Origin: Streptomyces hygroscopicus
Lineage (GTDB): Bacteria > Actinomycetota > Actinomycetes > Streptomycetales > Streptomycetaceae
Direction: 5' to 3'
Length of the DNA stretch: 64,000 nucleotides
NCBI GenBank assembly: GCA_002021875.1
Contig: CP018627.1
Coordinates: 186,001-250,000 of the forward strand
The notes under the pieces were generated by a model. That model was not told the origin of the DNA and ran no database searches. It was given only the letters and a program-made list of their open reading frames with translations. Position 1 is the stretch's first letter; each line of letters begins with the position of its first letter. The position numbers and the translations under genes were made by a program. Positions 1 through 64,000 of the stretch are shown piece by piece.

Positions 1-94
1 AGTGGTGCCTGGGGACCGGACGACCCCTGCCCGTGAAGGGCCTTCGCCACCGGCCTGGATCTCGAAGGGCCCAGGATCATGACAGCCCCGATGC

Positions 95-123
95 GGGGCC
101 CGGCGAAACGACCGCCGGGCCCC
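95..123 (-). terminator. Hairpin terminator after the xylanase gene
   Basis: A perfect 10-bp GC stem (95-104 pairing with 114-123, 9-nt loop) lies 9 bp beyond the xylanase stop codon. It has no clear U tract, which is common for high-GC actinobacterial terminators. Bases 1-94 hold nothing else I can support. Confidence 0.6.
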
Positions 124-131
124 GGCCGAAT

Positions 132-1223
<1,092 letters not shown>

Positions 1224-2131
1224 TCAGGAGAGGGCGGATTCCCAGCGGGTACCGGCGCCGGTGGCATCGGCCGGGAGACGGTCGCGGGCAGCCGTGTCGT
1301 GGTACAGCCGCCACCGGAACCAGTCCACGAGGGTGTTCTGGGTCCGGTCGAAGGTGGGGAACCCCGGGTTCAGATATGCGGCGTGGTCCGCGCCGAGGTG
1401 GGTGAGAAATGCCTTGAGTGCGGGCAGTTCCTCATACGCTCGCCGGGCCAGGGCGTAGTCGCAGGTCGGGTCCTTGTCGCCGTGGATGAAAAGCACGCCC
1501 GCACGGACCGAGGCGGCGGGGGCGCCCAGTCCACGCAGGCGACCGGGACCGCGGCGGTGATGCGGTCGTCGGGCCAGGCGGTCACCAGGCCGTGGGTGGT
1601 CATGCCGCCCATCGAGTGCCCGGAGACGCCGACGCCGGCTGCGGTGTCGATGTGCCCGGCGAAGGGGCCGCCCGTGCTCCCGTTGAGCGCCAGGGTCCGG
1701 GTGATGACCTCGGAGACGTCCCTCGACCATTCGCCTCCGTACACGGAGCCGAGATTGGTGTTGTCGGAGAACGAGGGGGCGGGGCAGATAAAGCCGGCGG
1801 AGGCTATCGCGTGGGTCTGCGAGGCGTACGAGTCGGAGTTGCCGTACATGCCGTGGCTCCACTCGGCGACGGGGAAGACACCGTCGGCGAGAGGGGCGTT
1901 CGGTATGGGGGCGCCGCCGGGGGCTCCGGGGGTGGGGTAGAAGACCTTGGTGAACAGCGAGCGGGCGCCGCGGCTCCAGTTGAACTGGCGTACACCGACG
2001 GCGAACTGTCCGGCGGGCGCGGCCGGTTCGGCGCCTGAGGCGGAAGCCGGTGCCGAGCCGAGCAGGGGAATGCTCAGGCCCGCTGTCGCGGCCGCGGTCA
2101 GGCCGAGGAAGGTGCGTCGACTGGTCGACAT
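1224..2131 (-). pseudogene. Tat-exported alpha/beta hydrolase, frameshifted
   Basis: Secreted esterase- or lipase-like alpha/beta hydrolase, substrate unknown. The start has a twin-arginine signal (SRRTFLG, residues 4-10) and a hydrophobic stretch. The nucleophile elbow GHSMGG is in the first frame. The Asp (IHGDKDPTC) and His (GADHAAYL) motifs are in a second frame. The frames meet at a run of five G on the plus strand (1518-1522): one base added or lost there restores a normal protein of about 300 residues. Everything else looks intact, so this is either a recent mutation, a sequencing error, or a homopolymer switch. It follows the small lipoprotein gene and precedes the xylanase on the same strand, consistent with a hemicellulose role such as ester removal (inference). 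Confidence 0.75.
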
Positions 2132-2163
2132 GTGTAACTCCTTGCGTGGGGGACAGGGAGGTC

Positions 2164-2508
2164 TCAGCAGGTGGGGTTGGTCTGGGTGGCCAGGCCGAGC
2201 CGGTAGGGCAACTGCGAGTACTCGCCGCTGGAGTTGGGGTTGCGGCCCTGGTAGAGGAGTTGGAGCCGACAGGGGTCAACGGTCATGGTCTGGTCGTTGC
2301 GGTTGCCGTCGCTGCCGATGGCGCTGCCGTCCTGCTGGAGTGAGATCACCGATCCCGTGGACGACCAGCGGAAACTGCCCGGCAGGTCCTGCTGGCGGGT
2401 GCCCGCCGGTGTCGCTCCCTTCGCGGGCACGGCCGAGCACGCCGCCAACGGGGCGATGAGCAGGGCCACATAGGCATGGCGATGTAACAAGGGCATGGGC
2501 GACTCCAT
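2164..2508 (-). CDS. Small lipoprotein; tail resembles an arabinofuranosidase C-terminus
   Basis: A 114-residue product with a short charged start, hydrophobic segment and lipobox LAAC (Cys at about 24). It is therefore probably a membrane-anchored surface lipoprotein. After the lipobox the sequence is soluble and ends with [20 protein letters not shown] and a terminal Cys. I associate this ending with the C-terminus of Streptomyces GH62/GH43 arabinofuranosidases; that is recollection, not a search. If right, the gene is an internally deleted remnant that kept signal and tail but lost the catalytic domain. M1 or M5 could be the start. It lies between the LacI gene and the hydrolase on the same strand. 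As an independent protein it has no function I recognise. Confidence 0.45.
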
Positions 2509-2720
2509 AGCGGCTCATCTGGTGCACATGCGGTGAAGCACGAAGTCTGGTCGATATCTCGAACGGCGACCGGACCTTCGGACGTAGGAATGATGAGGCG
2601 CTTGACGGAGCTCGGTCAATCCTGTGTGCGCAAGATTTTCAACCTGGGAACAGAAACTCTTGCGTGAAAATTTCTCACCGCACGCCGCATGCCGCACCCG
2701 ACGCGTCGACAGAGCCGCGC

Positions 2721-3770
2721 TCAGCTCCTCGGCGGTGCCGTGCTCTGGCGGACCACGAGTTCCGTGGCGACCTCCAGACCGAGCTGCGGAACCCTCTCGC
2801 CGCGGCCCAGCGCGAGGGCCAACTCCGTTGCAGCAGCGCCCATTTCACTCAAGGGCTGATGCACCGTCGTCAACGGCGGATCCGCCCAGACAGCGACCGG
2901 CATGTCGTCGAAACCGACCACGCTCAGGTCCTCCGGGACACGAAGCCCGGCCTCCCGGGCCGCCTGATAGACGCCGAGCGCCTGCATGTCGTTCGCGGTG
3001 ACGATCGCGGTGGGCCGTTCGGGCCTGCCGAGCAGGGTGCGGGCCGCGATCTGGCCGCCCTCCCGCGTAAGTTGGGCACGGACCGTCAGATCCGGGTCCA
3101 CGGGCAGTCCGGCCGCCTCGAGAGCGGACCGGTAGCCCGCCGCCCGGGCCAGGCAGAACGCGTGATCGGGACCGTCGATCATCGCGATGCGCCGGTGCCC
3201 GAGGGACAGCGCGTGGCGCGTCGCGGACTGGCCCCCCTTGAAGTTGGTGGCACCGACATAGGGCACGCCGTCGGGAACGTCGTCAACCGGATCGAAGACG
3301 ACGTAAGGGATGCCTTTCGCCTTGAATCGCTCCCGTTCCGCTTCAGGGAGTTGGAACACGGACAGGACACACAGCGGGCGTCGCCCCACGGTGTCGTCGA
3401 CCGAGGCATCGGCGTCGTGCAGGCCGAATTTGGAGACCACGACGCCCGCGTGGTTCCTGCGGGCCGCCTCCTCGACACCGCGGATGATCTCCCCCACCCA
3501 CATGCTCTCCAGCTCGCGGAAGATCAGCTCCACGAACCTCTGCTTGTTGTCCGAGGACTTGCGGTATCCGTACTCGTTGATCAGTTCCTCGACCCGGGCC
3601 CGGGTCTCGTCGGACACCCCTGGCCGGCCGTTGAGCACCCGCGACACCGTGGGCACCGACACACCCGCCAACTCGGCTATGTGCGCGATCTTCACCGACG
3701 TCGGCCCGCCACTCCGCGCGGCCTTCCCGCTGTCCACCGACGCTCCCCCACGACTGTCCACCACGACCAC
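2721..3770 (-). CDS. LacI-family transcriptional regulator
   Basis: DNA-binding repressor with a sugar-sensing periplasmic-binding-protein-like domain. The N-terminal helix-turn-helix is clear (IAELAGVSVPTVSRVLNG, about residues 29-46), after a 25-residue extension. The ligand domain runs from about residue 80 to the end, with the family signature VPEDLSVVGFDDMP near residue 290. The annotated start is GTG; an internal GTG just before KIAHIAEL is an alternative. It is transcribed away from the GH6 gene, with about 610 bp between them holding three CebR-like boxes. The simplest idea is that it controls the flanking glycosidase genes in response to a cello- or xylo-oligosaccharide; the effector is not deducible. 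Confidence 0.88.
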   Translation of the reverse strand: MVVVDSRGGASVDSGKAARSGGPTSVKIAHIAELAGVSVPTVSRVLNGRPGVSDETRARVEELINEYGYRKSSDNKQRFVELIFRELESMWVGEIIRGVEEAARRNHAGVVVSKFGLHDADASVDDTVGRRPLCVLSVFQLPEAERERFKAKGIPYVVFDPVDDVPDGVPYVGATNFKGGQSATRHALSLGHRRIAMIDGPDHAFCLARAAGYRSALEAAGLPVDPDLTVRAQLTREGGQIAARTLLGRPERPTAIVTANDMQALGVYQAAREAGLRVPEDLSVVGFDDMPVAVWADPPLTTVHQPLSEMGAAATELALALGRGERVPQLGLEVATELVVRQSTAPPRS

Positions 3771-4073
3771 TCTTCCCCGCTCCCGACGGACTCGCCGCCC
3801 GCCGGGTCACGTACGCCACCCACACGTTCAACACCGCCTGCGAGCCGTCATTCTGACACTCGCGGCCCCTCGTGAAGTTGCACCGCCTTCTGTCGGCCGA
3901 ACAAGCCAGGTCGGGAAATCGATGGCGGCCTCAGATCGCGTCGCGTCTTCTGCCATGAGCCATGCGCTCTTCCCTCTCGATCGGACGGGACGCGTCTCAC
4001 CCTGGCTCATTCCGCTGCCACCGGCCCGGCGGGCGACGGAGGACGAGTACGGGTCCGTCAGGGACCGGAGGGT

Positions 4074-4087
4074 TGGGAGCGCTTCCA
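4074..4087. promoter_or_regulatory. CebR-like operator, one mismatch
   Basis: TGGGAGCGCTTCCA differs at one position from the perfect palindrome TGGGAGCGCTCCCA known as the CebR box of Streptomyces cellulose and cellobiose genes. It lies about 300 bp upstream of both the LacI gene and the GH6 gene. Confidence 0.7.
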
Positions 4088-4207
4088 ATTTTGAGGCCGC
4101 AGAGCCTTGCCCTCGCCCAGTGAAGGGCGAGTTGTTACGTCGACCCTTGACAGTTTCACCAGCCCACAACACGATACCTCCCACGCCCCAAGTACTCTCA
4201 GCGCCAT

Positions 4208-4236
4208 TGGGAGCGCTCCCATTGGGAGTGCTCCCA
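4208..4236. promoter_or_regulatory. Tandem CebR-like operators
   Basis: Two 14-bp palindromes separated by one base: TGGGAGCGCTCCCA (4208-4221, perfect match to the CebR consensus) and TGGGAGTGCTCCCA (4223-4236, one change). Centre spacing is 15 bp, about one and a half helical turns. They lie about 150 bp upstream of the GH6 start. Bases 3771-4383 contain no gene I can support; they are the shared regulatory region. Confidence 0.85.
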
Positions 4237-4383
4237 ATACTCGCCGCCAACCTTCGGCCCTGTCGCCTGCACCAGGGAGTCGCCGGCACAAGCGGGCCTC
4301 GTACCACCGCACTTCCTCAGCACGTCGCTCGCTCGTGACCGAGAGCGTGCGACGCATCCCTGTCAGGAAAACGAGGTACAGTC

Positions 4384-5349
4384 ATGCGCCACAGACTCCG
4401 CGCCCTGGTGGCAGCGTTCTTCGCTCTGCCGCTGGCGCTCGCCATCGCACCGTCCGCCCACGCGGCCGACCCGACCACCATGACCAACGGGTTCTACGTG
4501 GACCCCGACTCCAGCGCGAAGAGGTGGGCCGCCGCCAACCCCGGCGACGGCCGGGCGCCCGCGATCAACGCCTTCATCGCCAATACCCCGATGGCCCGCT
4601 GGTTCGGTTCCTGGAGCGGCACCATCGGCACCGCCACCGGCGCATACGTGGGCGCCGCGAACAATGGCGATAAACTACCCATCCTCGTCGCCTACAACAT
4701 ATACAACCGCGACTACTGCGGCGGACACTCCGCGGGCGGGGCCGCTTCGCCGTCCGCCTACGCGACCTGGATCGCCCAGTTCGCCGGCGGGATCGCCAAC
4801 CGCCCGGCTGTCGTGATCCTCGAACCGGACTCTCTCGGGGACTACGGTTGCATGACCCAGGCTCAGATCGACGAACGCGAGGGCATGCTCACCGGCGCCC
4901 TCGCCCAGTTCAACCGGCAGGCCCCCAACACCTGGGTCTACCTCGACGCCGGCAACCCGGGCTGGGCGGACCCGGCGACCATGGCCCGGCGCCTCCACGA
5001 AGCCGGTCTTCGACAGGCCCACGGCTTCTCCCTCAACGTTTCCAACTACTTCACCACGGTCGAGAACACCGCCTACGGCAACGCCGTCAACAGCGAACTC
5101 AACGCCCGCTACGGCTACACCAAGCCGTTCGTCGTGGACACCAGCCGCAACGGCAACGGCTCCAATGGCCAGTGGTGCAACCCCTCGGGCCGCCGCATCG
5201 GCACCCCCACCCAGATGGGCGGAGGCGCCGAGATGCTCTTGTGGATCAAGACCCCGGGCGAGTCCGACGGCAACTGCGGCGTCGGAGCCGGCTCCTCGGC
5301 CGGCGAGTTCCTCCCCGAGGCCGCCTACAAGATGATCTACGGCTACTGA
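4384..5349 (+). CDS. Secreted GH6 endo-beta-1,4-glucanase
   Basis: Cleaves cellulose chains by inversion outside the cell. A signal peptide (residues 1-27, AHA cut site) leads directly into a GH6 domain that fills the remaining 294 residues. YNIYNRD (Asp at about 110) and VILEPDSLG (Asp at about 149, the proton donor) are the two family signatures. The lack of long extra loops suggests an endoglucanase rather than a cellobiohydrolase. No linker or cellulose-binding module is present, unlike many Streptomyces GH6 enzymes. Three CebR-like boxes precede it, predicting induction by cello-oligosaccharides. Confidence 0.94.
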   Translation: MRHRLRALVAAFFALPLALAIAPSAHAADPTTMTNGFYVDPDSSAKRWAAANPGDGRAPAINAFIANTPMARWFGSWSGTIGTATGAYVGAANNGDKLPILVAYNIYNRDYCGGHSAGGAASPSAYATWIAQFAGGIANRPAVVILEPDSLGDYGCMTQAQIDEREGMLTGALAQFNRQAPNTWVYLDAGNPGWADPATMARRLHEAGLRQAHGFSLNVSNYFTTVENTAYGNAVNSELNARYGYTKPFVVDTSRNGNGSNGQWCNPSGRRIGTPTQMGGGAEMLLWIKTPGESDGNCGVGAGSSAGEFLPEAAYKMIYGY

Positions 5350-5387
5350 TCCACCACGGTCTGGTTCATGCCATTGCGCCCGCTTGC

Positions 5388-5665
5388 TGTCCCGTACCCG
5401 GACATCCCGTGGACCTCCAAGTACGCGTCTCCGCACCCGAGACCGGCACTGGCCTGCCCGTCATCCTGCTCTCCCACGGTCAAGGCCCCTCGAACAACCT
5501 CTCCTCGCTGAACGGCTACGCGCCGCTGGTCAACTTCTGGGCCGCCCACGGATTCGTCGTCATCCAGCCCACCCACCTCCCCTCCAGGACCCTGAGCCAC
5601 CTGGTCGCCGACGCCCCGGAGCGCCCTTCTTCTGGCGCTCGCGCGCCGAGGACATGACCCTGTGG
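5388..5665 (+). pseudogene. Alpha/beta hydrolase N-terminal fragment
   Basis: The reading frame gives a chlorophyllase/dienelactone-hydrolase-like N-terminus: VILLSHGQGPSNNLSSLNGY (oxyanion region) followed by FWAAHGFVVIQPTH. A single base appears lost near 5620, because the next frame continues with FFWRSRAEDM, the expected next motif. Homology stops at about 5665, well before any catalytic Ser, Asp or His. A GTG at 5409 may have been the start. It is cut by the transposase fragment that follows, so it is dead debris. Confidence 0.65.
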
Positions 5666-5748
5666 GTGCCGGGAATCATGTCACCCGGGATGACCTGCTG
5701 GTTTGGATCTGTCAAAGCTCAGCAGGCCGCAAGCCGTTCTCAGGCAGC

Positions 5749-5935
5749 ATGCCGGTCGTGGTGATACGGCTGAGCTACCTGCTCGCCTACCAGACCTTCC
5801 GATGGCTTGCCCTGTTCGCTCGCTCGAGTGCAGCGAAAGACGCAGAGATCCTGATGCTCCGCCATCAACTCGCGATCGCGCGGCGGTCCCAGCCACCACC
5901 CCGCTTCTCCTGGAGCGACAGGGCCGTCATGGCGC
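5749..5935 (+). pseudogene. Integrase-type transposase, N-terminal fragment
   Basis: ATG-initiated frame reading IRLSYLLAYQTFRWLALFAR and then AAKDAEILMLRHQLAIARR. This is the characteristic N-terminus of a family of rve-core transposases common in Streptomyces. Only about 60 residues remain. The match ends where the tail of the Dyp peroxidase gene begins on the other strand. Similar N-terminal pieces lie at 13984 and 56684, and a C-terminal piece at 18951. Confidence 0.6.
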
Positions 5936-5949
5936 GCGTCGCCGTTCTG

Positions 5950-7284
5950 TCAGTCCTGGAGATCGCCGAGCCAGCGCAGGGCGCTGAGGCCCGGCAGGAA
6001 GCAGTACTCGCCGCCGCGGGTGACGGCGAACCGCGGCAGAGGGGTAAGGCGCCGTCGCACCGGCCGCCGGGGAATGGTGAAGCCGGTGTCGCCGTCGTGG
6101 GATCCGGTGACGGGGTCTTTGGCGTTGCCCGCGCCGAAGAAGACGCCGTCGTTCATCCATTCCGACTGGACGAACTCGAACTGCCGCCCGAGGTGGGCTC
6201 CGATGAACGCGAACATCAGGCCGCGGTCGGCCCCGTCGTCCTCCAGAACTCCCTCGGGCAGCGGTGGACCGTAGACGGCGCCTCGTCTGATCATGCGGTG
6301 CAGTCGCACCTCTCCCGCCACCGAGGCATCGCGGGGGTTGGCCCGGCGGATGTGGCAGCCCCCGGGCGTGATGAATCCCGCCGGATCGTCTCGCCCGTAC
6401 AGGAAGGTGTTGCGGCGGTGCGGGTCGGCACCGAGAGCGGGGTCGTCGTGCTGCGGGCAGAGCGCCAGGGGAGCTCCGCTGCGCCAGCGTCCCATGATCT
6501 TGGCCGCCAGCAGTTCCTCGTCTTCGCAACCAGTGGCGTTGTCCCGCAGGTAGCGTCGGAACGCGGCGACATCCTGGTGGAGTTTACGGAAGACCGCGTA
6601 GCTGCCGTTGCGTCCCAGCACCTGCGGCCGCGGGGTCTGGATACCGCCGATCTCGTCCCGGTAGCCGAGCACGAACTCCCCGGCCTTCAACGGCACCTCA
6701 AGCTGGTTCGACCCGGGGATGCCGCTTCCTTCGACGGCCGGATGGCTGACGCCGTCGCGATAGCCGAAATGCTCGGTCTCGGTGGGCAGCGCGTGACAGT
6801 CCTGCCGCCAGATCGCGGTCACACCGCGAAGGCGGTCGTACGCGGGGCGGGCCCGGTCGAGGGCCGCCTCCAACCGCGGGGTGTCAGGCGCGACCGCCGC
6901 GACCACCACGTGGACATCCGGCGTGCCCAGTGGGGCCTCCCAGTTCCCGGGGCTGCTCTCGCCGACATCGCTCAGCGCTTTGGCCCGGGCGGCCATCCCC
7001 TGCCGGAACTCCCAGGCGAACGTGTCCAGTGATGCGCGTGGCACGCCCAGGGCCTCCAGGCCGTGGCAGGTGACCGCGACGCTGACCCAGGTGTCCCCCA
7101 GGGGGCTGACCGAGTCGGCGGCAGAGGTCACCACCGTGCTCGCGCGCCGCATCAACTCCCGCCCGGCTGCCCGGTCATCGAGGCGGAACACAAGGTACGT
7201 CGCCGCGTAAGGGGTCGGGCGGGGACTGAGGACTCCGCGCTGAATATCGTCGAGTTCCAACGCGACTTGCGTAGGTCCGCTCAC
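5950..7284 (-). CDS. Dyp-type heme peroxidase
   Basis: Heme peroxidase of the dye-decolorising superfamily, 444 residues, oxidising phenolic or dye-like substrates with hydrogen peroxide. The hallmark GXXDG motif appears as FGYRDGVSHP. The proximal heme-binding region GCHIRRANPRDA carries the His ligand, and GLMFAFIGAHLGRQFEFVQ is the typical distal C-terminal helix region. No Tat or Sec signal is present, so it is probably cytoplasmic or delivered with a partner. I chose the GTG at 7284 because GGAGG lies 6 bp upstream; a longer frame continues upstream but overlaps the previous gene. It is the last gene of a three-gene minus-strand operon, 19 bp after its neighbour. The natural substrate is unknown. 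Confidence 0.9.
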   Translation of the reverse strand: MSGPTQVALELDDIQRGVLSPRPTPYAATYLVFRLDDRAAGRELMRRASTVVTSAADSVSPLGDTWVSVAVTCHGLEALGVPRASLDTFAWEFRQGMAARAKALSDVGESSPGNWEAPLGTPDVHVVVAAVAPDTPRLEAALDRARPAYDRLRGVTAIWRQDCHALPTETEHFGYRDGVSHPAVEGSGIPGSNQLEVPLKAGEFVLGYRDEIGGIQTPRPQVLGRNGSYAVFRKLHQDVAAFRRYLRDNATGCEDEELLAAKIMGRWRSGAPLALCPQHDDPALGADPHRRNTFLYGRDDPAGFITPGGCHIRRANPRDASVAGEVRLHRMIRRGAVYGPPLPEGVLEDDGADRGLMFAFIGAHLGRQFEFVQSEWMNDGVFFGAGNAKDPVTGSHDGDTGFTIPRRPVRRRLTPLPRFAVTRGGEYCFLPGLSALRWLGDLQD

Positions 7285-7303
7285 GGTTCGCCTCCTTGCG
7301 CCA

Positions 7304-8317
7304 CTACTTCGAGACGAGGTTCCGCCAGAAGTTCCGCAGGCTCTCGTCGCCGCCGAACAGCGAACTGAAGATCGTGGAGTCCGCCAGCAGCACATCGCCG
7401 GCCCGCTCACCGCTCGGAGGCATCCACAGGAACATGTTGAACTCGGTGTTTCCGGCCTCGGTGAACGGATGCGGTCTGGAGGTGTCGATCGGCTGCCTGG
7501 CCAGCACGTGGATGACATCCGGCTCGTCCGTCGTCACGGCGTAATGCGGCAGGTGCATATGGAAGTTGAAGTTCGTCACCCCTTCCAGCCACCCTTTCGC
7601 GTCCAGGTCCCCGACTGTGGACAGCGGGGCGATCTTGTTCTTCTCCCGCACAGCGGGCCGCAGCCCGTAGCGGTTCTCGACCGGCACCCCGAGGCCCTGC
7701 ATCAAGCCCCGCACGTACGTGGCGAACCGCTGCTGGCGGGGGACCAAGGGATCGCCGTGATGGTGGTACTCCACGTCCCGCACGGCCAGATCGTCCGACG
7801 CCCCGACGTCATGGTGAGGCCCCAGGACCAGACAGGCGTCCTCTCGGCCGAGGAAAGCCCGCAGTGCCTCGATCTCCTCTGGCTGGGCCGCCTGCCCGGT
7901 GACCATGTGGTCCAGTCCGAACACGAACAGGGTGTCGGTGTCGGCCAGCACGCGTTCGTCGAGCGGGGTCCGGAAACCGGCCTGGTCGATGCGCTGATAC
8001 ACCGGGACGGGGTGGCCGGTGACCTCCTCGACGAACTGCTGGAACGGCATCCAGGCCCAGAAGAACAATTCCAATGATCCGGCGATGCCTTGCTGGAACT
8101 GAAACGGGTCCGACCACTTCGGGTCCTCGTAGGCAGGCCACGCCACCCGCCTGACCTCCGTCATCGTGGAGAACCGGTTGTCCAGCCCGGCCGGATTTCT
8201 GCCCGCCTCGGCCGGATAGCTCCACGAGACGTAGATGCTCACCCGTCGCCGACCAGGGGTGTATTCGCGCGGGACGTGGTTCTGGTTGTAGGTGCGCGCG
8301 GTCCTGGCCTCGCTCAT
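7304..8317 (-). CDS. Unrecognised protein of the Dyp-peroxidase operon
   Basis: A 337-residue soluble protein with no signal peptide or membrane span. I do not recognise the family. The middle part (DTLFVFGLDHMVTG, then EEIEALRAFLG and LVLGPHHDVG) resembles a Rossmann-like glutamine-amidotransferase or ThuA fold by pattern; that is inference. It has unusual aromatic- and His-rich segments (VEYHHHGDPLV, NFNFHMHLPHYAV) that could bind metal or heme. The ATG at 8317 has GGAGA just upstream. It lies 44 bp after the preceding gene and 19 bp before the Dyp gene, so the three products very probably act together. Confidence 0.65.
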   Translation of the reverse strand: MSEARTARTYNQNHVPREYTPGRRRVSIYVSWSYPAEAGRNPAGLDNRFSTMTEVRRVAWPAYEDPKWSDPFQFQQGIAGSLELFFWAWMPFQQFVEEVTGHPVPVYQRIDQAGFRTPLDERVLADTDTLFVFGLDHMVTGQAAQPEEIEALRAFLGREDACLVLGPHHDVGASDDLAVRDVEYHHHGDPLVPRQQRFATYVRGLMQGLGVPVENRYGLRPAVREKNKIAPLSTVGDLDAKGWLEGVTNFNFHMHLPHYAVTTDEPDVIHVLARQPIDTSRPHPFTEAGNTEFNMFLWMPPSGERAGDVLLADSTIFSSLFGGDESLRNFWRNLVSK

Positions 8318-8361
8318 CTCGTCTCCGATCCGCAGTGGGACAAGCGCGCGACAGCCCGCTC

Positions 8362-8895
8362 TCACTGCAGCTGGTCGAGCATCTCCGACAGAGCATCCTT
8401 GATCCGCAGAGCCTTCTTGATCTCATCAGCGGTCACATACGGGTACTCCCCGTACTCGATGAAGCTCGGACAATGGTGTTCACGCACAAACCTGACGAAC
8501 GCCTCAGGGTTGGTCCGCCAGTCCTCGGGGAACCCTTCGAGGTTCTCGAAGGCCGTGTTCACCCCCGCCTTGCTGAAAAGCGCGACGGCGTCCTCGGTGT
8601 ACTTGTCGAAATCCGTGTCGAAGATCCCCTGATACATGAAGCGCGTATCGTCATCGAAGAGCACCCAGCGCAGGTAGTGCAACTTCAGCGGTGCGAGAAG
8701 ACATGGATCTTCCTCCAAAGCCTTGACCAAGGTGTAGCCGTGCTCACGTATCGCGTCGGCCCGGCCCGGCTTTACCTTCGCGACGATGGTGAACCCATAA
8801 CACGCCGGTGTTCTCGGATAAACGGGGCCGTATTTCCCCTGCTCGAGTTGGTCGGTGTCTTTGGGGATGACGGCCGCCTGTGGCTTGATCTCCAT
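8362..8895 (-). CDS. Unrecognised 177-residue protein, first gene of the Dyp operon
   Basis: Soluble protein starting at an ATG with GGAGG about 6 bp upstream. The segment FTIVAKVKPGRADAIREHG, then LHYLRWVLFDDDTRFMYQG and FDTDFDKYTEDAV, alternates strand-helix-strand as one ferredoxin-like half of the chlorite-dismutase/Dyp/EfeB superfamily does, including the FDTDFDKY stretch typical of Dyp N-domains. The C-terminal half (about 100-177) is helical and unrelated to anything I know. It may be a heme chaperone, a catalytic partner or a degenerate relative of Dyp. Being promoter-proximal in the operon, it is unlikely to be accidental. Function not assigned. Confidence 0.6.
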   Translation of the reverse strand: MEIKPQAAVIPKDTDQLEQGKYGPVYPRTPACYGFTIVAKVKPGRADAIREHGYTLVKALEEDPCLLAPLKLHYLRWVLFDDDTRFMYQGIFDTDFDKYTEDAVALFSKAGVNTAFENLEGFPEDWRTNPEAFVRFVREHHCPSFIEYGEYPYVTADEIKKALRIKDALSEMLDQLQ

Positions 8896-9214
8896 GTCCG
8901 CTCCTCCCACCACCTACCGACCGGGGACAATCCCCCTCATAGTCCCACGCATCACGTCCATCTGCCTCGTGAGCAGCAAGGAGCTGAAACACCTTGACCG
9001 GCCGGCGCGGGCGGCTGCTTCGCGGCCATCCCCGTGCCGGGGAGCCCTTTACCCTGGCTTGCGTCACCCTCGGAAGCACGCTGAATCAACCAAGGGGTCT
9101 TGGAGAGCGAAGAAGGTCTGAATGTCTGCCATCTTCCCGGTGATGACATATCGGGAAAGTTCGACAGCATCGAAATACAACTAAAAAGGGACTCAAAGAC
9201 CACAAGGTGACTAA

Positions 9215-9451
9215 AAGACTCCCTTCGCGAGGAACTCGACGTACCCGACCGACAAGGTCGATGCCTCGCTGAACGCCTTCATGGAGCGCCGCTACGAACG
9301 AGTCACCATCGTCCAGGACGCGTCCCACCAGATGCTCGTCAGCGAGATGGCCGTCACCTCCGCGACCCTCCCCCGCGCCACCGAGCAGTTGCGCGGAACT
9401 CTGCCACACCGACTCAAGCACGTGGAGGGCTTCCTCAACCGGCCCCGCTGA
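9215..9451 (+). pseudogene. Possible C-terminal fragment of an FAD monooxygenase
   Basis: An open frame of 78 residues with no start codon of its own. NAFMERRYERVTIVQDASHQ followed by a helix and GFLNRPR resembles the C-terminal helix pair of PHBH-like FAD-dependent monooxygenases. The rest of that enzyme is absent. The remainder of the 8896-9515 gap is non-coding; it includes the promoter region of the Dyp operon. Confidence 0.3.
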
Positions 9452-9515
9452 TCGCGTGCGGACACCAACCCGGGCCGGCCGGCTCCTCGGCGTATCCGGA
9501 CGGTACGAGCGACAA

Positions 9516-10421
9516 TCACAGTTCGTTCCACTCTTGTGCGGCACGCTGGAGGTGGTCGCGCAACACCGTGAGGGCCGGATTGGCGGGGGCCCCGCGCCGG
9601 GTGGCCAGATAAAGCGTGTTGAGTGGCGCGATCTCGGGCTGGTGCAGTTGCACCACGTCCCCCGCTGCGAGGGCCGGGTCGGCGATGTAGCGCGGCAGAA
9701 CAGAGATCCCGGCTCCCGCGGCCACCACGGCCAGGACGGCCCGCAGATCCGACACGATCATCGTGACGGGGTTGGGCGGTCGGCGACCGAACTCGGTGCG
9801 CCAATAGCGGCGCAGGATGGGCAGCTCCTCGGCGTATCCGATCACGGGGATATGCGCCAGCGCCTCCGCCGGGTCGGCCTCGAGCCGCTCCGGGTCCACG
9901 GTGTGAGCCACTGCGGGCGGCGCGACAAGCACGAATTCCTCGTCGATCAGTGGCACCGCCAGCAGCGCCTCATCGGTGGGGCGCACTGCCGAGACGACGA
10001 GGTCGAGCCGCCCGGAGACCAGCAGGGACAACAGATCGTTGGCCAGCCCCAGCGTCGCGTGGACGCACAGCCCCCGACGGGTCAGTGGACACAGCGCGGG
10101 CAGGACCCGCAAGCTCATCACTTCGGCCGCCCCTCCGACTCGCACCGTGCCCCGCAGTGCGGGTGAAACGTCGGTGGAGTCGAGGGCGTCGCGAAGCTCG
10201 TCCACGTGAAGGCCGACGCGGGAAGCCAGAGCGGCTGCCCGCTGGGTGGGAGCGACCCCCTTGCGGGAGCGCACGAACAGCGGCTCGCCGATCTGCTGCT
10301 CCAGGCGCGCGAGCTGTCCGGTGACCGCTGGTTGCGTCACACCGAGACGTTGCGCCGCCGCGGACAGCGACCCGGTCCGATAAATCTCCAAAAACGTCAA
10401 CAACAGATCAAGGTTCGGCAC
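9516..10421 (-). CDS. LysR-family transcriptional regulator
   Basis: A 301-residue activator or repressor. The winged HTH is at residues 3-60 (FLEIYRTGSLSAAAQRLGVT, then QPAVTGQLARLE). The effector-binding domain spans about 88-290. It is last in a run of minus-strand genes (DJ-1, VOC, beta-propeller, NTF2-like), 139 bp after the NTF2-like gene, and may regulate that set. A truncated close relative of its effector domain lies at 40703-40990, so one copy has been duplicated or exchanged and degraded. Ligand unknown. Confidence 0.88.
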   Translation of the reverse strand: MPNLDLLLTFLEIYRTGSLSAAAQRLGVTQPAVTGQLARLEQQIGEPLFVRSRKGVAPTQRAAALASRVGLHVDELRDALDSTDVSPALRGTVRVGGAAEVMSLRVLPALCPLTRRGLCVHATLGLANDLLSLLVSGRLDLVVSAVRPTDEALLAVPLIDEEFVLVAPPAVAHTVDPERLEADPAEALAHIPVIGYAEELPILRRYWRTEFGRRPPNPVTMIVSDLRAVLAVVAAGAGISVLPRYIADPALAAGDVVQLHQPEIAPLNTLYLATRRGAPANPALTVLRDHLQRAAQEWNEL

Positions 10422-10560
10422 GGGACCGCACTTCTCAGAGGGCGTTACCAGGGGGAGGAAGACCCTACCGTGAGGTGAGGAAGAACCCGTGGAGAAGAAC
10501 CCACAGGTCTCCTGATCACCTTACTGCGCAAGCCGGCCACCGTCCGAGGCCGTCCCGATG

Positions 10561-10971
10561 TCACCGGCCACCCGCTGAACGGACCGCGTGCTCCCCTCGG
10601 GCGGTGCCGGAGGTGTGCCAGGGGGCGGTGTTGGTGAGCAGGGTGTAGCGCACGGTCTGGGCGTGGATGAGGCCGTCGCGGAAGACGAAGGTGTCCACGC
10701 CGTCGTCCACATGGGTGGTGTCGGCGGTGGCGGCCCATTCCAGGAACAGGACGTCATCGGCGAACTTCGGGTTCCTCGGGTTCCACTGGGCGTTCGGGAG
10801 GTCGGTGAGGACCGCCCCGATGCCCTGCTTCACACCGTCGCGGCCACGCAGGATCCCGGATGGAGTGATGAACACGGCGTCCGGGGCGAAATTGGCGGCG
10901 ATGGCGTCGAGGTCCCCTGAGCTCAATGCGTTGACGTGAGCTTCAAATGTCTCTTCGGGGGTGCGTTCCAT
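10561..10971 (-). CDS. NTF2/SnoaL-like protein
   Basis: A 136-residue single-domain protein of the NTF2-like fold. TPEETFEAHVNALSSGDLDA is the N-terminal helix, FAPDAVFITPSGILRGRDGV the first strand pair, and the sheet ends near residue 115. The last 20 residues are probably disordered. Such proteins act as small isomerases, cyclases or binding proteins; catalytic residues cannot be assigned. It follows the beta-propeller gene by about 50 bp and is probably co-transcribed with it. Confidence 0.75.
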   Translation of the reverse strand: MERTPEETFEAHVNALSSGDLDAIAANFAPDAVFITPSGILRGRDGVKQGIGAVLTDLPNAQWNPRNPKFADDVLFLEWAATADTTHVDDGVDTFVFRDGLIHAQTVRYTLLTNTAPWHTSGTARGEHAVRSAGGR

Positions 10972-11020
10972 CTCGTGCGAATCCTTTCATCGGCGGGACA
11001 AAGGTGACACGGTCTCCGAC

Positions 11021-12040
11021 TCATGCCAGGTAGGCGATGCCGTGGGCTCCTTGATCGCCGGGGTCGATGTCCAACGTCCGTTCGACCGTGCCGGTGTTGA
11101 GGTCGATCACGTGGAGAGTGCCCGAGTACAGGTTGGCGACGAAGGCACGGGCGCCGTCCGGCGTGGTGCGGATGGTGATGGGGACCTTCCCGACCGGCGC
11201 GTCGAAGTGGTGCTCGAGGCCACCTGGTCCGTGGACGGACAGCTGCCCTGCCACGGACTGTCCGGCGGCGTCCGTGGCCACGAGACCGACCAGGACGCGG
11301 CCGTCCGCGGCCACGTGGACAGGACAGCCGGGCGCGTTCAGTGGCACGCGGTGGATTACTTCATCGGAGCCGGTGTCGATCACCAAGACCGTTGCCGGGG
11401 GCCGGCCCGCGGAGCCGCCGTCGTAGTGGAGGGCCGTGCCCGCGGCGTAGGCGTGGATACCGTCCGGGGAGACGGCAACCTCTTCGGTGCCGTAAGGGGC
11501 GGGGATGCGTGCGGCGAGTTCGCCGCGGGCGAGGTCGAGGACGGAGATGAAGGGGTCCGCCTTGTTGGTGGCATAGCCTTTGCGTCCGTCGGGAGTGATG
11601 GCGAACCAGTGGGGGCGGTGGGCACCGACCTCGATGCGGCCAACCGGCATGCGCGTGGCCGTGTCGAGCACGACGACCGCTCCCCCGCCGGCGGGGCCGG
11701 CCTCGACGGTCACGTAGAGCAGCCCGCGGCCGGCGTCGAGGGCGAGGCCATGGGGCGCTTCCTCGGGAGCGAGCGGGATGACATCGACGAGCTCCCGGAC
11801 GAACGGGTCGACGATCGAGATCTCGTGTGCCTTCTCGCCAGGGTCGGTGTAGACGCCGGAGCGGTAGGTGTGCGAGACGTACAACAGCTCTGCCGTGTGG
11901 TCGACGGTGATCTCGTGGGGCTGGGCGGCTACCGCGAGAACGCCGAGCGGCTCGTAGTTCAGACCGTCGAAGAAACGGATCGCTTCGCCGGCGGACGTGA
12001 CCACGGCCAGGACCGGTCGCCGAGCCGGAGTCTGGTTCAC
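11021..12040 (-). CDS. YncE-like seven-bladed beta-propeller protein
   Basis: A 339-residue propeller with repeated blade motifs: RGLLYVTVEAG, TPDGRKGYATN, SPDGIHAYAAG, TPDGARAFVANLYSGTLHVI. These match the YVTN/YncE lactonase-like family. No signal peptide is visible, so the protein is probably cytosolic. The GTG start overlaps the stop of the upstream VOC gene by four bases (GTGA), indicating translational coupling. A lactonase or binding role is possible; nothing in the sequence fixes a substrate. Confidence 0.75.
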   Translation of the reverse strand: MNQTPARRPVLAVVTSAGEAIRFFDGLNYEPLGVLAVAAQPHEITVDHTAELLYVSHTYRSGVYTDPGEKAHEISIVDPFVRELVDVIPLAPEEAPHGLALDAGRGLLYVTVEAGPAGGGAVVVLDTATRMPVGRIEVGAHRPHWFAITPDGRKGYATNKADPFISVLDLARGELAARIPAPYGTEEVAVSPDGIHAYAAGTALHYDGGSAGRPPATVLVIDTGSDEVIHRVPLNAPGCPVHVAADGRVLVGLVATDAAGQSVAGQLSVHGPGGLEHHFDAPVGKVPITIRTTPDGARAFVANLYSGTLHVIDLNTGTVERTLDIDPGDQGAHGIAYLA

Positions 12041-12522
12041 TGCCGGTCTCCGTTCGTGGTCTCGCGGTCGATGAACTCGATGACCTCGTCGTTGGGCCCG
12101 TAGACGAACGCCACCTGGAAGGTCATCGGATCGTCTCCAGCGGTGGTGATCTTCTTCGGGGCTGCCAGCAGACGCGCGCCGGCGGCGACCGCGCGGTCGA
12201 AGAGGTCGACGACGTCATCGGTGCGGACGGCGAAGTGCACCAGAGCGGCCACCCGGCTGCGTTCGCCGTCGTCGTGACGTTGCGCGGGGTCAAGCCCTTG
12301 CGGCGAGCCGCCCGGCGGGGTCGAAGCGGCATCGAAGAGTTCGATGAGCCGGTCGTCACCGGCGTCGAGGAAGACGGCACGGTGCACTCCGCCGCCTGGG
12401 ACGCTCCATTCGCGAACGAAGCGGAAACCCAGGGCGCGAGTGTAGAAGTCCACCGAGGCGTCGAGGTCGTAGACGTGTACGGCGACGTGGTCGAGACCAC
12501 GGTTCGAAACGGGGCTGGTCAC
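12037..12522 (-). CDS. VOC-family (glyoxalase/dioxygenase fold) protein
   Basis: A 161-residue protein with two betaalphabetabetabeta units: GLDHVAVHVYDLDASVDFY at the start and a second half beginning VAALVHFAVRTDDV. His12 and the Glu in DEVIEFID near the C-terminus match usual metal-ligand positions of glyoxalase I-like enzymes. The GTG start is preceded by AAGGAA. It is coupled by a 4-base overlap to the propeller gene. Likely a metal-dependent lyase, isomerase or dioxygenase acting on a small molecule handled by this operon. Confidence 0.78.
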   Translation of the reverse strand: MTSPVSNRGLDHVAVHVYDLDASVDFYTRALGFRFVREWSVPGGGVHRAVFLDAGDDRLIELFDAASTPPGGSPQGLDPAQRHDDGERSRVAALVHFAVRTDDVVDLFDRAVAAGARLLAAPKKITTAGDDPMTFQVAFVYGPNDEVIEFIDRETTNGDRQ

Positions 12523-12700
12523 ATGTGTTCCTTGCGTGATGCGCGACTGGCGGGCCTGCGGGAGCTCAGCGGCTTTTCGCACTCCGCAGCCCGCGGACGG
12601 CCGGCTGGGCGCGCGCGGTGCTCGCGGGCTGCGAGGCGGGGGCGGCACGGCATGTCCGGGCGACAGCACACCGCTGAGAGCCCGGACATAGGGCGGTGGC

Positions 12701-13405
12701 TTACCGAGCGGCCAGGGCCTCCAGCACCTTGCGGGCCGTGGCCACGCTGGACTGCGGGTTCTGGCCGGTGATCAGGTCGGCGTCCTGGATGACCGTGCTG
12801 CTCCACGGGGCGCCGGGCGTGACCTGCGCACCACGCTCGCGCAGGCGGCCCTCGACGGAGAAGGGGACGTTGTCGCCCAGGCCGCCCTGGCGCTCTTCCT
12901 CATCCGAGAAGGCGGTCAGCTCGCGACCGGCGAAAGTGAAACCGCCGTCCGGCGTGCTCGCGCTCAGCAGCGCGCCGACTCCGTGGCACAGAGCGACCAC
13001 GAGCTTGCCCTGGCCAACTGCCTCGTTGAGCAGACGGCCGAGGTCGTCGTCGGCGACGAGGTCCGCCATAGGGCCGTGGCCGCCGGGAATGTAGATCGCG
13101 TCGTAGTCGTCCGCCCGCACGTCGGACAGGGCGAGCGGCGTGGCCAACTGATCGGCGATGCCGTCGAGGTAGGCGCGGAACTTCTGCGCGTCCTCCTCGC
13201 TCACGCCGCCGCGCTCGTCGAGGCTGAGGACATCGACTGTGGGGCGTACCCCGCCCGGGGTGGCCAGGTCGATGTCCCCGCCGTCGGCGGCGAGCACCTC
13301 GTGGGAGGCGGCCACCTCCTCCGCCCAGTAACCGGTGGGGTGGGTCGAGCCGTCCGCCATCTTCAGGCTGCTCGCACCGGAGATGACCATCAGAATCTTC
13401 GACAT
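12701..13405 (-). CDS. DJ-1/PfpI-family glyoxalase III or chaperone-like protein
   Basis: A 234-residue protein of the DJ-1/PfpI superfamily, closest in layout to Hsp31-like class I glutamine-amidotransferase proteins that convert methylglyoxal to lactate. YIPGGHGPMADL holds the conserved Gly-Gly-His and VVALCHGVGALL holds the nucleophile Cys at the elbow. THPTGYWAEE near residue 24 provides the usual acidic partner. I chose the ATG at 13405 (MSKILMVISG) since family members begin there; a longer frame exists. First gene of the minus-strand group. With a VOC protein downstream, reactive-aldehyde detoxification is a reasonable guess. Confidence 0.85.
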   Translation of the reverse strand: MSKILMVISGASSLKMADGSTHPTGYWAEEVAASHEVLAADGGDIDLATPGGVRPTVDVLSLDERGGVSEEDAQKFRAYLDGIADQLATPLALSDVRADDYDAIYIPGGHGPMADLVADDDLGRLLNEAVGQGKLVVALCHGVGALLSASTPDGGFTFAGRELTAFSDEEERQGGLGDNVPFSVEGRLRERGAQVTPGAPWSSTVIQDADLITGQNPQSSVATARKVLEALAAR

Positions 13406-13679
13406 CGAAATGCCTGCTCTTCTCGCTTGGAGGGGTTGTGTCGTCATGCACCGCCGGCGCCGTAGCCGGTTCGCCGGCGGCCTCGGGAACAACACCAGCC
13501 TCCATCACGAGTCATCCGCACGTCTCCCGCGGCCCATAAGATTATTTATAGATGACAGGAGGGGAAACGTTGCCTTCCCTCCGTCCTTCGTGCTGTCTAC
13601 TACGACGAAGCAATCGCATTCCCCGTGGCTTGCGCTGCTTCGCACTGACCGCCGAGCCCAGGGAACTCGTGCCAACCCC
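13406..13679. other. Upstream region of the DJ-1 operon, no gene
   Basis: No convincing ORF. An AT-rich patch at about 13537-13555, rare in this GC-rich DNA, reads CTATAAAT on the minus strand and is a plausible -10 region for the DJ-1 operon. No clear -35 was found. Confidence 0.3.
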
Positions 13680-13983
13680 TCAGCCTCCGTGGACCGAGTC
13701 CTCCTTGTCCGGGATAACACTGCCGTCCTGTCGCCGCACCGGACCCATCGTGCCGTCGGAGTTGATGTATCCGGTGGTGGAGCAGGGGTAGGCGGCTTCC
13801 CTGCGCGGCAGCGGATCGATGAACATGGGGTTGATCAGCCAGGTGCCGTCCGCGTTGCCGTAGGCCCGGCACATGATCTCGTTCTTGGTTCCGGTTGAGG
13901 ACCTGCGGGGTTCCGTAACTCGGCCATGCCTCTTGACCAGCAAGGATCGAAAAAGCGTCGACGGGCGGACAGGATCGTGATTC

Positions 13984-13985
<2 letters not shown>
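13680..13985 (-). CDS. Small hypothetical ORF, possibly a remnant
   Basis: A 101-residue frame starting ATG at 13985 with only AGGAC immediately upstream, which is weak. The C-terminal half (CRAYGNADGTWLINPMFIDP, then YPCSTTGYINSDGTMG) has two Cys and Gly/Asn-rich turns like a secreted or phage-type protein, but there is no signal peptide. Its 5' end overlaps the transposase fragment on the other strand. Probably the surviving tail of a larger gene; no function assigned. Confidence 0.3.
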
Positions 13986-14640
<655 letters not shown>

Positions 14641-14940
14641 GTCCTCCACGGCTACGCCGGCATGGCGGTGAGCGGCATGCCGCGCCCGAGATGAGCCAGC
14701 ACGGGCTGGACGACGTGATCGCGTACATCCTGCGGGGCTCCGCACCGGATGAGTGCTGCCGAGTTACGGTTCCGCCCCCGGCAAGCACCCTTTGGCCGAC
14801 TGAACTTGACCGGAGCAATCCTTGTCGCCTTCCCCTCAGGTCGAGGACGGAGAAGGCCCGTCGCCTCGGTTCCGCAGAGCTCTCCGTCTCAGAACTCGTC
14901 TCTGCGCGGGTGAGGCGAGACGACGGCCCGTGCCACGAGT

Positions 14941-16113
14941 TCACTCGCGGCGGGTCTGCCGGGCGCCCATGCGTCCGAGGGCGGCGGCGAGGAGCAGCGC
15001 GGCGAGGGCGGTGAGGGTGGTGCCTTGCCAGCCGAGGATGTTGAGCAGGGGTGCGGCGAGGGCGGTGCCGATGGCGCCGGTCGTGAAGTACAGCACGAGG
15101 TAGATGCCGCTGAGGCTGCCGGAGCGCTGGGGGTCGAGGGCGATGATGCGGCTCTGGTTTGCGGCCTGGGCGGCGAAGCAGCCGGTGTCGAACAGGGCGA
15201 GTCCGAGTGCCGTGGCCGGCGGGGTGTTCAGGCCGGTGGCCAGCAGGGTGGCTCCGGCCGCGGCGCCCAGCATGCCGGCGATGATCACGGTGTGGGGGGT
15301 GTACCGGTCGGCGAGGCGTCCGGTGAGCGGGAGTACGGCGAAGCCGAGGAGTCCGGCCAGGCTGTACAGGCCGATGGCGGTCGGGCCGCGGGAGTACGGC
15401 GGCTCGGCCAAGGTGAGGGCGAGGGCGACCCAGATGAGATTGAAGGCGAAGTACCACAGCCCGCCGGTGGCCACCGCACGGCGCAACTGCGGGAACTGGC
15501 GCAGCAACGGGGGAAGTGAGGTGAGAGCTGCACGGTAGGTGCCGTCGGAGCGGGGCGGCTGCCGGGGCAAGAGTGTGGCGGCGGCGATCGCGCCGAGCAG
15601 GGCGAGGGCGGCGAAGACGAGGAGCATCCGCCGCCAGCCGAGGATGTCGGTGAGTGTTCCTCCCGCCAGGCGGCTGAGCAGGATACCGGCCGACATGCCG
15701 GCGGCCACGGTGGCGACGCCGGTTCCGCGGTGCCCGGGTGGGGCGTGGCGGCCTGCGATGTTGCCAGCCTGGGCAGCGACGCCGGCGGCCGCGCCGATGA
15801 GCAGGTAGGCGGCCAGGAGCACTGTCGCGCCAGGTGCGGCCGCGGCGAGGCTGAGGGCGGCGGCCAAAGCGGTCAGTTGTGCGGCGACCAGGCGGTTGGG
15901 GGCAAGGTGGTCGGTGAGGGGGAGCAGGAGGACGAAGCCGGTCATGCAGCCGGTGAGCGCGGCGGTGGGGACGAGGCCGATCATGGAGAGAGGGACGTCC
16001 AGGTCGGCGGCGACCGCGGTGAGCGCGGGCTGGATGGCGTAGTTGTTCGCGATCGCCGTTCCGGCTATCGCCGAGAGGAGGAACGTGCCGCCTCGAGGAA
16101 GGGGGCCGGTCAT
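14941..16113 (-). CDS. MFS-family efflux transporter
   Basis: A 390-residue, 12-helix major facilitator protein of the drug:H+ antiporter type. Helices run from about residue 10 (FLLSAIAGTAIANNYAIQPA) to a C-terminal RRE tail. The helix 2-3 loop contains LTDHLAPNRL in place of the usual GXLADRXGRR. The family motif reappears in the second half as LTGRLADRYTPHTVI. The ATG at 16113 overlaps the stop of the upstream XRE gene (ATGA), so regulator and exporter are one coupled unit. It resembles multidrug or amino-acid-type exporters; substrate unknown. Confidence 0.88.
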   Translation of the reverse strand: MTGPLPRGGTFLLSAIAGTAIANNYAIQPALTAVAADLDVPLSMIGLVPTAALTGCMTGFVLLLPLTDHLAPNRLVAAQLTALAAALSLAAAAPGATVLLAAYLLIGAAAGVAAQAGNIAGRHAPPGHRGTGVATVAAGMSAGILLSRLAGGTLTDILGWRRMLLVFAALALLGAIAAATLLPRQPPRSDGTYRAALTSLPPLLRQFPQLRRAVATGGLWYFAFNLIWVALALTLAEPPYSRGPTAIGLYSLAGLLGFAVLPLTGRLADRYTPHTVIIAGMLGAAAGATLLATGLNTPPATALGLALFDTGCFAAQAANQSRIIALDPQRSGSLSGIYLVLYFTTGAIGTALAAPLLNILGWQGTTLTALAALLLAAALGRMGARQTRRE

Positions 16114-16700
16114 GGCTGTGCGCCGCGAGTGAGGATGACGGCGTAGCGGCACTCGGTGTCGGTGGTGTTGGCGAAGACGCGCTCGGTGGGCTCGCCGAGT
16201 TCGATAGTGTCGCCCGCGTCGAGCTCGTGGACCGTGTCGCCGTCCTGGAAGGTCAAGTGGCCGTCGAGGACCCAGACGACCTGTCGTACGAAGGCGAAGG
16301 CGGCGGCCGGATACGGCACCCGGACTCCGGCGGGCAGGCGGATCTCGGCGATCTCGGCGGGGAAGTGCGGGCCGGTGATCTGGCGGCGCCGGTAGCCGGT
16401 CGCGGGGTCGCGCCAATCGGCCGCGTCGGCCCGGCGGCGTACTCCTGTGGTTGCGTCGGTGTCATCCCGCGTTCCTTCCGCGAGGGCGAGCAAGGAGGCG
16501 ACGCTGAGCTGGAAGGCGGCGGACAGCTTGCCGAGGACGACGGCGGTGGGGCTGCTCTCGCCGCGCTCGATCCTGCTGATCATGGCCTGGGAGACGCCCG
16601 AGGCATCGGCGAGCTGAGCCAGGGTCCACCGACGCCGCTCCCGTTCGGTACGGACTCGGGCTGCGATCTGCCCCACCAGAGGATCTACTATGTTAGACAT
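16110..16700 (-). CDS. XRE-family regulator with cupin sensor domain
   Basis: A 196-residue regulator. An XRE helix-turn-helix covers about residues 10-65 (WTLAQLADASGVSQAMISRI, then ERGESSPT). A cupin_2 barrel covers about 115-190 (VVWVLDGHLTFQDGDTVHEL). Such proteins sense small ligands and control linked efflux or metabolic genes. I chose ATG 16700 (SNIVDPLVG); a longer frame continues into the GNAT gene. Its start lies inside the 5' end of the divergent acetyltransferase frame, so the control region is extremely compact and the mRNA may be leaderless. Confidence 0.88.
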   Translation of the reverse strand: MSNIVDPLVGQIAARVRTERERRRWTLAQLADASGVSQAMISRIERGESSPTAVVLGKLSAAFQLSVASLLALAEGTRDDTDATTGVRRRADAADWRDPATGYRRRQITGPHFPAEIAEIRLPAGVRVPYPAAAFAFVRQVVWVLDGHLTFQDGDTVHELDAGDTIELGEPTERVFANTTDTECRYAVILTRGAQP

Positions 16701-17217
16701 GAATCCAATATACGAGAGAAACCGGACTGTGACGGTGCGCTTGGCACACCCCGGCGACGTGGAGGCCATGCGCGCGATCCGCAACCACGCGATCAAGCAC
16801 TCCACGGCCCTGTGGACGCAAACCCCGCAGTCCCCCGCCGAGGGGGTCGCCTGGCTGGCCGCACACCTGGCACGGGGCTCGGCGTTCGTGGCCGAGGTGG
16901 AGGGCGAGGTGGCCGGGTTCGCGGTCTACGGCCCGTGGCGGGAGCTGGAGGGATACCGCCACACAATGGAGGACTCCGTCTACGTCTGCGAAGACCGCCA
17001 CGGGCTCGGCGTCGGCTCCGCGCTGCTGACCGCCCTCATCACCTCGGCACGCGAGGTCGGCCACCACGTCATGATCGCCGGTATCGAAGCCGAGAACACG
17101 GCGTCGATCCGGCTGCACGAACGGTTCGGATTCCACCACGTCGGCACGGTGCCGGAGGTCGGCACCAAGTTCGGCCGATGGCTCGACCTGACGATCATGC
17201 GACTGCCCCTGACGTGA
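16690..17217 (+). CDS. GNAT acetyltransferase, phosphinothricin-acetyltransferase-like
   Basis: A 175-residue N-acetyltransferase. The order of motifs (RLAHPGDVEAMRAIRNHAIK at the N-terminus, VYVCEDRHGLGVGSALL as the acetyl-CoA loop, and AENTASIRLHERFGFHHVG near the end) matches PAT/bar-like enzymes that acetylate amino-acid-type compounds. The longest frame starts at 16690. A GTG at 16729 preceded by GAGAG is a likely alternative that would clear the divergent XRE start. Paired with the XRE-controlled exporter, it may provide detoxification of the same compound. Confidence 0.85.
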   Translation: MLDMNPIYERNRTVTVRLAHPGDVEAMRAIRNHAIKHSTALWTQTPQSPAEGVAWLAAHLARGSAFVAEVEGEVAGFAVYGPWRELEGYRHTMEDSVYVCEDRHGLGVGSALLTALITSAREVGHHVMIAGIEAENTASIRLHERFGFHHVGTVPEVGTKFGRWLDLTIMRLPLT

Positions 17218-17410
17218 GCCGCCACTGCAGGCTGGGGCACGGAGCGGTATGGATAGTTCCGTACGAGGGACACCACACGTTGGGTACCAGCTTGCAACTC
17301 TTCCTTGTCCGGCAGGCCGCACTCTGCCGCGCGGGCAGCCTGTCGGGCATGCAGGGGAGCCAGAACCTAGCCGGTGAGTTGCTCCGTGCGCGCGGGATCG
17401 TGTCGCCGGG

Positions 17411-21331
<3,921 letters not shown>

Positions 21332-21721
21332 GGGATGACTCCTTGCTTCGCTCCGCAATGTTGTCGTTACCCTGCGATGAGGTTCCAGCTGTACACAGAC
21401 GCGGCGAACGCCGCTCGAGGGCGCGCCTGTGCTCGCCCTAAGGCCATGGTGCTCCCGTGACCCTTCTGACGGCAGTCGCGGGTCCGGCTGCCAGACCCAC
21501 GAGGCGGCTCACGCAGACATGAGGTGCGCGTCCGTGTCGACCCGCTACCGAGCGTTATGTGAATGGCGAGGTGTCGTCGTCGCATACAACGGCTCGTGGC
21601 CGCGTCCGATACACGAGCCGCTCTCGCGCGCGACCCTTCACGTCTACAAACGTATCGCTTGGCGGACATATCGTCCACACGGCGGAACCAACTCCTGGGT
21701 TGACATGTCCACTGAGCGATA
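21332..21721. other. Intergenic region between SpoIIE and IclR genes
   Basis: About 390 bp without a credible ORF. The first part carries the SpoIIE promoter. The last 70 bp hold the 15-bp operator candidate and an AT-richer stretch before the IclR start. I see no RNA gene here. Confidence 0.4.
21663..21677. promoter_or_regulatory. Candidate IclR operator, copy 1
   Basis: CGGACATATCGTCCA, an inverted repeat GGAC-N5-GTCC. On the minus strand it reads TGGACGATATGTCCG and matches copies at 37726 and 40578. It lies 45 bp before the IclR start and may be bound by this regulator, by its paralogue at 39765, or by both. Confidence 0.55.
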
Positions 21722-22522
21722 ATGTCCGGCATGGCGAATGAGAACGGCCTGATGATGATTCGCAAGGTGGCGGAGCTCCTCACGTTCCTGGCACGGGGTG
21801 AGGCGACAGTGGCGGAGATAGCCGAAGCCACGGGGGAACCTCGAAGTTCGGTCTACCGCTTGCTGTCAGGTCTGCAAAGTGAGGACCTCGTCGAACGGGG
21901 TGAGCGCCGGGGTCGGTTCCGGCTCGGCATGAAGCTGCTACCGCTTGGTGCGGCCGTTGTGGCGCGGTTCGACGAGCGGAAACTCGCCCAGCCGGTGATG
22001 GAGCGGCTTCACGACCTGACCGGGGAGACCGTATTCCTGTGCGTGCCACGCCGCGACGAAGCCGTCTGTGTTGAGCGGCTCGCCGGCAAGCGAGTCCAGT
22101 CGCTCGCCCTCCGGCTCGGCGGTTCTCTGCCGCTGCATGCCGGCGCCGCGTCGCGAGCGATGCTGGCGTACCGCGAGGAGGGCGAGTGGGACGACTACAT
22201 CCGACGGAACTCGCCTCTTGCCGGTTTCACGCCCTCCACCGTGGTCGAGCCTGCCGGACTCAGGGCCGTGCTCGCAAAGACCAGGGAGAACGGCCTGGCC
22301 GTCAGCGACCAGGACGTCACCGTTGGTGTCGCGGCACTCGGGGTCGCGATCACCGATTACAAGGGCCAGGTGCGGGGTGCCCTGTCGATCAGCGGTCTTC
22401 GCGAGTCGGTGCTCGGTGACTCCTTCGAGCAGTGGAGTGACGCGTTGATTGCCGCAGGCCATGAGGTCTCGCGGGCCCTGGGCTGCGAGCTCGCCGGGAG
22501 GCAGATCGCCGACTTCGGCTGA
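21722..22522 (+). CDS. IclR-family transcriptional regulator, first copy
   Basis: A 266-residue repressor or activator. The winged HTH is at residues 15-70 (VAEIAEATGEPRSSVYRLLS) and the IclR effector domain (GAF-like) at about 85-255, with DVTVGVAALGVAI typical of the ligand pocket. The start is ATG 21722 or the in-frame ATG 21731; neither has a strong RBS. It is followed in the same direction by the SDR and ABC genes. It is strikingly similar along its whole length to the IclR at 39765, including the C-terminal DFG. The two bracket the catabolic island. Confidence 0.9.
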   Translation: MSGMANENGLMMIRKVAELLTFLARGEATVAEIAEATGEPRSSVYRLLSGLQSEDLVERGERRGRFRLGMKLLPLGAAVVARFDERKLAQPVMERLHDLTGETVFLCVPRRDEAVCVERLAGKRVQSLALRLGGSLPLHAGAASRAMLAYREEGEWDDYIRRNSPLAGFTPSTVVEPAGLRAVLAKTRENGLAVSDQDVTVGVAALGVAITDYKGQVRGALSISGLRESVLGDSFEQWSDALIAAGHEVSRALGCELAGRQIADFG

Positions 22523-22629
22523 ACGAGCGATTCGCGCAGCTCGTTTGTCCCGCACGCTAGACATTGAGTCCGCCTCATGGGAATGTTCCCGTCGAAGGCG
22601 GCGTACGTCGCCATGTGAGGAGGCGGCGA

Positions 22630-23418
22630 ATGTCCGGGGACCTGGTAGGGCGAGTGGCAGTGGTGACCGGCGCGGGTGGCGGGATCGGGCTCGCCTGCGT
22701 CCAGCACCTGCATGCTGCCGGTGCCCGCGTTGTCGGGGCTGACCTCGACGTCAGCGGGCTGGAGCCGCTCGCGGCCACCGGAGAGGTTCTCGGTGTTCCG
22801 TCCGACCTTCGCGACCCCCGCGGTGCGGCGACCGTGATGGAGGCGGCGACGGAGGCGTTCGGCCAGATTGACATCCTCGTCAACAACGCCGGAGTGGCCT
22901 CCGTGAGGCCCGGTTTCCTCGAGACCGGCGATGCCGACTGGAATGCGACCCTCGAGCTGAACCTCCTGGGCTATGTCCGCGCGGCACGGGCAGCAATCCC
23001 CATGATGCGGTCCGCTGGGGCAGGGGTGCTGATCCATATCGCTTCGGAAGCCGCCCGGATGCCGAACCCCCGACTGCCTGACTACAGCGTCTCGAAAGCC
23101 GCGGTGCTGATGTTGTCGAAGGTCCTGGCCGCCGAGTTCACATCTCAGGGCATCCGGTCCAACGTGGTCTCTCCGGCCTTCATCCGTTCTCCCATCTATG
23201 ACCGGCCCGGCGGCATCGCGGAGTCACTCGCGGAGGAGTTCGGCGTGGACAGGGAGACCGCCTTGCGTCGATACGTCGAGCTCAATCGCATCCCGGCCGG
23301 CCGACTCGGGACCGCCGACGAAGTCGCCGCCACGGTCGCTTTCCTTGCGTCGGAGCGCGCCTCGTTCATCTCCGGAGCCAATTTCGCAGTTGATGGTGGC
23401 GTCACGCCAACCGTGTGA
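22630..23418 (+). CDS. SDR-family NAD(P)-dependent oxidoreductase
   Basis: A 262-residue classical short-chain dehydrogenase. VVTGAGGGIGLACVQ is the cofactor loop and an acidic residue after the second strand (VGADLD) favours NAD. ILVNNAG is present, and the active site is SEAARMPNPRLPDYSVSK (Ser, Tyr, Lys). The ATG at 22630 follows AGGAGG. It lies 108 bp after the IclR gene and 30 bp before the binding-protein gene, so it is the first enzyme of the operon. It likely oxidises a hydroxyl of the imported compound. Confidence 0.88.
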   Translation: MSGDLVGRVAVVTGAGGGIGLACVQHLHAAGARVVGADLDVSGLEPLAATGEVLGVPSDLRDPRGAATVMEAATEAFGQIDILVNNAGVASVRPGFLETGDADWNATLELNLLGYVRAARAAIPMMRSAGAGVLIHIASEAARMPNPRLPDYSVSKAAVLMLSKVLAAEFTSQGIRSNVVSPAFIRSPIYDRPGGIAESLAEEFGVDRETALRRYVELNRIPAGRLGTADEVAATVAFLASERASFISGANFAVDGGVTPTV

Positions 23419-23448
23419 TTCGCCAGTTAGAAAGCAAAGGGAAATGCC

Positions 23449-24408
23449 ATGAAAGTCGCTATCCAGACCATTTCCACTCCGGGGCGAAGTGCCGCCGTGC
23501 TCGCAAGTGCTCTCGTCGTCGCTGCTGGTGGGCTGGTTGGCTGCGCTGTCGGAGACAGTACCTCCGACGGCAAGACCACGGTGGGCGTTACGCTCAACGC
23601 GGCCTCGAATCCGTTCTTCCTCGCCGAAGGAAAGGCGATCAAGGAGGCTGCCCGTAAAAAGTCGCTGGATGTGTCCGTCCAGTACGCCAATGCCGATGTC
23701 TCGGTCCAGAGTGACCAGATAGACGCGTTCATACGGAAGGGCGTCGATTCCATCGTCGTCGATGCAGTCGACTCCAACGGCATCGGTCCGGCGGTGCTCA
23801 GGGCCAAACAGGCCCACATTCCCGTCGTCGCGATAGACGTGACAGCGACCGGCGCCGATTCCTCCATCACCAGCGACAATGAACAGGCCGGACGGGAGGC
23901 GTGCAGCTACCTCATCAAGCAGCTCGGCGGCAAGGGCAAGATGGCCATCGTCGACGGCTCCGCGGTCTCAGCGATCAACGACCGGATGAAGGGCTGCAAG
24001 CAGGCCATCAAGGCCAGCCCCGGCATCAAGATCGTCGCGACACAGCGAGCCGACCTCACGCGCGACAAAAGCATGAACGTGGCGAGCAGCATCCTCACCA
24101 GCCACCCGGACATCGACGGCTTTTTCGGCGTCAACGACCCCACAGCCGTCGGCATCGCTCTCGCGGCAAAACAGAAGCGCGCTGACGTGAAGATCGTAGG
24201 AGTGGACGGAGCGAAGCAGCTCACGGATCTCTTCGACAATGGTCTGGTCATCGGCACGTCAGGCCAGAACCCCGCAGAACTCGGGCGAGACGGGCTCGAT
24301 ATGGCGGTCACGCTCGCGAAGGGCAAAAAGCCCAAGTCCACGATGAGCCTGGTGCCGACTTTCCTGGTGACCCCCAAGACGATCAGCGACTACGAAAGCT
24401 GGGGCTGA
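23449..24408 (+). CDS. CUT2 sugar-binding lipoprotein, first importer
   Basis: A 319-residue solute-binding protein of the RbsB/LacI-like fold, anchored outside the membrane. Signal with lipobox LVGC (Cys32). The mature part begins with TVGVTLNAASNPFF, the standard ribose-binding start, and contains GVDSIVVDAVDSNGIGP and VGVDGAKQLTDL. Its stop overlaps the ATG of the ATPase gene by one base (TGATG). Binds a pentose or another small polyol-like compound; which one is not visible. Sequence is clearly different from the second binding protein at 34270. Confidence 0.9.
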   Translation: MKVAIQTISTPGRSAAVLASALVVAAGGLVGCAVGDSTSDGKTTVGVTLNAASNPFFLAEGKAIKEAARKKSLDVSVQYANADVSVQSDQIDAFIRKGVDSIVVDAVDSNGIGPAVLRAKQAHIPVVAIDVTATGADSSITSDNEQAGREACSYLIKQLGGKGKMAIVDGSAVSAINDRMKGCKQAIKASPGIKIVATQRADLTRDKSMNVASSILTSHPDIDGFFGVNDPTAVGIALAAKQKRADVKIVGVDGAKQLTDLFDNGLVIGTSGQNPAELGRDGLDMAVTLAKGKKPKSTMSLVPTFLVTPKTISDYESWG

Positions 24409-25946
24409 TGCAATCACAGGTTATTGGGGGGCCTGTTGCGCAACTCGTTGGAATTGCCAAGTCATTCGCCCACAACCGGGTGCTGGACGATGTGACGCTG
24501 ACACTCGAAGCGCGACGCGTGCATGTACTTGCGGGAGAGAACGGTGCCGGCAAGTCGACGCTGATCAAGATCCTCACCGGTATCGAGCCACAGGACGCCG
24601 GTGACATTCTGATCGACGGTCGCCCGGTGGAATTCAACGGCCCCGGCAACGCGCGAGCTCTCGGCATCGCGGTGGTTCACCAAGAATTGAGTCTGGTCCC
24701 GGATCTTACGGTCGCCGACAATCTCACGCTGGGCGCGGAGCCGCGACACCGGGGTGGGCGACTTGATTTCCGATCGGCACGTGAGAACGCTGTGGCGGCT
24801 CTGAACCGCGTGGGCGCCTCGCTCAGCCCGGATGCGCAAGTCGGGCAGCTCAGCGTCGGCGAGCAGCAGTTGATCGAGATCGCCCGTGCGCTCTCCGAGA
24901 ACCCACGGCTCCTGGTGCTCGACGAGCCCACCGCCGCGCTGTCCCAGAAGGAAGCCGACCACCTGCTGGGCATTGTCGAGGAACTCCGGGCCCAGGGGCT
25001 TGCGATCCTTTACATCAGCCACCGGATGGAGGAGATCCATCGGCTCGCCGACCACGTCACCGTGCTCAGGGACGGCCACGTCGCCGACTCGATGCCGCGA
25101 GCCGACATGAGCGAGGACCGGATCGTCACGTCGATGGTCGGCCGGCCCGTCAACGACCTGTATGACCATGGACGTGGATCCGCCCGGGGAGATGTGCGAC
25201 TGAGTGTCCGCGGCCTGAGGTCGAACGTCGTCCAGGAAACATCCCTGGAGGTGCGGGCGGGGGAGGTCGTCGGTCTCGCCGGCATCGTCGGCGCCGGGCG
25301 GAGCGAACTGTGCCGGCTGATCGCCGGGTTCGACCGTGCCGACGGCGGCGAGGTGACCGTCGACCGGCAGCGCGTGGATATCGCGAGGGTCGGCGGAGCG
25401 GCCGACGCCGACATCGTCATGCTGCCCGAGAGCCGCAAGGCGCAGGGACTCTTCCTCGGTATGTCCATCGCCGACAACGTGTGCATCGGCACCGCACTCG
25501 CCAAGCGGAGATTCGGCGGCACCTCTCCCTCGATGCTTCGCACCGCGGCGAAACCCCTGGCCGACCGGCTGAGGGTCAGAGCGACCAGTCTCGATCAGCC
25601 CGTCGGGGAACTGTCGGGTGGCAACCAGCAGAAGGTGCTCCTGGCACGGTGTCTGGCCAAGAAGCCAACCGTGCTCATCCTCGACGAACCGACCCGCGGG
25701 GTCGACATCGGTGCGAAGGCCGACATCTACACGCTGATCAATGACATCGCGACACAAGGTGTCGCGGTCATTCTCATCTCGTCCGAACTGCCCGAGATTC
25801 TCGGCATGTCGGATCGGGTGCTCGTCATGCATCAGCACCAGATCGTAGCCGAACTGGCCGGTAAGGACATGACTGAGGAGCACGTCGTCCGGTACGCCAC
25901 CGGGCTCGTACGCAAGGAAGCAGTGCCTGTTGAGGTGAACTCATGA
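24408..25946 (+). CDS. CUT2 ABC transporter ATPase, first importer
   Basis: A 512-residue double ATPase of the RbsA/XylG type. N-terminal domain: Walker A GENGAGKST (about 47-55), signature LSVGEQQ, Walker B LVLDEPTAAL. C-terminal domain: the family's degenerate Walker A (GIVGAGRSEL), signature LSGGNQQK and canonical Walker B LILDEPTRGVD. All expected residues for this family are present, in contrast to its counterpart at 31665. Overlaps the permease start by four bases. Confidence 0.93.
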   Translation: MQSQVIGGPVAQLVGIAKSFAHNRVLDDVTLTLEARRVHVLAGENGAGKSTLIKILTGIEPQDAGDILIDGRPVEFNGPGNARALGIAVVHQELSLVPDLTVADNLTLGAEPRHRGGRLDFRSARENAVAALNRVGASLSPDAQVGQLSVGEQQLIEIARALSENPRLLVLDEPTAALSQKEADHLLGIVEELRAQGLAILYISHRMEEIHRLADHVTVLRDGHVADSMPRADMSEDRIVTSMVGRPVNDLYDHGRGSARGDVRLSVRGLRSNVVQETSLEVRAGEVVGLAGIVGAGRSELCRLIAGFDRADGGEVTVDRQRVDIARVGGAADADIVMLPESRKAQGLFLGMSIADNVCIGTALAKRRFGGTSPSMLRTAAKPLADRLRVRATSLDQPVGELSGGNQQKVLLARCLAKKPTVLILDEPTRGVDIGAKADIYTLINDIATQGVAVILISSELPEILGMSDRVLVMHQHQIVAELAGKDMTEEHVVRYATGLVRKEAVPVEVNS

Positions 25947-26971
25947 ACGACATCGTGGCCGCTCAACGCGAGCGTGCGGCCGACTCGTCACGACCGACCG
26001 CACCCAAGCGCATGCGCTTGCACACCAGCCTCTCCACTGTTGCCGACCGCCTCGGCGTCGCCATCGCGCTCATCGTTCTCGTGGTGCTCTTCGCCCTGGC
26101 CACGCCCCATTTCCTCACCGTGGTGAATCTGCTGGATGTCGTGCGTCAGATCTCGGTGACGGCGATCCTCGGCGCCGGTCTGACGTTCGTCATCATGACG
26201 GCCGGCATCGATCTGTCAGTGGGATCGGCCGTCGGGGTCACCGCGTTCGCCGCCGTCTCACTCACTCTCGACGGTGCCCCCGCCCCCCTGGCTCTGGCCG
26301 CCGCCCTGCTGACCGGGATCGTAGTCGGCCTGATCAACGGCGTGCTCGTGGCCAAGCTCGGCCTTGCGGCGTTCATCGTGACGCTCGCGGCGCTGACATA
26401 TCTGCGCGGTGTCACCTACGTCGGCACCGATGGCACCACTCTGTTCTCCACACATCTCAGCTACTCAGTGCTGGGCCAGGGCTCGATTCTCGGCATCCCC
26501 GTGCCCATCGTCGTCATGGCCGCCGTGTTCGCCATCGGCTGGTACGTACTGCAGCGCACCGTTTTCGGGCGCTGGGTGCACGCCGTGGGAGGGAATGCGG
26601 AAGCCGCACGCCTGGCGGGCATACCGGTGCGACGGGTCCTGGTGACCGTCTACGTCATCTCCGGTCTGTGCGCCGGCATCGGCGGGATCCTCTCCTCGGC
26701 CAAGCTCCAAAGCGCCGTCCCCGACCTCGGCACCGGCTATGAGCTCTCCGCCATCGCCGCCGTCGTCCTCGGCGGGACGTCCCTCATGGGCGGACGCGGA
26801 TCGCTCATCGGCACGCTCGTGGGCGCGGCCATCATCGGCGTCCTCGTCAACGGTTTGACGCTGCTCGATGTGTCGTCCTTCTACCAGCAGATCATCCAGG
26901 GAGTCGTCATCGTGATGGCCGTCGGCCTTGACAGGTTGAGGACTCGCAACGCCGTCACCGAAGGAGCATAG
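25943..26971 (+). CDS. CUT2 ABC transporter permease, first importer
   Basis: A 342-residue integral membrane permease of the RbsC family with about 8-10 helices. Motifs include GAGLTFVIMTAGIDLSVGSA and ELSAIAAVVLGGTSLMGGRG (the EAA-like cytoplasmic loop region). An extended 35-residue hydrophilic N-terminus precedes the first helix. ATGA overlap with the ATPase. Only one permease is encoded, so a homodimer is expected. Confidence 0.93.
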   Translation: MNDIVAAQRERAADSSRPTAPKRMRLHTSLSTVADRLGVAIALIVLVVLFALATPHFLTVVNLLDVVRQISVTAILGAGLTFVIMTAGIDLSVGSAVGVTAFAAVSLTLDGAPAPLALAAALLTGIVVGLINGVLVAKLGLAAFIVTLAALTYLRGVTYVGTDGTTLFSTHLSYSVLGQGSILGIPVPIVVMAAVFAIGWYVLQRTVFGRWVHAVGGNAEAARLAGIPVRRVLVTVYVISGLCAGIGGILSSAKLQSAVPDLGTGYELSAIAAVVLGGTSLMGGRGSLIGTLVGAAIIGVLVNGLTLLDVSSFYQQIIQGVVIVMAVGLDRLRTRNAVTEGA

Positions 26972-26973
26972 GA

Positions 26974-28497
26974 GTGACATCTCCTCAGCAGCTTGCCGCC
27001 CAACAGCTCGTCGACGCCTCATCGCACCTTGAGAGCGTCCCCAAACAGCTCTTCATCGGCGGTCGGTGGATCCAGTCGAGCACTGGTGGAGGACCACTGT
27101 CGGTGGAGGACCCCGCGCAGGGCCAGGCCATCGCGGAGGTGGCTGACGCGGGCGTCGAGGACGCCGTGGCAGCGCTCGACGCCGCCGTGGCGGCGCAGTC
27201 GGCTTGGGCCGCGCAGCCCCCACGGCGCCGGGCGGAGATCCTACGGCGCGCGTACGACCTGATGGTGGACCGCGCCGCCGCGCTGGCCGCCGTCCTGACG
27301 GCGGAGATGGGAAAGCCCTACCAGCAGGCCCTGGCGGAAGTGGAATACGCCGCGGGCTACCTGCGCTGGTACGCGGAGGAGGCCGTGCGCGTCAACGGTC
27401 GGTTCACCGTCCCGGAGAACGGGGTCGGCCGCATCCTCACCATGGGACAGCCGGTGGGCCCCTGCCTCTTCGTGACGCCATGGAACTTCCCCCTGGCCAT
27501 GGGGACCCGAAAGATCGGGCCCGCGCTGGCCGCAGGATGCACCTGCGTCATCAAGCCGGCGTCACAGACGCCGCTGAGCATGCTCGCGCTCGCCGCGATC
27601 TTCGAGGAGGCCGGACTTCCGCCCGGCGTCCTGAACGTGTTCGTCAGCCGCAGCTCGTCGCGCACGGTCGGCGCGCTGATGAGGGACTCGCGTCTGCGCA
27701 AGATCTCCTTCACCGGGTCGACCGAGATCGGGCGGCTGCTGGTCAGGCAATCGGCCGACCAACTGCTACGGGTCTCGATGGAGCTCGGTGGCAACGCACC
27801 GTTCGTCGTCTTCCCGGACGCCGACATCGAGGCGGCCGTCGACGGGGCAATGATCGCGAAGTTGCGGAACAACGGTGAGGCATGCACCAGCGCCAACCGG
27901 TTCTATGTGCACCGCGAGGTGATCGGTGAATTCGCCGAGGCACTCGCCGAGCGGTTCCGTTCCCTGCGGGTGGGGCCCGGCCTGGAGCTGTCCAGCGACG
28001 TGGGCCCGCTCATCGACGGCACACAGCGCACAAAGGTGGCCGATCTGGTCCGTGACGCGACCGAGAGAGGCGGGCGTCTGGTCGTCGGCGGTGGAATCCC
28101 CGACCGGCCGGGATATTTCATCGAGCCGACCGTGGTGTCGGACGTTCCCGAGGACGCTCGGGTGCTGACCGAGGAGATCTTCGGCCCCTTCGCTCCGGTG
28201 GTCGCGTTCGAGAAGGAACCGGACGTGATCCAGCGTGCGAATGCCAGTGAGTTCGGGCTCGCCGCGTACGTCTACACCAAGGACCTGGACAGGGCTCTGC
28301 GCGTTGCCGAGCTGCTTGAGACCGGAATGGTGGCCGTCAACCAAGGCATGGTGTCGAACGTGGCCGCCCCCTTCGGCGGGGTGAAGCAGTCCGGGTTCGG
28401 GCGCGAGGGCGGCCCCGAGGGCATCGCGGAGTACCTGGAGACCAAGTATGTGGCGCTGAACGCCGGCACCCCTCCGACGAAGGAGGCTGTTCGATGA
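26974..28497 (+). CDS. NAD(P)-dependent aldehyde dehydrogenase
   Basis: A 507-residue ALDH of the succinate-semialdehyde/glycolaldehyde-type group. Catalytic Cys at about 304 (NNGEACTSANRF) and general-base Glu at about 270 (MELGGNAPF) are present, as is the cofactor segment PWNFPLAMGTRKI. The GTG start follows AAGGAG, 2 bp after the permease stop, and the end overlaps the PRISE gene (ATGA). It would oxidise an aldehyde produced from the imported compound, perhaps after the SDR or a retro-aldol step. Confidence 0.92.
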   Translation: MTSPQQLAAQQLVDASSHLESVPKQLFIGGRWIQSSTGGGPLSVEDPAQGQAIAEVADAGVEDAVAALDAAVAAQSAWAAQPPRRRAEILRRAYDLMVDRAAALAAVLTAEMGKPYQQALAEVEYAAGYLRWYAEEAVRVNGRFTVPENGVGRILTMGQPVGPCLFVTPWNFPLAMGTRKIGPALAAGCTCVIKPASQTPLSMLALAAIFEEAGLPPGVLNVFVSRSSSRTVGALMRDSRLRKISFTGSTEIGRLLVRQSADQLLRVSMELGGNAPFVVFPDADIEAAVDGAMIAKLRNNGEACTSANRFYVHREVIGEFAEALAERFRSLRVGPGLELSSDVGPLIDGTQRTKVADLVRDATERGGRLVVGGGIPDRPGYFIEPTVVSDVPEDARVLTEEIFGPFAPVVAFEKEPDVIQRANASEFGLAAYVYTKDLDRALRVAELLETGMVAVNQGMVSNVAAPFGGVKQSGFGREGGPEGIAEYLETKYVALNAGTPPTKEAVR

Positions 28498-29555
28498 GCC
28501 GTTCCGCAACCCTGGTCGTGGGCGCGCACGGTGTGATCGGAGGGGCCGTGGTGCGCCGTCTGGTCGCGGAGGGACGCCACGTCGTCACCCTCGCCCGCCG
28601 AGGCAAGGCCCGGCTGGAGGACGGAACCGAGGTCGAGGACCACATCCAGGTCGATCTGCTGGACGCGTCCGCGGCGCGGACCCGCCTCGGCGACCGGGCC
28701 GACATCACCGAAATCGTCTACGCCGGCTACACGGAACGCGAGACGATGGCGGCCACAGTGGCGCCGAATGTGGCGATGCTCCGGCATGTGCTCGAGGCCG
28801 TTCACGCGTCACCGTCCGAACTCCGGCAGGTCGTGCTCATCGGCGGGGGCAAGTCCTACGGGGAGCATCTGGGCGTCTACAAGACCCCGGCCAAGGAGTC
28901 GGACCCCCGGTTCCTCGGGCCGATCTTCTACAACGACCAGGAAGATCTCCTCCACGAAGACGCGCAGCGGCACGGATACACATGGACCGTACTGCGGCCG
29001 GACGCCGTCATCGGGCTGAGTTTCGGCTCACCGATGAACATGCTCACCGGCGTGGCCGTCTACGCCGGAGTCTGCCGGCACCTGGGCGTCCCGCTGCGTT
29101 TCCCCGGCACCCTCAACGCGTGGTCCGCACTGCATCAGGCCACCGACGCCTCGGTCATCGCCGGGGCCGTCCACTGGGCTCTGGAATCGGCGGCGGCCCG
29201 CGGCGAGGTGTTCAACGTGACCAATGGCGACCACTTCCGATGGCAGCACCTGTGGCCGGAGATCGGTGCGTTCTTCGGGATGGAGACCGCTCCGCCGCAG
29301 CCGATGTCGCTGGCCGAGCACATGGCCGACAAGGGCGGTGTCTGGGACGACATCGTCGCTCGTCACCGGCTCCGGCCCGAACCGATCGAGCACCTCGCGG
29401 CCTGGCCCTTCGTCGACGGGTGGTTCTCGATGGAAGCGGACATGGTCCAGAGCACCATCAAGATCAGGCAAGCCGGCTTCACCGACTGCCTTGACACCCA
29501 CGAGAGCTTCATCGGCAACCTTGCGCGGCTGCGCGAGCTGTCCATCATCCCCTGA
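28494..29555 (+). CDS. PRISE-type NAD(P)-dependent reductase (extended SDR)
   Basis: A 353-residue extended short-chain reductase. The Rossmann start is VVGAHGVIGGAVVR. The diagnostic features are GGGKSYGEHLGVYKTPAKES and then FYNDQEDLL. These resemble the PRISE group (progesterone 5-beta-reductase/iridoid synthase-like), which reduces enones or cyclises dialdehydes in plants and is less common in bacteria. The usual plant catalytic Tyr is found in IFYNDQED and the Lys in GGKSYG. Translationally coupled to the ALDH. An enone- or terpenoid-like intermediate would fit; inference. Confidence 0.8.
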   Translation: MSRSATLVVGAHGVIGGAVVRRLVAEGRHVVTLARRGKARLEDGTEVEDHIQVDLLDASAARTRLGDRADITEIVYAGYTERETMAATVAPNVAMLRHVLEAVHASPSELRQVVLIGGGKSYGEHLGVYKTPAKESDPRFLGPIFYNDQEDLLHEDAQRHGYTWTVLRPDAVIGLSFGSPMNMLTGVAVYAGVCRHLGVPLRFPGTLNAWSALHQATDASVIAGAVHWALESAAARGEVFNVTNGDHFRWQHLWPEIGAFFGMETAPPQPMSLAEHMADKGGVWDDIVARHRLRPEPIEHLAAWPFVDGWFSMEADMVQSTIKIRQAGFTDCLDTHESFIGNLARLRELSIIP

Positions 29556-29585
29556 CTCCCCCCGCATTCCCATTGGAGAGCCGCG

Positions 29586-31337
29586 ATGACCTCATCGAAC
29601 CCCAACTACGCTGATCCGCGCGCCATCGCCGAGTCCTGGCTACGGCAGTTCGGCACCTCGTTGATGCCTGGAAACGACCTGTCCATCCATTTCGCGCCCG
29701 AGTGCTACTGGCGTGACCTGCTGTCGTTCACCGGAGAACTGCGGACCTTCTCCGGCACTCAGGTGGCCGAGGAGCTGGCCCGACGTCAGCCGGAGGCGAA
29801 GGCCACCAACTTCCGGCCGGCGGAGGGCCGGACCGGGCCGCGCGTGGTCGAACGGAACGGTGTGACCAGCGTGGAAGCCATCTTCGAGTTCGACATCCTC
29901 GCCGGGTCGGGTATCGGGGTCGTCCGCCTCGTCGATGTCCCGGGACAGGGATACCGCGCCCGGAACCTCTTCACCTCGCTGGACCAGCTCGCCGGGCATC
30001 CGGAGCACATCGGCGAGAACCGCCCGGTGGGAAAGGCGGATTCCACGAAGTTCGAGGGTCCCAACTGGCTCGACCGGCGACAGACCGCCATAGCCTACAA
30101 GGACCGCGATCCCCAGGTGCTGATCGTGGGAGGCGGCCAGACCGGTCTGGCGCTCGCCGCTCGGCTCGGTCAGCTCGACGTGGACACCCTGATCATCGAT
30201 ACACACGAGCGCCCGGGGGACAACTGGCGCAAGCGCTACCACTCACTCACCCTGCACAATGCCGTATGGCTCAACGACATGCCGTATATGCCGTTTCCGC
30301 AGACCTGGCCGGTGTTCGTGCCGAAGGACAAGCTCGCGGGATGGTTCGAGTCGTACGTCGATGCCATGGAAATCAACTTCTGGGGCTCATCCACGTTCGA
30401 GCACGGCGCCTATGACGAGGACTCCGGCACGTGGGAGGCGCGCATCCGCCGAGCGGACGGCAGTGTGCGCGTCCTACGGCCACAGCACGTCGTACTCGCG
30501 ACCGGGGTGAGCGGCATCCCGTACCTGCCGACGCTGCCCGGCCTCGACGAGTTCCAGGGAGAGGTCATCCACTCCAGCGCCTACACCAGCGGCGCGGAGC
30601 ACACCGGCAAGCGTGTGATCGTCATCGGCACCGGAAACAGCGGACACGATGTCGCCCAGGACCTTCATGCGGGCGGTGCGACGGTGACGATGGTGCAACG
30701 GCGCTCGACCACCGTGGCCAGCATCGACCCGAGTGCCGCCGCCGCGGACGCGAGTTACATGACCGCTCCCACGGTCGAGGACAGCGACCTCATCGGTCTT
30801 TCCGTGCCGTACCCCGACATGTACGCCGGGAGTCAGGCCCTCACCGCCACAATGAAGGAGTTCGACCAAGACCTCGTCGCGGCGTTGGAAACAGCCGGTT
30901 TCCGTACGGACTACGGTGAGGAAGACTCCGGATTCCAAATCAAGTACATGACCCGCGGAGGTGGCTACTACCTCAACGTGGGATGCTCGGAACTCATCAT
31001 CTCCCAGGAGATCGGGCTCATCCAGTTCGCTGACGCCGACGGCTTCACCGCCCAGGGGCTCCGGATGAGCGACGGGACTGTGGTCAAGGCCGATCTGGTC
31101 GTGCTCGCCACCGGCTACCAGAGCCAGCAGGAGGGCGTCCGCCGGCTGATGGGGGACGAGGTCGCCGACGCCGTCGGTCCGATCTGGGGCTACGACGACG
31201 AGGGCGAAGTACGCAACATGTGGCGTCGTACCGCCCAGCGCGGGCTGTGGTTCTCAGCCGGCAACTTCCAGATGTGCCGCACCTACTCCAAGGTGTTGGC
31301 GATGCAGCTCCGGCAAGAGTTGGGCGCGGCCGGCTGA
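29586..31337 (+). CDS. Flavin-containing monooxygenase with N-terminal NTF2-like domain
   Basis: A 583-residue oxygenase. Residues 1-150 form a SnoaL/NTF2-like domain (SLMPGNDLSIHFAPECYWRD). From about 175 there is a class B flavin monooxygenase: FAD motif LIVGGGQTGLALAARL, NADPH motif VIVIGTGNSGHDVAQDL and VVLATG motifs. It inserts one oxygen from O2, as a Baeyer-Villiger or N/C-hydroxylating enzyme. The ATG follows TTGGAGAG, 30 bp after the PRISE gene. The two-domain layout resembles uncharacterised actinobacterial and fungal proteins related to YUCCA-like monooxygenases. Substrate probably a ketone or aromatic acid, not provable. Confidence 0.85.
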   Translation: MTSSNPNYADPRAIAESWLRQFGTSLMPGNDLSIHFAPECYWRDLLSFTGELRTFSGTQVAEELARRQPEAKATNFRPAEGRTGPRVVERNGVTSVEAIFEFDILAGSGIGVVRLVDVPGQGYRARNLFTSLDQLAGHPEHIGENRPVGKADSTKFEGPNWLDRRQTAIAYKDRDPQVLIVGGGQTGLALAARLGQLDVDTLIIDTHERPGDNWRKRYHSLTLHNAVWLNDMPYMPFPQTWPVFVPKDKLAGWFESYVDAMEINFWGSSTFEHGAYDEDSGTWEARIRRADGSVRVLRPQHVVLATGVSGIPYLPTLPGLDEFQGEVIHSSAYTSGAEHTGKRVIVIGTGNSGHDVAQDLHAGGATVTMVQRRSTTVASIDPSAAAADASYMTAPTVEDSDLIGLSVPYPDMYAGSQALTATMKEFDQDLVAALETAGFRTDYGEEDSGFQIKYMTRGGGYYLNVGCSELIISQEIGLIQFADADGFTAQGLRMSDGTVVKADLVVLATGYQSQQEGVRRLMGDEVADAVGPIWGYDDEGEVRNMWRRTAQRGLWFSAGNFQMCRTYSKVLAMQLRQELGAAG

Positions 31338-31664
31338 CTGAGGGGCCCGTGGTGTGACGGGAGGCGGCGGACCGTCCCTGGCAGGACGCCGTGCCTTCCG
31401 CTCCGGATCGCTCGGACTTGGCGCGTCCGGCGCCGGGTCCGAGCCCGGAATTTCTGATACGCGCGGCACTTGAGCGCGGTGTGGTCACGGTGGCGAACTC
31501 GCACTGCCGACGAGCAGGCCCTTCGGCCTCGGCGCGCGGCCGCGGTCCGCGTGCCACAGATGCCGCCGTTCGTCGGCGGCCCCACCTGATAGCAGGAACT
31601 CCAGCATTCCCTGGGAACGGAAGGCCCTCGACCCGCTCCAGGAAGAGCTCAAGGAGAGTCACCC
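31338..31664. other. Spacer before the second ABC importer
   Basis: About 327 bp with no ORF I can support and no copy of the GGAC-N5-GTCC motif. It may hold an internal promoter; none is obvious. AAGGAGAG at the end is the RBS for the ATPase at 31665. Confidence 0.4.
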
Positions 31665-33200
31665 ATGACCGCCAACACTTCGCGGCAGGTTCCCGGAACG
31701 GACGCCCCGGCACTGGTGCTGCGCGGACTTCGGCGCCACTACCCCGGAACAAAGGCGCTCGACTGGCACGATGACACATCGCTCACCATCGACCGAGGCC
31801 GCGTCCACGGATTGCTGGGCGAGAACGGAGCCGGCAAGTCGACACTGCTCAGCGTCATAGCCGGGCTGTCACCGCTGTCGGCCGGGTCGATGGAACTGCT
31901 CGGGCGGCCCTACTCCCCTGACAGCGTGGTGCGGGCCCGCCGGAGCGGGGTCGAGATCGTGCTGCAGGAGCCCGGCCTCGTCCCCTCGCTCACCGTGGCC
32001 GAGAACTTCCTCCTCGGCCGGGGGCCCGTGGCCTCCCGGGCCGGGATCGTACTGCCGGGCAGGACCGTCCGTGCCGTCGGGGACGCGCTCCAGGAGATCG
32101 CCCCACACGTGTCACCGCGCATCCGCGCAGGCAGCCTCAGCCTGGAGGACCGCAAGCTCGTGGAGCTTGCCCGCGCCATGCACTTCAAGCCCAGTGTCCT
32201 GCTCGTCGACGAGATGAGTGCCTGCCTCGGCCACACCCGGCTCGAACTGCTCTTCAACGCCCTGCGCAGGCTCCGGGACGACGGCGTCGCCATCGTGTAC
32301 ATCTCCCACTACCTGGAGGAGATCCACCGTGTCTGCGACACCGTCACGGTCCTCAAGGACGGCCGTCTGGTGGAGACTCTGCCGGCCCGGACGGATACCA
32401 ACAGGCTGACCCGTCTGATGGTCGGCAGGGACATCGCCGCCACGCTGTACCGGACGGACGGGACCGCCAACACCGGGGGTGAGCGAGTGCTGGCGGTCGA
32501 CGGCCTCACGCTCGCCAACTTCTACAGCGACATCAGCTTCACCCTGCGGGCCGGGGAAATCCTCGGTATCGGTGGCCTGGTCGGCTGCGGGTCGGAAGAG
32601 CTGGCCAGGACACTCTTCGGTGACCTCCGAGCCGACTCCGGCAGTATCGCCCTCGCGGATGCTCCGTTCGCCCCCGCCGGCCCTCGTGAGGCGATCCGGC
32701 GAGGGGTGGCGTACGTGCCGCCGGACCGTGACCGCGAAGGGGTGATACTGCGCCTCTCGCTCCTGCAGAACATCCTGCTGCCCACGCTGCGGAAGAGGTC
32801 GCTGCTGGGCCTCTATCCGGGACGGTCGGACACCGGGATCTCCACCCGGATGATCAATGACCTGGCCATCCGCTGCCGGGGAGCGAGTGACGTGCCGTTC
32901 CATCTCTCCGGCGGCAACCGTCAGAAGATCGTCATCGCGAAGTGGTTGGTGCACCCGCCGAAGGTGCTGATCCTCCACAACCCCACGCGAGGAATCGACG
33001 TCGGGGCGAAGTCGGAGATCTACGCGCTCATCCAGCGCCTGGCCCAAGCCGGAACGGCAATCCTCCTGCTGTCCGACGAGCTCCCGGAACTGCTCGGTAT
33101 GAGCGACCGCATTCTCGTCCTGCGCAGGGGTGCCATGACCTACGAAGCCCGTCGTGAGGACCAGCCGACGGAAGAGCTACTCGTCTCCCGGATGATCTGA
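31665..33200 (+). CDS. CUT2 ABC ATPase, second importer, with one degenerate ATP site
   Basis: A 511-residue double ATPase of the RbsA type. The N-domain Walker A (GENGAGKST) and Walker B (LLVDEMSACL) are usable, and the C-domain signature LSGGNRQK is canonical; these build one ATP site. The other site is degraded at every element: N-domain signature LSLED (158-162) instead of LSxGx, C-domain Walker A-like GLVGCGSEEL without Lys (usual in this family), and Walker B LILHNPTRG, where His438 and Asn439 replace the Asp-Glu pair. This pattern is asymmetric and self-consistent, so the protein is probably working with one hydrolysing site rather than decayed. Followed after 18 bp by its permease. 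Confidence 0.9.
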   Translation: MTANTSRQVPGTDAPALVLRGLRRHYPGTKALDWHDDTSLTIDRGRVHGLLGENGAGKSTLLSVIAGLSPLSAGSMELLGRPYSPDSVVRARRSGVEIVLQEPGLVPSLTVAENFLLGRGPVASRAGIVLPGRTVRAVGDALQEIAPHVSPRIRAGSLSLEDRKLVELARAMHFKPSVLLVDEMSACLGHTRLELLFNALRRLRDDGVAIVYISHYLEEIHRVCDTVTVLKDGRLVETLPARTDTNRLTRLMVGRDIAATLYRTDGTANTGGERVLAVDGLTLANFYSDISFTLRAGEILGIGGLVGCGSEELARTLFGDLRADSGSIALADAPFAPAGPREAIRRGVAYVPPDRDREGVILRLSLLQNILLPTLRKRSLLGLYPGRSDTGISTRMINDLAIRCRGASDVPFHLSGGNRQKIVIAKWLVHPPKVLILHNPTRGIDVGAKSEIYALIQRLAQAGTAILLLSDELPELLGMSDRILVLRRGAMTYEARREDQPTEELLVSRMI

Positions 33201-33218
33201 CAGCTCAGGAGCGACGGA

Positions 33219-34229
33219 ATGACCAAGATGATGGAAAGCTCCCCCCAGGACAGCGGCGCGGCCACGGATGAGGACCCGCTGCACCAACCCTCGGCACCGC
33301 CACTCCCCCGGCGGCTGATCGATATGAGCCGCGCCCTGCCCCTCGCCGGACTCGCCGGACTCATCATCGTGTACACCATCGCGGCCGGCGACCGGTTCAT
33401 GACGGTCGACAACTGGGCGAACCTCGTGCAACAGGCCAGCGTCGTTGCCATCATCGGCTTCGGCCTCACCTTCGTCGTCATAGCCGGTTCCATCGATCTG
33501 TCAGTCGGGTCGGTCGCCGCCTTCTCGGGAATGGTCGCCGCCATGACGGCCACGGGCCATGGGAGCTTCATGGGTGTAGTGGCCGGCCTGGGGGTCGGTG
33601 CCGCCTGCGGGTTGGTGAACGGGGTGCTCTGCAGCATTTTCAAGGTGCCGTCCTTCATCGTGACGCTGGGGATGCTGTCGGTGGCCCGCGGGCTCACCAT
33701 CGTCGTGTCCGGCTCCCGGTCCGAGCCGGTGAGCGGCGCATTGGCCTGGATGGGCATCGCACCTGGCATCTACATCGTCCTCGGCTGCGCGTTCGTGGTG
33801 GCATTCGTGCTCATGAACGGGACGATCTTCGGCCGTTACACGCGGTCGCTCGGAGGTGAGGAGCGGGTCTCGGCCCTGTCCGGGGTTCCGGTGCGGGCGG
33901 TGAAGGTGGCGGCTTTCGTGGTCTCCGGCCTGCTGGCCGGTCTCGGTGGTGTCGTTCTCGGCGGCCAGCTCGGCATAGCGACCGCCCAGGCGGCCACTGG
34001 TTTCGAACTGTCGGCGATCGCGGCCGTCGTCCTTGGCGGCACACCCCTGACCGGTGGAATCGGCAATGTGTGGAACACCGCCATCGGCGCCTTCATCATC
34101 GTCGTCCTGAACAACGGCCTGGTGATTCTGGGAGTCGCTCCCGAGGTCCAACAGGTTGTCCAGGGTGTGATTCTCGTGCTGGCTGTCTTCGTGGCGCTCG
34201 ACCGGTCCAAGATCGGCATCATCAAATAG
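33219..34229 (+). CDS. CUT2 ABC transporter permease, second importer
   Basis: A 336-residue RbsC-like permease with about 8-10 membrane helices, preceded by a hydrophilic, acidic N-terminus (about residues 1-35). GFGLTFVVIAGSIDLSVGSV and ELSAIAAVVLGGTPLTGGIG are the family motifs. AGGAG lies upstream of the ATG. Gene order here (ATPase, permease, binding protein) is the reverse of the first importer. Confidence 0.92.
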   Translation: MTKMMESSPQDSGAATDEDPLHQPSAPPLPRRLIDMSRALPLAGLAGLIIVYTIAAGDRFMTVDNWANLVQQASVVAIIGFGLTFVVIAGSIDLSVGSVAAFSGMVAAMTATGHGSFMGVVAGLGVGAACGLVNGVLCSIFKVPSFIVTLGMLSVARGLTIVVSGSRSEPVSGALAWMGIAPGIYIVLGCAFVVAFVLMNGTIFGRYTRSLGGEERVSALSGVPVRAVKVAAFVVSGLLAGLGGVVLGGQLGIATAQAATGFELSAIAAVVLGGTPLTGGIGNVWNTAIGAFIIVVLNNGLVILGVAPEVQQVVQGVILVLAVFVALDRSKIGIIK

Positions 34230-34269
34230 CCCTCGCCGCAAGGTCTGCTTCTGACGGAAGAGGAAAACC

Positions 34270-35334
34270 ATGAACAGACTTTTGTCGCGCCGCGGGGTCA
34301 TCGCCGCGGCGGGCGCCCTGCTCCTCGTAGGGACCGCCGCGTGCGGCACCGGCGGCCGGAACGGCAAACAACTCACCATCGGCTTCGCCGCCCCGGTCCT
34401 GGCGAACTCCTACTGGAAGGCCAATGCGGACTTCGCCCGGAGGATGGGCGCACAGCTGGGTGTGAAGGTGATCGTGGCGGATGCTCAGGAGAGGGAAGAT
34501 GTCCAGCTGAAGAATGTTCAGGACCTCATCGCCCAAGGCGTCGACGGAATCGTCTTCGGCCCGACGACCGCGGAGATCGGCCCGGCACTCCTCAGGGCGT
34601 GCCAGCGGGCCGGCGTCGTCTGCGGGGCCGCGGCCCGTAAGCCGGGGGTGGAGCCGAACCGGGCGAGCGACGCGTACTACGCGGGCTACGTGGTGGGCAA
34701 CGACACCGGCGACGGGGCAGCCGGGGCGAAGGCGCTCAGCGACGCCGGCTGTAAGAAGGTCGTGGCCATGAGCGGCCTGCAGGGCAATTCGACGGCGGAC
34801 GCGCGACTGAACGGCTTCACAAAGAAAGCACGAGACCTCGGCCTCACGATTCTCGGCACCCCACAGCGCCCCGTGGAGCTGCCCGAATCCGGCCTCAAGG
34901 CGACGCAGAACTTCCTCGCGAAGTTTCCGGGCCCCCGCTTCGACTGCCTCTGGGCCTTCAACGACGGCTCGGCCATCGGCGCCATCCGGGCGCTGAGCGC
35001 TGCCAGGGCGCAGAAGGTGAAGGTCGCGAGCATCGACGGCACCGCCGAGGGGGTCAAGGCCATCAAGAGTGGACGCATGCTCGTCTCGCCGGGTGGCGAG
35101 TTCATCAACGGTGGCCTGGCGCTGATCGCCGTATACGACACCATCAAGGGCCATCCTCGGGCGAACCGGGCCGTGGTCCTGAACACCCTGCGGGTGACCA
35201 AGGACAACGTCGACGCCTATCAGCGCGAATTCATCGACCGGCTGCCCCGCTACGACGCCAGAAAACTGTCCAAGGCACGCAATCCCACGGCCACCGAAGA
35301 CGGCCTGAAGATCGTCTTCGGACCAAAGGCGTAG
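34270..35334 (+). CDS. CUT2 sugar-binding lipoprotein, second importer
   Basis: A 354-residue solute-binding lipoprotein. The signal has twin Arg (SRRGVIAAAG) and lipobox TAAC (Cys25), so export may be by the Tat route. The domain begins LTIGFAAPVLANSYWKANAD and shows the two-lobed RbsB fold, with FGPTTAEIGPALLRACQRAG in lobe one and WAFNDGSAIGAI in lobe two. Two extra Cys (about 115 and 120) in CQRAGVVCG are unusual for this family. It ends about 75 bp before the epimerase gene. Ligand unknown and probably not identical to that of the first importer. Confidence 0.9.
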   Translation: MNRLLSRRGVIAAAGALLLVGTAACGTGGRNGKQLTIGFAAPVLANSYWKANADFARRMGAQLGVKVIVADAQEREDVQLKNVQDLIAQGVDGIVFGPTTAEIGPALLRACQRAGVVCGAAARKPGVEPNRASDAYYAGYVVGNDTGDGAAGAKALSDAGCKKVVAMSGLQGNSTADARLNGFTKKARDLGLTILGTPQRPVELPESGLKATQNFLAKFPGPRFDCLWAFNDGSAIGAIRALSAARAQKVKVASIDGTAEGVKAIKSGRMLVSPGGEFINGGLALIAVYDTIKGHPRANRAVVLNTLRVTKDNVDAYQREFIDRLPRYDARKLSKARNPTATEDGLKIVFGPKA

Positions 35335-35409
35335 ACGGCGGCGCCTGGTATGCGATCACCGCTGTCCTCCCCGCCTCACACGATGTCCACACGAAAGGAC
35401 TAACCACAC

Positions 35410-36354
35410 ATGACCACAGTTCTCGTCACCGGCGCCAACGGCTACATCGGCCAGGCCGTCTGCACGCGGTTCCAGATCGCCGGTCACACGATAGTCGGAC
35501 TGGTACGCGGCAACGGTGCGGCCAAGGCGCTCAGCGCACGTGGGATCACGCCGCTCCTCGGAAGCCTCGATGACACTCATACCCTGGCCGAGGCGGCCCG
35601 GGCCGCGGACCTCGTCGTGGACACCGCCAGCGCCGACCACTCGGACTCCACCAGGGCGCTGCTGGACGCGCTCGCCGGAACGGGCAAGACCTATATCCGT
35701 ACCAGTGGGACTGGTGTCTACACCGATCTGGCGCACGGCGAACTGAACGAGCAGATCTTCACCGAGGAAACCGAGCATTCTCCGGCGGAGGTGGTCGCGA
35801 CACGCTGGGCAACCGACCGGATGGTGCGGGAAGCGGCCGGCCGCGGCATACGCACCATCGTCCTGCGACCGTCCATGATCTACGGTGACGGGGCCAGCGA
35901 ACAGCTGCCACTGCTCATCCGCCAGGCCATCTCCTCCGGCCGCAGCTTGTACGTCGGGCGGGGCGACAACCGTTGGGGCAACGTCTATCTCGCCGACCTC
36001 GCCGAGGCATACCTGCTGGCGGCGGAGAAGGCGGTGGCAGGCAGTGTGTACAACCTCGCGGCGGGCGAAGCCCGCATGGGCGACATCGCGCGCGCAGTGG
36101 CCCGAGGGCTTCTCGGCATCGAGGACGCAGAGTCCTGTGAGCCGCACGTGGCTTACGGGGCCTTCGGCCAGCGGTGGGTCGACGTGGCGTTGTCCAGCAA
36201 CAGCCGGGTGGACTCCGGAAGGGCGCGCGCGGAACTCGGGTGGGCCCCTCAGGGCCCCGACCTGCTGGACGACTTGGTGTCGGGCTCCTACCGGCGGCTG
36301 TGGGCCCACAAGGCGGACCCGCACGACCACGTTGTGCCGGCGAGCCAGAACTGA
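35410..36354 (+). CDS. NAD-dependent epimerase/dehydratase-family protein
   Basis: A 314-residue extended SDR. VLVTGANGYIGQAVCTRF binds the cofactor. The usual Tyr-X3-Lys is not obvious: the catalytic region reads TSGTGVYTDLAHGELNE, with Tyr but no matching Lys three residues later. That makes a reductase-, NmrA- or isoflavone-reductase-like role, or a non-catalytic one, possible. The frame has GAAAGGAC upstream. It may act as a sugar epimerase/dehydratase on the transported compound. Confidence 0.8.
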   Translation: MTTVLVTGANGYIGQAVCTRFQIAGHTIVGLVRGNGAAKALSARGITPLLGSLDDTHTLAEAARAADLVVDTASADHSDSTRALLDALAGTGKTYIRTSGTGVYTDLAHGELNEQIFTEETEHSPAEVVATRWATDRMVREAAGRGIRTIVLRPSMIYGDGASEQLPLLIRQAISSGRSLYVGRGDNRWGNVYLADLAEAYLLAAEKAVAGSVYNLAAGEARMGDIARAVARGLLGIEDAESCEPHVAYGAFGQRWVDVALSSNSRVDSGRARAELGWAPQGPDLLDDLVSGSYRRLWAHKADPHDHVVPASQN

Positions 36355-36409
36355 TCGACGGACGTCACCGGGCCCGACCTGTGTGTACATCGAAGGGAGG
36401 GAACGCTCC

Positions 36410-36868
36410 GTGGCACTGCTGGATGACACCGCACAGGGCCGCGCCCAGTGTTGGCGCGCGCTGGCCGCATTGCACGCCAGGATCGATACGAGGATCGAGC
36501 GTGCGCTGCGCGTCACATGCCGGCTCGGACTCAAGGAGTACCTGGTACTGGAGGTGCTCAGCCGTGAGGACGAATGGCGTATGAACCAACTCGCCGCTGT
36601 CATCGGCCTGAGCCCGAGTGCGACCACCCGCCTCGTCCATCGCATGGAGCAGCAGGGGCTGCTGGCGCGACATCTGTGCCCCACCGATCGTCGTGGCATC
36701 TCCACCGAGGTCAGCGATGCGGGCCGTGGCCTGCTGGCCGCCGCTCGTCCCGTACATGACGCGGCGTTGGGCGAGGCACTCGCCGAGGCTTCCGCCCTGC
36801 CCGGATCCGCACCCTTGGTGCAACTGCTGGACACCTGGGCTCCACTGGTCAAGCGAGGCAAACCCTGA
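36410..36868 (+). CDS. MarR-family transcriptional regulator
   Basis: A 152-residue winged-helix regulator. LKEYLVLEVLSREDEWRMNQ, then LAAVIGLSPSATTRLVHRME, then DRRGISTEVSDAGRGLL is the standard MarR core (helix-turn-helix and wing). The GTG start at 36410 follows GGGAGG. It sits 55 bp after the epimerase gene. The effector may be an aromatic or phenolic compound, as is common for MarR proteins. Confidence 0.85.
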   Translation: MALLDDTAQGRAQCWRALAALHARIDTRIERALRVTCRLGLKEYLVLEVLSREDEWRMNQLAAVIGLSPSATTRLVHRMEQQGLLARHLCPTDRRGISTEVSDAGRGLLAAARPVHDAALGEALAEASALPGSAPLVQLLDTWAPLVKRGKP

Positions 36869-37190
36869 TCAGGCCGCTGCCCCGGTCCGGCGGTTGCTCC
36901 TGCCGCCTATCGGCTGCCCCAGCCCTCCTCGAGGCGGGCCTTCGACTCTCTCAGGTGTCGGGAACGGCCGCCGTCGCCAGCGCGTCGTTTCCCGCTCCCC
37001 ACGGACGATCTCGCTGATGTGTCCCTGCACGGCGTTCTTGCGTCGCACATCCCATGGGTGGCCGCGTTGTCGCGGGCTCCGGGCAGCCGATTCCGTCAGC
37101 CATCCAGCGGCGGCCACAGGACAGTCACACCCGGAGCCCTCGGGCCCTACGAATGAACAGACCACCCACGATAAGGAAGGAAGATAGAGC
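36869..37190. other. Spacer after the MarR gene
   Basis: About 322 bp without a supportable gene, motif or terminator. AAGGAAGG near the end is the RBS for the next gene. Confidence 0.35.
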
Positions 37191-37511
37191 ATGACCAGCG
37201 GTTTCGCACTGGTCGCCCGCTTCGAGCTGCATGACGAAGCGGCTGCCGGCGCCTTCGATGAACTGGTGGAACAGGCGCTTGCCGACGTCAGGGTCCATGA
37301 GCCTGGCACGCTCGCGTACATCGTTCACACTGTCCCGGACGAGCCCATGACCCGGGTCTTCTACGAGCTATACGAGGACGAGGCCGCCTTCGACCGGCAC
37401 CAGGAGCAGCCTCACACCCAGGTCTTCCTGACGGAGGCGGAACAACACATCTCCGCTTTGCATGTCACCTTCCTGCACCCCGACGCGGGGAAGGGCCCGA
37501 TGGTGAACTGA
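37191..37511 (+). CDS. ABM-family putative quinol monooxygenase
   Basis: A 106-residue single ferredoxin-like domain of the antibiotic-biosynthesis-monooxygenase family. FALVARFELHDEAAAGAFDE, then EPGTLAYIVH, and FYELYEDEAAFDRHQEQPHT are the expected segments, including the conserved His-Thr near residue 76. These small enzymes act on quinols or aromatic metabolites without a cofactor. It stands alone between two 300-bp spacers but in line with the island. Confidence 0.82.
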   Translation: MTSGFALVARFELHDEAAAGAFDELVEQALADVRVHEPGTLAYIVHTVPDEPMTRVFYELYEDEAAFDRHQEQPHTQVFLTEAEQHISALHVTFLHPDAGKGPMVN

Positions 37512-37725
37512 TCGTCTGGGCCTCTCCAGCAACTTTCCGGGCGAGCGCGCGCCGGGCCCTGGTGTTCGCACCGTGGGCGTCCAGCGCGACTACGGGAAGG
37601 CCGATGGCCGCCGCGGCTGACCTGGCGGCGGGCGGTGTCGAGACATCTTCCTGACTACGACGGCTGTGACCGCTGCGCAGGTCAGCTACCCCTATGACGG
37701 CAGCCGACAACAAATTCCCATTCAA

Positions 37726-37740
37726 TGGACTAGTGGTCCG
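37726..37740. promoter_or_regulatory. Candidate IclR operator, copy 2
   Basis: TGGACTAGTGGTCCG, an inverted repeat GGAC-N5-GTCC matching the copies near both IclR genes. It lies 96 bp before the transketolase start; TAATTT 15 bp downstream could be a -10 box, so a bound repressor would cover the -35 region. The rest of 37512-37835 shows no gene. Confidence 0.55.
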
Positions 37741-37835
37741 GCAGGTGGTAATTTCCAATGAGCGGCGCGGGCCGGATATGGCCGTGTCACCGATCGGGCT
37801 CACCGACTGGGCTCACCGACTGGGAGAGACACCGA

Positions 37836-38696
37836 ATGACTGCACAGACGCCGGCCGAGCCGGCGGACAGTGAACTGATCAAGCGCATCGAGGAGCGGGC
37901 CCTGTTCGCCCGCCTGGAAACCGTGCGGCTGATCTCGATCGCCAAGACCGGCCACTACGCGTCCGGATTCTCCTGCGCGGAGATCCTGGCCACCCTCTAC
38001 TACGGGGTGATGCGGCTGCGGCGCGGTGAACCGGACTGGCCCGACCGTGACCGTTTCGTCTTCGGCAAGGGCCACGCGGCGGCCACGCTGTATCCGCTGC
38101 TGGCCGACTGGGACTTCTTCGAGGCGGCCGAACTCGACGAGTACACCCGCCTGGGGAACGCCTTCGGCGACCACCCGGACATGACCCGCATCCCCGGGAT
38201 CGACTTCAGCTCCGGGTCGCTCGGCCACGCCCTGTCCACCGGGACCGGCATGGCGCTGGGCGGCCGTCTCCAGCGGCGCCCGTACACCACGTTCGTCCTG
38301 CTCGGCGACGGAGAGCTGCACGAGGGACAGGTCTGGGAAGCGGCCCTGGGCGCCGCACACCACCGGCTGGGACGGCTGGTCGCCATCGTCGACCGCAACG
38401 ACCACTCACTCGACGGCCGCATCGACGGTGTGACCGGGATCGAGCCACTGCTGGACAAGTGGCGGGCGTTCGGATGGCAGACGCACGAGGTCGACGGACA
38501 CGACGTCCCGGCCCTGCTGACCCTGCTGCGCTCGCTCGCCCAGGACACCGGCCGCGACCGTCCGGCCGTGGTCGTCGCCAACACCGTCAAGGGAAAGGGG
38601 ATCTCCTACATGGAGTCCGAGTTCGGATGGCATCTCGGCTGGCTGGCCGAGCAGGACGAGGCCAACGCCCTGGCCGAACTGCGGGGGACACGGTGA
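37836..38696 (+). CDS. Transketolase, N-terminal subunit
   Basis: A 286-residue ThDP-binding half of a split transketolase. GHYASGFSCAEILATLYYGV and FGKGHAAATLYPLLA are N-terminal motifs; GDGELHEGQVWEAALGAAHH, ending in a DRND, is the ThDP-Mg site. The ATG at 37836 follows GGGAGA. Its stop overlaps the GTG of the second subunit. Split transketolases occur both in primary metabolism of some bacteria and in dedicated sugar pathways such as branched-chain pentose (apiose-type) catabolism. The latter fits the CUT2 importers here, as inference. Confidence 0.92.
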   Translation: MTAQTPAEPADSELIKRIEERALFARLETVRLISIAKTGHYASGFSCAEILATLYYGVMRLRRGEPDWPDRDRFVFGKGHAAATLYPLLADWDFFEAAELDEYTRLGNAFGDHPDMTRIPGIDFSSGSLGHALSTGTGMALGGRLQRRPYTTFVLLGDGELHEGQVWEAALGAAHHRLGRLVAIVDRNDHSLDGRIDGVTGIEPLLDKWRAFGWQTHEVDGHDVPALLTLLRSLAQDTGRDRPAVVVANTVKGKGISYMESEFGWHLGWLAEQDEANALAELRGTR

Positions 38697-39688
38697 GCGT
38701 CGCGCCCGGTCTGCAGCCGGAATCCTGGCATCTGCTGAGCCTGCTGGAACAGGCTCCGGGCCTTCAGGCCCTCGGCGACACCCTCGCCGACCTCGCCGAC
38801 GAAGGCCACCCCGTCGTCGTCGGCACCGCCGACCTTAAGTACTCCAACGGACTGGTGCGCTTCCAGGACCGCCACCCGGACAAATACCTCCAGTTCGGGA
38901 TCTCCGAGCAGCACATGGTGTCCACCGTGGCGGGCCTGGCCACCACCGGCCTGCGCCCCTACGTCGCCACCTTCGCGTCCTTCATGGCACTGCTGGCCTG
39001 CGAACAGATCCGCACCGACGTCGCCTACACCCGCCAGCCCGTCCGGCTGATCGGCCACCACGCGGGCATCACCCTGGGCTTCTACGGGACCTCCCACCAC
39101 GCGACCGAGGACCTGGCCATCACCCGGAGCATCGCCGGGCTCACCGTGATCGCACCGGCCGACACCGCGGCCCTGGCCGCGGCGCTGCGCGCCTCGGTGG
39201 ACCACCCGGGCCCGGTCTACTTCCGTATCGGCCGTGGCCGGGACCCGGACGTCTACCCGGCCGGCACCACCCTGGAGATCGGAAAGGCCATCGAGCACGG
39301 CACCGGAAGCGACCTCACCCTCATCGCCACCGGCTCCATGGTCCACCCCGCCCTGGAGGCCGCGGCGGCACTCACCGCGGACGGGTACAGCGTCGGGGTG
39401 CTCGACATGCACACCGTCAAACCACTGGACGAGACGGCGGTGCTCAAGGCCGCGCGAGGTTCCCGGCTGCTGATGACGGTGGAGGAACACAATGTGCTCG
39501 GCGGCCTCGGCGGCGCCGTGGCCGAGCTGATCACCGAGCACGGCGTACCGGTCCGGCTGCACCGCCACGGGATCCGCGACCAGTACAGCCTCATCGGCCC
39601 GCCCACACACCTGTACCGGCACTACCGGCTGGACGCCGCCGGAGTCGAGACAGAAGCCCGCGATCTGCTGCACGCCGGGACCCGCTGA
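38693..39688 (+). CDS. Transketolase, C-terminal subunit
   Basis: A 331-residue partner carrying the pyrimidine-binding and C-terminal domains. FGISEQHMVSTVAGLAT holds the Glu that activates ThDP. The C-terminal domain starts near residue 195 (LEIGKAIEHGTGSDLTLIAT). GTG start in a GTGA overlap with the N-subunit stop, so both are made in equal amounts. A strong 12-bp hairpin follows. Confidence 0.92.
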   Translation: MSVAPGLQPESWHLLSLLEQAPGLQALGDTLADLADEGHPVVVGTADLKYSNGLVRFQDRHPDKYLQFGISEQHMVSTVAGLATTGLRPYVATFASFMALLACEQIRTDVAYTRQPVRLIGHHAGITLGFYGTSHHATEDLAITRSIAGLTVIAPADTAALAAALRASVDHPGPVYFRIGRGRDPDVYPAGTTLEIGKAIEHGTGSDLTLIATGSMVHPALEAAAALTADGYSVGVLDMHTVKPLDETAVLKAARGSRLLMTVEEHNVLGGLGGAVAELITEHGVPVRLHRHGIRDQYSLIGPPTHLYRHYRLDAAGVETEARDLLHAGTR

Positions 39689-39718
39689 CCCCGCAACGGC
39701 CGAGCCTCCGCGTGATCC

Positions 39719-39748
39719 GCCCGCCCCGGCGCAAAGGCCGGGGCGGGC
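39719..39748. terminator. Bidirectional terminator between transketolase and IclR
   Basis: Perfect 12-bp stem (39719-39730 with 39737-39748) and 6-nt loop GCAAAG, placed between two convergent genes (stops at 39688 and 39765). Expected to end transcription from both sides. Confidence 0.8.
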
Positions 39749-39764
39749 ATGCGGCTCTGCCGGG

Positions 39765-40556
39765 TCAGCCGAAGTCGGCGACGGCTCCGGCCACCGCCTT
39801 CCAGCCCAGCGCCCGCGAAACCTCCTGGCCGGCCTCGACCAACCGCTCACGCAGACCGGCCGCCTCCGCGCCGAGGATCGCCTCCCGGACCCCGCTGATG
39901 GACAGCGCGGCACGCACCTGCCCCCGGTAGTCCAGGATCGGCACGCCGAGCGCGGCCACACCGATGGTCACGTCCTGATCGCTGACCGAGATTCCGGTGC
40001 CGAGGGTCTCCTCCAGCACCGGCACCAGCGCGTCCGCCGTGACCGGGGTGAACGGGGTGAACCGCTCCAAGGCCCCCTGCCCGAGGTAGTCCGGCCAGGT
40101 GGAGCGGTCCTGGAAGGCCAGCAGGACACGCGAGGCCGCCCCGGCGTGCAGCGGCAGCGCACCGCCGAGCTTCAGGGCGAGGGACTGGACCCGCCGGCCG
40201 TCCAGCCGCTCGATGCACACCGCCTCACGGCCGCGCCGGACGCACAGGTACACCGTCTCGCCGGTCTCGTCGTGGAGCCGCTCCATCACCGGCTGCGCGA
40301 AGCGCCGCTCGTCGAACCGCTCCACCACGGCGGTGCCGAGGCTGAGCAGATGGAAGCCCAGACGGAAGGTGCCGCGCCGGCTGCCACCCTCCACCATGTC
40401 GAGGTGCTGGAGGCTCGACAGCAACCGGTAGACCGAGCTACGGGGCTCGCCCAGCTCCTCGGCGAGCTGGGCGGCCGTCGCCTCTCCTCGCGCCGCGAGC
40501 AGATCGAGGACCTCAACGGACTTACGGACGAGAGCCAGACCACCATCATGCGCCAC
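39765..40556 (-). CDS. IclR-family transcriptional regulator, second copy
   Basis: A 263-residue regulator with HTH at about 12-65 (AAQLAEELGEPRSSVYRLLS) and the IclR effector domain after residue 80. It shares long stretches with the IclR at 21722 (for example RRVQSLALKLGGALPLHAGA versus KRVQSLALRLGGSLPLHAGA), so they are recent paralogues. Convergent with the transketolase genes. A GGAC-N5-GTCT motif lies 22 bp upstream of its start, suggesting autoregulation. The two may sense related ligands, one for each importer. Confidence 0.9.
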   Translation of the reverse strand: MAHDGGLALVRKSVEVLDLLAARGEATAAQLAEELGEPRSSVYRLLSSLQHLDMVEGGSRRGTFRLGFHLLSLGTAVVERFDERRFAQPVMERLHDETGETVYLCVRRGREAVCIERLDGRRVQSLALKLGGALPLHAGAASRVLLAFQDRSTWPDYLGQGALERFTPFTPVTADALVPVLEETLGTGISVSDQDVTIGVAALGVPILDYRGQVRAALSISGVREAILGAEAAGLRERLVEAGQEVSRALGWKAVAGAVADFG

Positions 40557-40577
40557 GCGGCCAAAGATATCACTCAG

Positions 40578-40592
40578 CGGACAAATGGTCTA
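40578..40592. promoter_or_regulatory. Candidate IclR operator, copy 3
   Basis: CGGACAAATGGTCTA; on the minus strand TAGACCATTTGTCCG. It is followed towards the IclR gene by CTGAGTGATA, which also resembles the sequence before the first IclR gene (CTGAGCGATA, 21712-21721). So the homology of the two promoters extends beyond the 15-bp core. Confidence 0.55.
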
Positions 40593-40702
40593 CTGGTCAG
40601 TAATCAACGGGGGAGGCTGACAGGGCCGCCACGACCCACCGTGCGGTCTCGACGCGTCCGCGTCGGTGGCGCCGAGCAGGGCCGCGCCACCGTGGCACAG
40701 CG

Positions 40703-40990
40703 AGGATCTGCTGTCCGCACTGGTCAACGCCCGGGTGGACCTGGTCGTCTCGGCCGTCCGGTCCGCCTCGCGCGGGATCACCGCCACCCCTCTGACGGAC
40801 GAGGAGTTCGTTCTCGTCGGCTCGCTGACGCTGGCCCGCACCATCGACACTCGGCGGCTCGGCGACGACCCGATCGGGGCGCTCGCCCATCTGCCCCTGG
40901 TCGCCTACGCGGAGGACCTGCCGATCATCCGCCGCTACTGGCGCAGCGAGTTCGCCCGCCGCCCGCCCAATGCCACCACGGTCGTCTTGA
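40703..40990 (+). pseudogene. LysR effector-domain fragment
   Basis: Reads DLLSALVNARVDLVVSAVRS, TPLTDEEFVLVG and LPIIRRYWRSEFARRPPN. It is nearly the same as the matching part of the intact LysR at 9516 (for example LPILRRYWRTEFGRRPPN). Only about 95 residues of the effector domain survive, with no HTH and no C-terminus. Confidence 0.8.
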
Positions 40991-41187
40991 GGCCGTAGTA
41001 GTAGAGGTCGCAGGCCGGCAGGTCCTGGAGGATGCCGCAGCGGCGGTTGACTCTGGTGAGTCGGTGGAGGTGGTCATGGTCCCGGCGGCCTACGCGGCCG
41101 ACCACCTCGTGGGCGCCGACCTGGCCACCCGGGGTCAGTCGCAGGGACGGCACAACCGGCTGATGATGGTCGGCCGCACCATTGGGT

Positions 41188-41435
41188 CTGCACTTCGACG
41201 GGCCGGAGTGCAGATCCCCGTCGGCCGTCTCGGCGCTGCGATCGACCCGAAACGGCCGACCATCTACGAGCTCGCGGAACGCCTCCTCTATCGCGAATTC
41301 GAATCCCGAGCTGTGTCGCCAACACGTGCCGACCGCCAGCGCTGCCTGCAGCCGGACCGAGGAGCTGCCGTTCTCCAGCCCCCGGAGAACTCGTATCGTG
41401 TTCGTGCCCTCGCTCGGCACGGTCATGGGGACCAC
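41188..41435 (-). pseudogene. Possible HEAT-repeat protein N-terminal fragment
   Basis: A minus-strand start with TNTIRVLRGLENGSSSVRLQ followed by AALAVG looks like the first HEAT-like repeat of a Streptomyces HEAT protein. The homology breaks within about 30 residues and the rest does not resemble anything. The 40991-41187 stretch contains no recognised gene. Confidence 0.3.
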
Positions 41436-41529
41436 CTCCTTGGCGCAGTGAAGTCCTTGTCACTGTGTCAAGGTCAAGCGGAGCCAGGCCGATGGATGGC
41501 CGGGCATCCTCGGCCCACCGAGTCCGGTG

Positions 41530-41778
41530 CTCGCTTGCTGAGGCCAGGAGGGTCAGCAGTAGGTACTGCGCCAGCAGGGCGGCGGTGACGGTGGCGGGTC
41601 CGGCGCCGACGGCCTTGAGCAGTGTGGCACGCCGGTTGTCGCGGGCGGCGCGTGTGGTGGCGAGCGCGGCGAGGGTGACGATCGCGGCGACGGCGAGCAG
41701 CCGGCCGCCGACCACCAGGGCAGGCTGGGTGTCGTTTCGTTCTGCCGCGTTTACTGCTTGATCGGGCGTCAGGTTCAC
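41530..41778 (-). pseudogene. FtsX-like ABC permease fragment
   Basis: The frame GRLLAVAAIVTLAALATTRA, then RRATLLKAVGAGPATVTAAL, then LLAQYLLLTLLAS matches a membrane-loop-membrane part of FtsX/MacB-type permeases. About 80 residues remain, with no partner ATPase nearby. Confidence 0.5.
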
Positions 41779-41945
41779 CCCGGCAGCCGGTCAGAACTGT
41801 CTCGCACAACATGCCTGTTTTGAGAGGACTTCCGCAAACGGCGACCTGTGGATTCGTGATCGCCTCCGGAGCTTTCGCAGAACTCTTGCAACTGGCCATT
41901 TGCGAGAATCACCAAGCGTCACGCGGCCAGGATGGCGCGGGGTTG

Positions 41946-42722
41946 TCACCGGGGCTGACTCATGAGGTGGGCGAGACCGTCCAGGACGCATTGCAGTCCG
42001 AAGCTGAAGGCATGGTCAGGGTTGTACATGCCCTGGTGGGCGGCGCCCGCGGCGCTTCCGACACGGGCAGCCAGGGGGAACCGGTCGGGATCGAAAACTT
42101 TGACCAGGAGTGGTTCATTGACGGCCCACCACTGCTGGTCGGACATCGCGCTGTCGCGGGCGGCGGCCTGGGTATCAAGGGTCGCGCGGGCGACGGACTG
42201 GACGAAGCCGAGAAGGAAGGTGAGAGCTGCGTCCATCTCCACATCGTCGAGCCCCAGGCCGTCGAACGCAGCCAGTTCGTGTTCGTACTTGGCCATGAGG
42301 CCGGGACCCAGTGGCGGGCGTGCGGTGAGCATGGTTGCCACCCAGGGGTGGCGGTCGTACAGATCACGGTTCTCGTGCGCGACGGCCTCCACCCTTCTGC
42401 GCCACGGGGCCGTCGATCGGTCGCTGCGCGGCATCTCCAGGTACACGGCGTCCAGCATGAGGTCGAGCAGTTCCGCCTTACCCGGGACGTAGGTGTAGAG
42501 CGTCATCGGCGTCACGCCCAACTGCCGGGCGATGCCGCGCATGGTCAGGGCTTCCAGGCCGTCGGAGTCCGCGAGCTCGACGGCGACCCGGACAACGGCG
42601 TCGACCGTCAGACCCTGCTTGGGGCCCCGGCGGAAACCTCCGTATCCGGGCTCGCGCCACAGCAGTTCCAGGATGCGGGCCGGGTCACTCGTGCCCCCGT
42701 GTTCCTTGACCATGCGCTCCAT
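41946..42722 (-). CDS. TetR-family regulator
   Basis: A 258-residue repressor. HTH at about 38-85 (VAVELADSDGLEALTMRGIA, then RQLGVTPMTLYTYVPGKAEL), then a TetR_C-type ligand domain (about 100-240; DRHPWVATMLTARPPLGPGL). A long N-terminal extension with RRGPKQGLT precedes the HTH, as in the TetR/AcrR class that resembles tetracycline repressors. I chose ATG 42722 (GGGAAG close upstream); ATG 42713 is possible. A perfect two-layer palindrome lies between it and the divergent VOC gene. Confidence 0.85.
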   Translation of the reverse strand: MERMVKEHGGTSDPARILELLWREPGYGGFRRGPKQGLTVDAVVRVAVELADSDGLEALTMRGIARQLGVTPMTLYTYVPGKAELLDLMLDAVYLEMPRSDRSTAPWRRRVEAVAHENRDLYDRHPWVATMLTARPPLGPGLMAKYEHELAAFDGLGLDDVEMDAALTFLLGFVQSVARATLDTQAAARDSAMSDQQWWAVNEPLLVKVFDPDRFPLAARVGSAAGAAHQGMYNPDHAFSFGLQCVLDGLAHLMSQPR

Positions 42723-42761
42723 TCTTCCCGTTGAGGTCGTGGGTGCCTCCGCTTCCCACTC

Positions 42762-42788
42762 TATACAAAGTACAATGTACGGCGTATA
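42762..42788. promoter_or_regulatory. TetR operator palindrome
   Basis: Outer arms TATAC (42762-42766) and GTATA (42784-42788) and inner arms GTAC (42770-42773) and GTAC (42777-42780) around AAT share the same centre, base 42775. This double symmetry in an AT-rich patch 40 bp from both start codons is typical of a TetR site controlling both genes. Confidence 0.82.
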
Positions 42789-42816
42789 AAGATTTACCCC
42801 AACCCGAGGACAGGTC

Positions 42817-43203
42817 ATGAACATCACCTCCACAGCCGTCTCCCTGACCGTTGACGACGTCCCCGCCTCCGCCGCATTCCTGGTCAAGCACTTCGGCTTT
42901 CAGGAAGCCATGGCCGCCGACGGCGTCGCCTCGCTGGTCCGCGAGGATGCGGCCAACGTGATCTTTCTTCAGCGCGGCATCGAGGTCCTGCCCGAAGGCT
43001 TCCGGGACCAGCGCGCCGCAGGCGTGATCATCGCGTTCACCGTGAACGATCTGGACACCGAGTACGAGCGGCTGCGGAGCGAGGGTGCGCCCATCACCAT
43101 GCCGCTGCGTGAGGAGCCGTGGGGCGAACGCCTCTTCCAGGTCACCGACCCGAACGGCGTCACCCTCCAGCTTGTCGCCTGGGCCGCCCACGAGCACCAG
43201 TGA
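42817..43203 (+). CDS. VOC-family glyoxalase/bleomycin-resistance-like protein
   Basis: A 128-residue two-module VOC protein. TAVSLTVDDVPASAAFLVKH starts module one and VIIAFTVNDLDTEYERLRSE module two; it ends in FQVTDPNGVTLQLVAWAA. Layout matches single-chain dimers such as drug-binding resistance proteins or thiol lyases. Divergent from, and very probably repressed by, the adjacent TetR protein, which suggests ligand-induced resistance or detoxification. Confidence 0.88.
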   Translation: MNITSTAVSLTVDDVPASAAFLVKHFGFQEAMAADGVASLVREDAANVIFLQRGIEVLPEGFRDQRAAGVIIAFTVNDLDTEYERLRSEGAPITMPLREEPWGERLFQVTDPNGVTLQLVAWAAHEHQ

Positions 43204-43206
43204 CGG

Positions 43207-43243
43207 CCACGGGCCAGCTGCACCGCCGACGGCCGGCCCGTGG
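43207..43243 (+). terminator. Hairpin after the VOC gene
   Basis: CCACGGGCC (43207-43215) pairs perfectly with GGCCCGTGG (43235-43243), with a 19-nt loop, starting 4 bp after the VOC stop codon. No U tract is visible, so termination strength is uncertain. Confidence 0.5.
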
Positions 43244-43257
43244 AGCGGCCCGCGTCC

Positions 43258-43400
43258 GTCTTCTTCCTCGTCGTCCGCGGTGGCGCCGGGGCACGGAAGG
43301 GACGCAGGCCCTGGCCGGGGCCACTGGCCTTGATGTTGAACAGGTAGCGGCCCAAGTAGTTGATGTGCCGGTCCTCGAGCGGGGAGAGGCGGGCGACGTC
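43258..43400 (-). pseudogene. Tn3-family transposase C-terminal remnant
   Basis: The minus frame ARLSPLEDRHINYLGRYLFN, then GQGLRPFRAP, matches the conserved C-terminal LSPxxxxHINxLGRY...LRPLR ending of Tn3-type transposases. Only about 45 residues are left. The following 43401-43559 shows possible enzyme-tail debris (EMAAGRLRGKAVVS) that I cannot name. Confidence 0.55.
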
Positions 43401-43559
43401 CTGTCCTTGATGTCGTGGCCCTCGGCGCGGAGCCGGGCAACAGCGGCGTCGAGGTAGCGGACATGGACGCGTTGCTGAACCCGGCGTCACAGGGGGAAGT
43501 TTGAGATCGAGATCGGTCACCGCGGCGGCGGGGACAGCGCCGGCCCGCTGCTGAAGGAG

Positions 43560-44600
43560 ATGGCCGCGGGCCGACTGCGGGGCAAGGCCGTAGTCAGTAC
43601 CGGATGTCCCCTCCCGAGGTGGCCGGCCGAGCCCGCTCTGGCCCGGCCGACCGGCGTGGGTGCGGCTGGACCCCAGCACAAGACCAACCCAGCCATCATG
43701 AGCCGCCCGCGCACCTGGCACAAACATTCAGCGTGTCAACACCGTGTCCTGCATGGTCTGGAGAAGCTCGCCGGGTATCTCGAGCAGGGGCCGGCCGCGC
43801 ACGGCTGGACGGAAGACCAGGTGTGGACGGCTGCACGGGTGGCCACGCTGATCGGCAGGAAGTTCCACGTCTCCTACAGCGTCCCGGGCGCAACGAGGCT
43901 GATGCGCCGGCTCGGTTTCACTCCGCAGATGCCCGCACGCAGGGTGGCCGAGCGCGACGAGCAGGCCGTGACCGGCTGGAAGGAGGCGACCTGGATGGAG
44001 GTAAAAGGGCCCGGGCGGCCTGCAGGGGCTACATCTGCTTTGAGGACGAGGCGGGCTTCACCCGCAGGCCGCCCAAAGGACGCACCTGGGGCCGGCGAGG
44101 CCACACCCCGGTCGTCACCGTCAGTGGACGACGCTCGGGGCGCCTGCCGGTGGCCGGGCTGATCGCCTGGCGCCCGGTCTCCCGCACCCGGCTGGTGCCA
44201 CCGCCTGCTCACTCACCCCGCGGGCAAGGGCACGCGACGCAGCATGAGCGAGCGCGACTACATCGCCCTCCTGGACGGCGTCCACCAGCCGGTGAAGGCA
44301 CCCATCGTGCTGGTGTGGGACCGGCTCAACACCCACGTCTCCAAGACGATGCAGGAGCTGGTTGCCGAACGTGAGTGGCTGACGGTGTTCCTGCTTCCTG
44401 CGCACTCGCCCGATCTGAACCCGGTCGAGGGCGTGTGGGCACATGTCAAACGCAGCCTGGCCAACCTCGCCGTCGTCGCCCTCGACCACCTGGAGAAGCT
44501 CGTGCGCAACCGGCTCAAACACCTGCAGTACCGACCCGACACCCTCGATGGGTTCATAGCCGGAACCGGCCTGCCCCTGGACACCCCCACATCACCCTAA
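43560..44600 (+). pseudogene. IS630-family transposase, two frame changes
   Basis: Three frames combine into one IS630 DDE transposase: WTEDQVWTAARVATLIGRKF (HTH side), then after about 44005 GYICFEDEAGFTRRPPKGRT (first Asp), then after about 44200 APIVLVWDRLNTHVSKTMQE and LLPAHSPDLNPVEGVWAHVK (second Asp and Glu). The first change is -1 at GTAAAAGGG, the second restores the original frame near 44200. The N-terminal HTH start is lost in debris. Two changes argue for a dead copy rather than programmed frameshifting. Confidence 0.75.
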
Positions 44601-44610
44601 CGAGCCGAGA

Positions 44611-46270
44611 TCAGTAACGTATTTGCGCTGGTGGCAAGGGCTTTGAGGGGGTTCTCGGGCTGGCGTAGGTCCCGGGTCCGGTCTTGGAGATGAGTCCTTG
44701 TGCGGCCCATCTGTCGAGTTGCCGGTACATCGTGCCGAGGGTGATGTTGCCGAGGTGGCGGGCGAGGTCGCGGGTGTGCCAGTGGCGGTCTGGGTCTGCG
44801 TGGAGGAGGTCCACGACCTGTCCTCTGCGCCGGTCTGCGAGCGGGGTGTACCGGTCGTCGTGGGAGACGGTGGGGAGGTCGGGCTCGGGGTCGAGGATGG
44901 CGACGTCGAGGCTCGTGACCGGGCTGCGAGCGCTGGGGCGGCCATCGTCCTGGCGTTCGGCATATCGGGAGACCGGGGACCTGACCTTTCGGGTGCTGAT
45001 ACGAGGACGTCTGGGCGGGAGGAGTCCTGCCAGGATGCGGTTGCCGATGACACCCGCGATGCCGGTGGTGACGCCAGCGGGCCTGATGATGCCGGCGGCC
45101 TGGACGACGAGGTCACGGGCTGACTGGATCGTGATGGTGAAGCCGCAGCGGTCCGGATCGGTGCCGGGCCTGGACTCGGCGGCCTCCACCATCACCGTCC
45201 GTAATGCCTGGTAGAGGGCGAGGAGGGCCCACATCTCCTGCTCGACGCCGACGGGGTCGCCCGAGCGCAGTATCCGACCCTCCATGATCGTGTGGCGAAG
45301 CGCGTAGTACGCCGACTCGTGTTCCCACCTTTGGTGGTAGAGGGCGACGAGGGTCTCAGCGGGATAGCGGCGGGCGTCGGTCAGTGTCGTGACGAGCCGG
45401 TAGGAGGCGGTGAACGAGGTGCCGTCTTCGCAGGTCACGGTGATCTGCGCTTCCACGACGCGGACCGGTACGGTGCCGATGACGGACAGGTAGGAGCCGT
45501 CCGCGAGGCGGGCCAGGACCGGGGTTCGGCGGTTGGCGCGGAGCCGGCCGAGGAACTTCGCGCCGGTATCGGCCACGGCGGCGAGGAAGGCGTTGGCGTC
45601 GAAGCCCTTGTCCCACAAGACCAGCATGTCTGGGCCCAGGTGGTGCAGCAGCTGTCGGGCGTAGGCGGTCTCGCCGTCGCTGGTGGGACCGAAAACGGCG
45701 CCTATCAGGGCCCGGGTGCCGGTCTCCACCAACGTCATCAGCTCCAGCATGGGGTAGCCGCCGCGGCTGCCGGGCCCGAACCACTCTGCGTTCCGCTCGC
45801 TGTCGGGGAGTTTGATCGAGCTGCAGCCGTCGAAGGAGACCATCCGGAACGGCCCGAACCGCACGCCGTGAGTCATCGGCCGGGCGAGCGGACCGGCCAG
45901 GACCTCGAACAAGCGCCGCATCGGCTCGGCACCGACCCGGGCGCAGGTCACGCAGGGCTTTCGCGGTCGGCTCCGGGACCGTGAGCCGGCCGCCGGTCAG
46001 GGCTGCGATCAGTTTGCTCCAGACCAGTCGATAGCCGACCTCGGGGAACAGGCACATCGCCAGCAGGAAGTAGACCCCGACCCGCGAAGGCAGATCCCGT
46101 AACCGGCGCTGAACACAGCGGGTTTCGTCAAGGAGGGCATCGACGAGGTCGAAGGGTATGACCTGCGTCAACTCGCCCAGATGGCCGGGCGCGAACCGGC
46201 CCTCCGCCACGGTGAACTCGCGGGAGAGCGTCGTCAGACCAGGTGGCAGGGCACAATGACGTGCGGGCAA
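44611..46270 (-). pseudogene. IS4-family transposase, one frameshift
   Basis: An N-terminal part (about 45950-46270: ELTQVIPFDLVDALLDETRC and LPSRVGVYFLLAMCLFPEVG) and a C-terminal part (44611-45951: FRMVSFDGCSSIKLPDSERN, then TDARRYPAETLVALYHQRWE with the Y-(2)-R-(3)-E-type signature) lie in adjacent frames. They join near 45950, where one base restores continuity. The stop codon lies next to the left terminal inverted repeat. A long C-terminal extension (DDRYTPLADRRRGQVVDLLH) resembles a winged-helix tail. Confidence 0.8.
44615..44640. repeat. IS4 left inverted repeat
   Basis: 26 bp identical to the reverse complement of 46356-46381. It starts directly beside the stop codon of the transposase. 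Confidence 0.88.
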
Positions 46271-46355
46271 CGGGGCACCCTCGGCGATCAGCAGTCTTGG
46301 CGGACTACCTGACCAACGCGGCCCCGTTGCCCGGGTTTCGACCCAACACCTGCAC

Positions 46356-46381
46356 CCCTTGCCACCAGCGCAAATACGTTA
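46356..46381. repeat. IS4 right inverted repeat
   Basis: Perfect partner of 44615-44640. It ends 36 bp before the start codon of the IS3 transposase gene. Confidence 0.88.
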
Positions 46382-46416
46382 ACTACCCGGCCTTGGGCCA
46401 AGCCCCGGGAGGTGAA

Positions 46417-47316
46417 GTGAAGACCCGCCGCTGGGACTTCATCTCCGAACACCGCGCCGTCTTCGGCGTCAAGCGGCTGTGCCGGGTCCTGGGGGTCTCC
46501 CGCTCCGGCTACTACCGGCACCAGGCCACCGAAGAGGCCCGAGTCGAACGCCGGGCCCGCGAGGCGGCGGCGGTCGCCGAGATCCGTGCCATCCACGCCG
46601 AGCACCGGGGCGCCTACGGCGCTCCGCGCGTCCATGCCGAGCTCAGGGCCCGGGGAAGGAAGATCAACCGCAAGCGCGTGACACGGCTGATGCGCATTTA
46701 CCACATCATCGGGCGTCACCTGCGCCGCACCAGGCGAACGACGATCGCGGACAAGACGGCCCTGCCCGCCCCAGACCTGGTGATGGGCGACTTCACCGCC
46801 GACATGCTGAACACGAAGTGGTGCGGTGACATCACCTACATACCTGTCGGTTCGACGTGGCTGTATCTGGCCACGGTGATCGACATCTGCTCGCGCCGGG
46901 TCGTGGGCTGGTCGATCGCCGACCACATGCGTGCGTCCCTGGTCACCGACGCCATCGAGATGGCCGTGACCGCCCGCGGCGGCCGGGTGGACAGCGTCGT
47001 CTTCCACACGGACAGAGGCGCCCAGTACGTGAGCCGGGCCTTCGCCGATGTCTGCCGGCGACACGGCATCCGCCGCAGCATGGGACGCGTCGGGTCCAGC
47101 TATGACAATGCCCTCGCCGAGTCGTTCTTCCAGGGCCTCAAGCGGGAGCTGCTGCACGGACGGCGCTGGACGTCGAAGGCACAGGCCCGCCTGGAACTGT
47201 TCCGCTGGATGTCGTACTACAACCGGCGCCGCCGGCACTCCGCGCTCGGCTACCTCACACCGGTCGAGTTCGAACAGCGTCAGATCACATCACGTATTCT
47301 GTCGCTTGCCGCATGA
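46417..47316 (+). CDS. IS3-family transposase OrfB
   Basis: A 299-residue rve-core transposase. HTH_21 region (HAEHRGAYGAPRVHAELRAR) at about 55-80, then the DDE residues in WCGDITYIPV, VVFHTDRGAQYVS and YDNALAESFFQGLK, and the C-terminal YNRRRRHSALGYLTP. The catalytic part is intact. OrfA, which normally lies just upstream and is joined by -1 frameshifting, is missing: the IS4 right end is 36 bp away. The GTG has GGGAGG upstream, but without OrfA the element is probably not mobile. Confidence 0.88.
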   Translation: MKTRRWDFISEHRAVFGVKRLCRVLGVSRSGYYRHQATEEARVERRAREAAAVAEIRAIHAEHRGAYGAPRVHAELRARGRKINRKRVTRLMRIYHIIGRHLRRTRRTTIADKTALPAPDLVMGDFTADMLNTKWCGDITYIPVGSTWLYLATVIDICSRRVVGWSIADHMRASLVTDAIEMAVTARGGRVDSVVFHTDRGAQYVSRAFADVCRRHGIRRSMGRVGSSYDNALAESFFQGLKRELLHGRRWTSKAQARLELFRWMSYYNRRRRHSALGYLTPVEFEQRQITSRILSLAA

Positions 47317-47382
47317 AACCCGGTGTCCACTCCCCGGGATCAACCTCAGAGAACGACTGGTCCCGGCCCACGGACCGCGAGG

Positions 47383-47495
47383 CCAACAAGCAGCTGCTGC
47401 CCGCCGCCGACTTCACACAGGTGCCGGGAGCGGACCACTTCATCGCGCTGGAGAGGCCGGAGGTGGTGGCCGACCTGTTGAACGCGGTGGCGTGA
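47383..47495 (+). pseudogene. Alpha/beta hydrolase C-terminal fragment
   Basis: NKQLLPAADFTQVPGADHFI, then ALERPEVVADLLNAVA, is the C-terminus of an alpha/beta hydrolase, with the catalytic His in GADHFIALE. The rest was lost at the IS3 boundary. The stretch to 47841 has minus-strand frames that resemble protein (THLSRNIAHSIGMTAKYWPL) but are not assignable. Confidence 0.5.
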
Positions 47496-47841
47496 CGCCC
47501 CCACAGTGCCGTGGCCACCCCCGTCCCGTTCGAGGGGGGAGAGGGATGACGTTCGACTCCACGATGTCGCGCAACGGCGTCGTGGTGGGTGAGGGGCCAA
47601 TACTTGGCGGTCATGCCGATGGAGTGGGCGATGTTCCGGCTCAGATGCGTGACGCACCGGACTCGGGGAGACGTCGGCACTGGTGACCCGACGCCGGCGC
47701 TGACCTTCCGCGGACTTGTAGGCCACAGACCGTGCCGCTGCGCTCGCCGCCTGCCCGAGGGGAGTGACCTCGCTCCTCGAAGCAGGCCGGTCAGCGGGCC
47801 GGGCATGGTCGGTTCTCCTCGTGGGGTGGGGGTGGGGACAG

Positions 47842-48612
47842 TCAGCGCGGGGCCATGCGGATGGCTCCGTCGAGGCGGATGACCTCGCCGTTGAGCATGG
47901 GGTTCTCGGCGATGTGCCGGACCAGGGCGGCGAACTCGGCCGGGTCGCCGAGGCGGGCGGGGTGGGGCACCTGCTGTCCGAGGGAGTCGCGGGCTCCCTG
48001 GGGCAGTCCTGCCATGAGCGGGGTGTCGAAGAGGCCGGGTGCGATCGAGACCACGCGGATGAGGTGCTGGGCGAGTTCCCGGGCGGCGGGGAGGGTGAGG
48101 GCGGCTACCCCGCCCTTGGACGCGGCGTAGGCGGCCTGGCCGATCTGGCCGTCGTAGGCGGCGACCGAGGAGGTGGCGACGAGGACACCGCGCTCCCCGT
48201 CCACGAGCTCGGACTCGGCGATGCGCTGGGCGGCGAGCCGGAAGACGTTGAAGGTGCCGACGAGGTTGACTCCGACCACCCGGGCGAAGGCGTCCAGGTC
48301 CAGTGGTCCGCTGCGGGAGAGCATGCGGCCCGGCGTCGCGACGCCCGCGCAGCTGACCGCGACGCGCAGTGGGCCCGCTTCGCTCGCCGCGTCGACCGCG
48401 GCCTGCACGGCGTCGGGGTCGGTGACGTCGCAGGGGACGAAGCGGACGCGGGGGCCGACGTCCGCGAGTTCCTCGGCGACGGTGGCCCCCGGTGAGGACG
48501 GCAGGTCGGCGATGACCACATGGGCGCCGGCGTGCAGCAGCGCGGTGGCGGTGGCGCGGCCGAGACCGCTGGCGCCGCCGGTGACCAGGGCGGCGGATCC
48601 GGTGAGTTTCAT
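47842..48612 (-). CDS. SDR-family 3-hydroxyacyl-CoA dehydrogenase-like protein
   Basis: A 256-residue short-chain dehydrogenase similar to the HSD10/type II 3-hydroxyacyl-CoA dehydrogenase group. ALVTGGASGLGRATATALL with IADL favours NAD. Active site: Ser in VATSSVAAYDG, and YAASKGG. Its ATG overlaps the acyl-CoA dehydrogenase stop by four bases. It probably catalyses the third step of a short beta-oxidation sequence whose first two steps are the neighbouring genes. Confidence 0.88.
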   Translation of the reverse strand: MKLTGSAALVTGGASGLGRATATALLHAGAHVVIADLPSSPGATVAEELADVGPRVRFVPCDVTDPDAVQAAVDAASEAGPLRVAVSCAGVATPGRMLSRSGPLDLDAFARVVGVNLVGTFNVFRLAAQRIAESELVDGERGVLVATSSVAAYDGQIGQAAYAASKGGVAALTLPAARELAQHLIRVVSIAPGLFDTPLMAGLPQGARDSLGQQVPHPARLGDPAEFAALVRHIAENPMLNGEVIRLDGAIRMAPR

Positions 48613-49814
48613 GCCCGGGGCTCCTTGGGTGCGGTACGCAGGACGTGGTGGGAGGGTTCGGTGCGAGCGCGGACCAGGTGGCGGCTGATGACCAGGCGCT
48701 GGATCTGGTTGGTGCCCTCGAAGATCTGCATGACCTTGGCCTCGCGCATATAGCGCTCGACGGGGAAGTCCCGCGTGTAGCCCGCGCCGCCGAAGACCTG
48801 GACGGCGTCGGTGGTGACCCGCATCGCCGCCTCGGTGGCGACGAGTTTGGCGATGCTGGCCTGACGGGCGTACGGCAGTCCGGCGTCCTTGCGTCGGGCC
48901 GCCGCCAGCATGGTGGCCCGGGCGGAGTCCACGGCGGCCTCCATGTCAGCCAGGAGGAACGCGACTCCCTGGTGTCCGGCGATCGGTTGTCCGAAGGTCT
49001 CCCGCTGTTTCGCGTACGTGAGCGCGTCGCTGAGGGCGCCCTGGGCCAGGCCCACGGCGACGGCCGCGATGCCGAGCCGGCCCGCGTCCAGCCCGGCGAG
49101 GGCGATCGGCAGGCCCTGCCCCTCCTCGCCGAGACGCCTGTCCTCGGGGACCCGGACGTCGTCGAACCGCACGGTCGCCGTGGCCGATCCGGTCAGCCCC
49201 ATCTTGCGCTCGGGAGGGTCGGCCGACAGCCCGGGCGACTCGGCGGGGACAAGGAGACAGGAGACACCACGGCTGCGGTGGTCGGAGGTGCGGGCCATCA
49301 CCTGGTAGAAGTCCGCGTGACCGCCGTGGGTCGTCCACGCCTTCTCGCCCCGCAGTACGTACGCGTCGCCGTCCCGTCGGGCACGGGTGCGCATCGCGGC
49401 CGGGTCGGAGCCGGCGTGCGACTCCGACAGACAGTAGGCACCGAGCAGTTCACCACCGAGCATGTCGGGCAGCCACCTCTCGCGCTGCTCCTCGGTGCCG
49501 TACTCGGCCAGGGCGAAGCAGGACAGCGTGTGCACGCTCAGTCCGACGCCCACGCTCGCCCAGCTGGCCGAGATCTCCTCGACGACCTGCAGGTAGACCT
49601 CGTAGGGCTGGGCGCTGCCCCCGTACTGCTCGGGGTAGGGCAGGCTGAGCAGCCCGGCCCGGCCGAGCGTGCGGAAGACGTCACGCGGGAAGCGTTCGGC
49701 CCTCTCGTCGGCGGCGGCCCGGGGTGCGAGGGCACCGTCGGCGATCTCCCGGGTCAGGTCGAGCAGTTCGGCCGCCTCGTCGCTGGGCAGCAGGCGGCAC
49801 ACGTACGCCGTCAT
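48609..49814 (-). CDS. Acyl-CoA dehydrogenase
   Basis: A 401-residue FAD enzyme forming a trans-2-enoyl-CoA. LSESHAGSDPAAMRTRA and WTTHGGHADFYQVMAR are FAD-site motifs, QVFGGAGYTRDFPVERYMRE the C-terminal signature, and IFEGTNQIQRLVISRHL carries the likely catalytic Glu. Coupled on both sides by 4-base overlaps to the synthetase and SDR genes. Resembles short/branched-chain acyl-CoA dehydrogenases. Confidence 0.93.
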   Translation of the reverse strand: MTAYVCRLLPSDEAAELLDLTREIADGALAPRAAADERAERFPRDVFRTLGRAGLLSLPYPEQYGGSAQPYEVYLQVVEEISASWASVGVGLSVHTLSCFALAEYGTEEQRERWLPDMLGGELLGAYCLSESHAGSDPAAMRTRARRDGDAYVLRGEKAWTTHGGHADFYQVMARTSDHRSRGVSCLLVPAESPGLSADPPERKMGLTGSATATVRFDDVRVPEDRRLGEEGQGLPIALAGLDAGRLGIAAVAVGLAQGALSDALTYAKQRETFGQPIAGHQGVAFLLADMEAAVDSARATMLAAARRKDAGLPYARQASIAKLVATEAAMRVTTDAVQVFGGAGYTRDFPVERYMREAKVMQIFEGTNQIQRLVISRHLVRARTEPSHHVLRTAPKEPRA

Positions 49815-51586
49815 GAGTTCGTCTCTCCGGTCGGTCCGGTCGGGGCGGTCGACCCTGTCGGGGCGGTCGACCCTGTCGGGGCGTTCAGCGGTAGGCCGGT
49901 TCCCTGCGCACGCTTGCGGCGCAGCAGGAAACGCTGGACCTTGCCGCTGGGCGTCTTGGGCAACTGGTCGGTGAAGTGCACCGCCCGCGGGTAGGCGTGC
50001 GCGGCGAACTTCCGCTTGACGAGTTGCTGGAGCTCCGTCACCAGGTCCTCGCCGGGCGGTGTCCCGGGTCGCAGCACCACGTACACCTCCAGCACCTCGC
50101 CGCGCAGGGTGTCGGGGGCGCCGATGACGGCCGCCTCCAGCACGGAGTCGTGCTGTACGAGCACGCTCTCGACGTCGAAGGGGCCGATGCGGTACCCGGC
50201 CATGATGATCACGTCGTCGTCGCGGGAGGAGAAGAAGAAGCAGCCGTTCTCGTCCCTGAGGCCGGCGTCGCCCGTGAGGTACCAGCGGCCGTCGCCGCTG
50301 AACCGCTCAGCGGTCTTCTCCGGCGCTCCCGTGTAGCCGGTGAACCAGAGCAGCGGGCTGTCCGGCACGCTGAGGGCCACGCGGCCGAGCGTGCCGGGAG
50401 GGGCGGGTTCGTCCCGCTCCTCGTACAGCACTTCGGCGGACCAGCCGGGCAGCGGTCGGCCCATCGAGCCGGGCGGCACCGGTGTCCGGACGGCATCGGC
50501 CCATGCGGCGGTGATGATCATGCCGTGTTCGGTCTGTCCGTAGTGATCGCGTACAGCCACACCGAGGGCCTGCTCCGACCAGGAGACGACCTCCGGGGTG
50601 AGCGGTTCACCGGCGGAGGAGGCGCGCCGCAGCCGTAGCCCGTCGGGGACCGGGTCGGACGCGGCCCGCAGGCTGCGGTAGACGGTCGGCGCGGCCGTGA
50701 AGTTGGTGACCTCGAAAGCGGCCATGACCTGCCAGGTCAGGGCGGGGCTGAAGCCGGCATGCAGCAGCAGGCTGCGGCGTCCGGCCGCGAGCGGGCCGAG
50801 GATCGCGTAGTAGAGGCCGTACGCCCATCCGGGGTCGGCGGCGTTCCAGAACACGTCGTCCTCGCGCACGTCGAGGCCGAACTCCAGGTACGCCTGGAAG
50901 GAGGCCAGTGCCCGGACGGGAACTGGGACGCCCTTGGGAGCGCCGGTGGTGCCCGAGGTGAACAACAGGACCAGCGGAGCGTCCGCGCCCGTCGCGACCG
51001 GGCGGCCCTGCGGCTCGTCACCGGAGTACCGGGCGAGCAGTTCACCGAAGGACAGCTCCGCGCCCTCGGGGGCACCCCCGGCGACCACGGTCAGCCAGGG
51101 CCGGTCGGCGGGCATGTCCTCCCCGGGTGCGAGCTTGCCCCGCTGGTCCGCGTCGACCACGACGGCCTTCGCCGCACTCGCGCCGAGCCGCAGAGCCACG
51201 GCGGACGGCGCGAAGGCGGTGAACAGCGGTACGTGCACGGCCCCGCGACGCCAGATGCCCAGCAGGGCCACGACCAGATCGGCGGACTTGCCCATCAGGG
51301 TGGCGACCGCGTCGCCGGGGCCGATCCCCAGGTCGGCGAGCGCGGCGGCGAAACGGGCCGAGTCGCGGCGCAGGTCCGCGTACGTGAGCTCCGTGGCCGT
51401 CAGGTCCTCCTCGACCACCTCGACCACCGTGAAGGCCACCGCGTCCGCGGGATGCCGGTCGCAGAGCAGCTCCGCGGCACAGGCGTCCGGAGCACCGAAG
51501 AGGCCGAGCAACTCCCGCACCCGGCCAGCCGGCGGCCCGTCGACACCCGCGGTCACCACCGAGGCCGATCGTTCGTTCATGGCCAC
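49811..51586 (-). CDS. Acyl-CoA synthetase (AMP-forming)
   Basis: A 591-residue ANL-superfamily enzyme that activates a carboxylic acid with ATP and CoA. LLFTSGTTGAPKGVPV is the P-loop, DHYGQTEHGMI the A5 motif, YLTGDAGLRDENG the A7 motif, and PKTPSGKVQRFL holds the catalytic Lys. The layout resembles acetyl/propionyl- and medium-chain synthetases. The C-terminus carries two and a half APTGST repeats encoded by an 18-bp tandem repeat. The GTG at 51586 has a GGGG RBS; ATG at 51580 is possible. First gene of the coupled three-gene operon. Confidence 0.92.
   Translation of the reverse strand: MAMNERSASVVTAGVDGPPAGRVRELLGLFGAPDACAAELLCDRHPADAVAFTVVEVVEEDLTATELTYADLRRDSARFAAALADLGIGPGDAVATLMGKSADLVVALLGIWRRGAVHVPLFTAFAPSAVALRLGASAAKAVVVDADQRGKLAPGEDMPADRPWLTVVAGGAPEGAELSFGELLARYSGDEPQGRPVATGADAPLVLLFTSGTTGAPKGVPVPVRALASFQAYLEFGLDVREDDVFWNAADPGWAYGLYYAILGPLAAGRRSLLLHAGFSPALTWQVMAAFEVTNFTAAPTVYRSLRAASDPVPDGLRLRRASSAGEPLTPEVVSWSEQALGVAVRDHYGQTEHGMIITAAWADAVRTPVPPGSMGRPLPGWSAEVLYEERDEPAPPGTLGRVALSVPDSPLLWFTGYTGAPEKTAERFSGDGRWYLTGDAGLRDENGCFFFSSRDDDVIIMAGYRIGPFDVESVLVQHDSVLEAAVIGAPDTLRGEVLEVYVVLRPGTPPGEDLVTELQQLVKRKFAAHAYPRAVHFTDQLPKTPSGKVQRFLLRRKRAQGTGLPLNAPTGSTAPTGSTAPTGPTGETNS
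49841..49883. repeat. 18-bp tandem repeat in the synthetase tail
   Basis: Two perfect copies of CGGGGCGGTCGACCCTGT (49841-49858 and 49859-49876) plus a partial third. In frame on the minus strand, each unit adds six residues (APTGST), so copy-number changes would alter tail length without breaking the gene. Confidence 0.85.
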
Positions 51587-51690
51587 GTCATCCCCTTTCC
51601 GATCACGTCACCGCTCTATGGCGGGGGTGTTACGGCGGTTTATGCTCCGCATCACGACGACGGCGGACTACCCCCGGAAAGGGGTGACGG

Positions 51691-52554
51691 ATGACGTGCT
51701 CCGGCCCCGACACCCTTCTGCGGCCCGATGACGGCGACGCGCTTCGGCAGGTGCTCCGCCAGGTCCACCACCGCTCCGGCATCCCGGTCCTGTTCGGCGG
51801 ACAGGTGGAGAACACCCTGCTGAGCCTGTCGCAATTCATCGGTATGCGGACGGCGGGTCTACGAGGTCTCAGGGTGCGCGCCGAGGCCGGGCTGGGCGGC
51901 CGGGTCCTCACCACGGGGCGGCCGGCCAAGGTGACCGACTACAGATCGGCCCGCTCGATCACGCACGACTACGACCGCCCCGTGCTGACGGAAGGGATCC
52001 GATCCGTCGTGGCCGTGCCCGTCATGGTGTCCGGTACGGTGCGCGCGGTGCTCTACGGGGCCAGCCGCGGCCCGGCCCCGCTCGGGGACCGGGCGGCCGA
52101 AGCGGTCGCCGACGCCTCCCGGCGACTCGCCGCCGAGCTGGTCATCCGTGACGAGGTCGACCACCGCCTGCGTCTGCTGGACGCCACGCAGGGCGCTGCC
52201 GTGGGCGGGCAACGGGGCGTGCCACTGGAAGAACTGCGCCAGGTCCACGCCGAGTTGCGACGCATAGCCCAACAGGTGCCCGACGGCGACCTGCGCGGTC
52301 GGCTGCTCGACATGGCCGGGCGGCTGGCCCCGCCGTCCGCCGCCCACCCGGCGCCGGGCCCGCCCCTGGCGCCCAGGGAACTCGACGTCCTGGCGCAGGT
52401 GGCGCTGGGCTGCAGCAACGCCGAAGCCGGGCGCAGGCTCTCGCTGCTGCCCGAAACGGTCAAGTCCTACCTGCGCAGCGCGATGCGCAAGCTGGGAGCG
52501 AGCACCCGCTTCGAGGCGGTGGTCGCCGCACGTCGACAGGGTCTGCTTCCCTAG
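51691..52554 (+). CDS. GAF-domain LuxR-type regulator
   Basis: A 287-residue regulator. GAF sensor at about 25-150 (GLRGLRVRAEAGLGGRVLTT), helical linker with Ala/Arg-rich coil, then a LuxR/GerE HTH at about 225-285 (ELDVLAQVALGCSNAEAGRR, then LLPETVKSYLRSAMRKLGAS). This plan matches regulators beside acyl-CoA or aromatic-acid operons in actinobacteria. Divergent from the synthetase operon, with about 100 bp between; probable local activator. Confidence 0.88.
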   Translation: MTCSGPDTLLRPDDGDALRQVLRQVHHRSGIPVLFGGQVENTLLSLSQFIGMRTAGLRGLRVRAEAGLGGRVLTTGRPAKVTDYRSARSITHDYDRPVLTEGIRSVVAVPVMVSGTVRAVLYGASRGPAPLGDRAAEAVADASRRLAAELVIRDEVDHRLRLLDATQGAAVGGQRGVPLEELRQVHAELRRIAQQVPDGDLRGRLLDMAGRLAPPSAAHPAPGPPLAPRELDVLAQVALGCSNAEAGRRLSLLPETVKSYLRSAMRKLGASTRFEAVVAARRQGLLP

Positions 52555-52792
52555 TCTTCCCGTACAGGTCGGAATCTCGCAGGTCACAAGGTCTTCCGTC
52601 TGCACGTACATCCTGCGGTGGCGCGGGTCGGGCTCGGGCCCACGGCCTACGGATCATGAGTTCTTCGAGGATCCTGACGACCCTTGCCGATGCGGATCCC
52701 TACGCGATCAGGCCGCTGGACGCCACGAGCCCGCAGGCCCCTCCGCATCGCACCACAGTGAAGATCCGGATGCCTGGACGCTTGCCGCCTGG

Positions 52793-52831
52793 AAACCGAT
52801 CGGTGTACCGCACGAGAAACCGATCGGTTTC
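52793..52831. promoter_or_regulatory. Two TetR-type operator sites before nmrA-like gene
   Basis: A perfect 16-bp palindrome GAAACCGATCGGTTTC (52816-52831) and a near copy AAACCGATCGGTGT (52793-52806), 24 bp centre to centre, end 18 bp before the NmrA-like start. AAACCGATCGGTTT-like palindromes are typical TetR-family targets. No TetR gene is adjacent. The rest of 52555-52849 shows no gene. Confidence 0.75.
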
Positions 52832-52849
52832 CGCTTTGGAGTCAAGAAC

Positions 52850-53923
52850 ATGACTACTCATGCCACCTCCACCATCTTCGTCATCGGCGGCACAGGGGCC
52901 CAAGGGATTCCTGTTGTCCGCGCTCTTGTCGCCGACAAGAAGTACTCCGTCAAGGTCCTCACGCGGGATGCCGCCTCCCCCCGGGCCCAGGCTCTTCTCG
53001 CGCTCGGCAACGTTTCCGTTATCGAAGGGTCATTCGCGGACGAGGACGTACTGCGCGAAGGATTTCACGGCTGCGACGGAGCGTTCATCAACATCGACGG
53101 GTTCAACACCGGCGAGAAAACGGAGACCTACTGGGCCATCCGCACTTATGAGATAGCGATCGAAGAAGGAATCAAGTTCTTCGTCTACGGAAACCTCGAC
53201 TACGCCCTGTTCCGCACCGGCCACTACGACGGCAAGGGCCGCATCGCCGAATGGGTGCTGTTCCAGAACGAAAAGAACAGGGACCGGATGGGAGCGGCTG
53301 TCTTCACCTCGGGTCCCTACATCGAGATGGTGATCTCACCGCTCACTCCCATGACGCCCACCGTCGAGGACGGTGTCGTCACCTGGCGGGTCCCACTCGG
53401 TGAGGGAGCCGTTCCGCACGTGGCTCTCGAAGACTGCGGATTCTATGTCCGCTGGCTCTTCGACCATCCGGAACGGGCCAATGGCATGGACCTCGAAGTC
53501 GCCGTCGAGCACATGACCTACGCCGACATGGCTGCCGCATTCGAGAAGGCCACCGGGCACCCGGCACAGTACATCGACACCGACCTGGCCGCATACTGGA
53601 ACAGTCCGGACCTGACCGGGATTGCCGATCACCCTGCCGGATACAACGCCGACCCCAACGACAAAAGCACCATGAGCTTCCGTGACAATTTCACGGGCTT
53701 CTGGAATGTGTGGAAGCACGGGATCATCACCAGGGACTACGCTCTACTCGACGAAATTCATCCCAACAGGATCAGAAGTGCTGAGGAGTGGTTCCGTCGA
53801 GAGGACCAGTTGGGCAGGGAACTCGGCAAGGGAAGCCTCTGGGAGAGGGTCCAGCCGGAGAACTGGAACATGGACTCCGCGATCCTCAAGAGCAGCGCGG
53901 ACTTCAGGACGGGCAAGTTGTAA
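52850..53923 (+). CDS. NmrA-like NAD(P)-binding protein
   Basis: A 357-residue atypical SDR of the NmrA/HSCARG group. TIFVIGGTGAQGIPVVRALV binds NAD(P), and the next strand ends in VLTRDAASPRAQ, typical for NADP-sensing members. The Tyr-X3-Lys pair is absent, as expected for this redox-sensor-like class. A C-terminal domain covers about 230-357. Its expression is likely controlled by the two palindromes just upstream. Function could be redox sensing or quinone reduction. Confidence 0.85.
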   Translation: MTTHATSTIFVIGGTGAQGIPVVRALVADKKYSVKVLTRDAASPRAQALLALGNVSVIEGSFADEDVLREGFHGCDGAFINIDGFNTGEKTETYWAIRTYEIAIEEGIKFFVYGNLDYALFRTGHYDGKGRIAEWVLFQNEKNRDRMGAAVFTSGPYIEMVISPLTPMTPTVEDGVVTWRVPLGEGAVPHVALEDCGFYVRWLFDHPERANGMDLEVAVEHMTYADMAAAFEKATGHPAQYIDTDLAAYWNSPDLTGIADHPAGYNADPNDKSTMSFRDNFTGFWNVWKHGIITRDYALLDEIHPNRIRSAEEWFRREDQLGRELGKGSLWERVQPENWNMDSAILKSSADFRTGKL

Positions 53924-54104
53924 GCGGACCCGTCCTGTTCGGTCTTGCCCAGGGCCCGTCCCGCACGGTCAGGAACCCGGCGATCGGCCATTCCGGCGGA
54001 GAGTGCTCTGTATCACTCACGCTCCCCCCATTAGTGCATTTGAAGTAACTGGTTCCTTTGGGAACCGTAGCTGGCTCAGCCCGCACCACACCATGGAGGA
54101 CCTC

Positions 54105-54523
54105 ATGACCGCGATCACCACGGCCAGCACCGCAAGCGAGATGGTGCGCTCGGCCACGAGCACCGCGTTGCGAGTCGCCGCGCGCGAGTTGGAGCTCTAC
54201 GACACCGGCAACGTCGACGGGGCGGACGAGGTGTTCGCTCCGAATGTGATCGATCACGACCCCGCTACTGAGGCCGCCTCGGGCATCGACGGCATGCGAG
54301 CGTCGATCGCCGCGGTCCGTGACGGATTCACCGACACGCAGCACCGGATCCTTTTCCAGCAGGAGCTTCCCGGCGGCTGGGTGGTGCTCCACTGGCGGAT
54401 GACCGGGACCCACACCGGAGACGCCTTCGGGTTCCCGCCAGCGGCAACCCGGTCGACATCAACGGCCAGGACATCATGCGCATCGTCGACGGCAAGATCG
54501 CCGAGCCGGGGTCGTGGCGATAG
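54105..54523 (+). pseudogene. SnoaL-like ester cyclase, frameshifted
   Basis: NTF2-like domain starting TAITTASTASEMVRSATSTA (GGAGG upstream of ATG 54105), with YDTGNVDGADEVFAPNVIDH and WVVLHWRMTGTHTGDAFGFP. After GDAFGFPPA the continuation (GNPVDINGQDIMRIVDGKIA) is in the next frame near 54440, then stops early at GSWR, without the usual final HWW...D segment. One indel and a shortened end suggest a dead gene. Confidence 0.65.
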
Positions 54524-54591
54524 AGGCGGGCGGCCTCCCGCAGCCGCAGCGGAAGACGCAGGACATTCTTCGGGCTTCGGCCACCCAGTAG

Positions 54592-55194
54592 TCCGGTGCG
54601 CTCGTCCAGAACGTGGTGCCCGTGCCCGGCCGCGAGGGGTCGCAGAGCAATGCCGGCTCCACCCCGCTGGAGCTGCACGTGGAGAACGCGTTCCATCCGC
54701 ACTGCCCCGACTACGTCAGCCTGCTCTGTCTGCGCAATGACGAGCCCCTGAACGAGGGCACGGTGGTGTCGTCGATCCGCACCGCCCTGGAGCTGCTGAG
54801 CCCCGGGACGCTGCGCGTCCTGCAGGAGGAGCGCTTCACCACCGCCCCGCCGCCGTCCTTCCGCGGCGGCGGCCCCGGCCCCGCACACGCGGTGCTCAGG
54901 GACGACCCGGACGATCCCGACGTGAAGGTGGACTTCCACGCGACGACCGCCAACGACGACGAGGCGAAGGTGGCGTTGGAGGCCCTACGGGGCGCGTTCC
55001 TCGACGGCGCGCGGACGCCGCTCCTGCGGCCGGGCGAGATGGCCGTCGTGGACAACCGCATCGCCATCCACGGGCGCACCGCGTACCAGCCGAAGTACGA
55101 CGGCTACGACCGGTGGCTGCACCGCACCTTCATCCATCTGGACCACCGCCGCACCCGGGCCCACCCAGCCGGCAACGGAAACGTTCTGTTCTGA
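54592..55194 (+). pseudogene. Clavaminate-synthase-like Fe/2-oxoglutarate oxygenase, N-terminally truncated
   Basis: About 200 residues of a VioC/AsnO-like non-heme iron oxygenase. Iron ligands: HVE in LELHVENAFHPHCPDYVSLL and the distal His in VVDNRIAIHGRTAY. The 2-oxoglutarate Arg is in YDRWLHRTFIHLD. The family is normally about 320-350 residues, so the first 140 or so are missing; an in-frame stop lies at 54589 and the only starts are GTGs in the middle of the fold. Members hydroxylate amino acids in peptide antibiotic pathways. Remnant of a lost biosynthetic cluster, or a shortened protein. Confidence 0.65.
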
Positions 55195-55321
55195 TTCGCC
55201 CGGCCCCGCGGGTCGCACGGGCAGGGGCGGAGTATTCTCCGCGAGGCTCATCCGCCCTCCCCCGCGCGGTGGAGGGGGTCGCCCCCGGGACGGATGCACC
55301 CGCCGCCGCTACCGGACAGGC

Positions 55322-56482
55322 TTGAGTATCGGCACCGCGAAACCGGATGTCACGGTGACTGTTCCCGCGCAAACCCCGGCCCGCCCCGGGCTGCCGTCCC
55401 CGGAGCCCGGGTGGCGGGTGTGGCCGCGGCGGTGGCCCCGGTGGGCGCCCCACGTCACCGCGGTGTGGGGTGTGTTGTACGCCGCCGTCCAGGTGGTCTG
55501 GGCCGCGGCGGGCACCACCGTGCCCTGGTCGCCGCATGTGGCCTACGCACCCGGCGTCCAGCTCGCGCTGGCCGCCGGGGCCCTGCTGGCCTCCGGGGCC
55601 TGCCTGGCCACCCCCCGGCCGTTGGCCCGGCGCGGCCGGGTGGCGGTGGCGGCGGTACTGGCCGTGGCCGTCCCCGTCTTCGCGATGGGCATGGCGAGCC
55701 TGCCCGCGTACGTCGTCACCTTGGCGTCGTTATCGGGTGTGGAGAGCGCCACCGGCTTCGCCCATGTCCTGCTGAACACCGTGGGCCTGGGCCTGCTGCT
55801 GCTGGTCGGCGTCTCCCACCGGCGGCGGCTGCGGGGCCGGTGTCCGCGGTGCGGGGCCGGGCACACCGGCGACGGCAGCGGGCCGCTGGTCCACCCGCCC
55901 GCCTCCGTGGCGTCCCGGCGGACCCGGATCCAGGTGTACCTGCTGATGTGCGGGCTTCTGCCGTGGGCGGTCGTCAAGACCATCTGGACGCTCGGCGGCG
56001 ACGCGCTGAGCGTCACGGCGGAGAAGTGGCGCGAGGAGAACGCGGGCGGCTCAGGCGTGGCCAAAGCGCTCGTCTCAGTGGGCATCGACGTCACCGTCCT
56101 GGCCGCGCTGGCCGGGATCTTCCTGCTGCTGGGGTTGATGTACCCCTGGGTCCAGGTGTTCCCACGCTGGACACTCCTCCTCACCGGGCGGCGGGTGCCC
56201 CGGCTCCTGCCACTCCTCCCGGCGTGGCTGTCAGCGATCGGCCTGTCGGTGTACGGCGTCGTCCTCGTGATCTACGCCCCGCTCAGCGCCGCGGATGTGC
56301 TGCCGCGGATCGCACCGGACGGGGCGTTCACCTCCAGCGCGGGAATCACCTGGATGGTGCTGTTCGGCGGGCCGGCCTTCGGCGGCCTGGGCTTCGGACT
56401 GATCGCCGCGGCCCGCTCGTACGCCGCCCGCACCCGTCCGGTCTGCGCGATCGCCCCCACGGACGCGATGCCCGGGAACTGA
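55322..56482 (+). CDS. Polytopic membrane protein, unknown function
   Basis: About 386 residues with roughly eight hydrophobic segments (for example WAAAGTTVPWSPHVAYAPGV at about 60, GLGLLLLVGVSH at about 150, LMCGLLPWAVVKTIWTLGG at about 205). A short loop after helix 5 has CPRCG-like RGRCPRCGAGH, which could bind zinc. The longest frame starts at TTG 55322; a GTG at 55352 is an alternative. I do not recognise the family; similar proteins are annotated only as hypothetical membrane proteins in Streptomyces. Confidence 0.6.
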   Translation: MSIGTAKPDVTVTVPAQTPARPGLPSPEPGWRVWPRRWPRWAPHVTAVWGVLYAAVQVVWAAAGTTVPWSPHVAYAPGVQLALAAGALLASGACLATPRPLARRGRVAVAAVLAVAVPVFAMGMASLPAYVVTLASLSGVESATGFAHVLLNTVGLGLLLLVGVSHRRRLRGRCPRCGAGHTGDGSGPLVHPPASVASRRTRIQVYLLMCGLLPWAVVKTIWTLGGDALSVTAEKWREENAGGSGVAKALVSVGIDVTVLAALAGIFLLLGLMYPWVQVFPRWTLLLTGRRVPRLLPLLPAWLSAIGLSVYGVVLVIYAPLSAADVLPRIAPDGAFTSSAGITWMVLFGGPAFGGLGFGLIAAARSYAARTRPVCAIAPTDAMPGN

Positions 56483-56683
56483 TGGGGCTGCGCCTCTCAG
56501 GCTGGTCACTCCCGGCCGCGCCCGTCTGCCGAGCACGCGATGCCCGCCGCTTCCCGTCGCCACCACCCGTCCGACATATCCGCTGCCGAACGGGCCCTGC
56601 TGGAGCTGAAGGGTCTCTTCACTGCCGTAGGGTGGCTGACCATGGGCTTTGCGATGGCCCGAGTTTGGGCATGATCACGGAAC

Positions 56684-56902
56684 GTGGGACTGCGACTGCT
56701 CTACCTGATCTTCTGCCGACTACTGGATTGCGCCCTCCTGCTGGGCCGTTCGTCCGCTGCGAGCAACGCCGAGACCCTTGCTCTGCGTCATGAGATCCTT
56801 GCGCTCCGTCGGCAGGTGGAGTGGCCGCGGATTTCGTGGGCCGATCGTGCCGCACTCTCCGCTCTCGCAGAGCACCTGCCACCCGCCTTGCGGGGCGTCG
56901 AG
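56684..56902 (+). pseudogene. Integrase-type transposase, N-terminal fragment
   Basis: GTG-initiated GLRLLYLIFCRLLDCALLLG, then SNAETLALRHEILALRRQVE and WADRAALSALAEHLPP, matches the pieces at 5749 and 13984. It runs in the same frame into the methyltransferase gene with no stop between, giving one 553-codon ORF. The true methyltransferase start is at 57122, and 56903-57121 is meaningless sequence. Confidence 0.65.
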
Positions 56903-57121
56903 GTGGACTGCGAGGGCTTTGCGGCCCTGATGCGGTCCTGCCACGGGGCGGTCCGCACAACTTTGCGAATCCTGCCAGCAATGGCAGCCGTCGCGATGGC
57001 TGGTAAGTGTTGGTGCAAGCCCCGCGATCACGGTGTGGAGTGGTTCCATGACAGCTTTCCCGACCGGGCTCTCGCCAGTACGGTGCCGAGGGTCTGCAGG
57101 GCGACTGGAAGGAAGTTCTGC

Positions 57122-58345
57122 GTGACCGAGACCGCTGTTGATGCGGAGGCGCCGGAGGTTCTACGCAAGCGGATGGTGGAGGATCTGCGGGAGCAAGGGG
57201 CGCTCGTCTCGCCTGGGGTGGAGGCTGCCTTCGGCAAGGTGCCGCGGCACCTTTTTGTCCCCGAGGTGTCTGCCACAGAGGTGTACGGGGCGCCGGAGGC
57301 GGTCTTTATCAAACGCAACTCGCAGGGTAAGCCGGTCAGTTCGGTCTCGGCTCCATGGCTGCATGCCCGGATGCTGGAGGCGGCGCAGGTGGCTCCCGGC
57401 ATGAGGGTGTTGGAGATCGGCTCCGGAGGGTGCAATGCAGCGCTGCTGGCGGAGTTAGTTGGCGATCAAGGGTCGGTGACCACTGTGGACATTGATCCCG
57501 ACATCACCACGCGGGCCAGCAGGCTACTCGCCGAAGCTGGCTACGGGCAGGTGCGGGTCAGAGAGGCGGACGGTATCCAGCCGCTTCAGGACGCTCCGGC
57601 CCAGGGATTTGATCGCATTGTTGTCACCGTCGGAGCCGCCGACCTGTCGCCCGCTTGGTTGGATCAACTCGCCCCCACGGGACGGCTGGTAGTGCCGCTA
57701 CGTTTCCGCGGCCTCTCCCGCACAATCGCCTTCGCCCGCAAGCAGGATCATCTGCGTAGCGACACACTCATCGTCTCCGGATTCGTTGCCATTCAAGGCG
57801 ACGGTGCGCACGCACCACGCGTCGTACGCCTGGCTGGACAGGAGGTGCGACTGGTCGTCGACGAGAATCAGCCTGCCGACGCCGATGCGCTGGCCGCAGC
57901 GTTCACCAGTCCCCGATATGAGCACTGGACCCGGGTGGAGCTGGGAAGCTCGGAGGGGTTGCTGCCACGGTTGGACGTGTGGCTTGCGGGCGCAATCGCC
58001 CCCTACGGCAGGCTGCGCGCCACGCAGGCTGCGGCCGAGCGTGGCTTGGTCGGCTGGGTGCTGGGCAGGGGCGCGCCCGCGGTGTGGCATCGGGATTCGC
58101 TGGCTTATGTCACGCTGCGCCCTGCCCCGCAGGCGACAGAAGGGCGTTACGAGTTGGGGGTAATCGCCCATGGCCCGGACCGCGAGCGCCTCGCCGCTCA
58201 CCTGGCCGACGCTGTGGGCCGCTTCGACCGCGAGGCCAGGAGTGCGGGGGAGCCTGTTGTGCGCGCCTACCGCCGCGACGTCCGGGAGCACAGCCTCGGC
58301 GAAGTGACCGTCGACAAGCCCAACGTGCGTTTGGTGATCACCTGA
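57122..58345 (+). CDS. FxLD-system PCMT-like methyltransferase
   Basis: A 407-residue SAM-dependent O-methyltransferase of the protein-isoaspartate (PCMT) class found beside FxLD lanthipeptides. GKVPRHLFVPEV and FIKRNSQGKPVSSVSAPWLH are the PCMT entry motifs, and MRVLEIGSGGCNAALLAELV the SAM loop, followed by VTTVDIDPDI. A C-terminal domain of about 190 residues (from 220), not present in housekeeping PCMT, is typical of the RiPP versions. I chose GTG 57122, which has GGAAGGAAG upstream. It lies 81 bp before the precursor. Expected to methylate an Asp in the precursor so that it forms an aspartimide or isoaspartate. Confidence 0.88.
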   Translation: MTETAVDAEAPEVLRKRMVEDLREQGALVSPGVEAAFGKVPRHLFVPEVSATEVYGAPEAVFIKRNSQGKPVSSVSAPWLHARMLEAAQVAPGMRVLEIGSGGCNAALLAELVGDQGSVTTVDIDPDITTRASRLLAEAGYGQVRVREADGIQPLQDAPAQGFDRIVVTVGAADLSPAWLDQLAPTGRLVVPLRFRGLSRTIAFARKQDHLRSDTLIVSGFVAIQGDGAHAPRVVRLAGQEVRLVVDENQPADADALAAAFTSPRYEHWTRVELGSSEGLLPRLDVWLAGAIAPYGRLRATQAAAERGLVGWVLGRGAPAVWHRDSLAYVTLRPAPQATEGRYELGVIAHGPDRERLAAHLADAVGRFDREARSAGEPVVRAYRRDVREHSLGEVTVDKPNVRLVIT

Positions 58346-58382
58346 AGACTCGGACGGCCCGCTGGGGCGGTCCGGATCCACG

Positions 58383-58406
58383 CCTCCCGGCGTTGAGCCC
58401 GGGAGG
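58383..58406 (+). promoter_or_regulatory. Hairpin before the precursor RBS
   Basis: CCTCCCGG (58383-58390) pairs perfectly with CCGGGAGG (58399-58406), loop of 8 nt, ending 7 nt before the strong RBS GGAGGGAG of the precursor. Could protect or boost the precursor mRNA, or mask its translation. Confidence 0.5.
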
Positions 58407-58426
58407 CTCGAGTGGAGGGAGTGAAG

Positions 58427-58633
58427 ATGGCACCACCGACACCGCAGGCACAACCGACCAGAAAACTGGCCGAGCTGCCCGAGGAACTTGCCGACGCCTT
58501 CGACCTGGACCCCACCCAGGAGGACATCGGAAGACTGGGGGGCTGGCTCGGCGGCGACGAGGACGACGAGGGCGACACCACTGGGGACGGCTGCGGGGAG
58601 TCGCCACCGCAGGGCCCGACGACCGGCTGCTGA
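58427..58633 (+). CDS. FxLD-family lanthipeptide precursor
   Basis: A 68-residue prepeptide. Leader about 1-43 with LPEELADAFDLDPTQEDIGR: the FDLD at 25-28 is the family's FxLD motif, as in the FNLD box of class I leaders used by LanB. The core (about 44-68) is very acidic and carries Thr51, Thr52, Ser59, Thr65, Thr66 and just two Cys (56 and the C-terminal 68), allowing two thioether rings. Asp54-Gly55 lies between Thr51/52 and Cys56, the classic isoaspartate-prone pair. The ATG at 58427 has GGAGGGAG 6 bp upstream. No cleavage motif such as GG is obvious, although LGGDE at 41-45 is a candidate site. Confidence 0.9.
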   Translation: MAPPTPQAQPTRKLAELPEELADAFDLDPTQEDIGRLGGWLGGDEDDEGDTTGDGCGESPPQGPTTGC

Positions 58634-58646
58634 CACATGCACTTGG

Positions 58647-58675
58647 GGTCGGGCGCGCGCTGCTCGCGCCCGACC
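58647..58675 (+). terminator. Attenuating hairpin between precursor and lanB
   Basis: A perfect 11-bp stem (58647-58657 with 58665-58675, loop CGCTGCT) lies 13 bp after the precursor stop and 31 bp before the lanB start. Placement is typical of partial terminators that make more precursor than enzyme mRNA. Confidence 0.75.
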
Positions 58676-58706
58676 TCCCTGATCGGTGCTCTCGAAGGGA
58701 CGGCTG

Positions 58707-61559
58707 ATGCGCAGGCTCTTCGACTCCCACTCCATGGCGATGGCCCGGATCCCGTTGCGCCCCTTCCTCCATCCCGACGGCAGTGACTGCGGCGATCTAT
58801 TGGAGGAAGCGGTCTTCATGGCCAGCCGGAGCGCTGCGCGGGCCGCTGCCGAGGCCACGGAGAGCGGACGAGTGACGCGCTGCGCCTACGATCTGCGCTC
58901 CCGACTCCGTACCACCCCGCACGGGGTGTTCGCCGGGGTCGCCCCCGCTGTGCTCACAGCCGCTTCTCCCACCATGTGGCTGGGGGAAGCCCACCGGGCC
59001 GTCACTGCGCTCAGCCCCACCTGGCTGACCGAAATAGCAAACCGGCTGCTCCATGACGAGCCTGATCTGCTGCCCGCGCTCACCCTGACCGCCGCGTCCT
59101 CAGCCACCGCCAGAGGGGACCGGCTGGAGATCGAGCATGCCGTCTCCACGGGGGCACGGTTTGCCAGCGTGCGCGCCACCGAGGTCTCGCGCTGGCTGCT
59201 GGAAGCCAGCCGCGACGGGGCGTCAGCTGCTGCCCTTCTCGCGGAACTTCTCCGCCGCCATCCGGGCGCCGCCCCGCAGAAGGCTGCCCGCGCCATGCTC
59301 GACATGATCGATACCGGTCTGCTGTGGACCAACCTGCTCCCCGCCGACCTGCGCGCGGCCCCGCTGGAGCACCTGCTGGACAAGCTCCCGGCCACAGCGT
59401 CAGCACGGACTCTGCTGACTCATCTGGGCGGTCTGCTGGAGCAGTGCGATGCGCACCCGCCCGGCGCCTTGCAGAGGCGGAAGCTGCTGGCAGAGGCCCG
59501 GGACCTGGCCGACACGCTGCACCACACAAGCCGGCCGCTGGCCGTGGACACCCTCGCCGACGCCGAGATCGCCTTGCCTCCCGCGGTGGGCGAGCAAGCC
59601 GCCGTAGCCGCCTCATTACTGTGGCGGATCGGTCACCGAACCGGCCCACTGACGGAGTATCACCGGCGCTTCTGCGCCGCTTACGGCCGCCAGCGGCTCG
59701 TGCCGCTGCTGGACGCTCTCGACCCCGTCACCGGTCTCGGCCCACCCGGCCCTCACGACGCGATCGGTACCGACGAGGCACCCGACCCGCGTCGCACCGC
59801 TGCCCTGGCCAGGCTGCTCGCCGACGCCCTGTCAGACGGCAAGGGCGAACTCGTCCTCACCGAGCAGCACATCGACCAGCTCGCCAATCCCTCGCCCCTG
59901 CCGCCGCCGTGCACCGCCGAGATCCACGTCCAACTGCTGCGCGGGGCGAACGGACTGCGCATCGCGGTCTGCCCCGGCACGGGCTCCCAGAACGCCGGAG
60001 CCGCCCCCGGCCGCTGGATACGGTGGCTCCCCGGCCTCGCCCCTCGTGAGGAGACCGACACCGGCGGCGGACCCATGATCGCGGAAATCGTCTGCCGCCC
60101 CCGCACCTCCGTCGGCGCACTGGCCGTCGAGACCGGCTGCGCACCCTGGCGCATCCCGCTCGACGTTCCCGCCCGGCCCGGTGATCTCCTCCCCCACGAC
60201 CTCGCCGTCACCACTACCGGGACCCATCTGCAACTGTGGTCCACTCGCCACCACAGGCCAGTTATACCCGTGCTCTACAGCCGCCTCGCGCCCCGGCTCC
60301 TGCCGCCGGCCGCGTACTTGCTCCACCTTCTGGGCCATGCCGGAACCCGGCCGTGGCACCCCTGGAACTGGGGCCCGCTGTTCTGCTGGCCCTACACCCC
60401 GCGCGTGCGCTACCGCGACATCCTTCTCGCCCCCGCACGCTGGCGATTGCCCAACTCCCTCTCCACGACCGCGAACCACCGCTCCGCCTTCGAAACCAAC
60501 CTGCTGGCCTGGCGCACCAGCACTCGCCCCACGCCCCCGTCCGTACTGGTCGCTGAGGAGGCCGACCGCCGCCTCCCCCTCGACCTGCGCCAAGCCGGGC
60601 AGCGCGAGCTGCTGCGCCGCAGCATCCACCGCGGCACCCGGGCTCTGGCCGAACCCTTCGCAGCACCCGAGGAACTGGCCGTGGTCGATGGTCCAAACGG
60701 CGGCCGCCACCTGATCGACCTCGTCGTCCCCCTCACACGGCGCCACACCCCACATCACACGCCGTCCGACCCGCGCCACGCACTGCGCGCTGCGGGCACC
60801 GGCACCCACCTGCCCGGCAGCAACTGGCTTTCAGCCGCTCTCTCCGCACCCGGCCACCTCCACAACACCGTCCTCGCCGAACTCGCCCCGCTGCTGACCA
60901 ACCTCCCCGACGACGTCGACCGCTGGTTCTGGCTGCGCTACACCACACCGGCCCTCGGACCCCACCTGCGCCTGCGCTTCCACGCCGAACCCCACACGCT
61001 CGCCACCCGCATCCAGCCACAACTCGCCCGCCTCGCCGACCGGCTACATCAGCGCAGGCTGCTCGGCTCCAGCGCTCTGCGCCTGGAGCCGTATGAACAG
61101 GAGATCGAGCGCTACGGCGGGCCTCAGGCCATCACCGCAGTCGAAGACCTCTTCTGCGCCGACAGTCGTCTCGCCCTGGCCGCCCTCCCCCATACCGAGG
61201 ACGTGCGCCTTCTCGCCGCCGCTGCCAGCGCTGCCGAGATCGCCCGCACCCTTGCACCCGGCCAGCCCCACTCCGCCCTCGGCCCTGGCCGCCTCACCCA
61301 AGACCAGCGCCGCCACCGTGACGCCCTCCGCCCCCGCCTCGCTGACGCCTCCAACGCGCTCATTCCCGCCAATCTCGCCCCTGCCTACGCAGAGCGACGC
61401 GCCGCACTGATCGCCTATCGCGACGCCGTTCCCCAGCAGTCCGCCGCCCAGTGCGCCAGCGATGTCATCCACATGCACGCCAACCGCATGCTCACCGTCG
61501 ACCCAGGAATCGAACAGATCATGCGGACCCTGGCCGCCGACTTCCTGCACCGCCGATGA
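58707..61559 (+). CDS. Full-length class I lanthipeptide dehydratase LanB
   Basis: A 950-residue LanB with both catalytic parts. The N-terminal glutamylation domain (about 10-660) includes RLRTTPHGVFAGVAP, the conserved TPxGxFAG motif. The C-terminal glutamate-elimination domain (about 690-945) has GSNWLSAALSAPGHLHNTVL, DRWFWLRYTTPALGPHLRLR and LEPYEQEIERYGG followed by FCADS. It uses glutamyl-tRNA to dehydrate Ser and Thr of the precursor. ATG 58707 follows GAAGGGA; a longer frame begins at 58686. Its stop overlaps the lanC start. Length and both domains show it is complete, not split as in thiopeptide loci. Confidence 0.92.
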   Translation: MRRLFDSHSMAMARIPLRPFLHPDGSDCGDLLEEAVFMASRSAARAAAEATESGRVTRCAYDLRSRLRTTPHGVFAGVAPAVLTAASPTMWLGEAHRAVTALSPTWLTEIANRLLHDEPDLLPALTLTAASSATARGDRLEIEHAVSTGARFASVRATEVSRWLLEASRDGASAAALLAELLRRHPGAAPQKAARAMLDMIDTGLLWTNLLPADLRAAPLEHLLDKLPATASARTLLTHLGGLLEQCDAHPPGALQRRKLLAEARDLADTLHHTSRPLAVDTLADAEIALPPAVGEQAAVAASLLWRIGHRTGPLTEYHRRFCAAYGRQRLVPLLDALDPVTGLGPPGPHDAIGTDEAPDPRRTAALARLLADALSDGKGELVLTEQHIDQLANPSPLPPPCTAEIHVQLLRGANGLRIAVCPGTGSQNAGAAPGRWIRWLPGLAPREETDTGGGPMIAEIVCRPRTSVGALAVETGCAPWRIPLDVPARPGDLLPHDLAVTTTGTHLQLWSTRHHRPVIPVLYSRLAPRLLPPAAYLLHLLGHAGTRPWHPWNWGPLFCWPYTPRVRYRDILLAPARWRLPNSLSTTANHRSAFETNLLAWRTSTRPTPPSVLVAEEADRRLPLDLRQAGQRELLRRSIHRGTRALAEPFAAPEELAVVDGPNGGRHLIDLVVPLTRRHTPHHTPSDPRHALRAAGTGTHLPGSNWLSAALSAPGHLHNTVLAELAPLLTNLPDDVDRWFWLRYTTPALGPHLRLRFHAEPHTLATRIQPQLARLADRLHQRRLLGSSALRLEPYEQEIERYGGPQAITAVEDLFCADSRLALAALPHTEDVRLLAAAASAAEIARTLAPGQPHSALGPGRLTQDQRRHRDALRPRLADASNALIPANLAPAYAERRAALIAYRDAVPQQSAAQCASDVIHMHANRMLTVDPGIEQIMRTLAADFLHRR

Positions 61560-62782
61560 GCACCACCATCGACGCCCAGGCCGCCGCGTGCGCATTGGAC
61601 ATCGCGCGCGACCTGCGCATCCCCGGCGACGTGGCCGCTTCCATATCGGACCGGGCCGCCCACACCCTGTGCTACGGGCTCGCCGGCACCGCCCTCCTGC
61701 ACGCCTGCCTCGCCGAGACCGAACCCGGCTCAGCCACCACGGCCGCGGCCCACTGGGACGCCACCGCCCGCACGTTGGCCAAGGCGCCTGCGGACGGCAT
61801 CCACACCGGTCCCGGAGCCCTCGCTGCCTCCCTGATCATCGGTACCGGCTACCTTCCCTCTCGCGACCCTCACCAGGCCCTGCTGCCCCGCGCCACAGCC
61901 TGGCTCTCCGCCCGCGCCACCGCACTCGCTCACCATCACCACCATCGCGCCGCCCGCACAGAAGCCACCCCTTGGGCGGTCTACGACGCCATCAAGGGGC
62001 TCACCGGCATCGGCCGCGTCCTTCTCGCCGCCCACAACCGCGGACACCGCGCCGACGCCGAACCAGGACTACGCGCGACCCTAACGGCCCTTACCCACAT
62101 GATCCTCACCCCCGTCGGAACCCGCCCGGGCTGGTGGCTTCCCGCCACCCTTCACCCACCCACCGTCAACATCCCGCCCTCCGGCGCCGCCACCACCGGT
62201 CTCGCTCACGGCATCGCCGGACCTCTCGCTCTCCTGGCCACAGCTCAACGAGCCGGACACACCGTTCCAGGGCAACCCGACGCAATCCACACCGCAGCCC
62301 AGTGGCTCCTCACCTGGCAAACCCCCGAAAACACCTGGCCACCCCACATCAGCGGGAACGTCTTGGATAACAGCTCAGGAGGAACTGCCCCCGTCACAGG
62401 ACGCACCACCGCCTGGTGCTACGGCACCCCCGGCATCGGCGCCGCTCTCGCCAGCGCTGGCCACGCCCTTGATCTCCCGGCACTCAACCGCGCCGCTACT
62501 ACAGCCATGAACGCCCTCGCCGCACAGCCGCCCGAAGACTGGGACACCGAAGGCACCGCCCTCTGCCATGGCAGCGCCGGCATCCTTCAAAGCGCCCTCC
62601 GCCTCTCCTGCCGCCCTTTGGCAGACCGCGCCGCTCACATCACACTGACCTCCGCCGTGACCTCACGCCCGCACGGATTCCTCACCGGCCGAACCGGTAC
62701 CGCATTGGCCCTCGCCAACCTCAGCGGCCTACTGCCAGCCAGCCCGGCCAATGCCTGGGACTGCCTCGTCCTGCTGTCCTAG
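61556..62782 (+). CDS. Lanthipeptide cyclase LanC
   Basis: A 408-residue zinc cyclase that joins Cys thiols to dehydrated residues. Zinc ligands are in TAWCYGTPGIG (Cys288) and LCHGSAGIL (Cys337, His338); GLAHGIAGPLALLA (about 215) is the catalytic His region. ATG overlaps the lanB stop (ATGA). It ends in DCLVLLS. Last gene of the lanthipeptide operon; no transporter or protease follows. Confidence 0.9.
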   Translation: MSTTIDAQAAACALDIARDLRIPGDVAASISDRAAHTLCYGLAGTALLHACLAETEPGSATTAAAHWDATARTLAKAPADGIHTGPGALAASLIIGTGYLPSRDPHQALLPRATAWLSARATALAHHHHHRAARTEATPWAVYDAIKGLTGIGRVLLAAHNRGHRADAEPGLRATLTALTHMILTPVGTRPGWWLPATLHPPTVNIPPSGAATTGLAHGIAGPLALLATAQRAGHTVPGQPDAIHTAAQWLLTWQTPENTWPPHISGNVLDNSSGGTAPVTGRTTAWCYGTPGIGAALASAGHALDLPALNRAATTAMNALAAQPPEDWDTEGTALCHGSAGILQSALRLSCRPLADRAAHITLTSAVTSRPHGFLTGRTGTALALANLSGLLPASPANAWDCLVLLS

Positions 62783-63365
62783 TTGTGACGCCTGGCACTG
62801 CCTGATTCTCGTTCCAATACGAGCTGCGCACCACGATAAAGATCAGAAGGGCCTCAGAAGCTGTGAAGAAGCCCCGTGTGGACGTGAGTGCCAGCCCGCT
62901 GAGCTGCACGAGTAGCTCGACGGGCCGTTCATGAAATCCTGCGTGCCTCTGATTCCTTGATCATTCGCTGAAGCCGATACCTTAGGCCAGCTCTACGACA
63001 AGACGGGCCTGTCTTCGACAGTAAACGCACCGCCCATGCCGTAAGCCGCTCATTCCCAGGGAGAATAGCTTGCCCACGTCCCACAACCCTCGCCTCGGCC
63101 CTCTGGGCGCCCCACCCGTGGCTCGACCGTCATTCTGCGTGCTTCGGTACGGGTGCGACGCTTCACGCAGACCTTGATCATATGACCACCAGGCTTCGCA
63201 ACGGCCAGCACGGTGACCGCTTTTGAACGTTCCAGGATGAATTTCGACTGCTGTACGAACTCCGCACAATGTGAAATGGGCCTGTCAAACGAGGGGCTCT
63301 GTCAGACTTTCGGGTCTGTCACGTAGTCGGCTCTGTCTCACATTCGGTGGTGACGGAGCGTGCCG
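62783..63365. other. Region between lanC and ISL3 transposase, no gene
   Basis: About 580 bp without a supportable gene in either strand. GGCTCTGTC occurs at 63296-63304 and 63330-63338, likely part of the left end of the ISL3-type element. GC content falls a little compared with the lan genes. Confidence 0.4.
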
Positions 63366-64000
63366 CTATCCGAGGAGGATGCGGTGGCGAAGGAGGGTGA
63401 AGCCTGCTCGTCCGTGCATCTGGCGCGCGATGCGCTTGGTCTTGGTGTTGACACCCTCGGTGGGGCCGTTGCTGTACGGAAGCGTGAGCGCGGCGACCAC
63501 GGCGTCGCGGTCCCGCTCCAGGCCCCGGGTGAAGGCCCGCAGATGAGGCAGATCGGCTGCACGGACCCGGACGATCCAGCGCGAGAGCCCGTCGGCATTT
63601 TCTGCGCAAGGCGTCAGGAGTTCGGCGTAGCCACGGACAACGGCGGCCAGTTGGGTCATCTCGGGGCATGCTGCGGTGATTCGCGCCAGCAGATCGCGCT
63701 GCTCGGCCTTGAGGTTGTCGGGCCTGGTGAGGATCATCCGGGCGAGTCGGCGCGGGGAGATGTGGCAGCGTTCAGCGTCCGCGCGGCCTTGGTTGATATT
63801 CTTTTGCTGGAGGTTCAGGCAGCCGGTGAACCCGAGGGGCTTGATCTCTTCGAAGAGGTGGCTGACGGGGACGGCGGGGTCCTCGGTGCGACGTTTGCGC
63901 AGGTGCTCGCGGTAGGGGTCGACGAGGCTGGCACGGTACTTGGGGACGCGGAGCATCCGCTCGGGCCGGTCGGCTCGCGCGTAGCGTTTGACGGTGTTCA
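63366..64000 (-). CDS. ISL3-family transposase, partial at the window edge
   Basis: The last 211 residues of an ISL3 DDE transposase. HLFEEIKPLGFTGCLNLQQK, then SPRRLARMILTRPDNL and LPYSNGPTEGVNTKTKRIAR (the conserved NGPxEGxNxxxK end) are diagnostic. The frame is open to base 64000, so the start lies outside the window. The copy looks intact so far. Confidence 0.88.
   Translation of the reverse strand, partial: NTVKRYARADRPERMLRVPKYRASLVDPYREHLRKRRTEDPAVPVSHLFEEIKPLGFTGCLNLQQKNINQGRADAERCHISPRRLARMILTRPDNLKAEQRDLLARITAACPEMTQLAAVVRGYAELLTPCAENADGLSRWIVRVRAADLPHLRAFTRGLERDRDAVVAALTLPYSNGPTEGVNTKTKRIARQMHGRAGFTLLRHRILLG

Follow-up and report, generated by a model that had tools for sequence, protein, structure and literature searches.

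Positions 57122-62782 of the analyzed window, a 64,000-nucleotide stretch of the Streptomyces hygroscopicus contig CP018627.1, hold a four-gene cassette that very probably encodes a class I lanthipeptide with a ring aspartate rewired by a PIMT-type (isoaspartate-type) methyltransferase, i.e., a lanthimiditide. LanB and LanC would form the thioether rings, after which residue D54 of the precursor would be modified. Both the chemistry and the gene set are known; what sets the cassette apart is a distinct, strongly conserved and mostly unlabeled branch of precursors with a very simple core.

Structure of the cassette

The cassette and its intergenic elements comprise the following features.

57122-58345, plus strand: PIMT-type O-methyltransferase (FxlM / LanSA type), 407 aa; GTG start, stop at 58345
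58383-58406, plus strand: short inverted repeat CCTCCCGG...CCGGGAGG, read from the sequence, in the gap 5' of the precursor gene
58427-58633, plus strand: LanA precursor, 68 aa; FDLD at residues 25-28, core GDTTGDGCGESPPQGPTTGC at residues 49-68, T52-G53-D54-G55-C56 forming TxDGC
58571-58630, plus strand: 20-codon core; near-invariant protein with synonymous variation among close members
58647-58675, plus strand: intercistronic stem-loop of 11 uninterrupted bp between the precursor and LanB genes, from a shuffle test and an alignment
58707-61559, plus strand: LanB, full-length lantibiotic dehydratase, 950 aa; ATG start; PF04738, PF14028, TIGR03891
61556-62782, plus strand: LanC cyclase, 408 aa; ATG start; PF05147; overlaps the LanB stop

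The initial annotation had reported an intact methyltransferase, a 68-residue FDLD precursor, a full LanB and a LanC, and all four were recovered at these positions. Its description of the genes as translationally linked applies to LanB and LanC, whose frames overlap by ATGA at 61556-61559. It is too broad for the other junctions, because these are gaps of 81 nt (methyltransferase to precursor) and 73 nt (precursor to LanB, containing the stem-loop). The LanB and LanC starts are backed by relatives, with alignments starting at the same residue.

LanB unites the glutamylation and elimination domains in one 950-aa protein (402.5 bits for PF04738 and 131.5 bits for PF14028) and scores 135.8 bits against TIGR03891 (cut-off 48.45). 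Its nearest solved chain is 5ehk_A (242 bits), which we take to be MibB. LanC matches PF05147 (LANC_like, 103.3 bits), and in alignments with NisC (PDB 2g02) and 8byk its WCYG and CHG motifs are matched; the zinc ligands of LanC are Cys, Cys and His. The assignment to class I follows from a LanB with both domains, the LanC motifs, and a precursor with an F-x-L-D leader plus Ser/Thr and Cys residues in the core. Two papers, in the parts consulted, treat FxLD as a motif of class I leaders that serves in recognition (PMC7268733, PMC12710340).

Against TIGR04364 (methyltransferase, FxLD system; cut-off 320), the methyltransferase reaches 441.3 bits, and its match covers profile positions 3-392 of 394. 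The alignment takes in the C-terminal part of the protein, where a mismatch to FxLD-linked enzymes had been named as evidence against the initial annotation and did not occur. The proposed FxLD operon with an isoaspartate-type methyltransferase is thereby supported. The same protein scores 123.3 bits against the graspetide methyltransferase model TIGR04188, 114.3 bits against Pfam PCMT, and at most 116.5 bits against repair-PIMT models among the matches listed (best 25 of 29 families). It bears a long C-terminal extension. The WXXXGXP motif is absent from the window enzyme as read by eye, the stretch W312-VLGR-G317-A-P319 being one residue longer; the passage of PMC13001092 that lists this motif does so for lasso, graspetide and imiditide enzymes and not for lanthipeptide ones.

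The precursor and its core

The core GDTTGDGCGESPPQGPTTGC carries TxDGC and offers T51, T52, S59, T65 and T66 as candidate Ser/Thr residues and C56 and C68 as the cysteines. It thus contains only two cysteines, a proline-rich SPPQGP linker, and E58 between the expected rings. Comparison with the curated FxLD precursor model TIGR04363 (cut-off 30 bits), suggested as a check in the initial annotation, went against the precursor: no match was found even with an E limit of 10, in a scan where the HMMER filters discard most matches above about E 0.1. None of the 17 group members (the window and 16 relatives) passes the cut-off, and weak matches occur in four of them, the best with E 0.019. Ordinary FxLD precursors served as a control. 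All nine of them pass, with 48-59 bits; these nine were taken from 16 rows, several mutually duplicate (L023, L024, L025, L031, L032, L034 and L035 were left out). The cousin precursors L015 and L016 have no TIGR04363 match either. Since the methyltransferase passes TIGR04364 and the precursor fails TIGR04363, these profiles place the operon among FxLD-type systems but leave its precursor out of the curated FxLD precursor family.

Of 13 close members (the window, L012, L046-L054, L057 and L060), 12 have exactly the same core, and the remaining one differs by T66S. At the DNA level, 16 of the 20 core codons vary synonymously among these 13, with one amino-acid change in total. The leader is far more variable than the core.

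A search of the protein database with the precursor profile gives 74 proteins, including that of the window; 34 of them have the exact core. A source name is present for 51 of the 74 and is "hypothetical protein" in every case; among these 51, the UniRef label of the S. coffeae protein is FxLD family lantipeptide and that of P0031 is a protein-L-isoaspartate protein. One database protein, P0058, is from Actinacidiphila. The motif [TS]xD[GN]C is found in 73 of the 74 (72 with Thr and P0035 with Ser), a count in which the Thr/Ser, Asp and Cys columns are constant by construction for 71 rows, because the pattern demanded them, and which also rests on reading three rows missed by the pattern (P0063, P0071 and P0075). 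The only precursor without the motif is P0075, with an apparently disrupted frame; P0074 retains TGDGC and has a disrupted C-terminus. Proteins P0063 and P0071 have lost the first Thr and retain TGDGC; judged from these sequences, ring A is more likely to start from T52 than from T51. Apart from the disrupted P0074 and P0075, every precursor has T or S at position 66, as expected for a ring or dehydration site. S59 is also conserved and could donate a ring instead.

The core strings GESPPQGPTTGC and DTTGDGCG had no match in the literature text, and TTGDGC was met only in two unrelated papers. This search covered running text, so Walker 2020 (PMC7268733) may already include the branch in its class I families.

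Distribution and evolution

Methyltransferases of this kind are common and the window's branch is uncommon, as judged from sequence identity: of 392 Streptomyces genomes, 98 (counting the own one) have a match at E 1e-60 or better, yet at least 65% identity to the window enzyme is reached in four others. These are G028 (81% identity, degraded cluster L011), G047 (L012), G156 (orphan L014/L043) and G329 (L013; its match being identical to that of L052, the two were treated as one genome). The remaining matches are 38-49% identical. Neighbors were viewed for 30 loci of this search, the window's own counted, and in 21 of these a TxD[GN]C precursor lies inside the 1.5-kb flanks.

Individual loci illustrate different states of the gene. 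In the degraded copy (L011 / L040), the methyltransferase is 81% identical over residues 30-407, with the first 31 residues in another frame, and the LanC match covers only 64 residues on the opposite strand. The orphan locus L043 (G156:C33:50001-69000) contains a methyltransferase 65% identical to the window's and two more PIMT-like stretches, while matches to LanB, LanC and the precursor are absent from the 19 kb fetched; thus, the methyltransferase can persist without the peptide. A second FxLD-like methyltransferase of the own genome (L009, G000:C1:9464119-9465320) was set aside. It is matched in two pieces with an internal stop, no LanB, LanC or precursor was noticed in the ORF lists, and its neighbors are, by eye, Nudix-like, methyltransferase and ABC-transporter frames.

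In the tree of 43 methyltransferases, the window group together with L015-L017 stands opposite 22 other enzymes of the genus (L018-L039) with support 100/99. An ordinary FxLD-type precursor lies within the flank of 16 of these 22; none was seen in the flank of the other six. The TTGDGC group corresponds to two changes on the tree and not to one unbroken clade. It contains two well-supported subgroups, that of the window, with the orphan enzyme L014 inside, and that of L055, L056, L058 and L059. Streptomyces endocoffeicus has two such cassettes (L054 and L059), one in each sub-branch.

One genome per species, for 84,980 species, was scanned for the exact peptide patterns GDTTGDGC and PQGPTTGC; since the patterns were exact, diverged members were missed. 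From the 48 stretches that the scan returned, 14 loci could be confirmed, spread over 13 strains (11 Streptomyces, 2 Kitasatospora). The order methyltransferase-precursor-LanB is kept in all 14 precursor-found loci, the precursor of L059 falling under the 1e-5 listing limit yet being present at the expected place. LanC follows LanB in 11, and the other three (L049, L051 and L053) are cut by contig ends. Streptomyces sp. KN37 carries a fifteenth copy, with the same gene order, on a linear plasmid, where the record annotates fxlM, a hypothetical protein, a lantibiotic dehydratase and a LanC family protein. The KN37 LanC (L060:13138-14362) matches in two separate pieces of 59 and 334 residues, and therefore the cyclase there may be disrupted.

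Judged from dN/dS values of 0.19-0.31 (Nei-Gojobori, against L046 and L050), the methyltransferase, LanB and LanC are under purifying selection. The four-gene set with its conserved order is not a product of chance, because the order recurs in 14 precursor-found loci and dN is well below dS for the enzymes. The operon is real and probably functional.

Beyond the cassette itself, no further gene family recurs beside it in more than five of 17 loci (the window part, L041 and L046-L060; genes of at least 60 aa called by a simple composition score, with several loci short or cut). In particular, no recurrent protease, transporter or immunity gene was found beside the cassette in these 17 loci, and nothing resembling a cassette protease or transporter was seen by eye downstream of the window. 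The genes there are the ISL3 transposase and then seemingly unrelated ones, again by eye.

This ISL3-type transposase lies about 580 bp downstream of LanC on the minus strand (63366-64000) and continues in L061:866-2038; thus, the cassette adjoins insertion-sequence material. The window part scores 121.9 bits against NF033550 (cut-off 180), the frame being cut by the window end. On the other side, an in-frame upstream extension of the methyltransferase frame (56684-56870) encodes LRHEILALRRQV...WADRAALSALAEHLP. By eye its product resembles the reading frame 14081-14569 and, presumably, the N-terminus of integrase-type transposases. It has no Pfam or NCBIfam match and is likely an insertion-sequence remnant. 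Further upstream, the reading frame 54613-55194 has an apparently truncated 5' end, and we take it, by its look, for the C-terminal portion of a clavaminate-synthase-type Fe/2-oxoglutarate oxygenase.

The intergenic repeats differ in their conservation. The 11-bp uninterrupted stem directly 3' of the precursor stop is not matched in 300 shuffles, none of which reaches 11 pairs, and an uninterrupted Watson-Crick stem of at least eight pairs is present in 13 of 17 loci, the window included (L049, L050, L052 and L060 fail). RNAalifold gave a 12-pair consensus with two-sided changes at five pairs for nine aligned loci, taken from 13 closer ones (L051, L052, L053 and L057 left out); one pair is broken or gapped in three of the nine loci and two others in one. 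By folding energy, the window's 75-nt stretch does not stand out (z -1.3), the 17 loci spanning 0.0 to -5.5. The stem-length test and the alignment are better evidence for the hairpin than folding energy. The GC-rich inverted repeat at 58383-58406 lies directly 5' of the ribosome-binding region of the precursor. It is not a conserved feature, because the 85-nt stretch around it, with z -3.2 in the window, has z above -1 in eight of 16 other loci.

Proposed maturation and product

In the proposed pathway, the FDLD leader motif would guide LanB, which would dehydrate core Thr/Ser residues via glutamyl-tRNA. Addition of the two cysteines by LanC would then form two rings: ring A (T52-C56), which encloses D54, and ring B, which ends at the C-terminal C68 and most likely starts from T66 (or T65). 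The methyltransferase would recognize the cyclized core and esterify D54, and the ester would pass through an aspartimide to hydrolyze largely to isoaspartate, as for OlvA. The stem-loop 3' of the precursor gene probably allows an excess of precursor over LanB, and leader removal and export would have to use enzymes encoded elsewhere.

D54, situated within the T52-C56 ring inside TGDGC, is the supported candidate for the modified residue by analogy, because of the OlvA chemistry and because TxDGC occurs in most such precursors; the initial annotation had named no particular Asp. As far as described in the consulted parts of these sources, the PIMT homolog of the OlvA pathway acts after dehydration and cyclization and esterifies an Asp (PMC13001092), OlvSA acts only on the cyclized peptide (PMC10787088, PMC13001092), and TxDGC is the motif of most lanthipeptide precursors with PIMT homologs (PMC10787088, PMC13001092). 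Both marks of a lanthimiditide, a PIMT homolog in the cluster and a TxDGC core motif, are present in the window. The remark in the initial annotation that FxLD products are little characterized is fair for mature products, whereas their chemistry is known through OlvA, a Streptomyces olivaceus peptide (from the portion of PMC13001092 on it).

Antibiotic lanthipeptides are usually less constant than the present core. One could imagine a single near-identical two-ring isoaspartate/aspartimide peptide, conserved across Streptomyces, Kitasatospora and their neighbors and acting as a signal or in development rather than as a weapon. We regard this as improbable; if it were true, the lack of a recurrent linked transporter or immunity gene would fit such a role. 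What isoaspartate or aspartimide does biologically in such peptides is described as largely unknown (PMC10787088, PMC13001092). The effect of the modification could be studied here on an unusually simple substrate, a short two-cysteine core with E58 between the expected rings. A new precursor model would recover the branch, because its members are labeled hypothetical protein wherever a source gives a name (51 of 74) and fail TIGR04363.

Alternative explanations

On a natural alternative, there is no separate branch and the cassette encodes a TIGR04363-family FxLD lanthipeptide of the ordinary kind. The FDLD leader, FxLD methyltransferase, LanB and LanC are all there, TxD[GN]C is common to the window core and ordinary FxLD cores, and four of the 17 group members do have the weak TIGR04363 matches. 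Nevertheless, we consider this explanation unlikely on balance, since none of the 17 reaches the cut-off passed by nine of nine ordinary precursors, the methyltransferases separate with support 100/99 from 22 others, 16 of them with an ordinary FxLD-type precursor, and the core has two cysteines and a proline-rich linker, compared with three or four cysteines in ordinary FxLD cores. That the methyltransferase is a housekeeping protein-repair PIMT merely lying beside a lanthipeptide operon is hardly credible, given its position beside the precursor in 14 of 14 loci, its long C-terminal extension, and the 441 bits for TIGR04364 against at most 116.5 bits for repair-PIMT models among the matches listed.

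The cassette might also be a decaying, unexpressed passenger among insertion sequences. The ISL3 transposase downstream and the IS-like frame upstream (by eye) point in this direction, as do the degraded copy in another genome (L011) and the two-piece LanC of KN37. All four frames of the window are intact, however, with catalytic motifs retained and dN well below dS, and decay is therefore quite improbable here. The remaining alternative concerns the end product: a peptide that keeps the aspartimide (succinimide) instead of isoaspartate is somewhat unlikely. Some RiPPs, lihuanodin and fuscimiditide among them, do retain an aspartimide, but in OlvA, the closest studied lanthipeptide, the aspartimide hydrolyzes to 70-80% isoaspartate (both from the consulted part of PMC13001092).

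Comparison with known systems

The isoaspartate-forming lanthimiditide cassette that we favor combines traits of several described systems. LanB is similar to 5ehk in domain architecture and LanC to NisC (PDB 2g02) in cyclase motifs, both being remote in sequence; we know of no PIMT-type methyltransferase in the 5ehk and NisC pathways. With the FxLD family the cassette shares a methyltransferase that passes the TIGR04364 equivalog, the F-x-L-D leader motif and the TxD[GN]C core start, whereas its precursor fails TIGR04363 and its methyltransferase belongs to a separate branch of the tree.

The OlvA / OlvSA lanthimiditide system was reported from Streptomyces olivaceus NRRL B-3009 (Acedo 2019, via PMC13001092 and PMC11285071). 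From the descriptions in those parts of the two papers, both systems have a class I LanB and LanC, a PIMT homolog with a C-terminal extension, and a conserved Asp in a thioether ring; the present core differs in its two cysteines and SPPQGP linker, the likeness being one of description and not of residue-by-residue alignment.

The loci L015 and L016 from Streptomyces (also viewed as L044 and L045) have the same gene order as the window and methyltransferases 48% identical to the window's. Their core, DGCGPSPTTGPTTGC or DNCGQSPTTGHTTGC, is a clear cousin of the window core, with two extra cysteines, one just before TxD and one in the C-terminal tail.
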